IMG/VR virus record: IMGVR_UViG_3300035199_000592
Coordinates: 1 to 51,842 of that record
Direction: 5' to 3' (one strand)
DNA length: 51,842 nt
Source of the DNA: a virus
Shown: one piece after another, positions 1-51,842 of the stretch
How the letters are laid out: each line of letters begins with the position of its first letter
Numbering within the stretch: the first letter of the stretch is position 1
Notes under the pieces: generated by a model
Database searches by the model: none
Seen by the model: the letters and a program-made list of their open reading frames with translations, nothing else
What the model was told of the DNA's origin: nothing
Made by a program: the position numbers and the translations under genes

Positions 1-2
1 CC

Positions 3-1928
3 ACTGGCGCTTCTAAAGCCATGGCTGATAACATCGGGCAAGCTTATGATCAATTGCGTATATATGGAGTCAGCATCGGAGAAGCTGCAGCCGCAACGGA
101 TGCCCTATATGGTAGCGTCAGTGATTTCTCAACGATGTCAGGCACACAACAGCAAGACTTGGTTAAGACGGGTGCTTTGCTGGCTGAAATCGGTGTCGAC
201 ACAGGAACATATGCATCCGGAATTCAGCAAGCAATGAAAACAATGAGCATGTCTGGCGAAGAAGCTTCTCAGATGTTTGTTGAGATGCGTGCAACAGCCA
301 TCGATCTCCAAATGCCGATTAAGGATCTTACGGGTTCCTTTGGCGGCATGGAAGAGGAACTAGCAAAGATGGGCAAAACGGGCTCGAAAACGTTCAAGGA
401 ATTAGCCAGAATATCAAAGATAACTGGTCTTGAAATGAACAAAATTGTAAGTATTGTTGAGAAGTTCGACACTTTCGAGGGCGCCGCAGACGCTGCAGGA
501 TCTCTCAACGCAATGTTGGGTGGTAACTTTGTCAATTCCATGGATCTCATGATGGCGGAGGATCCTGCCGAGCGCTTTATGATGCTTCGCGATGCGCTAG
601 ATGCATCCGGGCAATCATTTGAAAATATGGGACGGTTCCAGAAAATTGCCATGGCACAAGCCATGGATGTGGACGTTGCAACGCTAGGCAAGATGATGAG
701 CGGCAACATGGAAGACTTCCAAAAAGAAATGGGCAAAACCCCAGCTACTCTTGCGGCAGTACAAAAAGATGCCTTCACTATGAAGTCGTTCGAGGAAATC
801 GCCGAGAATGTCAAGAAAGCGTTTATGCCCTCCATTAATGCCTTGGAGAACGCAGCAACCAACTTGTTTGACAAGAACGCAGACAGTCTCCTTGCGGCTA
901 CTCAAGCGATTAATAGCACAATGATAGCCAAAACCGAGGAGGTTACGGATAAGTATGGAGCGCTCATTGGCTTCGCGATGCTTCTCATGCAAGTCATTAC
1001 AGCAATTGGTAGTGCCGGAGGGTGGGGCCTCGTTACCAGCGCCTTGTCTGCTGTCGGCTCTGCTTTATCTGCGATTGGCTCCGCCGTCGCCGCAATTCCG
1101 ATCGCTGTTATTGCAGCGGTTACGGCAGTCTTGGGCGGTTTTATGGGTATTTATACAAAGTGGGATGAGATCGTGGATCTCTTCAACGTTGATCCTTTTG
1201 CTGGAATTATGTATGCCGTTCTAGCCTTTTATACTGGAATAATCGCCATATTTGGAAAGATAGTGGCGTATATAGCTGAGTTTTTTGGTTTCGACGCGCC
1301 ATGGATTGATCTGTTCAAGAACTCGTTCAAGCCAGAGAATTTTGATCAAATAGGGGAGATGTTTAGCAGTTTCTTCAAGGGCATTGCACAGAGCATCATT
1401 GACGTCTTCTCATGGGATTTTGCGCTCAAGATCGGCGACGCATTCAGAGCAGCCGGCGCGGCTATGGTGCAAGCATGGAAAGATTTCTTTGATATTAGCT
1501 CTCCATCACTATTGATAATGAATAAAGTTGGAATCCCGCTCCTTATGGGGCTGGTGGGACCCTTTAAAAAATTTGGACCAATGATCCGCGGACTAATTGA
1601 CGACGCATACAACCTTCTTCCTGCTTGGGCACAGAGGCTCATCAGTGTCGGACAAAAAGTAGCCGGAACAAGCTTAACAGCCCTTATTACTGGTGAAGGA
1701 ATGGAAGACACCATGAAGATGGCGAGTGGCTTAGCATCCGAAGGTATTGCTGCAGCAAAAGGCGCGGTTGAGGCACAATGGAAAGGAATGATGGGCGCAA
1801 ATGAAGCTGCCGAGAGCCAAGATCCTTATGTTCTCAACTTATCTATGAATATGGATGGTCGAGAAATGGATAAGAAGGTAGTTAATGTAGTGGGCGGCAT
1901 TGCACAAGCCGCGACATATGGAGATTAA
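3..1928 (+). CDS. Tail tape measure protein (5' partial)
   Basis: Sets tail length and is ejected with the DNA in long-tailed phages. The frame is open to the left edge of the window, so the Met at 21 is probably internal and the N-terminus is missing. Counting from that Met, residues 1-300 are Ala/Met/Gly-rich helix. A long hydrophobic stretch follows (about 311-378), then a second (about 396-424). Near residue 492 comes the SPS...G..L..G signature (ISSPSLLIMNKVG) that tape measure proteins carry near their C-terminus. The baseplate genes follow two bases after the stop, the usual order in myoviruses. The family assignment is firm. The true length cannot be known from this window. Confidence 0.85.
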   Translation, partial: TGASKAMADNIGQAYDQLRIYGVSIGEAAAATDALYGSVSDFSTMSGTQQQDLVKTGALLAEIGVDTGTYASGIQQAMKTMSMSGEEASQMFVEMRATAIDLQMPIKDLTGSFGGMEEELAKMGKTGSKTFKELARISKITGLEMNKIVSIVEKFDTFEGAADAAGSLNAMLGGNFVNSMDLMMAEDPAERFMMLRDALDASGQSFENMGRFQKIAMAQAMDVDVATLGKMMSGNMEDFQKEMGKTPATLAAVQKDAFTMKSFEEIAENVKKAFMPSINALENAATNLFDKNADSLLAATQAINSTMIAKTEEVTDKYGALIGFAMLLMQVITAIGSAGGWGLVTSALSAVGSALSAIGSAVAAIPIAVIAAVTAVLGGFMGIYTKWDEIVDLFNVDPFAGIMYAVLAFYTGIIAIFGKIVAYIAEFFGFDAPWIDLFKNSFKPENFDQIGEMFSSFFKGIAQSIIDVFSWDFALKIGDAFRAAGAAMVQAWKDFFDISSPSLLIMNKVGIPLLMGLVGPFKKFGPMIRGLIDDAYNLLPAWAQRLISVGQKVAGTSLTALITGEGMEDTMKMASGLASEGIAAAKGAVEAQWKGMMGANEAAESQDPYVLNLSMNMDGREMDKKVVNVVGGIAQAATYGD

Positions 1929-1930
1929 TA

Positions 1931-3064
1931 ATGGGAAGTAACAACGATACTAATTTTTTCTGGCAATCAAAATACACTGCCGGCAAATCTGGAGAACTCG
2001 AATCAGAATCCTTTGTTGATGGATCGGACGCGTACGCCAATGGTGGCAAAATGGTTCTGTCCTTCTTGCACGTGGCTTCAAAAAAATCTGTGTTCTTTAA
2101 AGCCTTCATTACCAAATACGATGAAAACTGGAAAGCAGACTGGAAATCGAATGTGGCATTCGGACGCACCGATCCCATATACACCTATTCAAACACGATC
2201 AGAAATATCAGCTTAGCCTTTTCTGTGCCGGCATCTTCTGAAAGCGAAGCTTTCGAAAATATGGGAAGAATACAAAGCTTATCTCAAATGCTGTATCCTA
2301 CATATATGAAAGCTGCGATGGGAACCAAAAAACCCGGCGGCTGGCGCGACCAGCTTCTTTTGTCGCAAGCCCCACTGGTGCGGATTAAAGTATTAAACCT
2401 GATTCAAGCCTCGTCAAAGTCCGACCCAGCTGCTGCAGATAAAAAAAGTATATCAGAAATGACCAAGCGCAATGATCTGTATAACCAATATCTTTCGTCT
2501 CCGGATCCGGAGCTAGGCTTATTATGCGCCATAAATAACATCAGCGTAAGCACCGAAATGACAAAAGAGGGCGTTTTAGAAAAAGGACCCAACACGGTTA
2601 TGCCGGTGAACTATAACGTTTCAGTAGAATTCTCCGTTATCCACGAAGAGACGATTGGCTGGGACGACGAGGGCAACGCGCTAGCGCCCAACTATCCATA
2701 TGGCGCGCAAATGTGGGAAGCCCCCGACGACTTCGCCGTATCGGAGGATCAAAATTGGAACCAACGACTCGATAAAGAAAGACAGCTTCAAGCCGCCATT
2801 GATACTGCTCGCTCCAAATACGCCGGACTTCTTGGCGGAGTTAGAGCCAGGCAAGATCGAAACAGAGCCGAAGGCGACACTTATGTCAACCTCGGGGTGG
2901 TTGGTATCCCGGCATTTGGAGTCCTCAGCGACTGGGATGCAATGCCCGGCAAAGGCGAGTGGAAACCGTTCGCCCCCGGCGGAGCCGGCGCCGATGGCGG
3001 CACTCAAGGTGATGCAGCACGAGAATACATCGATGACAACGATCTGTTTCGGGGATTCAAGTGA
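1931..3064 (+). CDS. Virion structural protein, probable tail-tube/baseplate junction protein
   Basis: A 377-residue protein directly after the tape measure and before a LysM/gp53-like protein. The region at residues 50-130 (VFFKAFITKYDENWKADW, then FGRTDPIYTY, then ISLAFSVPA) matches a pattern I know from T4-related and jumbo phages in proteins at the tail-tube/baseplate junction. There is no enzymatic motif. The C-terminal 60 residues are Gly/Ala/Pro-rich and probably flexible. The structural role rests mainly on position and on this recalled family pattern. The exact T4 equivalent (gp48/gp54 type) is inference. Confidence 0.6.
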   Translation: MGSNNDTNFFWQSKYTAGKSGELESESFVDGSDAYANGGKMVLSFLHVASKKSVFFKAFITKYDENWKADWKSNVAFGRTDPIYTYSNTIRNISLAFSVPASSESEAFENMGRIQSLSQMLYPTYMKAAMGTKKPGGWRDQLLLSQAPLVRIKVLNLIQASSKSDPAAADKKSISEMTKRNDLYNQYLSSPDPELGLLCAINNISVSTEMTKEGVLEKGPNTVMPVNYNVSVEFSVIHEETIGWDDEGNALAPNYPYGAQMWEAPDDFAVSEDQNWNQRLDKERQLQAAIDTARSKYAGLLGGVRARQDRNRAEGDTYVNLGVVGIPAFGVLSDWDAMPGKGEWKPFAPGGAGADGGTQGDAAREYIDDNDLFRGFK

Positions 3065-3092
3065 TGCCGGCATGGAGCAATAAGAAATAGAA

Positions 3093-3428
3093 ATGGGAAG
3101 ATACACCAATACACGCAAATTCAATAACAGCGAAGAGTACTACGAGTACCTGCGCCGCGAACGAGATATGAAAAGTGTCGTACATTATGCAACACCGGCA
3201 CTAAGAAACCCATCAATCGTAGATCGCATGAGTATCATTGCCGATCAGCACGTATGGAAATACGGAGATCGATTGTATAAATTAGCCCACCAATATTACG
3301 GGCACTCTCGCTATTGGTGGGTAATAGCCTGGTATAACGGACAGCCGACCGAGGCTCACATGCTGCCCGGCGACTTGATTCAGATACCGATCAATCTATC
3401 AGACGCTCTTAGTGTCTTAGGGCTCTAG
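3093..3428 (+). CDS. Baseplate wedge protein, gp53/LysM-like
   Basis: A 111-residue protein whose second half (from about residue 50) reads like a LysM-type module: YGDRLYKLAHQYYGHSRYWW, then IAWYNGQP, then LPGDLIQIPI. T4 gp53 and its relatives in contractile-tail baseplates carry this domain. In that family it helps join the wedges around the hub. It sits between the tail-tube junction protein and the very large hub-like protein, ending one base before the latter begins. The start at 3093 has only a weak ribosome site. Confidence 0.75.
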   Translation: MGRYTNTRKFNNSEEYYEYLRRERDMKSVVHYATPALRNPSIVDRMSIIADQHVWKYGDRLYKLAHQYYGHSRYWWVIAWYNGQPTEAHMLPGDLIQIPINLSDALSVLGL

Positions 3429-3429
3429 A

Positions 3430-6400
3430 ATGTTTGAAGAAGACGGAGACGAGCCCACCGAAACCATGGCTGAAGATGCCCGGAATTCCACAATGCCCCC
3501 CCTTCCGGAAGGAGGAGCCTACGACCCTTCCGACCGGGCATCATTCTGGACCTCGATCGCCGAATCCCTAAATTCGAGTTCAAAAGCTGATACGAACACA
3601 GTGTGGTACAAATCGGATGGCTCCAAGTCCAGCGCTGGCATTCCAGGTGGAGATCTAGAACAACATCTTTTCTCCACGTGGGGATCCGATCCAGCCTACG
3701 ACTATGTTAGAATGATGTGGTTGACGGCAGAAGAAAGATTTAAAGGCGCCGCTAGCACCCAGCCAGCGCACCTTGCCGCCCTGATGGATCTCCCCGACGC
3801 CATGACGGATCAAGCCCTTAGTGTGTATGGGCTTACTGCCGGCGCTATAGCAGATAGGATTTACCCTTTAATTCTAACTGAAAAACGAAAAGCCGATGCA
3901 CGGTACGAACTCAAAGCGCCACCCGCCGGCACGACTGAGGATGTCGCTGGAAAATGGGGCGATATGCTTGGCCAACCAGGCAAGGATGCTCTAGCTGCCC
4001 TTGACAAGTGTGCCTCGCAAGTAACGAATGGGGATTACTCCGGCTGCAAGCCCGGCACCGTAGATCTGGATGAGGGCACGGGAGAAGACACGCTCACTCG
4101 GACTCTTGGATTCAAAGAGCAGTGTTTTCTTTTAAGCAAGGTCTCCACTCTGGCTGCATATAAAGCCGAAGCGTCGGAAGGTACTGGCATCTTAGGACTT
4201 ACCGCCGACCCGGCAAGAACGGAAAGCGTCGGCGAACGATTTGTATGGAAGCGATGGCCATATATACCTTCTCTTTGGCATAGTTCCGGAACGAATGCCT
4301 GCATCCAAGTGCAGTCCGATCCGTTCAACTTTATAAATGATATGGTTGTTTTCCCAGATACTCAGAAGTTTCTCCAAATGCCTTCCGAAGAGATTGCCAA
4401 TTTGCAGCCAATTATTCGGCTTTTTAAAATTATTAAAGGCGCCAGCGGCTGGGAACACCAAATCCCCATACATTTTGATACAGACGCGCAATGGGATATT
4501 GCCAAGTATTTTGATGGTGGGGGATCCCGCAACGTCGGAGTGGGAATTCAAGACTTTCAGGTTAAATTTCAAGGTACTAACCCGTTTGCAGCTAAGAAAG
4601 ATCTTACGGCAAAGTTAACCATTTATGCTTCAAGTTTTGCTGACTTAGTGAGACCCAGGTATACGAAGATGGGGTCATCGATCGGGACTGAGGTTGCCAC
4701 CAGTGAGACGCAACTTAAAAGGTATCAATATATAGATTTAGCCTTAAAGACTGATTCTGCAGTCACTAAAAATAACCTCAATTCTAAAAAACAAGGCACC
4801 ACAATGAATATTGTATCGGGTCTAGATTTTTCCATACGTGCCGTCGTGGGGGTGAATCAGCCTAGACACTCTGTGTCGGGAAATGATGATCTTGAGGGAG
4901 CCCTCTCAAGAAACTTTGTCACACTAGAAATGATTCCAACAGTGCACTCATTTGATTTTAATGAAGACGGTTCAGTGAAATTTGAAATCAATTATAAGCC
5001 ATTTGTAAATGAAAACTTTAGCACCACCACTTATGATATATTTGCAACTAAAGAAATCTCGATGTTTCTGCTTGGATCTGATATTATAGCGACAAGTATT
5101 CTGAACAATTGTGATGTAGAAACAGCTGCAGAATTCAAAAGAAGCCAGGTGGAAAAAATAAAAGAAATTCAAAGTGACGCGATAAGCAGCCTCCTTAAGA
5201 CTGTATCCGATCAGGGTCTGATGAGATATCTTTGGATCCCAGCCAAGCTTTTGAAAGAAATAAACAGAGAGGGACCTCTTTTCGATTTTGAAAAACTGGT
5301 GAAAGAAAAGATGAGGATTAGCGCCTCAAAAGGCAAGCAGTTAAAGGTCAAAGTTGCCAAAGAGGCAATCAAAAGCAAAGAACCGGGAAAGAAAACCCCG
5401 ATCGCCTCGACGGCAATAAGCCCCAATAGTTCCGGCGTTCAGTTTGTATATTTAAGCGATCTGATCGACGTCATATTAGACGGCATTGATCGACGAATGC
5501 AGCCAGGCAATATTGAAGCCATGCTCGAGAACATGCAAAAGGATAACTACGGCGGACTCACTGGCAAATTCGATTGGAAATCCGAGGAAGTAATGCTACA
5601 GATGCAGCTGGCGAAAGATAGTTATGCTGCGGAATATGCGAACTTCAAGAAGCTGAGAATAGTTCTGGGCCCAGTCGAGCTGGTAAATCCAGTAAACCCA
5701 GCAGACGTTAAAATAGTTAATTTGGGAGATCTTCCGGTGTCTGTAAAATATCTTATTGAATTTCTTACTAGCGAGGTTCTAACAAAAGGAAGAAGACAGT
5801 TCCCCTTGAATCAGTGTGTCGACAAATTGATCAACAAGATGATATCCAGTTTTTTAAATAATGATTCGTGCTTTAACGGAAATGTAAAACAGAGAACGTT
5901 CCCCAGAAGAACCTCCTTCGCTGCATACGGCATGCCCACCACGCTGGGCGGCACATATCGCCAGGACGACCCGCTCTTCGCCCATCTTGTACATCGCCCA
6001 GACCTCTCAGTTTGCACTAGAATTTCCTCAAACCATTTTTCGCGACCACTGATAGACACAGTGGGAAGAGTCGGAGAACAGATCAACACCGCTACTAGAG
6101 ACCTATATATGTATTCGGTCTTCTATACCGCCAATACGCTGCCTATCGGCATGTTTACGGGCGATCAAGCGGCAGACTCCGCCCGCGGTGTACACCACTA
6201 TTGTGTGGGCAAGGACTCAGGTATTATCAAGGAAGTTAAACTCGTTCGAGACAAGAGAAAAGGAATTGCAGAGGCGAGATACGCGCAAGATGGGTTTAAC
6301 GGACTTACTCAGCTTAGAGAGATGTACCACGTAGAAATCACTACGTTTGCAAACATGTCAGTATATCCGGGCATGAAAATCTTTGTTGATCCTGCGGGCT

Positions 6401-6852
6401 GGATACCCAAGTTGGATCTGGAAACCCAAACAGCCTTGGGCCCACATAACAACCTTACAGATTATGGCATTGGTGGCTATTATGATGTTGTAGAAGTGGA
6501 ACATTTTTATGGCCCCGGCAAATTTGAAACCAAATTTGTGGCAAAATGGACTGCTCAAATCGCAACCTCGGCGCCGGATCCAACCGCTGCAGTCTCCGAC
6601 GGTCCGGACAAGAAACAACCACAAAAATGCATGATTTTCAGTTCCGGCGCCCAAGGTGGTGACGCACAGGCGGACGAGATTCCTGCCGCACGTCGAGCAG
6701 CTCTTGAACGATCGTCGCCATCCCCCGCCCCGCTCCCACCACCATCAGCAGCCCCAGGGGCTGTAGCCGGCTACAGCCCTGTCCATAAAAGAGGCGACCC
6801 ATCTCAAACAGACTATGTCAATCCGCCGGGCGAGCCCGATTTTTGGGAATAA
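3430..6852 (+). CDS. Large virion structural protein, probable baseplate hub component
   Basis: A 1140-residue protein in the tail block. The N-terminal 100 residues and the C-terminal 90 are low-complexity; the C-terminal part is Pro/Ala-rich (PSPAPLPPPSAAPGA). The centre is a conserved body with the segment YGMPTTLGGTYRQDDPLFAH near residue 840. A segment near 960-1050 contains GMKIFVDPAGW and YDVVEVEHFYGPGKFETKF, which resembles the beta-rich region of hub proteins of the gp27/gpD class that bind the central spike. I see no lysozyme or peptidase motif. The structural role is well supported by position. The hub assignment is an inference. Confidence 0.6.
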   Translation: MFEEDGDEPTETMAEDARNSTMPPLPEGGAYDPSDRASFWTSIAESLNSSSKADTNTVWYKSDGSKSSAGIPGGDLEQHLFSTWGSDPAYDYVRMMWLTAEERFKGAASTQPAHLAALMDLPDAMTDQALSVYGLTAGAIADRIYPLILTEKRKADARYELKAPPAGTTEDVAGKWGDMLGQPGKDALAALDKCASQVTNGDYSGCKPGTVDLDEGTGEDTLTRTLGFKEQCFLLSKVSTLAAYKAEASEGTGILGLTADPARTESVGERFVWKRWPYIPSLWHSSGTNACIQVQSDPFNFINDMVVFPDTQKFLQMPSEEIANLQPIIRLFKIIKGASGWEHQIPIHFDTDAQWDIAKYFDGGGSRNVGVGIQDFQVKFQGTNPFAAKKDLTAKLTIYASSFADLVRPRYTKMGSSIGTEVATSETQLKRYQYIDLALKTDSAVTKNNLNSKKQGTTMNIVSGLDFSIRAVVGVNQPRHSVSGNDDLEGALSRNFVTLEMIPTVHSFDFNEDGSVKFEINYKPFVNENFSTTTYDIFATKEISMFLLGSDIIATSILNNCDVETAAEFKRSQVEKIKEIQSDAISSLLKTVSDQGLMRYLWIPAKLLKEINREGPLFDFEKLVKEKMRISASKGKQLKVKVAKEAIKSKEPGKKTPIASTAISPNSSGVQFVYLSDLIDVILDGIDRRMQPGNIEAMLENMQKDNYGGLTGKFDWKSEEVMLQMQLAKDSYAAEYANFKKLRIVLGPVELVNPVNPADVKIVNLGDLPVSVKYLIEFLTSEVLTKGRRQFPLNQCVDKLINKMISSFLNNDSCFNGNVKQRTFPRRTSFAAYGMPTTLGGTYRQDDPLFAHLVHRPDLSVCTRISSNHFSRPLIDTVGRVGEQINTATRDLYMYSVFYTANTLPIGMFTGDQAADSARGVHHYCVGKDSGIIKEVKLVRDKRKGIAEARYAQDGFNGLTQLREMYHVEITTFANMSVYPGMKIFVDPAGWIPKLDLETQTALGPHNNLTDYGIGGYYDVVEVEHFYGPGKFETKFVAKWTAQIATSAPDPTAAVSDGPDKKQPQKCMIFSSGAQGGDAQADEIPAARRAALERSSPSPAPLPPPSAAPGAVAGYSPVHKRGDPSQTDYVNPPGEPDFWE

Positions 6853-6899
6853 TATTTTGAATTCGCACGCAGATGCACCCAGCCGTAAAGGAATAAGAA

Positions 6900-8090
6900 A
6901 TGTCTGAATATTTTAAAGAAAGTAACGCCGAAACAGCTAGAGAGTTGTTTGAGAAAAGAGCTATGTATGATGTGGAGACCATCACTCCTTTTCATACTAA
7001 TGTGGTTGATTTTAATTTTGCCGAGAAAAAACTATATGGAAAAGTAAATAGGCTTTATGTGCCCATGATCGTTGCTGGCTCAGTGTTACCAATTAAAAAC
7101 TCTCCCTACAAAGCAGAAGTCGGCAAAGAGGCTGCAGCACTAAATTTTGTAGTTGATGCCTTTTCTGAACTGATTCAAGAATTTGTGGTAGCGGCTGCTC
7201 GCAACTCTATTCAAGGGGGGGACAAGTACCTCACCAAGCCGAAAATCTACAAAGGCTATCGTGATCCAAGGAGATTATATCGAGAACACCTTGCGGAATA
7301 TCAAAAAGGTATGCGCAGCGCATTGCGACATCAAAAGATAAGATATTCAAACTTCGGAGATTTTATTGGAAAAGTAATCCCTTATTTAGAGTCGACTGCT
7401 CGAATATTGCCATTTACCCTCCCGGCTTTTGTTAAAAGCACAAGTTGCCCAGCAATTTCTTCCGGCTTGGTTTTTGAAATAGCCGATTTAGAATATGACA
7501 ACGACAAAGATAAATATGAAAAATTTTACTCTAGCCCCAATTGGGAATTCTATCTTAATGCATGTGCAAAATACGGATTCATGATAGATCAACACATTCC
7601 GTGGCGCCTTGTTGCAGATATCGGATCCGCCCCCATGCTATCCTTTGCCGCTAAGTATTCAGTAGGAGACACAGACAGTGTGTTGGCTCTAGCCTATTCA
7701 GAAGCTCATCGTCGATATTTTACTCTATTCAAGGACACCCTCTATCGAATGTATTCTGAAAACCGCGTCCAAAGTTTTACGGCAACCACTTATGTTAAAA
7801 ATAATTCAAAAACAGTGACGTACATTCCCGTCAAATATACTTCGGCATCTCTTTACCGACGCTACAATGATCTTTATTTTTTAAAAATTTACTGCCAAAT
7901 TCGATTTTTAGAAGAAGAAACTCTATTCACAAAAAATCAGAAAGAAAGACTTATAGAGCAAACTTTGGAGTTGGCTAATACTGATTTTTCTAAGGCACTC
8001 GACACTTTTGAAATTATTTTAAACAAAACGTTTGACTATCGAGGCTCTTTGACTTATATTAGTAATGCATTAGAAAAAATCTCTGAGTGA
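6900..8090 (+). CDS. Conserved phage protein of unknown function
   Basis: A 396-residue protein starting 7 bases after an AAGGAAT ribosome site. I do not recognise a family. Aromatic and basic residues are abundant (Y, F, K, R), and the body appears mixed alpha/beta with no membrane segment. A stretch near residues 110-135 (KPKIYKGYRDPRRLYREHL) is strongly basic. It lies between the tail genes and the DNA polymerase, 6 bases from the latter, so it could be either the last late structural gene or a replication accessory. No nuclease, ATPase or polymerase motif is visible. Confidence 0.45.
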   Translation: MSEYFKESNAETARELFEKRAMYDVETITPFHTNVVDFNFAEKKLYGKVNRLYVPMIVAGSVLPIKNSPYKAEVGKEAAALNFVVDAFSELIQEFVVAAARNSIQGGDKYLTKPKIYKGYRDPRRLYREHLAEYQKGMRSALRHQKIRYSNFGDFIGKVIPYLESTARILPFTLPAFVKSTSCPAISSGLVFEIADLEYDNDKDKYEKFYSSPNWEFYLNACAKYGFMIDQHIPWRLVADIGSAPMLSFAAKYSVGDTDSVLALAYSEAHRRYFTLFKDTLYRMYSENRVQSFTATTYVKNNSKTVTYIPVKYTSASLYRRYNDLYFLKIYCQIRFLEEETLFTKNQKERLIEQTLELANTDFSKALDTFEIILNKTFDYRGSLTYISNALEKISE

Positions 8091-8096
8091 GGAAAT

Positions 8097-9299
8097 GTGT
8101 ATTTTCAGTCGATAGACGATAAGAAACAATGTGTAGGGATATATATGGATGGCGAATTGATCTTCGATCCGGAGCGTATTCCGAGCACTCTTGATAATCT
8201 GCGCACGTGGAAGTGTTCGGGAACCACTGCAGATCACGATGTCAGCTACGGGTGGTTATTTTGTGGGGGCGAGTCACTTGGAGATGTGTGTCCTCCAGAG
8301 ATTATTCCCGAGTTTGTTGCAGCGGCTTCTAAAATGAGGGCATATCGGAAATCTTTTCAGATAGCTAAAATTAATTTCAATGAACACTGCTTCTTTGATC
8401 TGGTACCCCACGATTTTCTTGTTAGGTTCCTCGATCTAAAGAATAGAATAACGCGCCATGTATTTGAAAGCTACCCAAAGCCAAAAAATTATGATCATTT
8501 GCGAGATGCCCATAAACTTTTGCACAAAATAAACTATCAACCGCTAGAGATAAACACAGAAGACTGTAGAAGTTTATTTTTTAAATCTGTTCATCGAAAT
8601 CTTGCAAACAAGATAATTAAAGGTCCCCGCACCATCAATTATAATCTATTTGGAACAGTGACCGGCCGCCTATCTACCTATTCCGACTCATTCCCTATTT
8701 TAACAATGCATAAGGAATTGAGGGCTCTCCTTAAGCCTAAAAATGATCTATTTCTTTCTTTAGATTACAATGGGGCAGAGCTAAGAACTGCTCTGGCTCT
8801 GTCGGGAGAGCGACAGCCCGAATACGACATTCACGAATGGAACATGGAAAACATCTTTAATCCCGGCGAAGTAAGTGACCGATCAACCGCCAAGACCCTG
8901 TTCTTTAGTTGGTTGTACAACCCAGAATCAACAATTATCAAGAACGATATCTACAAAAGAGAAGACATTATAAAAGAGCATTATGATGGAGAACACATCA
9001 CGACGCCCTTTGGGAGAAAGATAAAGGTTGACAAAAGGAGAGCCTTCAACTATATTATTCAGAGTACCACCGCAGATTTGGTAATAGATCGCGCGATTAA
9101 GATGGACGCGTATCTTGAGGATTATGAATCATTTATTTCCCACATTGTTCACGATGAGATTGTTGTGGATTTAGCAGCCAATGAGAGACATATTACAACA
9201 GAGCTAAAAGAAATGTTTTCGGACAGCAAACTCGGAAAATTCATTGTGAATGTTAACGCGGGTAAAGATTATTATAATTTGGAGAAATTAAACTTATGA
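8097..9299 (+). CDS. Minimal family A DNA polymerase (polymerase domain only)
   Basis: A 400-residue protein with the three family A motifs. Motif A is DYNGAELR (Asp223, Glu228). The O-helix reads RSTAKTLFFSWLYN, so its Arg, Lys, Phe and Tyr match E. coli Pol I R754, K758, F762 and Y766. Motif C is HDE (352-354). All catalytic residues therefore seem intact. The usual partner domains are absent: there is no 5' nuclease and no recognisable 3'-5' proofreading exonuclease. The 150 residues before the TGRLS palm entry are too few to hold one. Translation starts at GTG 8097. An overlapping ATG at 8095 is in another frame. The gene overlaps the next by ATGA. The phage also encodes DnaE, so this may serve in repair, recombination or gap filling rather than bulk synthesis. 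Confidence 0.85.
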   Translation: MYFQSIDDKKQCVGIYMDGELIFDPERIPSTLDNLRTWKCSGTTADHDVSYGWLFCGGESLGDVCPPEIIPEFVAAASKMRAYRKSFQIAKINFNEHCFFDLVPHDFLVRFLDLKNRITRHVFESYPKPKNYDHLRDAHKLLHKINYQPLEINTEDCRSLFFKSVHRNLANKIIKGPRTINYNLFGTVTGRLSTYSDSFPILTMHKELRALLKPKNDLFLSLDYNGAELRTALALSGERQPEYDIHEWNMENIFNPGEVSDRSTAKTLFFSWLYNPESTIIKNDIYKREDIIKEHYDGEHITTPFGRKIKVDKRRAFNYIIQSTTADLVIDRAIKMDAYLEDYESFISHIVHDEIVVDLAANERHITTELKEMFSDSKLGKFIVNVNAGKDYYNLEKLNL

Positions 9300-10153
9300 T
9301 ATCGATCGTGGGCATCGGCAATGCAGCCTCATCAATTGCCGAAAAATTTAAAGAACAAAAAAACTATAGTGTATACCTTCTCAATAGCGGCATAAAAAGA
9401 AATAGTAAATATAACCACAAGCTCCAATCTTTTGAAAACCCGGAACACTACGAAGAGAACATTCCAGACTTGAGCAAGTTCTTCAAGGATCTCGATGATG
9501 TGGTTCAAGTCTTTATCGTGGGATCTTCCTACAGTTCTAACTATGCGCTGGGAGTCTTAGAGCAAATTAAGGACAAGAAGATCCAGGTTTTCTATGTAAA
9601 GCCTGATGTCGAGCTATTGACAGGCACACCAAGACTCATCGAAAACGTAGTATTTGGTGTATTACAGGAGTATGCTCGTTCTGGGTTGCTCCACAGTATA
9701 ACGTTTATTTCAAATCTAGAAATGGAAAACATGCTAAACTCGATTTCCATTAAAAATTATTATGACTCCCTAAATCAAACTATATATTCAACAGTTCATT
9801 ATCTAAATTTTTTCACCTACACTGAGCCCGAAATCGGTCAGTTAGTAAAGCCTCTGGATATAAACAGGATCCGCGCCGTCGGCGCCCTCAACATGGAAGA
9901 TTTAGAAGAAAAGTGGCTGTTTAGGCTTGACAACCCACGCGATATGTGTTATTATTTATGTATAAACGAAGAAAGATTAGAAAAAGAAACAGGGCTTCAT
10001 AAGAAAATAGTAAATATGCTAAAAACGAAGCCACATAATACATTCCGTAGAATTTCCTATGGAATTTATGAGACACACTTACAAGACTTTGGGTTCTGCG
10101 TTGCCCACACTAACGCAATACAACAACAAAAAACTCTTGACAAGCTAGATTAA
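9296..10153 (+). CDS. Putative FtsZ/tubulin-fold protein with a degenerate GTP-binding signature
   Basis: A 285-residue protein whose order of elements follows FtsZ. There is an N-terminal glycine loop (ISIVGIGNAASS, residues 2-13). Next comes a strand and turn VFIVGSSYSSNYA (72-84) where FtsZ has the GGGTGTG loop. This is followed by a helix, a strand ending in KPD (102-104, FtsZ KPF) and a helix rich in R/E (113-128). A strand ending FISN (137-140, FtsZ IPND) and a helix YYDSLNQTIYSTVHYLNFF (FtsZ H6/H7 region) complete the match. The tubulin signature is reduced to one glycine, so GTP hydrolysis of the usual kind is doubtful. It is coupled to the polymerase gene by a 4-base overlap. The fold is my reading by eye and could be wrong. 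Confidence 0.45.
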   Translation: MISIVGIGNAASSIAEKFKEQKNYSVYLLNSGIKRNSKYNHKLQSFENPEHYEENIPDLSKFFKDLDDVVQVFIVGSSYSSNYALGVLEQIKDKKIQVFYVKPDVELLTGTPRLIENVVFGVLQEYARSGLLHSITFISNLEMENMLNSISIKNYYDSLNQTIYSTVHYLNFFTYTEPEIGQLVKPLDINRIRAVGALNMEDLEEKWLFRLDNPRDMCYYLCINEERLEKETGLHKKIVNMLKTKPHNTFRRISYGIYETHLQDFGFCVAHTNAIQQQKTLDKLD

Positions 10154-10167
10154 GAGTATTACATTAG

Positions 10168-10188
10168 ATATCGAGGAAAGCTCGATAT
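10168..10188 (+). promoter_or_regulatory. Leader hairpin upstream of the SSB gene
   Basis: A perfect 8-base-pair stem (ATATCGAG / CTCGATAT) with loop GAAAG sits 31 bases before the SSB start. It is followed by an unstructured A/C-rich leader (ACAACAACAACAAGG) carrying the ribosome site. T4 gene 32 represses its own translation by binding an unstructured leader nucleated at a folded 5' element. The arrangement here has the same logic, but autoregulation is inference. Confidence 0.5.
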
Positions 10189-10219
10189 ACTTTACAACAA
10201 CAACAAGGAGAAAAAACTA

Positions 10220-10993
10220 ATGTCAATTAACATGGAACTAATGAGGAAGAAGCTCGCCCAACTACGGGGGGAACAAACAGGAGATGGAAACTCTCCCTGG
10301 TTCAAGCCCGACGAAGGTGAGCAGACAATCCGCATCATCCCAACCCCCGATGGAGATCCTCTCAAAGAGATGTATTTCCACTATAATGTCGGGGAACACC
10401 GCGGCGGCATCGTCTGCCCGAAGAGAAACTACGGAGATAGGTGTCCAATTTGCGACTTTGCCTCCTCTCTGTGGAAAGAGGGAGTCAGCAGTAACGACGA
10501 GGAGAGCAAGAAGCTTGCTAAATCCTTGTTTGTGCGAGCGCGCTTTTTCTCGCCCGTTATCCTACGTGGACACGAGGACCAAGGTATTAAGGTCTACGGT
10601 TATGGAAAGCGAGCATATGAACTTTTACTGGGCTATATCCTAGACCCAGATTACGGAGATATCACCGATATCATGGAAGGCACTGATATCTCTCTCACGT
10701 ATACGAAGCCCACCACCCCGGGCGCCTACCCCCAAACAAGCCTAAAGATGCGTAGAAATACTTCCACGTTGCTTGAAGATAAAGATGCTATCTCCGCCCT
10801 CCTTGATAGTATGCCTGATATTGAAGGACTCTTTGAGCGTAAGACACCGGAAGAAATTGATGCGATTCTTGATGAACAGCTTTCTGGCGATCTGAGCGCC
10901 GAATCCCGCTCGTCTGAAACCACACACTACAATACGAAAGAAAAGAGTAGCGATGTGGACCGAGCCTTCGATGAATTGATGGCCACCAAGTAG
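10220..10993 (+). CDS. Single-stranded DNA-binding protein, T4 gp32-like
   Basis: Coats single-stranded DNA during replication and recombination. This 257-residue protein has a basic N-terminal segment (MRKKLAQLR) where gp32 has its cooperativity domain. The gp32-type zinc site follows as His54, Cys66, Cys75 and Cys78 (VCPKRNYGDRCPICDF), then aromatic-rich OB-fold sequence such as VRARFFSPVI and YGYGKRAYELLLGY. The C-terminal tail is acidic and ends DVDRAFDELM, the part that in gp32 contacts partner proteins. A hairpin precedes the gene and a terminator follows it, so it is probably expressed as its own highly transcribed unit. The ribosome site AAGGAGAAAAAACTA is strong. Confidence 0.9.
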   Translation: MSINMELMRKKLAQLRGEQTGDGNSPWFKPDEGEQTIRIIPTPDGDPLKEMYFHYNVGEHRGGIVCPKRNYGDRCPICDFASSLWKEGVSSNDEESKKLAKSLFVRARFFSPVILRGHEDQGIKVYGYGKRAYELLLGYILDPDYGDITDIMEGTDISLTYTKPTTPGAYPQTSLKMRRNTSTLLEDKDAISALLDSMPDIEGLFERKTPEEIDAILDEQLSGDLSAESRSSETTHYNTKEKSSDVDRAFDELMATK

Positions 10994-11013
10994 TCGGTTT
11001 GTATGCTGCCGCT

Positions 11014-11049
11014 GGCACCCCGGCATAAGCAATAGGGTGCCGCAATTTT
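11014..11049 (+). terminator. Rho-independent terminator after the SSB gene
   Basis: A perfect 7-base-pair stem GGCACCC / GGGTGCC with a 14-base loop, followed by GCAATTTT. It lies 20 bases after the SSB stop and before the small membrane-protein gene. The T-run is short, so it may be leaky. Confidence 0.7.
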
Positions 11050-11069
11050 CTATACAAAGGAGAAATGTT

Positions 11070-11312
11070 ATGGAATGGTTAAAGTCACAATTGGCTAATT
11101 GGAAAGTGAGAGTTGCACTAGTGGGAGGCGCAATCGTGATTGCTACCTCTTACGGCACGTGTACTTTGGATCCTGAAGCAGTATCAACAAACGATACGCC
11201 ATCGGAAACAACCACGTCAGAGCCCGTAGAGGTGTCGGCTACCACCACTGGTACCACCGATGAAGATGGAGTTGACGATAACACTACCGGTGCTATGCCA
11301 CCAAGCGAATAA
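11070..11312 (+). CDS. Small single-span membrane protein with Thr/Ser/acidic tail
   Basis: An 80-residue protein. I place the start at ATG 11070 because an AGGAG lies 7 bases upstream; a longer in-frame GTG at 11037 falls within the terminator stem. Residues 1-12 are amphipathic (MEWLKSQLANWK). Residues 13-31 form one hydrophobic span (VRVALVGGAIVIATSYG). The rest is Thr/Ser/Asp/Glu-rich and looks disordered. There is a Cys after the span but no good lipobox. The gene is isolated between two similar terminators, like a late-added cassette. I do not recognise a family. A holin-like or signal-anchor envelope role is possible but unsupported. Confidence 0.6.
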   Translation: MEWLKSQLANWKVRVALVGGAIVIATSYGTCTLDPEAVSTNDTPSETTTSEPVEVSATTTGTTDEDGVDDNTTGAMPPSE

Positions 11313-11323
11313 CCGCAGCCGCT

Positions 11324-11351
11324 GGCAGACCGGACAAAGTCTGCCGCTTTT
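11324..11351 (+). terminator. Rho-independent terminator after the small membrane protein
   Basis: A perfect 7-base-pair stem GGCAGAC / GTCTGCC with an 8-base loop, followed by GCTTTT. Its outer sequence (CCGCTGGCA before, TGCCGC after) is shared with the terminator after SSB, while the inner stem bases differ in a compensated way. Confidence 0.75.
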
Positions 11352-11459
11352 AAATCACAGTTTTAGGTTGTTATCACCTACCATAAGGTCGCAAATTTTA
11401 TAAGTCGGCTGGAAAAGATAGCACCGGTCATTGACCATTACCATTATAAAGGAGAAAAA

Positions 11460-12449
11460 ATGAGTAAAAAAATAATTGGACCCCAGGTCCGCATAAACCG
11501 CCTGATCAAGAGAGGGCTAGCCAAGCAGATTAAGACCCTTGGCAAGAAGGGGGTACTATCAGATGTACCCACCACAATTGAGGCGATTGTTAATCGCCCC
11601 ACAAAAGTAGCCACTCTTGAACAGTACCTTGAGAACGGCTGGGACGAAGCATTATTTAGTCCTATCCTGGTGGCGAAATTCCCTGACGGGAATTTGTACC
11701 TTCTTGACGGCGATCACCGCAAGCACATGTGGCGTATTGTCTTCGGACCAGATATGCCCATTCCCGCATACATCATTGAGGTGGGTGACGAGAGGGAATA
11801 TCACCGAATCTTCGCTGAGAAGAACAAGGACAAGAGAAAGCAGTGCTCCGCAGAAGAAACCTTTCTTCACAAGTACCTTTCTGGTGATGCGGCAGCTGTG
11901 GTCACAGGGGGGCAGATGTTGTCCTGTGGTTTAGCTGTGTGTGGCTCACCTGATGATCCCGTTAGAGGATACGTTGGAAGTCTGTGTGACCCCCTTATCA
12001 GCGTTTCGGGATTCCGAAGGGCTGTCAAGCGAGAGCCACAAATCAAGGGACCAAGCGGAACCCTGATGGCACCCTCCAACCCGCCCAATGTCAAGTTGGC
12101 GGCTGACACTATTAAGTTGGCATGGTCATCTGACAAGAAGGTGCAGACGGAGCTTCTTGAAGCTTTGACAATCTTATACCTTACTTACCCGGTTCTAGGA
12201 TCGAAGCGTAAGGGAAACAAGATTGCTGCTGAGTTTAGTACATGGTTCAAGGACCATCTAAGCATCAAGAAGCAACGCGAAAAGGCACGCGACTGGAAGA
12301 CACGCGGTGGTAATGTACACCACTTTGCGTCGGAATCCACCGCCAAGGGACTCTTAGCTGAGTTCTTGTCAGTCTCTATTCCCGGAGGGGCATCCTCTAA
12401 GGGTAAGACGCTGACTCAGAACAAGCTAGATCCATTGTTCACAAAATGA
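11460..12449 (+). CDS. ParB/Srx-like domain protein
   Basis: A 329-residue protein. Residues 40-110 read as a ParB N-terminal (sulfiredoxin-type) fold. SPILVAKFPDGNLYLLDGDHR carries the family's G-x-R-like nucleotide loop as DGDHR, followed by PIPAYIIEV. The same domain occurs in plasmid partition proteins and in phage proteins that act as nucleases or adaptors for DNA modification. The C-terminal two thirds are unassigned, with basic stretches (KKQREKARDWKTRGG). The last 4 bases overlap the adenine methyltransferase gene, and a nuclease-like gene follows. DNA modification or site recognition is thus more likely than partition. The ribosome site is AAAGGAG. Confidence 0.65.
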   Translation: MSKKIIGPQVRINRLIKRGLAKQIKTLGKKGVLSDVPTTIEAIVNRPTKVATLEQYLENGWDEALFSPILVAKFPDGNLYLLDGDHRKHMWRIVFGPDMPIPAYIIEVGDEREYHRIFAEKNKDKRKQCSAEETFLHKYLSGDAAAVVTGGQMLSCGLAVCGSPDDPVRGYVGSLCDPLISVSGFRRAVKREPQIKGPSGTLMAPSNPPNVKLAADTIKLAWSSDKKVQTELLEALTILYLTYPVLGSKRKGNKIAAEFSTWFKDHLSIKKQREKARDWKTRGGNVHHFASESTAKGLLAEFLSVSIPGGASSKGKTLTQNKLDPLFTK

Positions 12450-13246
12450 AGACGCCATTGCGATATCCCGGCGGTAAAACCCGTGCGGTTAAGCATATCC
12501 TGCCTCACATCCCCGAAGATGTCGAACGATTGTGTTCGCCATTCTTCGGGGGTGGTTCTCTTGAGTTGGCCATAGCCGACCGAGGAACTGAAGTGCGAGG
12601 ATATGACAAAATGAAGCAGCTGGTTTGGTTCTGGCAGGCGCTGTGTGGCGATAATAGCCGGCTAGCCAACGAGGTTCAAAGCCTCCAAGAAGAGTATGAG
12701 ACTAGAAGCGGCGAAACAGTAAGGGGCTGTTCAAAAGATTCCTTTCACCAGTACCGAGAGGATCTTAAAACAGATTCATTCATGTTTTCATATGAGCGCG
12801 CCGCAAAATACTATGCCATTAATAGAGCCAGCTTTTCTGGTGCTACGTTCAGTGGGGGATGGTCAGAGCTAGCATCCTACGCTAGATTTACCGACTCGGC
12901 GGTCCAAAGGCTGCGAGACTTCGAAGCCAAAAACTTTAGAGTAGATTATGCAGACTTTGAAGACGCGATGAACTATCATCCACGAGCTTTCCTGTATCTC
13001 GACCCGCCTTATATGCTAAAAGGTTCTCAGAACTCCCTCTATGGAGTTAAAGGAGATCTACACGACTCCTTTGATCATGAAAGATTACATTCTCTATTGA
13101 CAAAACGAACAGGGTGGGTTATGTCTTATAATAATTGTCCGAAGATACGAGATATGTATTGCGAACAGAAGATCATCGAAGCGGAATGGGTTTACGGAAT
13201 GAACAAAAGCAAAGAATCATCAGAAATCATCATCATAGGAAAATAA
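12446..13246 (+). CDS. DNA adenine N6-methyltransferase, D12 (Dam) class
   Basis: Transfers methyl from S-adenosylmethionine to adenine N6. The 266-residue protein shows the D12 layout. The N-terminal RYPGGK (residues 6-11) is followed by SAM-binding motif I PFFGGGSLE (32-40), then an acidic ribose-binding position in YDKMKQ. The catalytic motif DPPY lies at 186-189, after a helical target-recognition insert. The C-terminus has the conserved DHERLHSLL and MSYNN segments and ends EIIIIGK. Length and motifs are complete, so it should be active. Recognition sequence cannot be read from the protein. A degenerate relative of this protein lies at 37451, and an unrelated small adenine methylase at 28485. 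Confidence 0.9.
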   Translation: MKTPLRYPGGKTRAVKHILPHIPEDVERLCSPFFGGGSLELAIADRGTEVRGYDKMKQLVWFWQALCGDNSRLANEVQSLQEEYETRSGETVRGCSKDSFHQYREDLKTDSFMFSYERAAKYYAINRASFSGATFSGGWSELASYARFTDSAVQRLRDFEAKNFRVDYADFEDAMNYHPRAFLYLDPPYMLKGSQNSLYGVKGDLHDSFDHERLHSLLTKRTGWVMSYNNCPKIRDMYCEQKIIEAEWVYGMNKSKESSEIIIIGK

Positions 13247-13249
13247 ACC

Positions 13250-13975
13250 ATGAACAACGGCGTAAAATTCGAACATCAAATTGTGGAATGCTATCGCAAG
13301 CGCAACTTTGAAAAACACACCCCGGAAGTAAACACTGCAGCGAGTATGCTCATAGAGAAATTCCCCGCCGCAAAAATTGTTCACCGGGATGAGATCAAAC
13401 TTAAAGGTCTCGGCCGAGAGGTAAAAGCTGATTTTTGGATTGTCCTCAACAACGAGCAGTGGATCGGGATTTCCGTCAAGATGGATGGACAAGTACAGCT
13501 TTCTTCTGCAGAGGGGAAAAGAACCGCCAAGATTTTTGATCAGGTTGCGGAGTCTTTAGAGCCGCCACAGCGCGCACGACTGCAACAGATCATTGAGACC
13601 GTCCGAGAGTTGCCCCGAAATATGATAGCAGCCAAGAATCGTCTAAAGGCAATGAGTCGCAAGCCCCACTTGGTACCAGAAGCTTTGGATTATGATGTGT
13701 GGAGGGACCAGTCGCGACCAAAAATCAACACCCAGATGAGGGAGGTGTTTGAGGATCGACATGTCCGCGAGGCTGTTGTTGAAGAGATGTTAACCGGCAG
13801 GAAACAATTTGCCGGCACTGTGGGCGTAGCAGAATACATTTTAACTCCAAAATATTTTAAGTATATCGACAAAAAGTACGTGCAAAGTATAGCGGAATGT
13901 GTTAAAATAGATGTACGAGGCAAAAGCAGAGCGGGCATCTCATCTGGTGTTGTTCGCTTTGATAGCAAAATTTAA
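13250..13975 (+). CDS. Possible PD-(D/E)XK-like nuclease next to the methyltransferase
   Basis: A 241-residue protein four bases after the methyltransferase gene. Residues 42-90 hold a pattern like a restriction-endonuclease core: DEIKLKG, then KADFWIVLN with a candidate metal-binding Asp, then a strand GISVKMDG with a Lys where the ExK motif would end. QVQLSSAEG follows, and this S/L-V/L-K...QLSS form occurs in other phage nuclease-like proteins I recall. The Glu of ExK is replaced by Ser. The remainder is helical and basic. With its neighbours it suggests a modification/cleavage set. The nuclease fold is an inference from a short motif and position. Confidence 0.4.
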   Translation: MNNGVKFEHQIVECYRKRNFEKHTPEVNTAASMLIEKFPAAKIVHRDEIKLKGLGREVKADFWIVLNNEQWIGISVKMDGQVQLSSAEGKRTAKIFDQVAESLEPPQRARLQQIIETVRELPRNMIAAKNRLKAMSRKPHLVPEALDYDVWRDQSRPKINTQMREVFEDRHVREAVVEEMLTGRKQFAGTVGVAEYILTPKYFKYIDKKYVQSIAECVKIDVRGKSRAGISSGVVRFDSKI

Positions 13976-13986
13976 AAGGAGAGCAA

Positions 13987-15114
13987 ATGGCTCGCAAAAG
14001 TAAAGAACCAAAAGCCGGCAGGGTATCCATGCAGGATCTGATGTCGCTTGTAAACAAGAAAGCCGGCAGAAATGTCGCACACGACTTGACGGGTGAGAAC
14101 CCCACGGAAGTAAAAGAATGGATCTCCACGGGATCCCGATGGCTCGACTCCATCGTATGCAAAGGTCGTGTTGCCGGCATTCCGGTGGGGAAGGTAAGCG
14201 AGTTAGCAGGATTAGAATCAACAGGCAAATCTTACATGGCAGCACAAGTAGCCGCAAACGCCCAGAAAACGGGCAAGATGGTCGTCTACTTCGATTCCGA
14301 GTCAGCTATCGACCCAGACTTCTTGGAGCGAGCAGGATGCGACCTGGAGCGCTTAATGTACGTTCAGGCATCATCTGTAGAGTTTGTGTTAGAAACCGTG
14401 GAAGAACTGCTGGGAGCAACCGATGAACAGTTATTATTTATATGGGACTCGCTGGCGCTGACGCCCTCGGTGTCGGACGTCGAGGGAGACTTTAACCCCC
14501 AATCCTCGATGGCGGTGAAGGCTCGTATCTTAGCCAAGGGAATGTCGAAGCTGATTATTCCCATTGCTGACAAGCAAGCCACATTCTTGGTGTTGAATCA
14601 GCTTAAGACGAACATTCCCAGCGGACCCAATGCTCGCATTATTGCCATGACCACACCATACATGACACCCGGCGGCAAAGCGATGCACTATTCGTACTCG
14701 CTGCGCATCTGGCTTACAGGGCGTAAAGCCAAGTCTGCATTCATCGAAGACGAAAAGGGCTTCCGAATCGGATCCGAAGTTAAAGTTAAACTAGAGAAGT
14801 CTCGCTTTGGGACGCAAGGCAGAAACTGCGCATTCCGGATTCTTTGGGGTACCGAAGATATTGGTATTCGCGATGAGGAAAGCTGGTTTGACGCTGTAAA
14901 GAGTTCAGACTGCCTAACTTCCGCAGGTGCATGGTACACACTTAAAATGCCTGATGGATACGAGAAGAAATTCCAACCTTCCAAGTGGGCGGAGATCCTT
15001 AAAACAGATGAAGAGTTTAAGGGCAACATCATTAAACTGATGGACGAAGAGGTTGTCCAGAAGTTTGATCGCCGAGAAGGATCGGCAGATCAGTTTTACT
15101 CTGATCCGGAATAG
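13987..15114 (+). CDS. uvsX: UvsX/RecA-type recombinase
   Basis: Forms filaments on single-stranded DNA and drives strand exchange. The 375-residue protein has the RecA core: Walker A GLESTGKS at residues 75-82, a strand with the conserved Glu-like position in VVYFDSESAIDPDF, Walker B LLFIWDSLAL near residue 150, and the NQLKTNI segment that follows in RecA and UvsX. Length is close to T4 UvsX (about 390). The N-terminal part (SMQDLMSLVNKKAGRNV) resembles the polymerisation helix. The start has AAGGAG 6 bases upstream. No UvsY or UvsW is recognisable in the window. It is followed by a new promoter. Confidence 0.92.
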   Translation: MARKSKEPKAGRVSMQDLMSLVNKKAGRNVAHDLTGENPTEVKEWISTGSRWLDSIVCKGRVAGIPVGKVSELAGLESTGKSYMAAQVAANAQKTGKMVVYFDSESAIDPDFLERAGCDLERLMYVQASSVEFVLETVEELLGATDEQLLFIWDSLALTPSVSDVEGDFNPQSSMAVKARILAKGMSKLIIPIADKQATFLVLNQLKTNIPSGPNARIIAMTTPYMTPGGKAMHYSYSLRIWLTGRKAKSAFIEDEKGFRIGSEVKVKLEKSRFGTQGRNCAFRILWGTEDIGIRDEESWFDAVKSSDCLTSAGAWYTLKMPDGYEKKFQPSKWAEILKTDEEFKGNIIKLMDEEVVQKFDRREGSADQFYSDPE

Positions 15115-15129
15115 CACCTTGACAGGTGC
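15114..15129 (+). promoter_or_regulatory. Inverted repeat overlapping the -35 box (possible operator)
   Basis: GCACCT-TGAC-AGGTGC is a perfect 6-base-pair palindrome whose centre covers the TTGACA of the promoter before the flap-nuclease gene. Because no T-run follows it is unlikely to be a terminator. A repressor or activator site is the plausible reading. Confidence 0.4.
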
Positions 15130-15147
15130 CCCCGAATGGGGTATATT
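15119..15147 (+). promoter_or_regulatory. Sigma70-like promoter upstream of the flap nuclease
   Basis: TTGACA, 17-base spacer, TATATT. The predicted transcription start is about 25 bases before the ATG at 15177, leaving room for the strong AGGAGG ribosome site. It begins a unit with the flap nuclease. Confidence 0.8.
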
Positions 15148-15176
15148 AATATATAAACTTGTAGGAGGGTTTTGTT

Positions 15177-16133
15177 ATGAAACGCGTATTAATTATTGAT
15201 GCTCTCAATATGTTTTTGAGGGCTTATATCGTGGACCCAAGCTTGTCCACGAATGGAGAGCCGATCGGTGGCTTCAAGGGATCCCTGAAGATCGTTCAGA
15301 AGTTGGTCCGAATGACAAAGCCCAACGAGATTGTTATTGTGTGGGATGGACCCAACGGATCCCAAAAGCGCCGGAGCATAGATAAAAACTATAAGGCCGG
15401 ACGCAAGCCAATTCGCCTAAACCGGAACGTTAAAGCGCTCACAGAAAACGAAGAAATGCGGAACAGGGTGTGGCAACAAACTAGAGCTATTGAATATTTC
15501 AACGAGATGCCCATTATCCAAGTGATGCTGCCCGAAGTAGAGGCGGATGACGTTATTTCTTATCTTACTCGCATGCCAACATATGATGGCTGGCAGAAGG
15601 TGATCGTTTCTAATGATAAAGACTTTTATCAACTTTGCGATGAAGAGACGGTGGTATATCGCCCCACGACTGATGTGATCTATAATAAGAAAAGGATTGT
15701 AGAAGAACTTGGGGTTCACCCCCGCAATATGGCGCTAGCTCGCGCACTTGTCGGCGACGCGTCTGACAATCTACCCGGCATTAAATCCGTAGGATTCAAA
15801 ACGATCCAGCGACGCCTAGGCTTTTTAGGCTCAGATAAAGATTATACTATTGATGACATCGTATCTTTTTGCGAGAAGGTGGACAAAAAGTTAAAATTCC
15901 ATGACAATATTATAGATGGATCCGAAACGATCGCACATAATTATAAGATGATGCAACTTTATTCTCCGATGCTTTCTCCGCAGTCAAAAGACTTCGTCAG
16001 GAACGCAGTTGAAAACTTTGAGTGCAATTTCAACAAGATAGAGATCATAAAGAAAATGCGTGATGATGGGTTCGGAGAATTGAACTGGAAGGATCTTGAA
16101 TTACACCTGAACAAAATTAGAAGTGAACAGTAA
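15177..16133 (+). CDS. 5'-3' exonuclease / RNase H (flap endonuclease family)
   Basis: Removes RNA primers and 5' flaps. The 318-residue length matches T4 RNase H (305). Catalytic acids are seen in order: IIDALN near the N-terminus, IVWDGPNGS, VEADDVI, SNDKDFYQL, and GDASDNLPGIKSVGFKT, which joins the last Asp pair to the helix-hairpin-helix. The arch region has basic KRRSIDKNYKAGRKP. Because the PolA protein here lacks its 5' nuclease domain, this separate protein supplies that activity, as in T4. It has its own promoter and an AGGAGGG ribosome site. Confidence 0.92.
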   Translation: MKRVLIIDALNMFLRAYIVDPSLSTNGEPIGGFKGSLKIVQKLVRMTKPNEIVIVWDGPNGSQKRRSIDKNYKAGRKPIRLNRNVKALTENEEMRNRVWQQTRAIEYFNEMPIIQVMLPEVEADDVISYLTRMPTYDGWQKVIVSNDKDFYQLCDEETVVYRPTTDVIYNKKRIVEELGVHPRNMALARALVGDASDNLPGIKSVGFKTIQRRLGFLGSDKDYTIDDIVSFCEKVDKKLKFHDNIIDGSETIAHNYKMMQLYSPMLSPQSKDFVRNAVENFECNFNKIEIIKKMRDDGFGELNWKDLELHLNKIRSEQ

Positions 16134-16138
16134 ATTGC

Positions 16139-16166
16139 TTGACTTTACGCAGTATTTTGTTATAAT
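16139..16166 (+). promoter_or_regulatory. Sigma70-like promoter upstream of the helicase
   Basis: TTGACT, 16-base spacer, TATAAT. It begins immediately after the flap-nuclease stop. Predicted start is near 16173, about 20 bases before the TTG start of the helicase gene, which has a GGGGGTG ribosome site. Confidence 0.75.
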
Positions 16167-16192
16167 TAGTAATAGCACTTTGGGGGTGTAAT

Positions 16193-17563
16193 TTGGCCAC
16201 AAAAGACACCTTTAGCCGTTATGGAAAATCATTTCAAGAGGGCTTAGTTCAGATCATATATGAAGATAGACCCTTCGCCGATCAGATCACGGAAGTTTTA
16301 GACGTGAACTTTTTAGAACTGGAATATCTTCGCATATTTACTAGAAGAATAGTTGGCTATCGCGAGCGATATGGTACACACCCTTCTGCCGAAGCTATGA
16401 TTACTATTTTGCGCACGGATTTAGATTCTGAAGACGATGTAGTAAAGCAGCAGGTCCGCGAATACTTTACCAAAATCACGTCAAGAGAGTTGATGGATGT
16501 TAATTATATAAAAGAGCAGTCGCTAGACTTTTGCAGAAAGCAGAACCTGAAAGAAGCGATGATGAAATCTGTAAACTTGCTTCAATCCTGTTCTTTTGAC
16601 GAAATCTCAAAAACTATTAACGACTCGCTTAAACTGGGATCTGACAATAATTTTGGATACGACTATCTTGCAGATTTTGAAGAAAGGTTTGTCCCCAAAC
16701 ACCGTCTCCCGGTCACCACCGGCTGGAAGGAAATTGACGCGATTTGTGGTGGCGGCTTAGGTAAGAGTGAGCTTGGAGTGGTGATAGCTCCAACCGGCGC
16801 CGGCAAATCCTTTTGCTTGGTGCACCTAGGCGCCCAAGGATTAAAAGAGGGCAAGGTGGTTGTGCACTATACTCTAGAGCTTGGGGACACAATTATTGCC
16901 ACAAGATACGATAGCTGCTTAACAGGATACCCCCTTTCTGATATTATAAATTTCAAGGAAGAGGTCTACGAAGAGATTAAAGACATTGATGGAAAACTCA
17001 TTGTTAAAGAATATCCTACCAAATCTGCATCAACCAATACTATCAAATCCCACCTTACAAAGTTGATCAAGAGAGGCATCAAGCCAGGACTTATCATAGT
17101 AGACTATGCCGACCTTTTAAGACCCGTTGTGGTACGCAAGGAAAAGAGAAACGAATTGGAATCCATATATGAAGAACTCCGCGGGATTTCAACCGAGTTC
17201 TCTTGTCCCATTTGGACCGCCTCGCAGACGAACCGCTCCGGCTTGAACGCAGAGGTGATTACGATGGAACAAATTTCAGAAGCATTTAATAAATGTTTTG
17301 TTGCTGATTTTATATTTTCGGTGTCGCGCACCATTGAAGATAAGCAAAACAATCAAGGCAAAATGTTTATTGCAAAAAACAGAAATGGTCCGGATGGGAT
17401 GATCTATGATCTATTTATGGACCCCGGTACCGCTAAAATAAGAATAATGCCGCCAACTAGTGCTGTGTCGGGCGTCACTCCATTAAACCCGGTAGCGCTA
17501 ACTGCTCCAATGCAGCGGAATCTTCTACAGAACAAGTATGATAAATTTAGAAAAAGGAAATAA
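16193..17563 (+). CDS. Replicative DNA helicase, DnaB/gp41 family
   Basis: Hexameric 5'-3' helicase that leads the replication fork. The 456-residue protein has an N-terminal helical domain (about 1-150) and a RecA-like ATPase domain. That domain has Walker A APTGAGKSF near residue 200, Walker B LIIVDYADLL near 300, and the DnaB-type sensor segment WTASQTNRSG near 342. Length is close to T4 gp41 (475). The start is TTG at 16193, chosen because GGGGGTG lies 5 bases upstream and no ATG or GTG fits better. No separate DnaG-type primase is recognisable in the window. Confidence 0.92.
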   Translation: MATKDTFSRYGKSFQEGLVQIIYEDRPFADQITEVLDVNFLELEYLRIFTRRIVGYRERYGTHPSAEAMITILRTDLDSEDDVVKQQVREYFTKITSRELMDVNYIKEQSLDFCRKQNLKEAMMKSVNLLQSCSFDEISKTINDSLKLGSDNNFGYDYLADFEERFVPKHRLPVTTGWKEIDAICGGGLGKSELGVVIAPTGAGKSFCLVHLGAQGLKEGKVVVHYTLELGDTIIATRYDSCLTGYPLSDIINFKEEVYEEIKDIDGKLIVKEYPTKSASTNTIKSHLTKLIKRGIKPGLIIVDYADLLRPVVVRKEKRNELESIYEELRGISTEFSCPIWTASQTNRSGLNAEVITMEQISEAFNKCFVADFIFSVSRTIEDKQNNQGKMFIAKNRNGPDGMIYDLFMDPGTAKIRIMPPTSAVSGVTPLNPVALTAPMQRNLLQNKYDKFRKRK

Positions 17564-17569
17564 AACATC

Positions 17570-19537
17570 ATGAGAACAATTGAGAACATTCGCAGATTCA
17601 GATTATCCGATACATTTATTGAGAAGTATCGCGACGCCGAAGTCCCATGGGGACCGCTTGGTTATATAACATTCAAACGCACATATTCCCGTCGCCTCAG
17701 CGAATTCGATCCAGAAGCTTCAGGATCAGAGGAATGGTGGCATACGTGCCGCCGAGTTGTGGAAGGAATGTTTAATATGCAGAAGCAGCACGTTTTCCAG
17801 CTTGGGCTAGAGTGGAACGACAGCAAAGCACAAAAAACTGCCAAGGAAGCATACGATAGACTGTTTAATCTGAAATGGACACCGCCCGGTCGAGGATTGT
17901 GGATGATGGGCACCAAATTCGTAGAAGAGAGAACTGCAGCAGGTTTGTTTAACTGTGCCTTCCGGTCTACACGCGACCTAGGTACAAAGGGCGGCTACCT
18001 CTTTGCGTGGATGATGGATGCGCTCATGGTAGGCGTTGGTGTCGGTTTTGACACCGAGGGCGCCGGCACGATCAACATCCAAGAGCCGCAATATACTAAC
18101 GACACTTTAGTTATTGATGACTCTCGAGAAGGCTGGGTAGATTCGGTTCACCTCCTCTTGGATGGATTCTTTTTTGGCGGAAGGGTACCTAAGTTTGACT
18201 ACTCAGACATCCGCGCACTCGGAGCAGAAATCAAAGGCTTCGGCGGGACATCTTCCGGACCCGCACCACTGCTTGAGCTTCATGAGAATTTAAAGGAACT
18301 ATTTTCATCCAAGATAGGAGAACCTATTACGTCAGTCGATATTGTCGATACCGAGAATTTAATTGGCAGGTGTGTTGTATCGGGGAATGTTCGTCGTTCT
18401 GCCGCCTTAGCTATGGGATCCCACCACGATCGTCGCTATCTAGAGATGAAAAATGATCAAGAAAAACTTTATCATCATCGATGGGGATCTAATAATTCCT
18501 TTAACGCACAAGTTGGGATGGATTATACTTGGCATGCTGCACAGTCTCAAAAGAACGGAGAGCCGGGCTACATCTGGCTAGACAATGCGCGCACTCGAGG
18601 AAGATTTAAAGATGGACCGCGATACGATGATATTAATGTAGCCGGATTTAATCCATGCGTGGAACAACAACTTGAAGACGCCGAGCTATGCTGTTTGGTA
18701 GAGACTTACCCGGCAAAGCACGACGACTTGGAAGATTATTTGCGTACGTTAAAGATCGCATATCTCTACGGGAAAACAATTACGCTTTCCAACACACACT
18801 GGCCAGAAACTAACGCAAAGATGCTTAAGAACCGTCGCATCGGATTGTCTCAATCGGGGGTTATCCAGGCATTCAACAAGTTTGGTCGCCGAGAAGTATA
18901 TGAAATGTGCGATAAGGCTTACGAGCACGTTAAACAACTTGACGAAGAATATTCAAACTGGCTCTGTATACCGAAGTCTGTAAGAATGACGTCAATCAAG
19001 CCATCTGGTACGGTGTCACTTCTCAATGGATCAACCCCGGGAATTCATTATCCCGAGGATGAATATTATATTAGGCGCATTAGATTCTCTAAAACTTCAA
19101 ATTTACTTGACAAATTAGGCGCCGCAGGGTATCATATAGAAGATGATGAATACTCTCCGAACACTTCTGTTGTGGAGTTTCCTGTCCACGAGCCATATTT
19201 CTCCAAGGGAAAGAAGGAGGTGTCGATGTGGGAACAACTTGAAACCGCAGCCCAATATCAATATTATTGGGCCGATAACTCAGTGTCTATTACAGTCACT
19301 TTTACGCCAGCGGAAGCGTCTCAAATTAAAACTGCACTTGAACTCTATGAGACGCGCCTTAAGGCGGTCTCGTTTTTGAGATACGAGGAAACAGGATACA
19401 AACAAGCTCCCTATGAGCCTATTAGTAAGAAAGAATATGAGGAAAGAATCTTGAACATTGAACCAATCACACGCATCATTGATGATACCGGTGGCGCGGG
19501 AACAAAGTTCTGTACCAACGACACGTGCACAATATAG
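17570..19537 (+). CDS. Ribonucleoside-triphosphate reductase, class II (adenosylcobalamin-dependent)
   Basis: Makes deoxynucleotides using B12 and needs no second subunit or oxygen. The 655-residue protein follows the monomeric Lactobacillus-type enzyme (about 739), a little shorter. Visible landmarks are Cys129 (LFNCAFRST), the active-site loop NPCVEQ with Cys363 and Glu365, Cys374/375 (LCCLVETYP), and a C-terminal CTNDTC pair (Cys648, Cys653). That pair matches the CxxxxC shuttle reduced by thioredoxin. Also conserved are GNVRRSAALAMG and SIKPSGTVSLLNGSTPGIH. The phage thioredoxin (29543) and glutaredoxin (46924) are natural electron donors. Use of B12 implies a host that makes or imports cobalamin. 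Confidence 0.93.
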   Translation: MRTIENIRRFRLSDTFIEKYRDAEVPWGPLGYITFKRTYSRRLSEFDPEASGSEEWWHTCRRVVEGMFNMQKQHVFQLGLEWNDSKAQKTAKEAYDRLFNLKWTPPGRGLWMMGTKFVEERTAAGLFNCAFRSTRDLGTKGGYLFAWMMDALMVGVGVGFDTEGAGTINIQEPQYTNDTLVIDDSREGWVDSVHLLLDGFFFGGRVPKFDYSDIRALGAEIKGFGGTSSGPAPLLELHENLKELFSSKIGEPITSVDIVDTENLIGRCVVSGNVRRSAALAMGSHHDRRYLEMKNDQEKLYHHRWGSNNSFNAQVGMDYTWHAAQSQKNGEPGYIWLDNARTRGRFKDGPRYDDINVAGFNPCVEQQLEDAELCCLVETYPAKHDDLEDYLRTLKIAYLYGKTITLSNTHWPETNAKMLKNRRIGLSQSGVIQAFNKFGRREVYEMCDKAYEHVKQLDEEYSNWLCIPKSVRMTSIKPSGTVSLLNGSTPGIHYPEDEYYIRRIRFSKTSNLLDKLGAAGYHIEDDEYSPNTSVVEFPVHEPYFSKGKKEVSMWEQLETAAQYQYYWADNSVSITVTFTPAEASQIKTALELYETRLKAVSFLRYEETGYKQAPYEPISKKEYEERILNIEPITRIIDDTGGAGTKFCTNDTCTI

Positions 19538-19545
19538 GAGGAAGA

Positions 19546-19773
19546 GTGAATTTTAATCACCTAATGGAAGCCCGATTTATAAAGAGAAAATGTAAAGCCA
19601 CGAAAAATACATGCTACTACACCCCAGCAGGAAACGTTAGAAGCACCCACGGAGATAATGTTCATATGACCATGGTATGTAAAAATTGTGGTATCCGGGA
19701 AGATGTTTTCTTAAGCAGAGAAGAATATTTTACTCACCAAAAAGTTATACAAAAGGAGATAGGACATGCTTAA
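19546..19773 (+). CDS. Small zinc-ribbon-like protein
   Basis: A 75-residue basic protein. The GTG at 19546 is chosen because AGGAGG lies just upstream, overlapping the end of the reductase gene. Cysteines at KCKATKNTCYY and MVCKNCG, with the second pair as CxxC, suggest a zinc ribbon, with two His in between (THGDNVHM). The 3' end overlaps the next gene by 8 bases. A role with the reductase or in RNA/DNA binding cannot be decided. Confidence 0.55.
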   Translation: MNFNHLMEARFIKRKCKATKNTCYYTPAGNVRSTHGDNVHMTMVCKNCGIREDVFLSREEYFTHQKVIQKEIGHA

Positions 19774-20035
19774 CCCTGTAAATCGGTATATATCTATAAA
19801 CCTACAGCCGGCAAACAGTTCACCAGAATCGCTAATTGTCTTACCTGACGATTATCAGCCCGACCCGGAAAGCTATGTGGAGGTCGAGGCGATAAAGGCT
19901 GCAGAAGACGTGAGATTTGAGGTATCCGGCGGTACAAAATTGATCGTTGATCGTTCGATGATCGAAGAAATAAGCATTGGCGGAACTATTTATAACGTTA
20001 TTTTAGACAATTACGTCGTAGGAATAGTAGAATAA
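19766..20035 (+). CDS. GroES-like co-chaperonin
   Basis: An 89-residue protein of GroES size. The order matches a GroES barrel: N-terminal strand NRYISINLQ, mobile-loop region ending in SLIVLPDDYQP, where GroES has GI.L, then YVEVEAI, and a C-terminal GTIYNVILDNYVVGIVE equivalent to the last barrel strand. T4 gp31 and related phage co-chaperonins diverge similarly. The phage also encodes a full GroEL at 35013, 15 kb away, so the pair is split between two expression blocks. That partner strengthens the assignment. The ribosome site is AAGGAG. Confidence 0.65.
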   Translation: MLNPVNRYISINLQPANSSPESLIVLPDDYQPDPESYVEVEAIKAAEDVRFEVSGGTKLIVDRSMIEEISIGGTIYNVILDNYVVGIVE

Positions 20036-20052
20036 GATGGGGACATCGCAAA

Positions 20053-20985
20053 ATGGACAAACACTTTTACAACGAGGCATCCGCCAAAAAGCTTGGATGG
20101 GCGCCAAGCTGGTTCGGCGAAAAATACTTTGACGACAAGCTCGTAAGAGCGATAAAGAAGTGGCAGAAGGCGCGCACCATCACTTCCGACGGACTATGTG
20201 GTCCCATGACGTTCCGCCGGCTTTGGACCGAGAGACAGGCAGCGATAGATGATCATAAGCCGGCAGACTGTCACTATTCTAATTACATTGTTTACAATGG
20301 GGAATTCCACCCGATAGAGTGGGACAAGTTTGTTCTTTGGTCAGAGAAGGGCGGCTTAGAATCTAAACCTGGGCACTATTATGACTATTCGGGTCGACCC
20401 AAGCGAAAGATTCGCTACTTTGTAAATCACTGGGATGTTTGTTTAAGTTCTACGTCCTGTCAAAACGTGCTAGATAAAAGAGGGATATCGGTTCACTTCC
20501 TCATCGATAACGATGGGACGATCTATCAGACGCTAGATATGCAACATGCTGCATGGCATGCCGGCTCGTCTAGAACTAATAGACCATCTGTCGGTGTTGA
20601 AATATCAAATGCATACTATACGAAGTATCAAGACAGGTACGTTAAAAGTGGCTTTGACCTGCGGCCAATAATAGACGACGCGTGGGTGCACGGCTCGAAG
20701 CTAGATCCATTTATGGGATTTTACCCCGCCCAAATTGAGGCAGCAAAAGCACTATGGAAGGCGATCAACGGCGCCACTGGAATACCCTACGAGACTCCAG
20801 TTAATCAATTTGGTAAAACATCCACCAAGTATGAGCAAGATGTAGCCTATGGAAATTTCACAGGATTTGTTAGTCACTATCACATAAGTAAAGCAAAAAT
20901 AGATTGTGCCGGCTTGGATCTAAAAGTACTTTTGGATGAAGTTAAATACAATATTGATATACTGGATAAGATAAAGAATAGCTAA
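20053..20985 (+). CDS. Endolysin: N-acetylmuramoyl-L-alanine amidase with N-terminal peptidoglycan-binding domain
   Basis: Cleaves the bond between muramic acid and the stem peptide to lyse the host. Residues 20-60 form a peptidoglycan-binding module (KLVRAIKKWQKARTITSDG, then GPMTFRRLW). Residues 118-290 form an amidase_2/PGRP domain. Its zinc ligands fit T7 lysozyme: His126 (VNHWDV), His277 and Cys285 (HISKAKIDC, the same 8-residue spacing). Conserved SVHFLIDNDGTIYQT, AAWHAG and VGVEISN lie between them. No signal peptide is present, so a holin or other export route is needed. The exported metalloprotease gene follows. Confidence 0.92.
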   Translation: MDKHFYNEASAKKLGWAPSWFGEKYFDDKLVRAIKKWQKARTITSDGLCGPMTFRRLWTERQAAIDDHKPADCHYSNYIVYNGEFHPIEWDKFVLWSEKGGLESKPGHYYDYSGRPKRKIRYFVNHWDVCLSSTSCQNVLDKRGISVHFLIDNDGTIYQTLDMQHAAWHAGSSRTNRPSVGVEISNAYYTKYQDRYVKSGFDLRPIIDDAWVHGSKLDPFMGFYPAQIEAAKALWKAINGATGIPYETPVNQFGKTSTKYEQDVAYGNFTGFVSHYHISKAKIDCAGLDLKVLLDEVKYNIDILDKIKNS

Positions 20986-21009
20986 TTGCTCTGCACCTCT
21001 ATTTAGTGC

Positions 21010-21570
21010 ATGGGGCTGGCGTTTTTAATTTCAATGTTGAGCTGTTTCTACGCTTCCGATGAGGAGCCAATGCTAGACATTCCCCCTCCATGGATCCGCG
21101 TCGCCTTCCCGTATGTTGAAAAAGTAGCAGCACTAGGTAAGCCATCCCAGCCACACACCTGGGATAAGATACCCTCTGTGCGTGTCTGTACTGATTCGGG
21201 AGTATCTGTCAATAGAGCTACCCGGGCAATGAAATATTGGGAACTGCATGGATATGCTTTTGCTGGAGTGGTTGGAGATCCTTTTTCGATGTGTATGACG
21301 CCGAAGCATGGAGAGATTATCATAACGCTCCCCGAGGTTGGTTTTGCTGGTAATCACTTAGCGTCGACGAAACTATATACGGACAACAAGACGGGGTATA
21401 TCGTCAAGGCTAAGATTCACATCCTTCCCAAATACGCCAGAAAAGAACGAGTGCTAGAGCATGAGATAGGTCATGCCTTGGGGTGGGAACACTACCGACA
21501 AAGATACCACATTATGTATCCCACGTGGTCCGGCGGCGGATATGATTCTTACGGCATCCGCAAAAGATAG
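21010..21570 (+). CDS. Exported zinc metalloprotease (metzincin-like)
   Basis: A 186-residue protein with a hydrophobic N-terminus (GLAFLISMLSC), either a signal sequence or, with Cys12, a lipoprotein signal of weak fit. The active site is the long metzincin motif HEIGHALGWEH at 151-161 (His151, Glu152, His155, His161). It is followed by IMYP with a Met in the Met-turn position (169). These are the features of M10/M12-type secreted proteases. No Shine-Dalgarno precedes the ATG; instead CTATTTAG lies just upstream. Placement next to the endolysin suggests an envelope or lysis role, or cleavage of surface proteins. Confidence 0.75.
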   Translation: MGLAFLISMLSCFYASDEEPMLDIPPPWIRVAFPYVEKVAALGKPSQPHTWDKIPSVRVCTDSGVSVNRATRAMKYWELHGYAFAGVVGDPFSMCMTPKHGEIIITLPEVGFAGNHLASTKLYTDNKTGYIVKAKIHILPKYARKERVLEHEIGHALGWEHYRQRYHIMYPTWSGGGYDSYGIRKR

Positions 21571-21599
21571 TTGACACCTCGCGTTCACTGGGCTATAAT
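21571..21599 (+). promoter_or_regulatory. Sigma70-like promoter with consensus boxes
   Basis: TTGACA, 17-base spacer, TATAAT, an exact match to the bacterial consensus. It begins immediately after the metalloprotease stop and should drive the 21630-23392 pair. Confidence 0.85.
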
Positions 21600-21629
21600 A
21601 CTTTAAATACAAGCCATGAGAAGAAAAGA

Positions 21630-22517
21630 TTGATTCATGAATATGAAAATGTGGTAGTAGGAAGTTGTTTGAATGCGATGCTCTTCGCCTTTAACAACCG
21701 CTACCCCATTTTTTTTACGCAGCCGCAGCGACCGTTCAGGTTTGATCATTTCGAACCAGAAACAGATTTGGCCTTTCTTAAAGTCTTTTCTGGGCCCGCG
21801 AAAAGTTTAACTACATTTGATGGTGTTAAACTAATAGGGCAGCCGAAGGAGATTCTGTGGGAGAGACTACTTTTTTTACTTTCTTTAGATGGGAAAGTTC
21901 CTCTATCAAATTTATGCGGTCACCTACGATATGATGACAATAAGGTCGTCTGCTCAAATGAGTATTCTAAGATTTTTGAGTTCGAATTTGAGACGTGCTT
22001 CTATTTTGGAGACCCTCGCACCACAGGCTTCACTAGCCAAAAAGTACTTGACGAAGACATATACATGTGTTATGATTATATAGCATTCAATAAAGGTGGG
22101 AAGCATGAAATCGACCATATTCGCACAGGCGATGATTTTGTTAGCGAGATATGGTTTTATCCTTCCGACCGTATTGATGGAAATACTCCTGTTAGAGATG
22201 CTTGTGCGGTATCAACATTAACAGGTGAACAATTATTAAACTTTGACTACTCCGAAACAATGGCACGATTTAAAGTGGTGCATGAAATGGAGCAGCGAGG
22301 AATGAGAGGACAATTTGCAGGTGGATACACAACAGCCGGAAACCCAAAACATTACAAATTTAGAACAACTAGCATACGACGCGAAACGCGCAGCAACACG
22401 AGTAAACCCTCGACACCGAGCGAGAGTATTAAAATTGCGGCGCCTGACGAGCAGGGTTTGCTGGAGACTTTACCGTCAGCTAGCTTGGCCTACCATAGAT
22501 TTTTAAAACACCCATGA
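21630..22517 (+). CDS. Conserved phage protein of unknown function
   Basis: A 295-residue protein beginning at TTG with a weak GAGAAG ribosome site. The true start may differ, because an ATG at 21615 opens only a five-codon frame. Residues 6-30 (ENVVVGSCLNAMLFAFNN) look like a nucleotide-binding beta-alpha-beta entry with a GxxxxA turn, reminiscent of FAD/NAD-binding proteins, but no full motif follows. The C-terminal 60 residues are Ser/Thr/Arg-rich and probably disordered. It overlaps the next gene by ATGA, so the two are translated together. I recall similar proteins in marine T4-related phages, without a known function. Confidence 0.5.
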   Translation: MIHEYENVVVGSCLNAMLFAFNNRYPIFFTQPQRPFRFDHFEPETDLAFLKVFSGPAKSLTTFDGVKLIGQPKEILWERLLFLLSLDGKVPLSNLCGHLRYDDNKVVCSNEYSKIFEFEFETCFYFGDPRTTGFTSQKVLDEDIYMCYDYIAFNKGGKHEIDHIRTGDDFVSEIWFYPSDRIDGNTPVRDACAVSTLTGEQLLNFDYSETMARFKVVHEMEQRGMRGQFAGGYTTAGNPKHYKFRTTSIRRETRSNTSKPSTPSESIKIAAPDEQGLLETLPSASLAYHRFLKHP

Positions 22518-23392
22518 GTCGAATTCACCTAGCCGGCATTATTCCTGTCGCCAATATAAAGTCGGATTTTAACTTGATGACCCCGGAAGTGCTGCTTCCA
22601 ATAAGCGCCGGCTTTACGGCGATTCAAAAATCAGTTTTTGAATGTGCCATGGCAGGCTGTAACACTATTTGGATTGTAGCTAACGACGATTTGGCGCCTC
22701 TAATTAGAAAGATAGTTGGTGAATGGACATACGATCCGGTTTATTATTCAAAAATGGTCGGCTTTAGTTCGGAACAACGCAAAGAAGTGCCTATTTATTA
22801 TGTACCGGTTCACCCAAAAGACCGCGATCGTCGCGATTCCTATGGTTGGTCAGTATTATATGGAGCATATTCTGCTTGGAAAGTAGCATACAAAATATCA
22901 CAATGGGTAACGCCCGATAAGTACTATGTATCCTTCCCCTTGGCAGTCTATGACATATACGGTATCCGTGATTATAGGAAACTAATTAATCATAAGGAAG
23001 ACAACTTTTTTTTAAGCTATGATGACGAGACTGTCAAAAACAACAAACCACTAGCATTCACATTCACAGGAGAAGATTTTAAGAAATGCCGACGACACAT
23101 AAACAAAATAACAACAAGGGAATATTTACCCCCTTTACCAGACCAGCAATACCCCACCAAGAAACGACCCCTATCCGAGAGGTGGAGCGCACGCCAATTC
23201 GAGTTCCAACAGATATTCGAGAAAGTGAACGAGTCGACCGCGCACATACATCCTATTGACTGGTACTATGACATCTCCACGTGGGCTGGATACTCTGATT
23301 TTCATGCGTCAGATTTTTCTATAGAAACTCCCCCTGAGCACTTGACAAAGCCTCGCAAACACGTTAAAATACCATATGATTCGGAGGGATAA
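22514..23392 (+). CDS. Putative GT-A fold / nucleotidyltransferase-like protein
   Basis: A 292-residue protein whose first 70 residues follow the start of NDP-sugar pyrophosphorylases. AGIIPVANIKSDF sits in place of the glycine-rich loop. PEVLLPISAG follows, where those enzymes have K-P-L-L-P-V, then a helix and AGCNTIWIVANDD. The glycine-rich GxGTR loop is not preserved, so nucleotide transfer is uncertain. Later sequence (SYGWSVLYGAYSAWKVAYK) is consistent with the family's core. It could modify sugars or simply bind nucleotides. The promoter for dnaE lies within its 3' end. Confidence 0.45.
   Translation: MSRIHLAGIIPVANIKSDFNLMTPEVLLPISAGFTAIQKSVFECAMAGCNTIWIVANDDLAPLIRKIVGEWTYDPVYYSKMVGFSSEQRKEVPIYYVPVHPKDRDRRDSYGWSVLYGAYSAWKVAYKISQWVTPDKYYVSFPLAVYDIYGIRDYRKLINHKEDNFFLSYDDETVKNNKPLAFTFTGEDFKKCRRHINKITTREYLPPLPDQQYPTKKRPLSERWSARQFEFQQIFEKVNESTAHIHPIDWYYDISTWAGYSDFHASDFSIETPPEHLTKPRKHVKIPYDSEG
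23342..23370 (+). promoter_or_regulatory. Sigma70-like promoter upstream of the DNA polymerase III gene
   Basis: TTGACA, 17-base spacer, TAAAAT, inside the last codons of the preceding gene. The predicted start is about 15 bases before the GTG of dnaE, which has a GGAGGGAT ribosome site. Confidence 0.7.
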
Positions 23393-26300
23393 GTGAATCG
23401 TATAAATTCAAAAATTAAGTTCGTTGGACTCCACGCACACTCGGTTGCGGGTTCCATCTTTGATGCCATCGGGTATCCACAAGCACACATGGACTTCGCG
23501 TATGAAAACGGTGGAGACGCTTTGGCGCTCACCGATCACGGAAACATGAATGGCTTAGCCTATCAGGTGCTTCATGCTAAAAAGATGAAAGAGCAAGGAA
23601 AGGAGTTCAAGCCTATCTTTGGCTGCGAAGCATACTTCACTCCATCCATTGCTGAGTGGCATGACGCATACAATCAAGCCATGGAAGATAAGAAGAAGGC
23701 TCGCTCAATCAAGAAGGATGAGCAGTCAGGCGCGACCGTCGAGGATGAGGGCGATAGCAAGAAGATTCAAGGGATCCTCAAGCGCCGGCGCCACCTTGTT
23801 TTACTAGCTCAAAACCAGACAGGACTAAACAACTTGTTCAAGCTTGTCTCAGAATCTTACAAGGCTGAAAACTTCTATCGGTATCCACGGATTGACTACG
23901 CGCTCCTGAAGAAGTACAATGAAGGTATCATAGCCTCCTCAGCATGCTTAGGCGGTGTTTACGCTGGCAACTACTGGGAGCACCGGGAGGAAGGCGATGA
24001 AGCCGTCCTAGAGGCAATGAGGGAGTCTACGCGGCAAATGGTTGATATCTTTGGAGATCGCTGGTATGCCGAGATTCAATGGAATAATATTAAAGAGCAG
24101 CACGAACTGAATCAATACGTCATTCAGGTTGCCAAAGAGTTTGGCGTTGGACTGGTGACGACAGCCGACAGCCATTACCCCAACCCTGACGCTTGGAAGG
24201 ACAGAGAGCTTTACAAGCGTCTTGGTTGGCTTGGCAAGGGGCGCCCGTCTTGGGCAGAGGAAGAGTCACAACTCCCCGCAGGCGTTGAAGAAATTGGTTA
24301 CGAGTTGTATCCAAAGAACGGCGATCAAATGTGGGAGAGCTATAAGCAATACTCCGACGAACAGGGTTTTGAATACGACGATGACTTGGTCATGCAGAGT
24401 ATTGAAGAGACACACCGGATTGCGTTCGATCGCATCGAATCGTTCTTGCCAGACAACACCGTGCGCTTGCCAGAGTTTGTGGTGCCGGCAGGCTTCACGG
24501 CGACACAAGCGCTTGTTAATTTTGCATTAGAAGGCTTGAAGGGTCGCGGCTTCCACAAGAATAAAGAATACACCGATCGTCTACGTCGAGAACTAGAAGT
24601 GATTGATGAACGCGGCTTCTCGAAATACTTCCTAACGATGAAGTCGATCGTCGACGTCGCGACAGATATGATGCTAGCGGGACCCGGCCGCGGCTCTGCT
24701 GCTGGTTCCCTAGTTGCGTACGCATTGGGAATCACGCAAGTCGATCCAATTAGGCATGGACTTCTGTTCTCTCGCTTCTTGCGCTCAGACGCGACGGATT
24801 ATCCGGATATTGATTATGATGTGTCAGATAGTATGGCACTCAAGGAGAAGCTGGTTGACATGTGGGGCGCCGACTGCGTTGCTCCGATTTCCAACTGGAA
24901 CACGCTGCAGCTCAAAAGTTTAATTAAGGACATCTCCAAACTTTATAACATCCCCTTCACAGAGGTCAACACAGTAACCTCTATCATGATGAGAGAAGCT
25001 CTACCAGAAGCCAAGAAGAAGCATGGCATTAAGTCTGGCATCTATGCTCCCACATGGGAGGAGGTCATGGAGTTCTCGCCGTCGCTTCGTAAGTATCTGG
25101 CGATGCATCCTGCAGTCAAGACACATGTGGAAGGCTTGGTTGGACAGGTTCGCTCTTGCTCCCGCCATGCCGGCGGTGTTGTTATTGCAGAGGATCTTGA
25201 TAAGAATATGCCTTTGATTAACTCGGGCGGTGTGCGACAAGCACCATGGGCAGAGGGACAGAACGTCCGACACCTTGAACCAATGGGATTCATTAAGTTC
25301 GATTTGCTTGGCTTGTCCACGCTCAAGATGATGGAGGGGTGCATCGAGCACATCCTTCGACGCCACTACAACTTTGAGAATCCAACGTTTGCGGATGTGT
25401 TAAACTATTACAACGAACACTTGCACCCAGACGTGATCGACATGGATAACCAAGAGGTGTATGAAAACATTTTCCACGCAGGTAAGTGGGCTGGAGTCTT
25501 TCAATTCACAGAGTCAGGCGCTCAGAAGTTTTGTGTCCGCGCAAAGCCCAGAAACATTATTGATGTGTCGGCTATTACTTCCATCTATCGCCCCGGTCCG
25601 CTAGCAGCGAACGTCCACGATGAGTATGTGGAAGCCAAAGAGAGTCCCCACTATATCAAGTACTTGAATGATGACGCTCACGATATCACACAAGAGACAT
25701 TTGGTTTCTTGATCTTCCAAGAGCAGATTGCTTTGCTGGCTCACAAGCTTGGCGGTCTGACGCTCGATGAAGGTAACATGCTCCGCAAGGTGCTGACCAA
25801 GAAGGGAACAGGCAAGGGCTCCGTGAAGGGTAGACTACACGATAAGTTTATCAAAGGCTGCGCAGCAAACAAGATCTCACGAGACGAGGCACAATCCCTC
25901 TGGGACAAGTTTGAATTCTTCTCTGGCTATGGTTTTAATAAGTCACATGCAGTGTCCTACAGCATCATTTCATTCCAATGTGCATGGCTGTGGAACTATT
26001 ACCCTGCAGAGTGGATGGCAGCGTTCTTGGACAAGGAGCCTGAGAGTCGCAAGGAGAAAGCGATCAATATTGCCAAGCAGTACGGCTTTGATATAGAACC
26101 ACTTGATGTCAACAAGTCTGGCACCGTGTGGGAGATTAGCGAAGATGGGAAGACGCTTATCCAGCCGCTCACATCCATCAAGGGTTTGGGGATGGCTGCT
26201 ATCGAGCAGGTGTTAAACAATCGGCCGTTCATGAACGCAGAAGATTTGCTATTTCGCGAAGGCGTTTCATACAGCAAGCTAAACAAGAAAGCGCTGGATG

Positions 26301-26824
26301 CCTTATGCCGCGGAGGAGCTTTAGATAATATTGTCGATGATAGGTTCACAGGGCGCAAACACTTCTGGTCTACATGCGTTGTTGAACGCCCAAAGAGCCT
26401 TAAGAAATTTGCCGAAAACCTAGAACTCTACAACCCAGAGGGAGACTTTACGGAGGAAGAGATTATTCAATTCAAGACAGAGCTTACTGGTATCTTCCCC
26501 ATGAACTTGGTCATTAGTCCCGAGACGATCCAAAAGCTTCAGGACAAATTTGTTCCACCGATTTCAGAATATGACGCGTCACTGCAACTGTGCTGGTTCA
26601 TTCCCAGAAAGATCGTACCAAAAAAGACCAAGAACGGAAAGGATTATTGGATTGTTGAGGTCATTGACTCCAACAACGAACTAACTAGAATAAGGTGCTG
26701 GGGGGTGAAACCAGAGAAAGATCGCATCCACCTAAATCGCCCCTACATGGCGAACCTAAAATATGATCCCAATTGGGGATTCAGCACCTACGCTATCGGC
26801 AGAACATTTAGACAACTAGGATAA
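23393..26824 (+). CDS. dnaE: DNA polymerase III alpha subunit (family C, DnaE-type)
   Basis: A replicative polymerase of 1143 residues, the full length of bacterial DnaE (about 1160). The N-terminal PHP domain shows LHAHS (His14, His16), LTDHGN and GCEAYF. The palm carries GPGRGSAAGSLVAYALG, then PDIDYD near residue 468 (E. coli D401/D403). KFDLLGLSTL near residue 633 supplies the third Asp. Tail sections include IYRPGPL and FGFLIFQEQ, the fingers region FFSGYGFNKSHAVSYS, and a C-terminal OB-like domain. The start is GTG. Finding family C in a phage that also has family A is uncommon. A beta-clamp-binding motif was not obvious. Confidence 0.95.
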   Translation: MNRINSKIKFVGLHAHSVAGSIFDAIGYPQAHMDFAYENGGDALALTDHGNMNGLAYQVLHAKKMKEQGKEFKPIFGCEAYFTPSIAEWHDAYNQAMEDKKKARSIKKDEQSGATVEDEGDSKKIQGILKRRRHLVLLAQNQTGLNNLFKLVSESYKAENFYRYPRIDYALLKKYNEGIIASSACLGGVYAGNYWEHREEGDEAVLEAMRESTRQMVDIFGDRWYAEIQWNNIKEQHELNQYVIQVAKEFGVGLVTTADSHYPNPDAWKDRELYKRLGWLGKGRPSWAEEESQLPAGVEEIGYELYPKNGDQMWESYKQYSDEQGFEYDDDLVMQSIEETHRIAFDRIESFLPDNTVRLPEFVVPAGFTATQALVNFALEGLKGRGFHKNKEYTDRLRRELEVIDERGFSKYFLTMKSIVDVATDMMLAGPGRGSAAGSLVAYALGITQVDPIRHGLLFSRFLRSDATDYPDIDYDVSDSMALKEKLVDMWGADCVAPISNWNTLQLKSLIKDISKLYNIPFTEVNTVTSIMMREALPEAKKKHGIKSGIYAPTWEEVMEFSPSLRKYLAMHPAVKTHVEGLVGQVRSCSRHAGGVVIAEDLDKNMPLINSGGVRQAPWAEGQNVRHLEPMGFIKFDLLGLSTLKMMEGCIEHILRRHYNFENPTFADVLNYYNEHLHPDVIDMDNQEVYENIFHAGKWAGVFQFTESGAQKFCVRAKPRNIIDVSAITSIYRPGPLAANVHDEYVEAKESPHYIKYLNDDAHDITQETFGFLIFQEQIALLAHKLGGLTLDEGNMLRKVLTKKGTGKGSVKGRLHDKFIKGCAANKISRDEAQSLWDKFEFFSGYGFNKSHAVSYSIISFQCAWLWNYYPAEWMAAFLDKEPESRKEKAINIAKQYGFDIEPLDVNKSGTVWEISEDGKTLIQPLTSIKGLGMAAIEQVLNNRPFMNAEDLLFREGVSYSKLNKKALDALCRGGALDNIVDDRFTGRKHFWSTCVVERPKSLKKFAENLELYNPEGDFTEEEIIQFKTELTGIFPMNLVISPETIQKLQDKFVPPISEYDASLQLCWFIPRKIVPKKTKNGKDYWIVEVIDSNNELTRIRCWGVKPEKDRIHLNRPYMANLKYDPNWGFSTYAIGRTFRQLG

Positions 26825-26829
26825 AAAAC

Positions 26830-27435
26830 ATGAATGTTATAAAGTATTTTAGCCCACTCTTAAAAGAGCCAAAGATGATAGACGATTTACCCACTATCAT
26901 TAGAGTTACTAAGTTTGATGAGACCGCCGCGAAGGCGTTCTCGTCAGCAATAATGAAAGCGCAGAACACGGGTCAGCCAGTCATTCCCGTTATAATTGAC
27001 AGCTATGGCGGGCAGGTCTACAGCCTTATGTCGATGATATCAGACATAAAGCATTCCAAGATTCCGGTTGCCACCATCATTCAAGGCAAAGCAATGTCTT
27101 GTGGCGCTATACTATTTAGTTTTGGCAAAGAAGGGATGAGATATATGGATCCAGACGCCACAGTCATGATTCACGATGTAAGCTCCATGGAGCATGGAAA
27201 AGTAGAAGAGATAAAAGCCTCAGCAGAAGAAACAGAACGCCTCAATCAGAAAATATATTCGATGATGGCAGAAAACTGTGGGCAACACAAGGACTATTTT
27301 TTAGACATTGTGCACGAAAAGGGCCACGCCGACTGGTTTCTTGAGGGGGATGCTTGCAAAAAACACAATCTTGCGAACCACCTTCATGTTCCAGAGTTAA
27401 AGATTCGAGCCACTATCGATTTTGAATTTAAGTAG
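26830..27435 (+). CDS. ClpP-like serine protease with intact triad
   Basis: A 201-residue protein of ClpP size. The catalytic Ser90 lies in GKAMSCGA, His115 in TVMIHDVSS, and the Asp is best placed at 168 (HADWFL, aligned to ERDRFL of E. coli ClpP). The oxyanion-strand region IIDSYGGQVYSLMSM matches the ClpP substrate strand. There is no propeptide of note. A ClpP needs an unfoldase partner, and none is seen here, so it may use the host ClpX/ClpA or act alone on small substrates. It follows dnaE after 5 bases. A second ClpP-like gene at 32691 lacks the Asp. Confidence 0.85.
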   Translation: MNVIKYFSPLLKEPKMIDDLPTIIRVTKFDETAAKAFSSAIMKAQNTGQPVIPVIIDSYGGQVYSLMSMISDIKHSKIPVATIIQGKAMSCGAILFSFGKEGMRYMDPDATVMIHDVSSMEHGKVEEIKASAEETERLNQKIYSMMAENCGQHKDYFLDIVHEKGHADWFLEGDACKKHNLANHLHVPELKIRATIDFEFK

Positions 27436-27470
27436 GATGCCGAGCTACTTAAGGAGCGGGGTATGATACT

Positions 27471-28172
27471 GTGGCAGCATCTGACAAAATTAGGTGGAAG
27501 AGGATGGTTAACGAAATTAGGTTCCTCCATAGCGAAAAAGAACTTATCGAACAGATAAATACTGAAGCTGCCCCGGGATTTCAAGAGCATTATTTAAAAG
27601 TAGCTGCCCAGCACGGCTTAGATATCAAGGCTTTAAATAAAGAAAACGAAGAAAAAATCAAAGAGGCATATGGAGTAGAAGAGCCAAAAATTTCCTCGGG
27701 CGATTTTCCAGATATAGAGGACCCTCTCGCCGGCGCGCTAGCAGTATGCCCCCAGCCACCAGAAGAAAAGATCGAACACAGTGAGACCCAAGATGATATC
27801 GACATTCATGATTCATTCAATAAGCTGTTTCGTAGGCTAGCCATGAAGCTCCACCCAGATAAAATAACTGGTGCTGTCACCATCGAGCAGGGTATGGAGA
27901 ATTTGCGCCTTTTTCAAGAAGCCAAAGAGGCACTAGATAATAGAAAATACTTTATTCTTTTGGATTTGGCTGAGCGCTTTGGTATAACTCAGTCCAGAAA
28001 CTATAAACAGCAAATAAGATGGATGAAGAGAGAATCAAGCCGCATCGCCGATATTATTGCCCACCAGAAGGATACATATAATTATCTCTTTGCGCATTGC
28101 GAAACCGATGAACAAAAAGACACCATGGTCGAAAGATTTTTGTTCCAACTTTTTGGAATACACCTACAATAA
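27471..28172 (+). CDS. J-domain protein
   Basis: A 233-residue protein. Residues 118-165 form a J domain: FNKLFRRLAMKLHPDK with the HPD triplet that stimulates Hsp70 ATPase, then a helix LRLFQEAKEALDN. The N-terminal 110 residues are helical and acidic, with a Pro/Glu linker. Start is GTG 27471, but ATG 27504, preceded by GGAAGAGG, is also possible. A 33-codon frame opened by an ATG at 27462 sits closer to the AAGGAG and may couple translation. Phage J-proteins can redirect host DnaK. No phage Hsp70 is seen here. Confidence 0.75.
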   Translation: MAASDKIRWKRMVNEIRFLHSEKELIEQINTEAAPGFQEHYLKVAAQHGLDIKALNKENEEKIKEAYGVEEPKISSGDFPDIEDPLAGALAVCPQPPEEKIEHSETQDDIDIHDSFNKLFRRLAMKLHPDKITGAVTIEQGMENLRLFQEAKEALDNRKYFILLDLAERFGITQSRNYKQQIRWMKRESSRIADIIAHQKDTYNYLFAHCETDEQKDTMVERFLFQLFGIHLQ

Positions 28173-28176
28173 ACGC

Positions 28177-28205
28177 TTGACAAGAGAATGTTAGAGTGCT
28201 ATATT
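28177..28205 (+). promoter_or_regulatory. Extended -10 sigma70-like promoter
   Basis: TTGACA, 17-base spacer ending TGC, TATATT. The same TGCTATATTAT core recurs at 49122 and 50813. It should drive the small gene at 28234 and those downstream. Confidence 0.82.
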
Positions 28206-28233
28206 ATTAAAGTAAACAACAAAGGAGAGCCTA

Positions 28234-28488
28234 ATGGCCAACACAAACGACGAGAAGAAACAATATGTTAAGGAGTATATCCGCTCTTTGGCAGCAATTG
28301 AGGGATGTATCGAGCCCTATCAAGAACAAAAGCGCGAACTGCGTTCTGAGTTCCGAGAGAACGGCTGGCTCAACACGGACGAGATCCGAGCAGCAGTAAA
28401 AGCATATCGTCTTTTCAAGCACAAAATCAACATTGACGAGGTGGTTGACAATTTCCACGCTATTTCAGGAGAAGGAGAAGAGCAATGA
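28234..28488 (+). CDS. Small helical protein, faintly GapR-like
   Basis: An 84-residue charged helical protein with a strong AAGGAG ribosome site, first gene of a promoter-led unit and overlapping the methylase gene by ATGA. The pattern IEGCIEPYQEQKRELRSEFR, then an ENG turn, then IRAAVKAYRLFKHK echoes GapR/DUF2312 DNA-binding proteins (helix with E..K spacing, G turn, basic helix). The resemblance is weak and by eye. Similar small proteins occur in marine phages. DNA binding is plausible, not shown. Confidence 0.5.
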   Translation: MANTNDEKKQYVKEYIRSLAAIEGCIEPYQEQKRELRSEFRENGWLNTDEIRAAVKAYRLFKHKINIDEVVDNFHAISGEGEEQ

Positions 28489-28958
28489 ATAAAGCCACCC
28501 AATTAACTATGTTCTCGTCCAAGACAGGCGAGTGGTCGACACCGCAAGAATTTTTTAATAAGCTGGATTGGAGGTTTGGGCCATTCGATCTAGACCCGTG
28601 CGCATGCCCGACCAACGCTAAATGCGCAAACTTCTTTACAGAAGCAGAAGACGGATTAGCCAAAGATTGGGAGGGCTTCACAAGTTTTATTAATCCTCCG
28701 TATGGAAGAGGTATCGACAAGTGGATCCAAAAGGGATATGAAGAATCTAGAAAAGAGGAGACCAAGGTGGTGATGCTCATTCCAGCAAGAACAGATACAA
28801 AGTATTGGCACCAGTATGTTATGCATGCAGACGAGGTCTATTTCGTGAAAGGCCGACTTAAGTTTGGGGATTGTGAGAACAGCGCCCCCTTTCCATCGGC
28901 AATTATAGTTTTTGATGGAACCAACAGACAACAAATTTTTGGAACAATAAATCGATAA
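28485..28958 (+). CDS. Phage-type DNA N6-adenine methyltransferase (small Dam family)
   Basis: A 157-residue methylase of the compact phage family. It begins EWSTPQEFFNKLDWRFGPFD, then LDPCACPTNAKC. The catalytic NPPYGRG is near residue 69, followed by the WIQKGYEESRK helix and a closing strand PFPSAIIVFDG. This family lacks a separate target domain. It is unrelated in detail to the D12 methylase at 12446, so the phage makes two distinct adenine methylases, perhaps of different specificity or timing. Promoter and small helical protein directly precede it. Confidence 0.88.
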   Translation: MNKATQLTMFSSKTGEWSTPQEFFNKLDWRFGPFDLDPCACPTNAKCANFFTEAEDGLAKDWEGFTSFINPPYGRGIDKWIQKGYEESRKEETKVVMLIPARTDTKYWHQYVMHADEVYFVKGRLKFGDCENSAPFPSAIIVFDGTNRQQIFGTINR

Positions 28959-28973
28959 AAGGAGAACAATTTT

Positions 28974-29321
28974 ATGTCTAAGCAAGATCTGGTGAGTGCG
29001 GCGATGTTGCAGCTGCGCGCCAAAATACACGAGTCATACGCCATGTTGGAGGCGGCAGTAGATGCTGCCCCCACCGAATCCAGCGCCGAGACGATTGCAA
29101 CAGCGGCTGTGCGCCTAAGTCAGTGGGAGCATGCCGCAGCATCACTGCAGCGCCAAATCGAAAATCTGATACCCGCAGAAGAACCAACGACAGTAGAAGT
29201 AGAAGAGTTTGAAGATGAAGAAGCACCAGAACCACTAGTGGTAAATGAAGATAACTCGCCCACGTTCAAGCGCTCTCAAAAGTATCGGAACATCTCAACA
29301 CAGGAAAGCGATGAATCGTAA
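28974..29321 (+). CDS. Small helical protein, unknown
   Basis: A 115-residue protein with an AAAGGAGAAC ribosome site. Residues 1-65 are Ala-rich helix (LVSAAMLQLRAKIHESYAML), likely to oligomerise. Residues 66-115 are acidic then polar and probably disordered (VEVEEFEDEEAPEP). It overlaps the next gene by 11 bases. I do not recognise it. An acidic tail of this type could mimic DNA or contact a partner, but nothing more can be said. Confidence 0.5.
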   Translation: MSKQDLVSAAMLQLRAKIHESYAMLEAAVDAAPTESSAETIATAAVRLSQWEHAAASLQRQIENLIPAEEPTTVEVEEFEDEEAPEPLVVNEDNSPTFKRSQKYRNISTQESDES

Positions 29322-29589
29322 GCAGCGCCGGGCAATAGAGAAGGGGTCTTCCTCCGAGGCAACCGATCGGGTAGCTGAGAAGGTTGCCCAATTTAATAAG
29401 ATGCCCTCCCAGTGTAGTGCCTGTAATGCGCCTTTCGATAAGAAAGATCGGGACATGGTGAGTGATTGGAACGTTGTGGTCCGCCAAGAAGTAGTACGTC
29501 TATTTTGCCCCACGTGCATTAAGAAAACTCAGGAGGTATTGAATGAGAATAAATCGCTTATCGACGCATGCTCTTCAGAATCTGATTAA
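29311..29589 (+). CDS. Zinc-ribbon protein, conserved in phages
   Basis: A 92-residue protein with ATG 29311 preceded by AGGAAAG. It begins MNRKQRRAIEKGSS, a basic start I recall from small phage proteins. It has two CxxC pairs, CSACNAPFDKK near residue 38 and LFCPTCIKK near 71, enough for one zinc ribbon. It lies within a run of overlapping small genes and overlaps the thioredoxin gene by 47 bases. A nucleic-acid or RNA polymerase contact is possible. The function is unknown. Confidence 0.6.
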   Translation: MNRKQRRAIEKGSSSEATDRVAEKVAQFNKMPSQCSACNAPFDKKDRDMVSDWNVVVRQEVVRLFCPTCIKKTQEVLNENKSLIDACSSESD

Positions 29590-29917
29590 CGGCAACGTAA
29601 AAGAAAATCAAACTTGTGTATTAAAGTTTTACTCTAACGGGTGTCACATGTGTCACGCCCTGAGTCCTTATTTTAAAGATATAGCCGAAAGCGCAGAGCA
29701 CAAAGATCTACACTTTTTTGCGTTTAATGTCGATGACTACCCAGAAATAGAAAAGATGCTCAAATTTAAGGGGGTGCCAACTATATTTATAGTTCATACA
29801 CATATAGACAACAGGCTGCCCACCATGAGAATGATGCCAGATCCCAATGAACCTAGTGAAAAAACATGGTACAAGACCCGAGAGATTAGATCATTTATAA
29901 AGAAGGAGGCACTATGA
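29543..29917 (+). CDS. Thioredoxin-like protein
   Basis: A 124-residue protein with the active site CHMC at 34-37, preceded by VLKFYSNG, and the cis-Pro loop VPTIFIV near residue 75. These are the marks of a thioredoxin fold, with an extra C-terminal helix. It can donate electrons to the class II ribonucleotide reductase at 17570 through that enzyme's C-terminal Cys pair. The start has a perfect AGGAGG ribosome site and lies inside the zinc-ribbon gene. The CHMC centre is atypical (classical is CGPC). Confidence 0.8.
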   Translation: MRINRLSTHALQNLINGNVKENQTCVLKFYSNGCHMCHALSPYFKDIAESAEHKDLHFFAFNVDDYPEIEKMLKFKGVPTIFIVHTHIDNRLPTMRMMPDPNEPSEKTWYKTREIRSFIKKEAL

Positions 29918-30945
29918 GAATGACCCTATCCTATGATGATGTGCTATTGTGTCCTCAGTATTCTGATATCAAAACAAGATCCGAGATTGATATATCCGTG
30001 AGCTTGGGAAGGGGACTGTCTTTAGCTGTACCGATCCTAGCCTCTCCAATGGACACTATTTCTGAATTTGAAATGGCAAGTTCGTTGTCGTCAGTCGGAG
30101 GAGCCGCAGTAATTCATCGGTACAACACGATTGCACACCAAGCACAATTAGTGATGGCAGCAAAAGAGCTTCAGCCTGAAGGATTAACAGTGGGAGCGGC
30201 AGTCGGGATCAGCGGGGACTATTTGAATAGAGCTGCCGTACTCAATGCTCTCGCAGTCGACTTTATTTGTGTCGACGTCGCCCACGGTCATCACATCTCA
30301 ATGAAAGAGGCACTAACCGCACTCAGGTCTTTGCTGGGTGATCAGATACACATAATGGCAGGAAATGTCGCGACCCTTGCGGGCGTTAACGATTTGGCTG
30401 ATTGGGGAGCAGACTCCGTTAGGTGCAATATTGGAGGCGGCTCAATCTGTTCTACCCGCATACAGACCGGTCATGGTATGCCTGGCTTGCAGACAATTAT
30501 AGATTGCGCGCAGACAGATCGCGATGTGAAGATCATCGCGGATGGCGGAATAAGAAATTCAGGAGACATGGTAAAGGCATTCGCTGCCGGCGCCGACGTA
30601 GTAATGTGCGGCTCTCTTTTTGCCGGCACCGCTGAAACCCCGGGCGAGATAATGGAAGATCAAGCCGGCCACCGGTGGAAAATATATAGAGGAATGGCTA
30701 GCAAGGAAGCTCAAATTGACTGGAGAGGCAAGTACTCATCATTTGAAGGGGTGTCCTCCAGGGTACCATATCGAGGTAAAATTTCTGACATTGTAGAGGA
30801 TTTAAGCCGCGGCATTAAGTCAGGTTTTTCTTACTCCGGCGCCCGAAACCTCGCGGAGTTTCAAGCTAAGTCAAAATTCATAATGCAAACGCCTGCCGGA
30901 CAATCCGAAAGCTCAACCCACATCATGTCGAGAGAGTGGAAATGA
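29914..30945 (+). CDS. IMP dehydrogenase / GMP reductase family enzyme
   Basis: A TIM-barrel purine enzyme of 343 residues, with no CBS pair. It shows the N-terminal [11 protein letters not shown] and the substrate Cys179 in [20 protein letters not shown] has GPGSICTTR with GVG, and GMP reductase has a very similar loop with TGVG. The phosphate-binding [10 protein letters not shown] and MCGSLFAG follow, with the flap region SSRVPYRGK. The Thr/Gly after the Cys loop reads TGHG, so the reaction (IMP to XMP, or GMP to IMP) cannot be fixed from motifs. It should rebalance purine pools together with the ribonucleotide reductase. Confidence 0.85.
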
Positions 30946-31262
30946 CCGGATCATACGGAACGAACAACAAAAAGATAGTCTTTACAGATACAGATCATAG
31001 ACATGCCCAGCTTCTTGTTCGCCTCAATCACGATGGACTTAAACAGTCTCAATTTTTCCGAGCTATAATAACAGGATATATAAACTCCGATCCCCGCGTC
31101 CAAGATTATATTGATGAGGTCAGCACTCATTCGCAAAAGAAAAAACAGAAATCCAAAAAACTGCGAACGAAGGGCCGTACCAACTCTGAAGATCTAGGGT
31201 TGCAAGATTCTGAAATAGATAATATTTTTGATCTAATCGAAGAGGAGTACCCCGAGCTATGA
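30942..31262 (+). CDS. Small conserved phage protein, possibly ribbon-helix-helix
   Basis: A 106-residue protein. ATG 30942 overlaps the purine-enzyme stop as ATGA. Residues 10-50 (IVFTDTDHRHAQLLVRLNH, then GLKQSQFFRAIITGYIN) fit the strand-turn-helix-helix pattern of small DNA-binding RHH proteins. The middle is Lys-rich (KKKQKSKKLRTKGR) and the C-terminus acidic. I recall similar proteins in marine phages. The RHH reading is tentative. A translational or transcriptional regulator is one possibility. Confidence 0.5.
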   Translation: MTGSYGTNNKKIVFTDTDHRHAQLLVRLNHDGLKQSQFFRAIITGYINSDPRVQDYIDEVSTHSQKKKQKSKKLRTKGRTNSEDLGLQDSEIDNIFDLIEEEYPEL

Positions 31263-31510
31263 GAAGCTTCGACGGCTTGAAACCATGCAGTAGAGAGTGC
31301 ATATCCAAAAAAAAGAACTGCAGTCAAAAAGAGTGCCGAATGTTTATTGACTTTGAAGAAGAATATAACTGCACCCTCATCGCTATTTATGAAAATGGTT
31401 CGATGACCTTGCGCCAGATCGGAGACAGATTAGGAATCTCTTTTGCGAGAGTAAAGCAGATTGAGACGATAGCACTTGGCAAAATGAAAGGCAACTCTTT
31501 AATTTCTTAA
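31259..31510 (+). CDS. Sigma factor region 4-like DNA-binding protein
   Basis: An 83-residue protein. Residues 35-75 read as sigma70 region 4: LIAIYENGSMTLRQIGDRLG, then ISFARVKQIETIALGKMK, the helix-turn-helix that contacts -35 elements. Before it are four Cys (10, 14, 21, 26) that may bind a metal. It has no region 2 and so cannot be a whole sigma factor. It might act like T4-type co-activators that attach to RNA polymerase for middle or late promoters. It is placed just ahead of the late-looking block. Confidence 0.7.
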   Translation: MRSFDGLKPCSRECISKKKNCSQKECRMFIDFEEEYNCTLIAIYENGSMTLRQIGDRLGISFARVKQIETIALGKMKGNSLIS

Positions 31511-31539
31511 TGAATTTGAGACTATTGTGAATTTAACTA

Positions 31540-31547
31540 CTATTTAT
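31540..31547 (+). promoter_or_regulatory. CTATTTAT motif upstream of the acidic late protein
   Basis: One of several CTATTTA(T/G) motifs in otherwise rare gaps ahead of late-looking genes (also near 20993, 39350 and 45046). No TTGACA is seen at 17 bases. It might be part of a late promoter. Confidence 0.3.
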
Positions 31548-31583
31548 TGTGACGATTCCCATTTTTCAAGGAGAGAAAAACCC

Positions 31584-32213
31584 ATGTCCCGCAAAACACT
31601 TTTAACTGAAACTCAGATTCGCCAATTTATGAAGTTGGCTAACCTATCACACGTAAGCGATAATCGCTTGGCGGAGATGGGGTATGGAAATACTGATGAA
31701 AACATGGGACTTAGCGCCCTTGCCGGTGCCCGAGATGAAGACGCAGAGCTGGAAGCCGAGCTTGGCGCCACCGAAGACGAGCTGGGTGCCGAAGACGCGC
31801 TAGCTGATGAAGAGGGCGGCGAACTCGATGATCTTGAGGGTGACTTGGGAGCCGAAGAAGGCGGCGGAGAAATGGTGTCGGTAGATGATTTCATGAGTGC
31901 GCTCGAGAGCGCCCTTGAAGACGTGATGGGCGAGCCAACCACCGTGGACATGGACGCCGGCGAGGAAGAGGTTGAGGCTGATGTAGAGCTTCCCGGCGGT
32001 GATGAATTGGAGGTTGATGCCGAAGAGGAAATCGAAGAGCCTATGATGGAAGGCGGAGATGAAGAAGGTGGCAAGAAGCCTTATACCAACGAGGAGGAGA
32101 TTGTCGCTGAGGTCTCTCGTAGAGTCGCAGCACGCCTTTCAGACAAGTCTAAAAAAGATTCCATTGCCGACCAACTAGCCGAGCGAATTTTTAACCGCAT
32201 TACGGCAAAGTAA
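31584..32213 (+). CDS. Acidic late protein, possible head core/scaffold or packaged protein
   Basis: A 209-residue protein. ATG 31584 is preferred over an upstream start because AAGGAG lies just before it. The N-terminus reads MSRKTLLTETQIRQFMKLAN. LTE at 7-9 fits the L-x-E site cut by T4-type prohead protease. A long Asp/Glu/Gly stretch follows (about 40-165), then a helical basic C-terminus (VSRRVAARLSDKSKKDSIA). Similar proteins with this N-terminus occur in marine T4-related phages. The composition resembles T4 core and internal proteins. The function is inferred. Confidence 0.5.
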   Translation: MSRKTLLTETQIRQFMKLANLSHVSDNRLAEMGYGNTDENMGLSALAGARDEDAELEAELGATEDELGAEDALADEEGGELDDLEGDLGAEEGGGEMVSVDDFMSALESALEDVMGEPTTVDMDAGEEEVEADVELPGGDELEVDAEEEIEEPMMEGGDEEGGKKPYTNEEEIVAEVSRRVAARLSDKSKKDSIADQLAERIFNRITAK

Positions 32214-32214
32214 C

Positions 32215-32243
32215 TTGACAACAAATAGTTAACATATTATAAT
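32215..32243 (+). promoter_or_regulatory. Sigma70-like promoter, consensus boxes
   Basis: TTGACA, 17-base spacer, TATAAT. It begins one base after the acidic-protein stop and precedes the membrane protein and the second ClpP-like gene. Confidence 0.82.
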
Positions 32244-32268
32244 AGCCACTGAGACATAAAAATCTCAT

Positions 32269-32694
32269 GTGGCTATTTATTTAGAGAGGTGCATTCTGCA
32301 GATACTATTATATTTTTTGATATTCATATTTGGATATATAACATGTAAGACGTTTTATTTTATGAGAAGCGCAAACCTCAGTCTGCGCACTATTAGAATT
32401 TCTCATTTAATCTATCTGTCGGCAATGATGAAGTCCATCGAAAACTTAGCAACTTCCCGCGAACTGATGTTAGAATATTTATTAAAGACTGAAAAATCTT
32501 CCAATGCTATCACATCGTTTACCATAGCTTTCGATAAGAATGTTGATCACATAAAAGAAAATTCCATAAAAGTACTCATTGGTTCCCACCCGAGATTCTT
32601 TAAAGAATATGTAGATTTCGATGACTGGGAGTCATCAATGGTATACCTCGCGAAACATCAGAAAGCAGCACTTGAGTTTTGGAGAACACAATGA
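32269..32694 (+). CDS. Membrane-anchored small protein, unknown
   Basis: A 141-residue protein. The likely start is GTG 32269, 20-odd bases after the predicted transcription start, without a clear Shine-Dalgarno; a later start within the hydrophobic segment cannot be excluded. Residues 8-30 form one membrane span (ILQILLYFLIFIFGYIT). The remainder is a soluble helical domain. It overlaps the ClpP-like gene by ATGA, so the two are probably co-expressed. I do not recognise it. An adaptor that holds the protease at the membrane is imaginable but not shown. Confidence 0.5.
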   Translation: MAIYLERCILQILLYFLIFIFGYITCKTFYFMRSANLSLRTIRISHLIYLSAMMKSIENLATSRELMLEYLLKTEKSSNAITSFTIAFDKNVDHIKENSIKVLIGSHPRFFKEYVDFDDWESSMVYLAKHQKAALEFWRTQ

Positions 32695-33350
32695 TAAAAA
32701 AGATAAAAGACTTGATTGAATCAGCGATAGGAGAAGAAGGAGCCCCGCCTCCCAAGAAAACAATAGTATTAGATCCGGCAGAGGCGGCAGAATTGCTCGC
32801 TGCAATGCCGTCTGAGCCGGACATGAGAATAATCGGGCTCTTCACGGAGGTTTCCGAAGAAAAGAACGCCGAATTGATTCATGCTTTGTTGTACCTTAAC
32901 GAGCTTAATAAGTTGGAGGCGAAAGAATCACGAAAGCGCCCCATTGAGTTTTATGTTTCCACATATGGAGGATCAGCAGACGATATGTTTGGTATGTATG
33001 ATATGATGCGCCAGATCCGAGAAGAGACTGAGATTCACACGATCGGACTCGGCAAAGTGATGTCTGCTGGGGTGCTTATTTTAGCCTCGGGAACCAAGGG
33101 CAAGCGGAAGATCGGAAAGTATTGCAGAGTAATGATTCACTCAGTCATCGCGGGCAACCATGGCAGCTTGTCCAATCTTGTAAATGAGATGGAGGCAATC
33201 CAGAGGATACAAGAAGATTATATCGAAGCTTTAGTGGCCGAGACTGATATGACGAAAAAGGATATTAAAAATATGCTAGAACGTAAAGTTAACGTCTATT
33301 TATCTGCAGAAGAAGCCGTGGAATTAGGCATAGCTGACATAATTATTTGA
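32691..33350 (+). CDS. ClpP-like protein with catalytic Asp replaced by Asn
   Basis: A 219-residue ClpP relative. ATG 32691 is chosen because it overlaps the previous gene by ATGA and has GGAG upstream. Ser125 (GKVMSAGV) and His150 (RVMIHSV) are present, as is the glycine-rich strand YVSTYGGSADDM. At the Asp position the sequence reads VNVYLSAEEA, aligned to RDRFLSAPEA of E. coli ClpP. That gives Asn201. Listeria ClpP1 has the same Asp-to-Asn change and works in mixed rings with ClpP2. Here the partner could be the ClpP at 26830. A role as prohead protease is the alternative, given the late neighbours. Confidence 0.8.
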   Translation: MIKKIKDLIESAIGEEGAPPPKKTIVLDPAEAAELLAAMPSEPDMRIIGLFTEVSEEKNAELIHALLYLNELNKLEAKESRKRPIEFYVSTYGGSADDMFGMYDMMRQIREETEIHTIGLGKVMSAGVLILASGTKGKRKIGKYCRVMIHSVIAGNHGSLSNLVNEMEAIQRIQEDYIEALVAETDMTKKDIKNMLERKVNVYLSAEEAVELGIADIII

Positions 33351-33359
33351 GGTTTTTAC

Positions 33360-34949
33360 ATGTCCGAATTGAAAAACATATTAAGAGAAGAATATATAAA
33401 GAAAGAGAATACTGTCACGCCAGATAGCCTGATGGCAATAATAGAAGAGATAATGTCCATCTCACTTAGCCCTCTTGTTGAAGAGAAAGGGTATGAAGGA
33501 TTCAGCGTACATCTCTCGCTCCCCAGACTGACCCCCAATGAATCATGGGGCAAACCAGGCAGCCAATCCAGGGAGGATATAGATAGAATTTTTGCGTCTA
33601 TCACGAGAAAGCCCAGCATTCAGGCTCGAATCGATCACGTCAACAGCTTTGCTGACCCTGCCCGAGCAAGAAGAAAGGGAACCGGAGATAGATTCAACAC
33701 AATATTGAACATGATGATGATCTTGGAGGCACTGCAAGCCTGTCTCAACGATTATAGTGAATCATCTTCGGGGTTTGTATTTGAGGGATTCATGGCGGCG
33801 ATTACTGGCGGCAAGCAGATCTCTGGTCGCGTCGGAGGCACCTTGCCAATTGAAGATTTTGTTAGCGGCGATGATGAGGCTGTCAGTCTCAAGTTATTAA
33901 GTCCCAAAACGCCCATTCACGGAAGCTTTACTAACCTTATCGATTACTTGTTTATCCGCGGAGGATCTGGAGTAGATAAGATCAAATATTTAATTGGTCG
34001 AAAAAATTCTGAGGGTGGCGGCGAGAATGTTACTCAGCTGATGCTGCTCGACTTCGTCATCAATCGTCAAAACTTTGTGAAGATTATGGAGGAGGCTGGC
34101 AATCAAGATCTTCTTGGCGATCAAGCCAAGAACATTGATGATCTTGCGCAAGTTTGGCAAGGCACCCCGGATCAAATAATCGATATGCGGGACATTCTTT
34201 TGCTGACGCCGGGTTATAACGAAACCTTGGGGATGTTTAAGAAGAATGTGGATGATGAGGGCGCCTTCAACCCTGAAGCTAGCAAGCCCAAAGATCCTGT
34301 TGTAAAGCAGAGACAGTACACGGCAGAAAAGGCAAGAGCGGATAGAATTTCAGCGCGCAAGCAAGGCTTTGCCGCCGCCGCCGCAGGCAAAGAGTCTGAT
34401 TTTGAAAGCTGGCTCGCAGCACATCCCCAACTGAAAGATCCTGAACAAAAGAGAGCCCTTAACGCCGCACAGAAGACATACAACGCTGGTTATGCTGAGG
34501 CGACACCCAAGACGCCAGAAGAACCACAACAATTTTCCGAATCTTACTTTGGAGAGTTCCACGAAAGAGAGAAGCTTATGATGGAACAAGAGCGCCAACT
34601 TATGGAAGCCAAAGGCGCCACCGGAGGAAAGCAGTGGACGATCAGTGCCGCGGCAACTGAAAAGTTAGCCAACATTGCTGAAGTTGAGTATTATGGCGAG
34701 ATTAATCTGTCTGATAAGAATATCAAGGAATGCGCTGACATCTATATCGAGAAGATGGGTGAAACCCTCGTGACGCTGCTGAAAACGACGGAAGAGTTCA
34801 CTAAAAATATTGGCAAATACTTCAGTGCTGACCGTCGCTCCACTGCGATGAACGCAAACAAGCAAGCCCAAACGGATGGTCAAGAAGTGGTCACTTTGTT
34901 AGCGAAAGACGAGCAGAAGGCGCCAACAGACATAGACGCCGACAATTAA
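33360..34949 (+). CDS. Putative packaged nuclease-like protein
   Basis: A 529-residue protein. The N-terminus (MSELKNILREEYIKKE) is a short amphipathic helix with LRE, an L-x-E site. Residues 140-190 suggest a PD-(D/E)XK core: FVFEGFMAAITGGKQ with Glu, LPIEDFVSGDD with Asp, and AVSLKLLSPK with S-L-K, followed by GSFTNLIDYLF. Related proteins in marine phages carry the same E...D...SLK order. The Glu of ExK is Ser, as in the protein at 13250. Residues 300-390 are Ala/Lys/Glu-rich linker. The gene lies in the late block. Nuclease activity and packaging are both inferences. Confidence 0.4.
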   Translation: MSELKNILREEYIKKENTVTPDSLMAIIEEIMSISLSPLVEEKGYEGFSVHLSLPRLTPNESWGKPGSQSREDIDRIFASITRKPSIQARIDHVNSFADPARARRKGTGDRFNTILNMMMILEALQACLNDYSESSSGFVFEGFMAAITGGKQISGRVGGTLPIEDFVSGDDEAVSLKLLSPKTPIHGSFTNLIDYLFIRGGSGVDKIKYLIGRKNSEGGGENVTQLMLLDFVINRQNFVKIMEEAGNQDLLGDQAKNIDDLAQVWQGTPDQIIDMRDILLLTPGYNETLGMFKKNVDDEGAFNPEASKPKDPVVKQRQYTAEKARADRISARKQGFAAAAAGKESDFESWLAAHPQLKDPEQKRALNAAQKTYNAGYAEATPKTPEEPQQFSESYFGEFHEREKLMMEQERQLMEAKGATGGKQWTISAAATEKLANIAEVEYYGEINLSDKNIKECADIYIEKMGETLVTLLKTTEEFTKNIGKYFSADRRSTAMNANKQAQTDGQEVVTLLAKDEQKAPTDIDADN

Positions 34950-34960
34950 ACAAATAACAT

Positions 34961-34989
34961 TTGACATTTGTAAGAAAAGTGATTATAAT
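34961..34989 (+). promoter_or_regulatory. Sigma70-like promoter upstream of groEL
   Basis: TTGACA, 17-base spacer, TATAAT, consensus at both boxes. The transcription start is predicted about 17 bases before the chaperonin ATG. Confidence 0.85.
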
Positions 34990-35012
34990 ATAAACATAAC
35001 TATGAGGTATGA

Positions 35013-36596
35013 ATGGGTCGAGAATATGACGACAACCAAACACTGCAGCAAAAGATCATAAATGGCGTAAATAAGCTAGCCGACAATGTGGCTTCCACCC
35101 TTGGTCCAAGGGGCAGAAATGTCCTCCTTCAAGAGAAAGGGGGAACCCCCTTCATTACCAAAGATGGAGTTACGGTCGCACACTTTGTTGAGCTTGACGA
35201 TCCGTTCGAAAACGCTGCCGCCCAGATCATTAAACAAGCCGCAGTTGAAACCAATGCAGCTGCCGGCGATGGCACCACCACTGCAACTGTGTTAGCCCGA
35301 GCCATATTGCGTGAATCTCAAAAATATGTTGCCTCCGGAATATCCCCTATAGAATTACAGCGCGGCATTAATCTGGCATGTAAAGAGGTGTTAGCCAACC
35401 TGTCAAGCATGTCGTTGCCGGTTACGAGCATCGAAGATATTAGACACATCGCAACCATCTCAGCAAACAATGACAAGACAATTGGAAATTTAATTGCCAT
35501 GGCACTCGACCGAGTGGGACAAGACGGCTCGATTACCATCGAAGAATCTCGCTCCATCGAGACTTCGGTAGACATAGAAGAAGGCTTCAAGATCAATGCC
35601 GGCTATTGCGCCGGCGCCTTCATCACTGATGAAAGAAGATCGACCATGATACACGAGGAGCCTCTGATTTTGGTTACGGACTACAAGATAGATTCTATTG
35701 ATAGTATTTTACCAATCTTGGAGATGGTGGCTCGCGAGTCTAGACCACTCATCGTAATTGGCGAAGAGATAGAAGGACAGGCTCTAGCTGCACTGATCAT
35801 GAATGCTATCAGAGGATCACTGAAGGTTGCAGCAATAAAGGCACCCGACTATGGCGAAAGACGAAGGAATCTCTTAGAAGATATCGCAGTTTCAGTTGGA
35901 GCCACGTTCATTTCTAGAACATCCGGCACAAAATTAAAAGAGACTCAGTTAAAAGACTTGGGTACCGCCAAGTTCATAGAGAGTAACAAGTATGCGACCA
36001 CAATTGTTGGCGGCGCCGCAAACCACGACGAGGTAGAACTCCGCATCGAGTCTCTGAAGTCGGCCATCCAAGATGTTGATAATCTGGATGAGGCTGCAGA
36101 GATGCAAGATCGAATAACGAGACTGGTCTCTGGAGTAGCCGTTATTCGGGTCGGCGGTTCCACGGAAGTAGAAATGACTGAAAGAAAACATCGTATTGAA
36201 GATGCACTAGAGGCAGTAAGATCAGCTCAAGAAGAGGGCATTGTGGCCGGCGGAGGTACCTCGCTGCTCAGAGCGGCAGAGACTATTGTGATAATGTCTG
36301 AAGGATCTACGTCGGATATAGGCATCGGCGCCGTTGTGATAAAACAGGCATGCCGAGAGCCTATTCGACAGATGGCACTTAACGCGGGAGAATCTTTCGA
36401 TTTGATTATTGATAAGATCCTAGACGCCGAAAAGGACGCCGGGTGGGACTTTCGAATTGGCGAGATGGTGAATTTGATCGAAAAGGGAATAGTAGACCCA
36501 GTTAAGGTCACCAAAATAGCATTACAGAACGCAGCGTCAGCAGCAGGAACTCTAATGACAACTAATTTTGGAATCATACAAACGGAGAACAAATGA
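35013..36596 (+). CDS. groEL: GroEL-type chaperonin (Hsp60)
   Basis: Folds proteins in an ATP-driven double ring. The 527-residue protein is full length (E. coli 548). The ATP site is complete: TLGPRGRNV with [18 protein letters not shown] near residue 90, and the hydrolytic Asp in the segment [21 protein letters not shown]. The apical domain (about 190-370) is divergent but present. The Gly-Gly-Met tail of bacterial GroEL is missing; it ends IIQTENK. A groES-like gene is at 19766, not adjacent. Its own strong promoter sits before it and its stop overlaps the next start. It could fold the capsid protein, as host GroEL with gp31 does in T4. Confidence 0.95.
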
Positions 36597-36805
36597 TACA
36601 AGAAGGAGATCTCTTACACATTCCACAAGGTGTTGAAATGTGGAATGAGTCAGGAAAAGGAATGAAAATGCAAATAACCTGCAAGCCGATTACCGGCGTT
36701 TATATGGGCGGCGGAAGGCATATTTATCATGTTTATGCCAATGGAGAATGGAGCGTCAAAAGAAAAGACGTGTACCCCCTCGGAGCGAATAATGGGGTTA
36801 GTTAA
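36593..36805 (+). CDS. Small SH3/KOW-like protein
   Basis: A 70-residue protein coupled to groEL by ATGA. It begins [13 protein letters not shown] and ends with YANGEWSVKRKDVYPL. The G-D-L start and beta-rich spacing resemble the MKVGDLV family at the right end of the window, though the rest differs. The last 14 bases overlap the next gene. The function is unknown. Confidence 0.5.
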   Translation: MIQEGDLLHIPQGVEMWNESGKGMKMQITCKPITGVYMGGGRHIYHVYANGEWSVKRKDVYPLGANNGVS

Positions 36806-37088
36806 ATTTACAGAAGTGTGCCACAATAGCGCATTAACAACACAGCAAGATTATACGTTACAAGAGGTATTTGTAAACCCCGAACACGTAGTGCTGATCA
36901 GAGAAGAGGGGAGGATCCAAAAGCTCAACGAGCAGGGGATACTTCACAAGGATCTTAATACAGGACACAGGTTTACCAAGCTCACAATTAACCGCGGTCA
37001 TACCGGTACGGAAATCATAGTGGTGGGCGCCCCAGATGTTATAGAAGACACTCTAAATAAAAAAACAAAGGAATTACTAAGAGGATAA
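36792..37088 (+). CDS. Small conserved phage protein, possibly FlbD-like
   Basis: A 98-residue protein starting at ATG 36792 with CGGAGCG upstream. The body (YTLQEVFVNPEHVVLIRE, then RFTKLTINRG, then EIIVVGAPDVIEDTL) is mainly beta, with the pattern of small phage proteins I recall as distantly FlbD-like. It lies between groEL and a coiled-coil protein and is closely packed with both. No catalytic residues are evident. Confidence 0.5.
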   Translation: MGLVKFTEVCHNSALTTQQDYTLQEVFVNPEHVVLIREEGRIQKLNEQGILHKDLNTGHRFTKLTINRGHTGTEIIVVGAPDVIEDTLNKKTKELLRG

Positions 37089-37089
37089 T

Positions 37090-37476
37090 ATGCCAAGAAT
37101 AAACCTACAATACTCCATTGAGATGGAGGAACTTGCTCCGGAGATAGGGAGACTTTATAAGAAAGCTAACGAGCTTATAAATCAGATTTCATTAATTCAG
37201 TACGCTGAATCACAGATTCTCTCATCTTCGATCGTCAATCATATTCATGAAACCCGGGTAAACTTAGCCAAGGCGGATGCCATGTTAAGAGATATTCAGT
37301 CGGTTGTTAGTTCGTATGTAGAGTACGAACTTTCCCAGAATCAAGATGAAGAGACTCAGACTCCCGCCGCGGCGCGACAGTCTGGAACACTTGGCGACCT
37401 GCAAAATAGCATAGAGGCTCTATCTCAGCAGATTGAGGGGAGTGCTTCCGATGAGAACCCCACTCAAAGAGCCTAA
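37090..37476 (+). CDS. Coiled-coil protein, unknown
   Basis: A 128-residue acidic helical protein. Residues 10-85 carry heptad-like spacing of I/L/V (EIGRLYKKANELINQISLIQ). The C-terminal 45 residues are Gln/Ser/Glu-rich with a short second helix. It overlaps the next gene by 26 bases. It may assemble as an oligomer. Nothing ties it to a family. Confidence 0.45.
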   Translation: MPRINLQYSIEMEELAPEIGRLYKKANELINQISLIQYAESQILSSSIVNHIHETRVNLAKADAMLRDIQSVVSSYVEYELSQNQDEETQTPAAARQSGTLGDLQNSIEALSQQIEGSASDENPTQRA

Positions 37477-38215
37477 TAACTTTGTTAGTGCGCATGTACT
37501 AAAAAGTATCATTCCGCCTGATATTCCGATTAAAAGCTATGCTTTTTTTTCAGGTCAGATGGAATTTCCGCTCTTAAAAAAGAGAGAGAGGGTGACATTC
37601 TTAACTAACAAGATTGCTATTTATGATTTTTGGAAGCACTTGTTAGATAAGCCAGAAGTGGTAGCATTGCATGCGGAAGCAATGCACAAACAAACAACCC
37701 AGGGAACAATAGAGGCTTATCAGCGCGAGCTATTAACATATCGAGAGCCGTATATGCGCGCCGCAATCTTCTACTTGTTGAATGCTTACTCTGACGATGG
37801 AAGTGTTTCTTTCGGGACTTATGATATAAATAATTATAATCCGCTCTCTTTACGTCGTTTGCGAGAGTTGGTTAAAAATCCTTATGAGATAGAATTGAAA
37901 TATTACCCCGCAACATATGTGGAGGAAGGTCTGCATTACGCCGAATCAGAAGATCTAATATTTATTCCTGTTGGGGTGTATAACGCCCCTCTTCTTATCA
38001 CCGGACTTTCGGAAGGCTTTGATACCTATGCCTATAATCATCAGCAATTGCACAATACTCTATCAGAGATGGAGAACAAGTTTGTATTATGTTATAAATA
38101 CAGCCCCCGACTCCGAGATCTCTATGCGCGTTTCAATCTAACATACGTTGATAAATATGGCAACTCTACTCGTCACCATCATCGCGCAGAAGACGTAATA
38201 ATAACCAACTTTTAG
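37451..38215 (+). CDS. Catalytically dead relative of the D12 adenine methyltransferase
   Basis: A 254-residue protein that aligns end to end with the methyltransferase at 12446. The N-terminus MRTPLKEPNN matches MKTPLRYPGG, and AFFSGQMEF matches PFFGGGSLE. YMRAAIFYLLNA matches YERAAKYYAINR. The C-terminal NHQQLHNTL...CYKYSPRLRDLY matches DHERLHSLL...SYNNCPKIRDMY, and VIITNF matches IIIIGK. Every functional motif is lost. The glycines of the SAM loop are gone and DPPY is replaced by IPVGVYN (172-178). It therefore cannot methylate in the usual way. Because the fold and length persist it is not simple decay; a DNA-binding or structural role in the late block is likely. The start at 37451 follows the alignment. 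A TTG at 37433 would add six residues. Confidence 0.65.
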   Translation: MRTPLKEPNNFVSAHVLKSIIPPDIPIKSYAFFSGQMEFPLLKKRERVTFLTNKIAIYDFWKHLLDKPEVVALHAEAMHKQTTQGTIEAYQRELLTYREPYMRAAIFYLLNAYSDDGSVSFGTYDINNYNPLSLRRLRELVKNPYEIELKYYPATYVEEGLHYAESEDLIFIPVGVYNAPLLITGLSEGFDTYAYNHQQLHNTLSEMENKFVLCYKYSPRLRDLYARFNLTYVDKYGNSTRHHHRAEDVIITNF

Positions 38216-38223
38216 GAATATAG

Positions 38224-38571
38224 ATGACTCACAAGCTTTTTTTAGCGTGCCTGCTTTTTGCCGCGGGACAGACGATGGGGTGGTTCCAGCTTAACTCACA
38301 ATTTGTGTGGGATTGGTGGAAAGACAAGCCCCTCACCTCAGTATTTTTGTATTCAATCCCCACAGGTATCTGTTTTTGGTATGGTATTCGAATGGCTTAC
38401 GAAGACATGGGTGAAGTTTGGGGCCCCCGGTTTTTAATATTCAGCATGTCTTACCTGACGTTTCCTATATTAACATGGTATTTTTTAAACGAGAGTATGT
38501 TTACGACAAAAACCATGGTCTGCGTCTTACTTTCGTTTGCAATTGTAGCCGTTCAACTTTTTTGGAAATAG
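38224..38571 (+). CDS. Small integral membrane protein, about four spans
   Basis: A 115-residue protein, highly hydrophobic. Spans are seen at about 4-20, 40-57, 66-84 and 92-113, with GQTMGWFQLNSQFVWDWW between the first two. Similar four-span proteins occur in marine phages, and the length suits a small transporter-like (EamA/SMR-sized) fold. I see no holin hallmark, though a holin or envelope role cannot be excluded. Confidence 0.6.
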   Translation: MTHKLFLACLLFAAGQTMGWFQLNSQFVWDWWKDKPLTSVFLYSIPTGICFWYGIRMAYEDMGEVWGPRFLIFSMSYLTFPILTWYFLNESMFTTKTMVCVLLSFAIVAVQLFWK

Positions 38572-38574
38572 GCA

Positions 38575-39333
38575 ATGAGTAACATTTTTTTATTTGACGT
38601 TGACGGCACAGTTACTCCTCCCAAACAAAAGATGGATTCAAATTTTAAAATTGAATTTTTAAGATGGATGAAAGATAAAGAGGTATATATCGTCTCCGGA
38701 GGCTCTTTCCCGCGAATCATAGACCAACTGGGCACGGACATTGTTGATGGTTGTGCCGGCGTGTTTGCATGCATGGGAAATATATTTTATCAGCAGTTAG
38801 ATCAGATAAATCCATCTGGATTTGATGAGTGGCAAATAATATATGAGAACAATTTTCGCGCTCCCCGAGGCTTAAAGGAGAAACTAAAAAAGATAGTTGA
38901 AGACTCCGGTTACCACACAAAAACAGGTAAGCACTCCCTTCGCCGCGAGGGGATGATAAATTTTTCAATCGTAGGGTCCAATGCCACGCCAGAACAGAGA
39001 AGAGAATACACCGTATATGATCTCGAGAATAAAGAGAGGGAAGCGCTCGTGGACGCCCTCAAGAAGCAATATGCTTCTCTGGATTTTGCTATTGGCGGCG
39101 CGGTCAGCATTGATATATTCAAAATAGGGGACGATAAGTCCCAAATTATTGATCGACATTTTGACGAGGCGCTAGAGGGAAATAGGATATTATTTGTTGG
39201 AGATAGAATTCCATTTCCAGGCAACGATTGTTCACTGGCACTAGCCCTGAGACAGCACCCAAATGGCTGTGCATACGAAGTTGAGAGATGGCAAGATACA
39301 GCAGAACTATTAAAGACCGAGCCTTTTGCGTAG
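38575..39333 (+). CDS. HAD-family phosphatase related to eukaryotic-type phosphomannomutase
   Basis: A 252-residue protein. FLFDVDGTVTPPKQKMD gives the HAD nucleophile and acid (Asp8, Asp10). The later sequence tracks the eukaryotic phosphomannomutase rather than generic HADs. GMINFSIVGSNATPEQRREY aligns to the GMxNxSPIGR..xxEER region, IGGAVSIDIFKIGDDKS to SIGGQISFDVFPxGWDKT, and the last acidic motif is GDRIPFPGNDCSLA. It could interconvert mannose phosphates for sugar modification, or act as a sugar-phosphate phosphatase. It starts 4 bases after the membrane-protein gene. Confidence 0.75.
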   Translation: MSNIFLFDVDGTVTPPKQKMDSNFKIEFLRWMKDKEVYIVSGGSFPRIIDQLGTDIVDGCAGVFACMGNIFYQQLDQINPSGFDEWQIIYENNFRAPRGLKEKLKKIVEDSGYHTKTGKHSLRREGMINFSIVGSNATPEQRREYTVYDLENKEREALVDALKKQYASLDFAIGGAVSIDIFKIGDDKSQIIDRHFDEALEGNRILFVGDRIPFPGNDCSLALALRQHPNGCAYEVERWQDTAELLKTEPFA

Positions 39334-39349
39334 ATACTGATAAAAACAA

Positions 39350-39357
39350 CTATTTAT
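39350..39357 (+). promoter_or_regulatory. CTATTTAT motif upstream of the 1181-residue protein
   Basis: Lies in a 42-base gap, 18 bases before the start. It overlaps TATAAT, but no -35 is seen at the right distance. Candidate late-promoter element, shared with three other gaps. Confidence 0.3.
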
Positions 39358-39375
39358 AATGATGGAGTTAAATTA

Positions 39376-42300
39376 ATGGATATATCTACAGGCAGTTGGT
39401 TCGAGTATCTTCGAGAAGAAGTTTTAACTGAGGGGCTGCGAGACATAGGGCTCCCCGAACGGATCGTCGACTTTGTTGAGAACGCGATGCCGCAGGCACC
39501 CGAGAAGTCAAAAACATACGCAGGCAACCAGTGGAAGAAGTGGAAGCTGAACCCTGCCTACGTCTCGCGCCCACAAGGGTTCTGGGTTGACTGGATGAGG
39601 GAGAACTTCGAGAACGAGATAATGGTAAAGATGGTTGGGGATGAGCGCGCCGGCACGGGCGAGATTGTCGCACGCACAATCACCCCCTACCGCGTCGACC
39701 GCGACGTTGGACCGCAGCAGCGCGAGCAATACGATGAAGAAACCATCGAGCAAAACAAGAAGATCGCTTTCGTTGTACAGAATGTAAAAGCTGCTATCGG
39801 CAAGCCCCCCGGTACATGGCGCAAGTCCTTCATGAAGGCAACCAAGGCGTTAAGCAAAGCCGGCACACCTTCTGAAAAGGTCGAGAAAGCAAAAGAATTC
39901 CTTCAAGAATTTTATATATCAGAGTTCCGTAGGTATTGGAATAGTTTTGATGAGTTGTTCTCATGGCTAAACAGCGAGCCAACCAACTATGAAATGATCA
40001 AGGGCGAAGATGATCTTTATGAAGCGCAGAAGATCGCCATCGAGGACTTAAACACCCGAGAAGACCCAGAGCAAGTCCTCCATCAGTTTGAGGATGGCTC
40101 TTATTGGTATAACTTAGATGTGTCTAGCTGCTCCGTTGAAGGCGAGCGCATGGGACATTGTGGCGGCGACACTCGCGGCGTTCTAGTCTCGCTCCGCAAG
40201 CGCCATAAGGGGCGCAAGGCATCCTCGTCTTATATCACAATGACTTGGGAGGTAGAGAACTACGACGGCGGCAGCACCCTCTATCAGATCAAGGGACGCT
40301 CTAACGATGCCCCTCCTGAAGAAATGTGGGATCACATCGACTGGTTCATTAAAAATATGGGCATCACATCGGTGGAAGAAGCCGGCGAGCACTCAAACGA
40401 TCAGGAAGGCTTCCGAGAGATGAACGATTATCTATCCACTCACAACCGAGATGTCAGCTTCACCGGTGCCATCGATGTAGATGCCATTCAAGAAGCCGTG
40501 AATGAAGTTGTTAACGACTACGAGGGCGACAACTCATCGATCGACGGCGAAGTTCAAGGACCAGAAGAGCATGGCGGCGACGGCGTGTATGTTTATATGA
40601 GTTGCCGCTGCAACATCCAGATCGATCTAGGCTGGAAAGGGTTTAGGCACGGCGACAACGAATTCAGAGCCACCTATGGTCCCAACGATGGCACCCCAGA
40701 CGAACGCTTTGAGACTATCCCCGCCAACACTTGGGGAACCAGCGCCCGCGACTTTGTAAGCGAGACAGAGATAGAGAATATCGAGTGGGATCTCCCCGGC
40801 GAAGGCGAGGTTGAGTGGGATGTTAGAATGCTGACGGGCGCTCAACCAGAGGGCGCCGAGATAGATCCAGACTATCCAGCAACCGCCCACCTTGAAATTA
40901 CGATATACACCGCCGAACAAGAGGAAGCTGGTGATGAGGACACCGCGGCACAAAACATGCGATACTTTGGCGAGCAAGTTCAAGAACAGTTCGAAGATAA
41001 CTACGCAGAGATCCACGAGAAGATACGCTCCAAGCTAGCAGAAGGAGGCTACGCAACCAAGACCCCATATGATCGCGAGCGAGCAGGCATGAGCGAGATG
41101 GATCTTGACAACTGGAAAATCTACCAAGATGGTCCGAGATTGGAGTTTTGGTTCAGACGTGGGAAGAGACACGACAATGCGGTGTTAAACTCTGGCGGCG
41201 GACTGGGCAGCATCCCAAATATGGTCAAGATGTGGGCATTTGATGATAACAGAGAAGGACACATCGATGGACTATACAGCAAGATGTTTGGATCGCGCCC
41301 TAAAGCGGGTCGACCGGTCCGCATAGAGAACGACGATCTTAGCCGCAACATGGCGAGAAACTTAGAGAAACTTTACTCCGCAGCAGAAACACCAACAGGT
41401 GATCAACAGAGCCTACCCCTTGGCGATGAGTATAAAGCGCCAGCCGCCAGATTGGTATTAGCGAAAGACTCACGCTTTATCATTTTGCCGGAGACAACAT
41501 TACAGCACGAACAATACCCCACCATGTTGACCAATTGGAAATATGAGATTGGAGTGGATAGCAAATCATCGCCCGAAGAAGTTGAAGTTGTTAAAGACAT
41601 TGTGCATTATTTTAACGCACATCCCGACATGGTGGAGGAAGCTGCCGCAGAAACACTTCGCGGCGCACAGAACAACATAAAGGCACTCGCTGACGCCACC
41701 AAAGCCGACGTTATGTCAGGCAAGTGGCCACAGCATGCTATCCGAGCTATTGACAGCCAGTACGGAGGAAGACATGCCTCGGGATCCGATGAGTGGGCAA
41801 CGCGAGCCATAATGATTGCCACATGGATCAACCGAAACTTCGATCAGATGGGTGAAGTTGAGAAGTGGGTTGCTTGGTTCAAGTTTTTGAAACCGCTGAA
41901 AGAAGGATACTTTAGCCATCCACGCGATGGAGATGTTGAGATGGAGGACGACGCCAATATCGGCATGCCGAAGAGCTTCAACCGGAAGGTCCAAGATCAG
42001 ATGAGGAAACTAGGCACCTATAGCGGCACTGTGAGGGATTATAGGGGTGTGCCCGCCGGAGAGCCCCTGACGGGCACGCTTGGAGAGCCACAGGCAGTAG
42101 GAGAGAGCATAGAGCAGCAGATCGAGAGGATTGAAAGATTACTGCAAGAGAGAGATGATACATATGATCTCCGGCTTTACAGCATTAAGGTTGATGTATC
42201 GATCCAAAAGAATCTAGGCGGTGAGGTGCAGGAAACTCAGACAGAGATCCGCGGAATCGAGGGGGTGACAACCGTGCGCACCCTTGGTGACACTAGGGAT

Positions 42301-42921
42301 GTGGGAACAGCCTCAGTTGCAACTTACGATATAAAATTTGAATTGCTGGGATCGATTAGTCGTGTCAAATACCGAGATCGAGTCCTGATTCCAGGTTTGA
42401 TGAAGATTAAGGGGTTGAGAATTCTTCGCGTCACACCAATTCATCGCACCAATGCCAGAGGAACCATTCGGACAGTTCGAGAAAGGAAAGTAATAGAGGA
42501 ATATGGCATGGGATCCATGGGAGGCTTCGGTGGAATGGCAGGCGGTCTAGGAGGAGTTAGAGACTCTTATAGACCATCCGTCACACCTTCGCGCTCCATA
42601 GAGCAGGTGGCTGCTGACTGGAGAGAGGGATCAGTAAGGGTCTATGATGTTCCTATGGATGCGAACAATATGGCTTATCATACAATGGTACCAGTCGAAG
42701 AACTCCTTGAATATATGGGACGAGAGTTCCGTGCCCCTATGGATGCGTTTGATGGAATGTATCAAAATTTTATAAAGAATGGCGCTGAATCGCCAGTGTA
42801 TGTGGCAGTTGGCAAAAATGGAAGAATAAAAGTAACAGGAAACGAAGATTTGATCTGGTTTGCCAAGAGGTCTGGGTTACAAGAGTTGCCCGTATTTTTT
42901 AGTTACCAAATGCAGGTTTAA
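39376..42921 (+). CDS. Very large virion-associated protein with PcfJ-like and ParB-like segments
   Basis: An 1181-residue protein. The N-terminus SWFEYLREEVLTEG has L-R-E and L-T-E, sites of the T4 prohead protease type. Near residue 250 comes VSSCSVEGERMGHCGGDTRG then VLVSLRK, which resembles the PcfJ-type module (EG..M.HC...Y). Residues 400-690 are acidic and repetitive. Near 930-1010 a beta-rich segment contains TEIRGIEGVTTVR. The last 100 residues look like a ParB/Srx domain: VPVEELLEYMG, then ESPVYVAVGKNGRIKVTGNE, then LQELPVFF. No nuclease signature is complete. It may be packaged and delivered. The architecture is unusual and the function unknown. Confidence 0.5.
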   Translation: MDISTGSWFEYLREEVLTEGLRDIGLPERIVDFVENAMPQAPEKSKTYAGNQWKKWKLNPAYVSRPQGFWVDWMRENFENEIMVKMVGDERAGTGEIVARTITPYRVDRDVGPQQREQYDEETIEQNKKIAFVVQNVKAAIGKPPGTWRKSFMKATKALSKAGTPSEKVEKAKEFLQEFYISEFRRYWNSFDELFSWLNSEPTNYEMIKGEDDLYEAQKIAIEDLNTREDPEQVLHQFEDGSYWYNLDVSSCSVEGERMGHCGGDTRGVLVSLRKRHKGRKASSSYITMTWEVENYDGGSTLYQIKGRSNDAPPEEMWDHIDWFIKNMGITSVEEAGEHSNDQEGFREMNDYLSTHNRDVSFTGAIDVDAIQEAVNEVVNDYEGDNSSIDGEVQGPEEHGGDGVYVYMSCRCNIQIDLGWKGFRHGDNEFRATYGPNDGTPDERFETIPANTWGTSARDFVSETEIENIEWDLPGEGEVEWDVRMLTGAQPEGAEIDPDYPATAHLEITIYTAEQEEAGDEDTAAQNMRYFGEQVQEQFEDNYAEIHEKIRSKLAEGGYATKTPYDRERAGMSEMDLDNWKIYQDGPRLEFWFRRGKRHDNAVLNSGGGLGSIPNMVKMWAFDDNREGHIDGLYSKMFGSRPKAGRPVRIENDDLSRNMARNLEKLYSAAETPTGDQQSLPLGDEYKAPAARLVLAKDSRFIILPETTLQHEQYPTMLTNWKYEIGVDSKSSPEEVEVVKDIVHYFNAHPDMVEEAAAETLRGAQNNIKALADATKADVMSGKWPQHAIRAIDSQYGGRHASGSDEWATRAIMIATWINRNFDQMGEVEKWVAWFKFLKPLKEGYFSHPRDGDVEMEDDANIGMPKSFNRKVQDQMRKLGTYSGTVRDYRGVPAGEPLTGTLGEPQAVGESIEQQIERIERLLQERDDTYDLRLYSIKVDVSIQKNLGGEVQETQTEIRGIEGVTTVRTLGDTRDVGTASVATYDIKFELLGSISRVKYRDRVLIPGLMKIKGLRILRVTPIHRTNARGTIRTVRERKVIEEYGMGSMGGFGGMAGGLGGVRDSYRPSVTPSRSIEQVAADWREGSVRVYDVPMDANNMAYHTMVPVEELLEYMGREFRAPMDAFDGMYQNFIKNGAESPVYVAVGKNGRIKVTGNEDLIWFAKRSGLQELPVFFSYQMQV

Positions 42922-42927
42922 TAACTT

Positions 42928-43710
42928 ATGATAAGCAGCAAAAAGATAACAAAGATAGTTAGAGTCAGCATTGGGGCGACACTATTGGCGCTGCTTCCAA
43001 TTTTTGCTGTTTATAGCACAATAATGGCACATCAGGTACCACCCCTCGCAGAAATACAGGAGGATAATTATAGTCACTATTATACTATCTCTCACAAGAG
43101 GGCAATAAAGAAATCCAGAGAGAGCGTTGTTCAGGTTATTTCTTTTGGTCCCGACAACACTGGCTATTTTTCCTCCGCTAGCGGGACGTATTTTAAAGCA
43201 TATGGAAATTATTTTGTTATTACTGTGATGCATGGAATCCTAGGGCCATGCGCTTTTACCACGATAGTTCACGACAGCCAGACCTACCCGTGCGTTAAAT
43301 ATATTACCACTGATCTACAAAATGATTATGTCATCATACAAGTTTCAGAAATTCCCGATCGCACGGCAGTCAATATTTTTAAGGATCTTCCAAAAAACAC
43401 GCAGTGGAAAGATTCATATTCTGTTCTTAATAAGCTGCTTTATACGGGCTACCCCAACACCATCGGACCACTCACTATTGAAGGCGAGGTGGCAGGTTTC
43501 GCCGGCAGAGAGTATATATATATGTTATCCTATGCGTGGGCCGGCTCATCGGGTTCTGGGGTTTTTGATCATCGGGGAAGGTATATAGGATATGTGGTTG
43601 CTATTGACGTGGGTGAAAGCGAGTTTGGGGTCCAGGTACTTCAAAATGTAGTCCTAGTTTCACCGGCTTTTAAAGTCGATTGGACAAAAGTAATAACTGA
43701 CGCCGAATAA
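42928..43710 (+). CDS. Membrane-anchored trypsin-like serine protease
   Basis: A 260-residue protein. Residues 9-33 are a single membrane span or uncleaved signal (IVRVSIGATLLALLPIFAVY). The protease domain follows, with His102 (VITVMHGILG), Asp133 (LQNDYVIIQV) and Ser208 (AWAGSSGSGVF), the S1/S1C order with a GSSGSG loop. A Cys pair (108, 122) could form a disulfide, fitting a periplasmic location. There is no PDZ domain, unlike DegP. It lies 6 bases after the 1181-residue protein. Targets could be envelope proteins, perhaps another superinfecting phage's receptor. Confidence 0.8.
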   Translation: MISSKKITKIVRVSIGATLLALLPIFAVYSTIMAHQVPPLAEIQEDNYSHYYTISHKRAIKKSRESVVQVISFGPDNTGYFSSASGTYFKAYGNYFVITVMHGILGPCAFTTIVHDSQTYPCVKYITTDLQNDYVIIQVSEIPDRTAVNIFKDLPKNTQWKDSYSVLNKLLYTGYPNTIGPLTIEGEVAGFAGREYIYMLSYAWAGSSGSGVFDHRGRYIGYVVAIDVGESEFGVQVLQNVVLVSPAFKVDWTKVITDAE

Positions 43711-43731
43711 ATAACGGAAAAAGGAAATAAA

Positions 43732-43905
43732 ATGAAAAAACGTGAAGATAAATACTCAGCCCTTCTAGAAAAAATAACACAACTCAATGATTCAATCTGC
43801 GAATTAAAGAACAAAGTTAACATATTGCGTATAATGTGTCATAATGCTGTTAACGACGTCGAGCAAACACCCCCGCCCCAAGAGGAAAAAAACAATGAAC
43901 AATGA
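43732..43905 (+). CDS. Short coiled-coil protein, 57 residues
   Basis: Begins MKKREDKYSALLEK after an AAGGAA ribosome site and ends with a Pro/Glu tail. Residues 10-35 have heptad spacing of L/I (LLEKITQLNDSICELKNKV). It overlaps the next gene by 11 bases. The frame is closed and well placed between neighbours, so it looks real. The function is unknown. Confidence 0.55.
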   Translation: MKKREDKYSALLEKITQLNDSICELKNKVNILRIMCHNAVNDVEQTPPPQEEKNNEQ

Positions 43906-44233
43906 GAGTATTATAGAATTAGCCACTGTAGAGGACTCCGAAGATCTTAAGCCAAAGCCGCCACCGAAGCTAGCCCCCCGCGGCATCCGCACGTTTACTG
44001 TGTGCCGGCAAAGCGATGAGACGGGAGTATCTGGCGAAGGGGTTGTGATCGAGGGTGTTTCTCTCGCATCGGGGCATTGCATCATTCATTGGTTATTCCC
44101 CCCGCCCAGAGGGGGCATTGCGATCTTTGACTCTTTGGACGATTTCTTAAAGGTTCACGTTAAACCTCACCCCTCAAACAAGACAATTATTACGTTTGAA
44201 GATGGTGAACAAACCACCTACGAGGGGGCGTAA
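43895..44233 (+). CDS. Small phage protein, unknown
   Basis: A 112-residue protein; ATG 43895 follows AGAGGAAA. After an acidic start (ESIIELATVEDSEDL) and a Pro/Lys linker (KPKPPPKLAPRG), residues 35-110 form a compact beta-rich domain (TFTVCRQSDETGVSGEGVVI, then IIHWLFPPPRGGIAIFDSLD, then TIITFEDGEQTTYEG). I do not recognise it. The position before a tail-fibre gene is compatible with a virion or assembly role. Confidence 0.45.
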   Translation: MNNESIIELATVEDSEDLKPKPPPKLAPRGIRTFTVCRQSDETGVSGEGVVIEGVSLASGHCIIHWLFPPPRGGIAIFDSLDDFLKVHVKPHPSNKTIITFEDGEQTTYEGA

Positions 44234-44235
44234 AG

Positions 44236-44994
44236 ATGGCTTATCTGTACTCCACAGGTTCTCGTGGTCTAGGCGATATTAAGTTCGAAGGAGATCCTGC
44301 TGAAACTCAAATTGATTTTGAGGACGACTATATTGGCTTAAAAACAGGGGGGAACACTGTGCTGGTGGTTTCGGGTTCAGCGGTGGGAATAGGAACAAAT
44401 GAGCCAGATAACACCTTGCATGTTAAGAGCGCGGGGACCACCCATATCAAAGTTGAAAGTGAGGCTGGATATTTAGCTGCTCTTAGGATTAAAGCGGGAG
44501 GACAAACTTCTGCATATGTTTGGGTCCCGGCTGATACAGCGGATCTGCGCTTCTACGTCAACGGTGCCGATAGAATGCACTTGGATAATGATGGCAAGGT
44601 TGGAATTGGGACGACCACCCCTGATTATACTCTTGACGTTGCTGGCACTCTAGGGGTAGCTCATTCGATATCCTTGCCGGTTGGGTCTTTGCGCACGGGC
44701 GCTTACACAATAACCGCAACTGACTTTTGTATTGTCGCAGATTGCAATTCTTCAGCCTTCACTGTCACGTTGCCATCTGCGACAGACGCTATGGCTGGTA
44801 GAATATATACGATTAAGAGAATGGATTCTGGCAACAGCGGCGCCAGCAACATGCTGACGATTTCTCGTAACGGTAAGAACATAGATAATGTAGCCGGCGA
44901 CGTGCTTCTAGCAAATCTCGAAGCCCTAGTGCTTCAGTGCATTGGTGCGGATGGCGGGTGGATTCGCATAGGACAATTCTTGCCGCCAATGTAA
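44236..44994 (+). CDS. Tail-fibre/spike-type protein
   Basis: A 252-residue protein with the VGIGT repeat typical of fibre and head-domain proteins: AVGIGTNEPDNTLHV near residue 50 and KVGIGTTTPDYTLDV near 119, both followed by beta-rich sequence. The C-terminal part (FTVTLPSATDAMAGRIYTIK) is also seen in phage and bacterial fibres, where it forms a terminal lobe. There is no obvious T4-style chaperone domain or carbohydrate-cleaving motif. It would bind a host surface or cap the virion. The ribosome site is GAGGGGG. Confidence 0.7.
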   Translation: MAYLYSTGSRGLGDIKFEGDPAETQIDFEDDYIGLKTGGNTVLVVSGSAVGIGTNEPDNTLHVKSAGTTHIKVESEAGYLAALRIKAGGQTSAYVWVPADTADLRFYVNGADRMHLDNDGKVGIGTTTPDYTLDVAGTLGVAHSISLPVGSLRTGAYTITATDFCIVADCNSSAFTVTLPSATDAMAGRIYTIKRMDSGNSGASNMLTISRNGKNIDNVAGDVLLANLEALVLQCIGADGGWIRIGQFLPPM

Positions 44995-45045
44995 TATGGT
45001 GGCTGTTGAGTATAACAAAGTTAAGCCCTTTTAATCTAAAAGAAA

Positions 45046-45053
45046 CTATTTAT
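45046..45053 (+). promoter_or_regulatory. CTATTTAT motif directly before the nucleotidyltransferase start
   Basis: The motif is only 4 bases before the ATG at 45058, which has no Shine-Dalgarno, much as at the metalloprotease gene (CTATTTAG, 21010). It may belong to a leaderless start or to a late promoter. Confidence 0.3.
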
Positions 45054-45057
45054 TAGC

Positions 45058-46005
45058 ATGAGCGGAATGAACTGGCGAAATTTTGTAGATTCTATTCGAG
45101 AAGCGGGAACTTATCGTAATCGAAGCAAGAGCCTCGATAGCGATATGGCTGACTATTTGGATACAGGTCCACAAAAGAAAGGCGGCTACCAGAACAAGAG
45201 AGCAAAATTCAAAGGAAAAAAGTTTAACGACATCTCGGCGCCCCCCGGCGCCGCAGGGGGCTTGGAAGAGGAAGTTGAACCAGAGTCTTTTGACGTTCAT
45301 AGCGGTCTAGAACCTACGATTTGGAAAAACGATGAGTTGTCCCCCAAGATTCGATCCCACCTATTAAAAATTGCCCAAGACTTCATCGACGGACTGCCCG
45401 TCGAAGTAGATGTGGAAGATATAACCCTGACGGGCTCAATTGCGAACTACACATGGTCCAACTATTCAGATATAGATTTACATATTATTGTTGATTTCCT
45501 TGGAATGGATGCGAACCGTGCCCTGATCAAATCATTTTTCGACAATGCTCGCATGCGTTGGAACGATACACACAATATTCGCATCCGGGGTTACGATGTG
45601 GAAATCTATGTAGAAGATTCCCGAGAGATTCATAAATCGTCTGGAATCTACTCCGTACTTAATGATGAATGGATCAAGAAGCCGAAGAAATATCAAAGTG
45701 AGATCAATTTTGAGTTGGCACGCCGAAAAGCAGACGATTTGGAATTCCAAACGAATATAGTTTCTAATCTTGTGACTGCCGGCCGCTACAAAAAGGCGTT
45801 AAAAAACATAGAACGCCTGAAGCAGAAGATACGCAATATGCGACGAGCCGGCTTGGAGAGCCACCGACAAGAGTTTTCTGTAGAAAATATAGCATTTAAA
45901 ATACTTCGTAGGAATGGTATACTCGATCTGTTGTCGGATCTCAAAACACAGACTTACGATAGCATGATGAATATAGACGCCGAGAGTCATCGTGGAACTC
46001 AGTGA
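45058..46005 (+). CDS. Pol-beta/MNT-fold nucleotidyltransferase, possible packaged protein
   Basis: A 315-residue protein. The core motif of the nucleotidyltransferase superfamily is clear: LTGSIANYTWSNYSDIDLHI at about residues 124-143, with Gly126-Ser127 and Asp138/Asp140. The third acid (Glu182) lies in GYDVEIYVED. These are the metal-binding residues that transfer a nucleotide to a protein, RNA or small molecule. The first 15 residues (MNWRNFVDSIRE, then A) fit a capsid-targeting peptide with I-R-E at the cleavage point. Many relatives exist in marine phages. If packaged, it could modify host targets on entry. The substrate is unknown. Confidence 0.7.
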   Translation: MSGMNWRNFVDSIREAGTYRNRSKSLDSDMADYLDTGPQKKGGYQNKRAKFKGKKFNDISAPPGAAGGLEEEVEPESFDVHSGLEPTIWKNDELSPKIRSHLLKIAQDFIDGLPVEVDVEDITLTGSIANYTWSNYSDIDLHIIVDFLGMDANRALIKSFFDNARMRWNDTHNIRIRGYDVEIYVEDSREIHKSSGIYSVLNDEWIKKPKKYQSEINFELARRKADDLEFQTNIVSNLVTAGRYKKALKNIERLKQKIRNMRRAGLESHRQEFSVENIAFKILRRNGILDLLSDLKTQTYDSMMNIDAESHRGTQ

Positions 46006-46234
46006 AATAACAGAATCAACAAAAGTTAGACCGGGGGAATACATTTTTCACACACCGACCAATACAGTTGTTTTAGTTGGTAAGTTTGACTTTACTTCTA
46101 ACCACATAAGCGCGTTCCATCGCGGAGGACTCGTAAACGATGAGGTTAAGAATTTTAAAAAGATCGGGCTAACCCCCAAAGAATATAGAGAACACAGAGC
46201 CACGCGATGTTCCGGCTGCAAGGGGACTTCGTGA
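45992..46234 (+). CDS. Small protein, unknown
   Basis: An 80-residue protein starting at GTG 45992, 14 bases inside the nucleotidyltransferase gene. It begins MELSEITESTKVRPGEYIF, has a beta-rich middle (TVVLVGKF, HISAFHRGG) and a C-terminal CSGC. It ends overlapping the next gene as GTGA. The only hint is the single CxxC, too little for a metal site alone. Not recognised. Confidence 0.45.
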   Translation: MELSEITESTKVRPGEYIFHTPTNTVVLVGKFDFTSNHISAFHRGGLVNDEVKNFKKIGLTPKEYREHRATRCSGCKGTS

Positions 46235-46410
46235 GCATCATTAATAAGAAGATGTTAGAATTTTGCCTCATTCAAATGGAGGTTATTAAAGATAGGGAAT
46301 CCACGTTGAGAAAACAACTGTTAAACTGCAAGATCCAAAGTGAATTTTTAAGCTCCATGGTTGATGACCTAAAAGGCGACCCAACGGGAGAGGAAGATGA
46401 TAGACAATAG
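46231..46410 (+). CDS. Short helical protein, unknown
   Basis: A 59-residue protein from GTG 46231 (overlap GTGA, AAGGGG upstream). It is mostly charged helix (LEFCLIQMEVIKDRESTLRK) with a Gly/Asp/Glu tail. Its 3' end overlaps the next gene by 14 bases. One of a run of coupled small genes. No family recognised. Confidence 0.45.
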   Translation: MSIINKKMLEFCLIQMEVIKDRESTLRKQLLNCKIQSEFLSSMVDDLKGDPTGEEDDRQ

Positions 46411-46663
46411 CATGTTCACGTGTGGGCCTTTTATTAGCGCATCAATGGAAATACAGTCAATCGCGTCAGGAATATACAGCGCCGTACTTCTCTCAGAGTC
46501 GGTACAATCCGAGAAAAAATATGAACAACGCCTCCAGACAGCAATTGAAGAAAACCTCGGAGAAGAAGAAATAGCAATTTTGCAACGCGAAGCTGACTAC
46601 TATCGAGGGTTGCTGGACATAACAATCGCTAGCCTTGCTTATACGGATGGGCTCGATCAGTGA
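46397..46663 (+). CDS. Short helical protein, unknown
   Basis: An 88-residue acidic protein from ATG 46397 with GGAGAGGA upstream. It has two predicted helices (IASGIYSAVLLSES and LQREADYYRGLLDITIA) separated by an E-rich section (EENLGEEEIA). It overlaps the next gene by 4 bases. No family recognised. Confidence 0.45.
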   Translation: MIDNSMFTCGPFISASMEIQSIASGIYSAVLLSESVQSEKKYEQRLQTAIEENLGEEEIAILQREADYYRGLLDITIASLAYTDGLDQ

Positions 46664-46923
46664 CTAACATATATATTTATTGTGTTTTTGAAAAAGACCA
46701 GCAGCTACACGGGGTATATTCGTCGATTAAGGCTGCCCATCGTGACGCCATCAAGCTCTGCAACAAGGGTAATACGTCCGTATATATCAGGCATGAAGGG
46801 CAAAGTATCGTTCCTACTATAAGAATGTTACGCAATATATTTAAAGGAGCCTTAGATATTAAAGTTAAATATGCCTCGAACAGTATGTCAGCAACCGTTC
46901 TTAAAACAAAATTGAGGGAATAA
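46660..46923 (+). CDS. Small basic protein, unknown
   Basis: An 87-residue protein from GTG 46660 in a GTGA overlap. The pattern IYIYCVFEKDQQLHGVYSSI, then AAHRDAIKLCNKG suggests a small alpha/beta fold, with a basic C-terminal half. The next gene begins immediately after its stop. No family recognised. Confidence 0.45.
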   Translation: MTNIYIYCVFEKDQQLHGVYSSIKAAHRDAIKLCNKGNTSVYIRHEGQSIVPTIRMLRNIFKGALDIKVKYASNSMSATVLKTKLRE

Positions 46924-47181
46924 ATGGAACTGTATATTATTTATGGAATTAGTGATTGTCCGGCATGCCTTCAAGCACAAGCCGCATTGATGGCAAAAGA
47001 TAAAGAATATGTATTTGTCAACGGAGACTTTTCAAAAACGTATCGAGACTCAATAAAAGAAGAATTCCAGTGGACTACCTTTCCTATAATCATCAAAGTT
47101 ACACCAGAATCCGAAGAGTTGCTAGGTGGCTATGATGATTTGTGTTATGTTTTAGAAAAAGAATCAAAGGCGCCTACGTGA
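46924..47181 (+). CDS. Glutaredoxin-like protein
   Basis: An 85-residue protein with the classical CPAC centre (Cys12, Cys15) in YGISDCPACLQAQ, the cis-Pro loop TTFPIII near 60, and LLGGYDDL, the glutathione-side GG motif, near 71. All glutaredoxin landmarks are there. It may reduce the phage ribonucleotide reductase or oxidised targets, as T4 nrdC does. It stands in a run of small unassigned genes. Confidence 0.85.
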   Translation: MELYIIYGISDCPACLQAQAALMAKDKEYVFVNGDFSKTYRDSIKEEFQWTTFPIIIKVTPESEELLGGYDDLCYVLEKESKAPT

Positions 47182-47236
47182 ACAGTACATTAACACGCAG
47201 TTTGCGTAAATAAAAAATAGCAACATAATTATACAT

Positions 47237-47485
47237 ATGGAACTTAAACGGGGAGATTTAGTCCGGTGGGTAGCCGATCACAATATATATGAATCCTCCG
47301 GCGATGTTTTGAGGGGTGTCAGCCCTAATTATAGACACGGGATTATCATGGAAGTTTCGATGAAGGATACCGATGCAGTTATGGTTTTTTGCTATGACTG
47401 CAAAAAGAAAAGGGAGGGAACATGGATGATACTTAGTATGATACATGACCGCCTTGAAATTTTGAGCGACTCGCTCGATGGCTAG
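47237..47485 (+). CDS. SH3/KOW-like small protein, GDLV family
   Basis: An 82-residue protein that begins MELKRGDLVRWVADHN and ends RLEILSDS, with RHGIIMEV and AVMVFCYDC between. This is the same order (G-D-L-V, then GI/V strand, then V.V, then LE.L/I) as the tandem family from 48900 onward. It is the first member of that family after the glutaredoxin and overlaps the next gene by 8 bases. Function unknown. Confidence 0.55.
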   Translation: MELKRGDLVRWVADHNIYESSGDVLRGVSPNYRHGIIMEVSMKDTDAVMVFCYDCKKKREGTWMILSMIHDRLEILSDSLDG

Positions 47486-47777
47486 TTTCTTCAAAGGCGA
47501 AAAAGAACCAAAACAGAGCGCAATAAATGAGCTTTTACTTATGATTTCCAATTATTATGACGGGAGATACGAAGTGATAGCATGCTCCGATGACGGGGGC
47601 AGCATGTTAGAGGTACAAGTAGAAGTACCAGAAGTTAGCAATACGATAGAAACACAGGCTCCCGACTTCCCATTCTTTGACATTTGGCCAAAATGGATGG
47701 GCTGGCGTGTCGTGATATGTAAGGTGCCTCCGGGGTATATCGACGCCATAACTTTAGCAGAAGAGTCCGATTACTAA
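47478..47777 (+). CDS. Small protein, unknown
   Basis: A 99-residue acidic protein. It begins MASFFKGEKEPKQSAINELL with a helical start; the middle is beta-like (EVIACSDDGGSMLEVQVEV), and an aromatic segment follows (FPFFDIWPKWMGW). The C-terminus is VPPGYIDAITLAEE. It overlaps the preceding gene by 8 bases. Not recognised. Confidence 0.45.
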   Translation: MASFFKGEKEPKQSAINELLLMISNYYDGRYEVIACSDDGGSMLEVQVEVPEVSNTIETQAPDFPFFDIWPKWMGWRVVICKVPPGYIDAITLAEESDY

Positions 47778-47799
47778 CATCTCTCTGACAACTTTTGCT

Positions 47800-47828
47800 T
47801 GACTTTTTTCGAGTTCCACGCTATATTA
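47800..47828 (+). promoter_or_regulatory. Sigma70-like promoter
   Basis: TTGACT, 17-base spacer ending CGC, TATATT. It precedes the gene at 47854, which has AAGGAA before its ATG. Its CTATATTATAG core is shared with the promoter at 49122. Confidence 0.8.
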
Positions 47829-47853
47829 TAGAGGAAGCTAAGGAACAGCAATA

Positions 47854-48495
47854 ATGAATACTCAAGAAAACATTGAATCCGCCCTGTCTCGATCCGTTTG
47901 TGGGGGTTGGGATCGTAGCTTTTTGGAATCTCTCTTGGCACAGACATCAAAGGGGAGAGCCCTCACCCCGAAACAGAAGCAGACGCTTGGGAAGGTTCTT
48001 GCGCGAAACACTCCAGAGGCTCAAACCGAACATGAAGGGTGGTCTGCTTCCTATGAACGCGACTATAAAGAGAGCGCACTCATTCTTGCAGCATACCACC
48101 TGCGCCAACCTTATTATAAGCCGATGGCAACGGACATAACAGAGGGAAAAGTCCCTGAACGTAGAAAGTTTTTACGGATGTATGAGAACAAGTATTCAAA
48201 AAAGGTTTTAGCGCAGTCTAAAAGTGTACCTAAGTATTCAGTGGGAGATTATATAAATACTCGCGCCGCTTTTGATTCCTATAAGAATGTTGAGTTTGAA
48301 GGGCAGATGGCTTGGGCAGAGCAGAATAAGATCATTTCAAACTTTAAAGGCCGCGGCGGGTTTATTTTAGAGATTGCCAGAAATATATATTCACCCGCCA
48401 AGGGCGCTAAAAGATACAAGATTTTGCCGATAGGCTGCACTACTCCCCTGATTATAGAGGAGAGGTATATCAAACTAAACAAGAAGGTGCGCTGA
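47854..48495 (+). CDS. Conserved phage protein, unknown
   Basis: A 213-residue basic protein with its own promoter. Residues 20-55 carry FLESLLAQTSKGRALTPKQK, then LGKVLARN, a helical pattern I recall in phage proteins without known role. The C-terminal part is mixed (YSVGDYINTRAAF, then GFILEIARNIYSPA, then RYIKLNKKVR) with an SH3-like G-D-Y start like its small neighbours. No catalytic motif is visible. Confidence 0.5.
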   Translation: MNTQENIESALSRSVCGGWDRSFLESLLAQTSKGRALTPKQKQTLGKVLARNTPEAQTEHEGWSASYERDYKESALILAAYHLRQPYYKPMATDITEGKVPERRKFLRMYENKYSKKVLAQSKSVPKYSVGDYINTRAAFDSYKNVEFEGQMAWAEQNKIISNFKGRGGFILEIARNIYSPAKGAKRYKILPIGCTTPLIIEERYIKLNKKVR

Positions 48496-48510
48496 CAGCT
48501 ATATAGTGAT

Positions 48511-48756
48511 GTGGATATACCTACGCCATATTATTCTTTAGGCGAGTTTGTTGTTTGCTTGTATGATTATTTAGATTTTTTTTCCTTCATATACGATGAT
48601 GACGAAGATGGGTTTTCTCACCACTACGGAATAGTAGTAGATATAGATTTAGAGTATTTGGACTATCTCGACGAGCCTCTTTATTCAGTCCTGTGTCTGG
48701 ATGGGGAAAAGAGATATTTCATGGAATCTGAAATAAAGCTCGCATATTACCGTTGA
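48511..48756 (+). CDS. Acidic small protein, divergent SH3/KOW-like
   Basis: An 81-residue, very acidic protein from GTG 48511. It contains YSLGEFVVCLYDYLDF at the start, HYGIVVDIDL in the middle, and LYSVLCLDGEKRYFMESEI near the end. The order of strands resembles the tandem family, with a long acidic insert (IYDDDEDGFS). The tRNA promoter overlaps its last codons. Function unknown. Confidence 0.45.
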   Translation: MDIPTPYYSLGEFVVCLYDYLDFFSFIYDDDEDGFSHHYGIVVDIDLEYLDYLDEPLYSVLCLDGEKRYFMESEIKLAYYR

Positions 48757-48781
48757 CACTTGCGCTCAAGTATATTATAAT
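48753..48781 (+). promoter_or_regulatory. Sigma70-like promoter of the tRNA gene
   Basis: TTGACA, 17-base spacer, TATAAT, just before the tRNA. A predicted start about 7 bases after the -10 falls almost exactly at the tRNA 5' end. Confidence 0.85.
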
Positions 48782-48789
48782 AACAATAT

Positions 48790-48875
48790 GGCTGATTGGT
48801 GGAACGGTATACACAAGAGACTTAAAATCTCTCGCCCGTATGGGCTTGCGGGTTCGAATCCCGCATCAGCTACCA
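48790..48875 (+). tRNA. tRNA-Leu (anticodon UAA), CCA encoded
   Basis: An 86-base class II tRNA. The acceptor stem GGCTGAT pairs with ATCAGCT (a G-U at the first pair). The anticodon stem AGAGA/TCTCT closes the loop CTTAAAA, whose middle three read TAA. The long variable arm has stem GCCC/GGGC. The T arm is GCGGG-TTCGAAT-CCCGC. ACCA follows. It reads UUA codons. As the only tRNA in the window, with its own promoter, it may offset a host poor in that tRNA or replace one cut by a host defence. Confidence 0.93.
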
Positions 48876-48899
48876 CATTCAATAGAATGATAGAGCAAA

Positions 48900-49118
48900 A
48901 TGAAGATCGGTGACCTCGTAACATTCATTCCGAGTGCTTCTTCTACTTTCAAGTGGGAGAAGTACATGGAGTCGAAAGCTATTCCGGGGATAATCTTGCG
49001 AGAGTTGAACGAAAAGGGCACCACCACCCGCCGATTTGAGATCCGCTGGCACGATGGAGATATTACCGAAGAATGGATAAGTTTTCTTGAGCCCTTTGAC
49101 AACTCCTTGACAGCTTAA
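48900..49118 (+). CDS. SH3/KOW-like small protein, MKIGDLV
   Basis: A 72-residue protein beginning MKIGDLVTFIP and ending WISFLEPF. Between lie IPGIILRELN and FEIRWHDGDITEEW. This matches the family order seen in the array at 50179-51842. It sits 24 bases after the tRNA and has no strong ribosome site. It could ride the tRNA transcript. Function unknown. Confidence 0.55.
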   Translation: MKIGDLVTFIPSASSTFKWEKYMESKAIPGIILRELNEKGTTTRRFEIRWHDGDITEEWISFLEPFDNSLTA

Positions 49119-49121
49119 ACC

Positions 49122-49150
49122 TTGACCACTGGCACTTTCGGTGCTATATT
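49122..49150 (+). promoter_or_regulatory. Extended -10 sigma70-like promoter
   Basis: TTGACC, 17-base spacer ending GGTGC, TATATT. The GGTGCTATATTATA core is the same as in the promoter at 50813 and nearly that at 28177. Confidence 0.82.
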
Positions 49151-49172
49151 ATAGGTATAGAAAGGAGAAACA

Positions 49173-49322
49173 ATGATCGAAGTTGGATCACTACTAAGAA
49201 TGTGGGGCAATCACTCAACGTGGCTTGCTCTCGATGAGATTGCTGATACTGTGTTGGTGGTCAGCCAAAAAACAAACCATAAGATGTGGGCAAACAAGGC
49301 ATCGTTTGAGGTGATAGGATGA
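49173..49322 (+). CDS. Short protein of the SH3/KOW-like family, 49 residues
   Basis: ATG 49173 follows AAAGGAGAAAC, about 15 bases after a predicted transcription start. The protein begins MIEVGSLLRMWGN and ends ASFEVIG; G-S-L-L-R and the EVI ending echo the tandem family. The GAGGTGATAGG that encodes EVIG also serves as a ribosome site for the next gene, which it overlaps as ATGA. Confidence 0.6.
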   Translation: MIEVGSLLRMWGNHSTWLALDEIADTVLVVSQKTNHKMWANKASFEVIG

Positions 49323-49657
49323 AAGTTTGGGTCATGCAAGGAAGCTACGAAGGCGAGTTGTTTAGCAGCGTACACCTGACGCAGAAAGGTTGTGCGCTCG
49401 CGTGCATTTCGGATATAACAGAGTTTTTGGGTGTTGATGATGACGAAACCGCTTTGTCAGTTATGAACGATTGTAACCCGTATGCAGAAACCGATGGCGA
49501 TCAGACCGAAGCGATTGAATGGGATCAAGAGAAGCTGAAAGAAATGACGAGCGAGCAGCTTTGGAAGGTTTTTGCTGAATGGTCCGAGATTAGTTGGGAC
49601 AGAATGGCAGATCGTAGCTATAACCTTGACGGATGCCCTGTGGAGATTCAAGCATGA
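49319..49657 (+). CDS. Acidic small protein, tandem paralogue A
   Basis: A 112-residue protein related to the next gene product. Shared pieces, this one first: MKVWVMQ / MNIWVVRQ; VHLTQKGCAL / THMTEKGALI; a middle of many Asp/Glu; and EQLWKVFAEWSEISWD / KQLRGIVSDWWEYAWD. It is strongly acidic, so it might bind a basic partner. Its start overlaps the 49-residue gene by ATGA. Function unknown. The two arose by tandem duplication. Confidence 0.6.
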   Translation: MKVWVMQGSYEGELFSSVHLTQKGCALACISDITEFLGVDDDETALSVMNDCNPYAETDGDQTEAIEWDQEKLKEMTSEQLWKVFAEWSEISWDRMADRSYNLDGCPVEIQA

Positions 49658-49959
49658 TGAACATTTGGGTAGTACGACAGACTTGCACGTATGATAACGA
49701 TACTTATGTAAGCACACACATGACAGAAAAGGGCGCGTTGATCACAGCTATTAAAACAGTGCGAGGGGATTTGTGCGATGGCATCGATGAGGATGAACTT
49801 GAAGATATGCGTGCTGGTATGCCTCACAGCCATGAGGAAGATTTGATGCAGTATGACAGCAAACAACTACGGGGCATTGTGAGTGACTGGTGGGAATATG
49901 CGTGGGATATTGACGAACACGCACAATACCAGATACATCAAACACAGGTGGAAGGATGA
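49654..49959 (+). CDS. Acidic small protein, tandem paralogue B
   Basis: A 101-residue paralogue of the preceding protein. ATG 49654 is chosen because it matches the paralogue start and overlaps the preceding stop by ATGA. It keeps the two conserved ends (MNIWVVRQ and LRGIVSDWWEYAWDIDEH) while the middle has diverged (DELEDMRAGMPHSHEED). The C-terminus has extra His/Gln residues (HAQYQIHQTQ). Function unknown. Confidence 0.6.
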   Translation: MMNIWVVRQTCTYDNDTYVSTHMTEKGALITAIKTVRGDLCDGIDEDELEDMRAGMPHSHEEDLMQYDSKQLRGIVSDWWEYAWDIDEHAQYQIHQTQVEG

Positions 49960-50192
49960 CTATACTAACTACATTTATTTTAGTGGGAATGATCGACTCT
50001 CACGATGCCCATTTTGCAACGGTGGAGATAAACACTAATCCAGCATCTAATGGTGGCCCCGCAATCGCGGTGATGCCGGTGAGTGCCTTTCCATGCGAGA
50101 TTTACGAAGGCAAGGTATTTTACGTCGTTAAACTTTCTGAGATGGAAGATGCTGTTATTGTTTGTCAAAAGGAGCCTGATGAAAGTCGGTGA
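49956..50192 (+). CDS. Small protein, unknown, last before the array
   Basis: A 78-residue protein from ATG 49956 (ATGA overlap). It begins MTILTTFILVGMIDSHDAHF with a hydrophobic strand, contains SNGGPAIAVMPVSAF, and ends EPDESR. That E-S-R stop falls in the 14-base overlap with the first true array gene, as in array members, so it already carries the array's junction. Its body is not of the MKVGDLV family. Confidence 0.5.
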   Translation: MTILTTFILVGMIDSHDAHFATVEINTNPASNGGPAIAVMPVSAFPCEIYEGKVFYVVKLSEMEDAVIVCQKEPDESR

Positions 50193-50373
50193 TTTGGTAA
50201 GGTTTGAAAGTGTCTTGAACGATGATATGGATCGTTATACTGCGGAGCATGGTTTGGTGGTGAAGATGTCCAAGACTGGACACGATACAGAGTCAGCACA
50301 AGTGCTGTTTAATGACGGAGAAACTTGGTGGGTTGGCACTCAAAGATTGGCGGTGGTAAGTGAAAGTAGGTGA
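50179..50373 (+). CDS. Array protein 1 (MKVGDLV family)
   Basis: A 64-residue protein beginning MKVGDLVRFES and ending RLAVVSESR, with EHGLVVKMSK and AQVLFNDGETWW between. I read it as a small five-strand SH3/KOW-like barrel. The start at 50179 lies in a 14-base overlap with the preceding gene, and AAAGGAG is upstream. Its own last 14 bases start array protein 2. Confidence 0.65.
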   Translation: MKVGDLVRFESVLNDDMDRYTAEHGLVVKMSKTGHDTESAQVLFNDGETWWVGTQRLAVVSESR

Positions 50374-50587
50374 CTTAGTTAAACTTTCGTCGTCGGCATC
50401 GGGCAGAGCATCATTCCGCGCTGGGCTTATTGTTGAGTTTATCGAAAAGAAGTGCTGGCGCACAGAAGAACTTGGCATCAAGGTAGATTGGAGTAAGATC
50501 GATCCCGAGCCACACGCAGTTGTGCTGATTAACGGCGACAAGAGAGCGATCCCCGTTACAGATTTGGAACCTATTGATGAAAGATAG
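50360..50587 (+). CDS. Array protein 2 (MKVGDLV family)
   Basis: A 75-residue protein beginning MKVGDLVKLSSSASG and ending TDLEPIDER, with a middle of FRAGLIVEFIEKKC and HAVVLINGDKRA. GTG 50360 is preceded by GGCGGTGG, encoded by the upstream AVV codons. It ends in an 11-base overlap with protein 3, a variant of the standard 14-base junction. Confidence 0.65.
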   Translation: MKVGDLVKLSSSASGRASFRAGLIVEFIEKKCWRTEELGIKVDWSKIDPEPHAVVLINGDKRAIPVTDLEPIDER

Positions 50588-50801
50588 TGGAGCGCCCAGC
50601 ATTGGCGATCTTGTTGTTGCGCTCTACGATGAGGAACGCGATATTTCTTGCGTTGGGTTGGTGATGGAGACTAAAGGAATCGAGTGCAAGGTTCTGTGGT
50701 CATCCGAGAACAATCCGGTCGGGTGGTGGTCACGAAGCGCACTAAAAGTTATCAGCCCAAGCGGGACGACAAAAAGTTTAACGCACTTAACATTCACTTG
50801 A
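50577..50801 (+). CDS. Array protein 3 (divergent member)
   Basis: A 74-residue protein with a longer start (MKDSGAPSIGDLVVALYDEE) before the GDLV signature, then CVGLVMETKG, CKVLWSSENN, and ALKVISPSG near the end. After VIS it runs on for another 12 residues (GTTKSLTHLT) instead of ending SESR. The chain of overlaps stops here and a promoter follows, so it looks like the end of one sub-array. Confidence 0.6.
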   Translation: MKDSGAPSIGDLVVALYDEERDISCVGLVMETKGIECKVLWSSENNPVGWWSRSALKVISPSGTTKSLTHLTFT

Positions 50802-50812
50802 CAACTTAGAGG

Positions 50813-50841
50813 TTGACGAGCGCCCGCTTGGGTGCTATATT
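50813..50841 (+). promoter_or_regulatory. Extended -10 promoter of the second array segment
   Basis: TTGACG, 17-base spacer ending GGTGC, TATATT. The ATG of array protein 4 starts 6 bases after the -10, so the transcript is predicted to begin at, or within a base or two of, the start codon: a leaderless message. Confidence 0.8.
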
Positions 50842-50847
50842 ATATAT

Positions 50848-51030
50848 ATGAAAGTAGGTGATTTGGTAAAGTTTGAGGCTGATAACGCCATCGGTTCCGT
50901 AGGCGTGATCGTTGCTATGCTCCCCCGCGATGAGATTCTTGCAAGTGCAGTCTCCGTATTGTGGTCGTCTGGTGAACTCGTTGAAAGAACGAATCCGGGG
51001 ATCTTGGAGGTGATTAGTGAAAGTCGGTGA
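50848..51030 (+). CDS. Array protein 4 (MKVGDLV family)
   Basis: A 60-residue protein beginning MKVGDLVKFEADN and ending ILEVISESR, with SVGVIVAMLP and SAVSVLWSSGE between. It begins the segment driven by the promoter at 50813 and probably has no 5' leader. It ends with TTGGAGGTGATTAGTGAAAG, which is both EVISES and the ribosome site and start of the next gene. Confidence 0.65.
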   Translation: MKVGDLVKFEADNAIGSVGVIVAMLPRDEILASAVSVLWSSGELVERTNPGILEVISESR

Positions 51031-51226
51031 CTTGGTAAGATTCAAAAAGAAAGGATATATAGGCACCATTACAGCAAAGGGTCACGATCACTGGAATGGC
51101 ACATCATCTTCCGTGTGGGTACACATTCACAACTTCCGCCCAACCCGAGGTAACACACAAAACCCAGCTTTGTTTCGCGTTGGGCATTTGCGAGAAGTAG
51201 TGGAGGTGATTAGTGAAAGTCGGTAA
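51017..51226 (+). CDS. Array protein 5 (MKVGDLV family)
   Basis: A 69-residue protein beginning MKVGDLVRFKKKGYIGTITA and ending VEVISESR. Its middle holds SSVWVHIHNFRP, a longer turn than in its neighbours. GTG 51017 has GGAGGTGAT two bases upstream, close to a perfect match to the anti-Shine-Dalgarno. This start lies in the 14-base overlap with protein 4. Confidence 0.65.
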   Translation: MKVGDLVRFKKKGYIGTITAKGHDHWNGTSSSVWVHIHNFRPTRGNTQNPALFRVGHLREVVEVISESR

Positions 51227-51395
51227 CTTAGTTAAAAGAAGGGATGACCACGCGCACCACGGCATTGTTGTGGAGGTTGGACCCCAAGAGACTGCGATCG
51301 ATCACGGAAATCATGTGGCGAGGGTTCAGTGGACAGATGGAGACTTGACTTACGAGTTTATAAAGATGCTTGAGGTATTGAGTGAAGGTGGGTGA
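51213..51395 (+). CDS. Array protein 6 (MKVGNLV variant)
   Basis: A 60-residue protein that begins MKVGNLVKRRDDHAHHGIVV, with Asn in place of the family Asp. It continues HVARVQWTDGD and ends MLEVLSEGG. It starts at GTG 51213 after GGAGGTGAT and ends in a 14-base junction with a diverged sequence (GTGAAGGTGGGTGA). Confidence 0.65.
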   Translation: MKVGNLVKRRDDHAHHGIVVEVGPQETAIDHGNHVARVQWTDGDLTYEFIKMLEVLSEGG

Positions 51396-51573
51396 CTTGG
51401 TGACAGTGGGTCCACGGCACCCCGGCGCAACAAAACCGTTTGTGAGCGTTGTGCTGGAGATTTGCACTCCAGAAATGCAGGCATCAGGTATGCATTTGAT
51501 TAAAGTTGTGGAACGTAGCCAGTCTAAATGGTATCCCATTGGATACATCGAGGTGATAAATGAAAGTCGGTGA
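51382..51573 (+). CDS. Array protein 7 (MKVGDLV family)
   Basis: A 63-residue protein that begins MKVGDLVTVGPRHPG and ends YIEVINESR. The middle has FVSVVLEICTPEM and LIKVVERSQSKWYPIG. GTG 51382 follows the weaker GAGGTATT site. The EVINESR end recodes the next ribosome site and ATG. Confidence 0.65.
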   Translation: MKVGDLVTVGPRHPGATKPFVSVVLEICTPEMQASGMHLIKVVERSQSKWYPIGYIEVINESR

Positions 51574-51748
51574 TTTGGTTAGAAAGAAATACAGACAATA
51601 CCATGTGCTTACGGCGGCGAGCTTCAAGAGCAGCAGCATACATATCGTGACAGAGACACGAATCAACTGGATTAAGGTGCTTGCCCATGGAGAATCTGTG
51701 GGCTGGCTCCGCGCCGATGATTGGGAGTTGGTAAATGAAGCTGGGTGA
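51560..51748 (+). CDS. Array protein 8 (MKVGDLV family)
   Basis: A 62-residue protein that begins MKVGDLVRKKYRQYHVLTAA and ends WELVNEAG. It is more basic than the others, with KSSSIHIVTE in the middle and GWLRADDW near the end. ATG 51560 follows GAGGTGATA. The junction to the next gene has drifted (ATGAAGCTGGGTGA). Confidence 0.65.
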   Translation: MKVGDLVRKKYRQYHVLTAASFKSSSIHIVTETRINWIKVLAHGESVGWLRADDWELVNEAG

Positions 51749-51842
51749 TCTGGTAAAGACGAAGGGCGATCCGTGGGATACGCTGGGAGTCGTCATTGAA
51801 CTCGGATTTCATTATGTCATGGTCAGATGGGCATGCGGAACC
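51735..51842 (+). CDS. Array protein 9, cut by the window end
   Basis: A frame open to the right edge, with 36 residues visible. It begins MKLGDLVKTKGDPWDTLGVV and continues with YVMVRWACG. It follows GGGAGTTGGT and the same overlap as its neighbours. The array therefore continues beyond the window, so its total size is unknown. Confidence 0.6.
   Translation, partial: MKLGDLVKTKGDPWDTLGVVIELGFHYVMVRWACGT

Follow-up and report, generated by a model that had tools for sequence, protein, structure and literature searches.

How can a virus hold a changeable set of genes while their reading frames stay unbroken? The question is raised by a row of very small genes in which the end of one gene is typically written in the same DNA as the beginning of the next. 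The row lies in a tailed-phage fragment that forms a whole IMG/VR record (G000) of 51,842 bases, referred to here as the window. The answer proposed below is that the linker between the genes is itself part of the code.

The array and its genome

The window also encodes a tail tape measure protein and a DNA polymerase. Among the isolate matches listed, the best for its helicase reach no more than 39% identity, and those for its ribonucleotide reductase no more than 47%. An IMP dehydrogenase-like ORF (29914-30945) and two ClpP-like ORFs (26830-27435 and 32679-33350) were recognised by eye. The array itself (50179-51842) lies 3' of a tRNA-Leu and extends into the right-hand end of the window; it comprises eight complete genes and a ninth that is cut, all coding for small SH3/KOW-like proteins. 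The features concerned are:

13987..15114, + strand: UvsX-like recombinase (PHROG 97, E 1e-58), candidate for the recombination step
48900..49118, + strand: g0, a separate family member, MKIGDLV, uncoupled
49956..50192, + strand: upstream gene unrelated to the array (family F2), tail DESR
50179..50373, + strand: g1, ORF of 64 aa, MKVGDLV...VVSESR
50360..50587, + strand: g2, ORF of 75 aa
50577..50801, + strand: g3, atypical member identified from its ORF and orthologues, start MKDSGAPSIGDLV
50813..50841, + strand: sigma70-like promoter TTGACG-17-TATATT, in the gap after g3
50848..51030, + strand: g4, ORF of 60 aa, opening the second operon
51017..51226, + strand: g5, ORF of 69 aa
51213..51395, + strand: g6, 60 aa, last strand LEVLS
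51382..51573, + strand: g7, ORF of 63 aa, orthologue family F16
51560..51748, + strand: g8, ORF of 62 aa
51735..51842, + strand: g9, ORF cut by the record end

An earlier note on this DNA had described nine genes of one skeleton in a single row. The number stands, but g3 is atypical: it is the final gene of its operon and has the tail KVISPSG..., without ESR. The 46-base gap between g3 and g4 holds a promoter, and the genes therefore form two operons rather than one row. Only 6 bases separate the end of the -10 box from the g4 ATG, so the g4 mRNA probably lacks a leader; 26/230 promoters of related arrays show this spacing as well. Promoters in those arrays number 230 on the coding strand versus 15 on the other. 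The promoter spacer in the window holds a hairpin (50819-50836), and hairpins with an MFE of -3 or below are found in 18% of promoter elements, as against 8% of shuffles, a weak signal for a general element of the PeSL kind (discussed below). The TGA stop of g3 sits within a TTGACA; in the window (50798-50803) and related loci, 60 of 250 terminal-gene stops lie within TTGAC, compared with 8% of all TGA.

Arrays of this kind are not confined to the window. A 28-base junction pattern matched 85 stretches in IMG/VR and a laxer pattern at least 120, while among bacteria and archaea (257 Gb of genome sequence) the laxer DNA pattern matched only four; the junction is far more frequent in viral contigs than chance allows. 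Twenty viral records, including the window, carry 8-30 profile matches each, and the other 19 have lengths of 135-267 kb. Such rows of small barrel genes are a feature of large marine phages. The protein family is large, and tblastn of 50,697 isolate phage records with g4 and a consensus sequence as queries gave no significant relative.

An array with 14-base overlaps also occurs in a metagenome-assembled genome (MAG) titled as a WOR-3 chromosome (loci L207, G020:C1:2135000-2154999, and L129). There it adjoins a likely T4-like terminase, recognised by eye, and runs of N, and for that reason it is read as phage DNA probably scaffolded into the MAG, not as an array truly carried by a WOR-3 chromosome.

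A junction read in two frames

Seven overlaps of exactly 14 bases, as the earlier note had counted, are found at the following positions, the first of which joins the non-array upstream gene to g1; the g2/g3 overlap is 11 bases.

50179-50192, 50360-50373, 51017-51030, 51213-51226, 51382-51395, 51560-51573, 51735-51748: exact 14-base overlaps
51017..51030, + strand: example junction GTGAAAGTCGGTGA, encoding M-K-V-G-D of g5 and S-E-S-R-stop of g4; like it are those at 50179, 50360, 51213 (a TAA variant), 51382, 51560 and 51735
51006..51010, + strand: Shine-Dalgarno GGAGG in the E-V codons of g4, from the sequence and the codon test
51202-51206, + strand: Shine-Dalgarno GGAGG for g6, in the same arrangement as in g4

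In the start tag RTGAAAGTNGGTGAY, a TGA at bases 2-4 shuts one of the two other frames and a TGA at bases 12-14 shuts the second, so that only an upstream gene in phase with the tag would read through. No two members were found joined in frame, as judged by the motif used. Among 867 profile-supported genes, ten of which lay too close to a locus end and were left out of the scoring, 515 have an upstream ORF ending at +14 only, 136 one ending at +4 only, and 46 have both endings; the remaining 160 have neither.

The ESR tail of the array proteins is the next gene's MKVGD codons in another frame. The tail [SN]ESR ends 359 ORFs; in 345 it is written by the exact junction DNA, and in nearly all the rest by its TAA or TAG variant. 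The unrelated F2 family behaves likewise: its members have the ending DESR or DENR if the next gene is an array gene at overlap 14, and other endings where none follows, and it is because g1 follows that the F2 gene of the window ends in DESR. A natural test is provided by locus L097, where the tag has GGC in place of GGT; here F2 extends as DESRRSGKD to an overlap of 29 bases, a read-on which fits the prediction of the dual-stop model. The claim that the next gene sets the C-terminal peptide is thus borne out, and this conserved peptide is explained as a by-product, with no need to see a functional motif in it. It had also been supposed that the tail serves to launch the next gene; tail and launch signal are both encoded at the junction, but the latter is the preceding E-V codon pair and not ESR itself.

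A second kind of dual-use joint is seen in locus L025 (1897-8977), where seven array genes have KKCP ends encoded by AAAAAATGTCCTTGAC. The stop TGA there overlaps a TTGAC -35 box, and in several of these joints GGACA..TGTCC can form a hairpin.

The Shine-Dalgarno sequence had been called near-perfect. The only junctions with a full GGAGG are g4/g5 and g5/g6; the remaining junctions have GAGG or weaker. The constraint is visible in codon usage across the family. The last-strand Glu codon is GAG rather than GAA in a ratio of 362:8 in coupled genes, compared with 6:14 in uncoupled genes and 890:1126 in gene bodies, a bias attributed to the Shine-Dalgarno sequence written in these codons. GTG starts are common only in coupled genes (264/515, versus 23/160 uncoupled), as expected if ribosomes come from upstream. 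The Gly codon at position 4 is GGT in 751/857 genes (88%), as against 1042/3450 (30%) in bodies. In 14-coupled genes GGT is true by definition of that overlap, and the informative shares are the 70% at overlap 4 (41/136 non-GGT) and the 59% without overlap.

Gain, loss and order of genes

A fixed number and order of genes in related phages would have spoken against gain and loss; in related loci the orthologues of the window genes differ in number and order. The g1 gene, which has orthologues at 13 loci (57-86% identical), directly precedes g2 in the window, L094, L096 and L097, follows g3 in L093 and L095, and is separated from g2 by one or two additional units in L099 and L100. In L095, F2 is joined straight to g2. 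One orthologue can thus follow different genes in different loci, and the g7 family, F16, has six different neighbour pairs across eight loci.

The clearest cases come from nearly identical contigs. Between L094 and L096, identity is 99.6% across 8.9 kb and 100% across the 3.1 kb that follow; a single 176-base unit sets them apart, and its breakpoint homology, ATGAAAGTCGGTGATTTGGT, is the 20-base tag. A second one-unit difference separates L202 from L052, contigs which are more than 99% identical. In both pairs the overlap through which the downstream gene is entered is 14 bases when the unit is absent and 4 when it is present; the dual stop is therefore in use.

Over 16 gene-sized indels, some of which share contigs and are not fully independent, the start tag lies at the breakpoint in 14, compared with 17% on random placement, and the breakpoint homology of 7-51 bases contains or touches a tag. 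This agrees with the earlier proposal that copies are gained and lost by recombination at the junction. Tag-driven recombination is supported rather than proven, because of the shared contigs and because selection for whole genes also acts; selection alone would leave whole-gene breakpoints too, and the tag may do no more than mark viable joins passively. In L052, two paralogues (3797-3988 and 4909-5091) have common C-terminal halves and different middles, as if by part-gene exchange.

Selection and fold

The middles of the proteins had been expected to be diversifying. This expectation is contradicted by orthologue comparisons: in 11 array families the median dN/dS of the middles (Nei-Gojobori) ranges from 0.09 to 0.48, with a median of 0.31, and for g1 it is 0.20. 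The corresponding range for 15 other families of the region, including F4 of g3, is 0.10-0.52, with a median of 0.19. By these estimates the middles are under purifying selection, their diversity reflecting old paralogy and turnover, and the low values argue that the array frames are translated and functional.

The array proteins are predicted to form an SH3/KOW-like barrel whose last strand is preceded by a short helix, in keeping with what had been suspected from the sequence. The AlphaFold2 model of g6 is a five-stranded SH3-like barrel (pLDDT 86.5, pTM 0.70) in which the tail after the last strand, LEVLS, falls outside the barrel; that of g2 (pLDDT 80) has five strands in the same order, with the short helix preceding the last. 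Foldseek gives TMq values of about 0.65-0.8 to KOW, Tudor, PetP and YorP. The nearest folds are ribosomal and DSIF KOW domains, other matches are mostly uncharacterised phage proteins, and the search against the PDB gave no fold match at E<0.001. Scans of Pfam and PHROGs produced weak, scattered matches, with no Pfam family matched by more than 2/80 members. Conservation of the middles is below 0.5 bits per position, compared with 1.4-4.9 bits at both ends. Even so, with the ends removed, a profile from half of the set finds 85/190 other proteins at E<0.01 and 0/950 shuffles, which argues for real homology of the middles.

Proposed mechanism and its alternatives

Taken together, these observations are best read, with a probability of about 0.8, as a translationally coupled, frame-proof cassette array of early phage barrel genes which is shuffled by recombination at start tags. 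One unit would be the stretch between successive start tags. The tag, RTGAAAGTNGGTGAYYTRGT, encodes the N-terminus MKVGDLV and stops the preceding gene in either out-of-phase frame, the outcome being either an ESR tail at overlap 14 or an overlap of 4. With the ribosome-binding site for the next gene written in the last-strand E-V codons, translation would pass from gene to gene. Homologous recombination between tags would insert, delete or reorder whole units, perhaps carried out by the UvsX-like recombinase of the phage; such shuffling would cause no frame damage because every unit starts with the same ~20 bases.

The array is probably an early host-directed gene repertoire, and small size, host-type promoters, rapid turnover and an orphan-gene neighbourhood would fit this, a role already proposed for other variable regions in T4-like phages. 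The proteins could be small binding proteins against host targets, serving takeover or counter-defence, which we suggest with low confidence. The fullest form of the proposal, in which one coding tag is start region, dual-frame stop, translational coupler and recombination site at once and the array of host-directed barrel proteins is self-propagating, is put forward tentatively, at somewhat less than even odds.

Another reading is that the tag is kept solely for the barrel N-terminus MKVGDLV, overlaps and breakpoints being passive consequences of compact genomes and whole-gene selection. MKVGDLV is indeed retained in genes without upstream overlap, and phage mosaicism often has its breakpoints at gene ends (PMC3029335). 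Selection on the N-terminus does not, however, agree with a Glu codon that is GAG only in coupled genes, a Gly codon that is GGT in 88% of cases versus 30% in bodies, tails written by junction DNA, or the 7-51 bases of breakpoint homology at tags, and we consider this reading rather improbable. It is less probable still that the array is an antigen-like store of diversity whose middles are positively selected to match changing host targets. Poorly conserved middles between well-conserved ends, and many paralogues per genome, are what such a store would show, but dN/dS stays at 0.09-0.48 and the array median is modestly above that of its neighbours.

The proteins might be KOW-type factors which redirect host expression and have the ribosome or RNA polymerase as binding partner, a role compatible with the array mechanism. 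The family profile matches Spt5 KOW (E 1.7e-4) and NusG and uL24 chains, in line with the nearest folds. These matches span only ~25-45 residues and could reflect a common barrel, and with no PDB match below the threshold this role is judged unlikely. The cassette array, as preferred here, offers a testable rule for the growth of phage early-gene islands, and the tag is a simple handle for detecting these arrays in metagenomes and counting them.

Comparison with known systems

The predicted five-stranded barrel is shared with KOW/SH3-like barrels (Spt5, NusG, uL24), PetP and YorP of phage SPbeta. Array members differ from KOW/SH3-like barrels in being stand-alone proteins of 50-75 residues, in arrays, and the sequence relation is weak. 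As a row of modules the array resembles integron gene cassettes, modular single-gene units captured in rows, but its units share coding tags; breakpoint homology already accounts for the array joins, for which attC sites and an integrase would be the integron counterpart.

Cyanophage S-PM2 carries an ORFanage, a run of small, overlapping and losable orphan genes (PMC4503421). Many overlaps there are of 4 bases, and the MKVGD-type gene motif is absent from it (AJ630128, 4000-18000). In mycobacteriophages, Island3 gene 67/68 and Brujita provide a case of one gene gained or lost via short repeats at gene ends (PMC3029335). Short homology at gene boundaries is common to such mosaicism and to 14/16 of the indels described here. 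The mycobacteriophage example is a single case with similar C-terminal ends, whereas here hundreds of genes have one common start tag.

The PeSL elements of T4-like phages are mobile regulatory cassettes of promoter and stem-loop (Arbiol 2010 and Comeau 2014, as cited in PMC4503421). They lie between small early genes, and a role in shuffling genes within variable regions has been proposed for them (PMC4503421). The portions of the open literature on PeSLs and boundary mosaicism available to us describe no coding tag that is at once a start, a dual-frame stop and a recombination site. As far as those accounts go, the likeness lies in a repeated short element and in early-type promoters adjoining the genes, with the strand bias noted above (230 versus 15). 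The differences are that the repeat here codes in two frames, as one gene's start and another's end, and that, as the indel breakpoints indicate, the shuffled modules are joined in a coding start tag and not in a promoter/stem-loop repeat.
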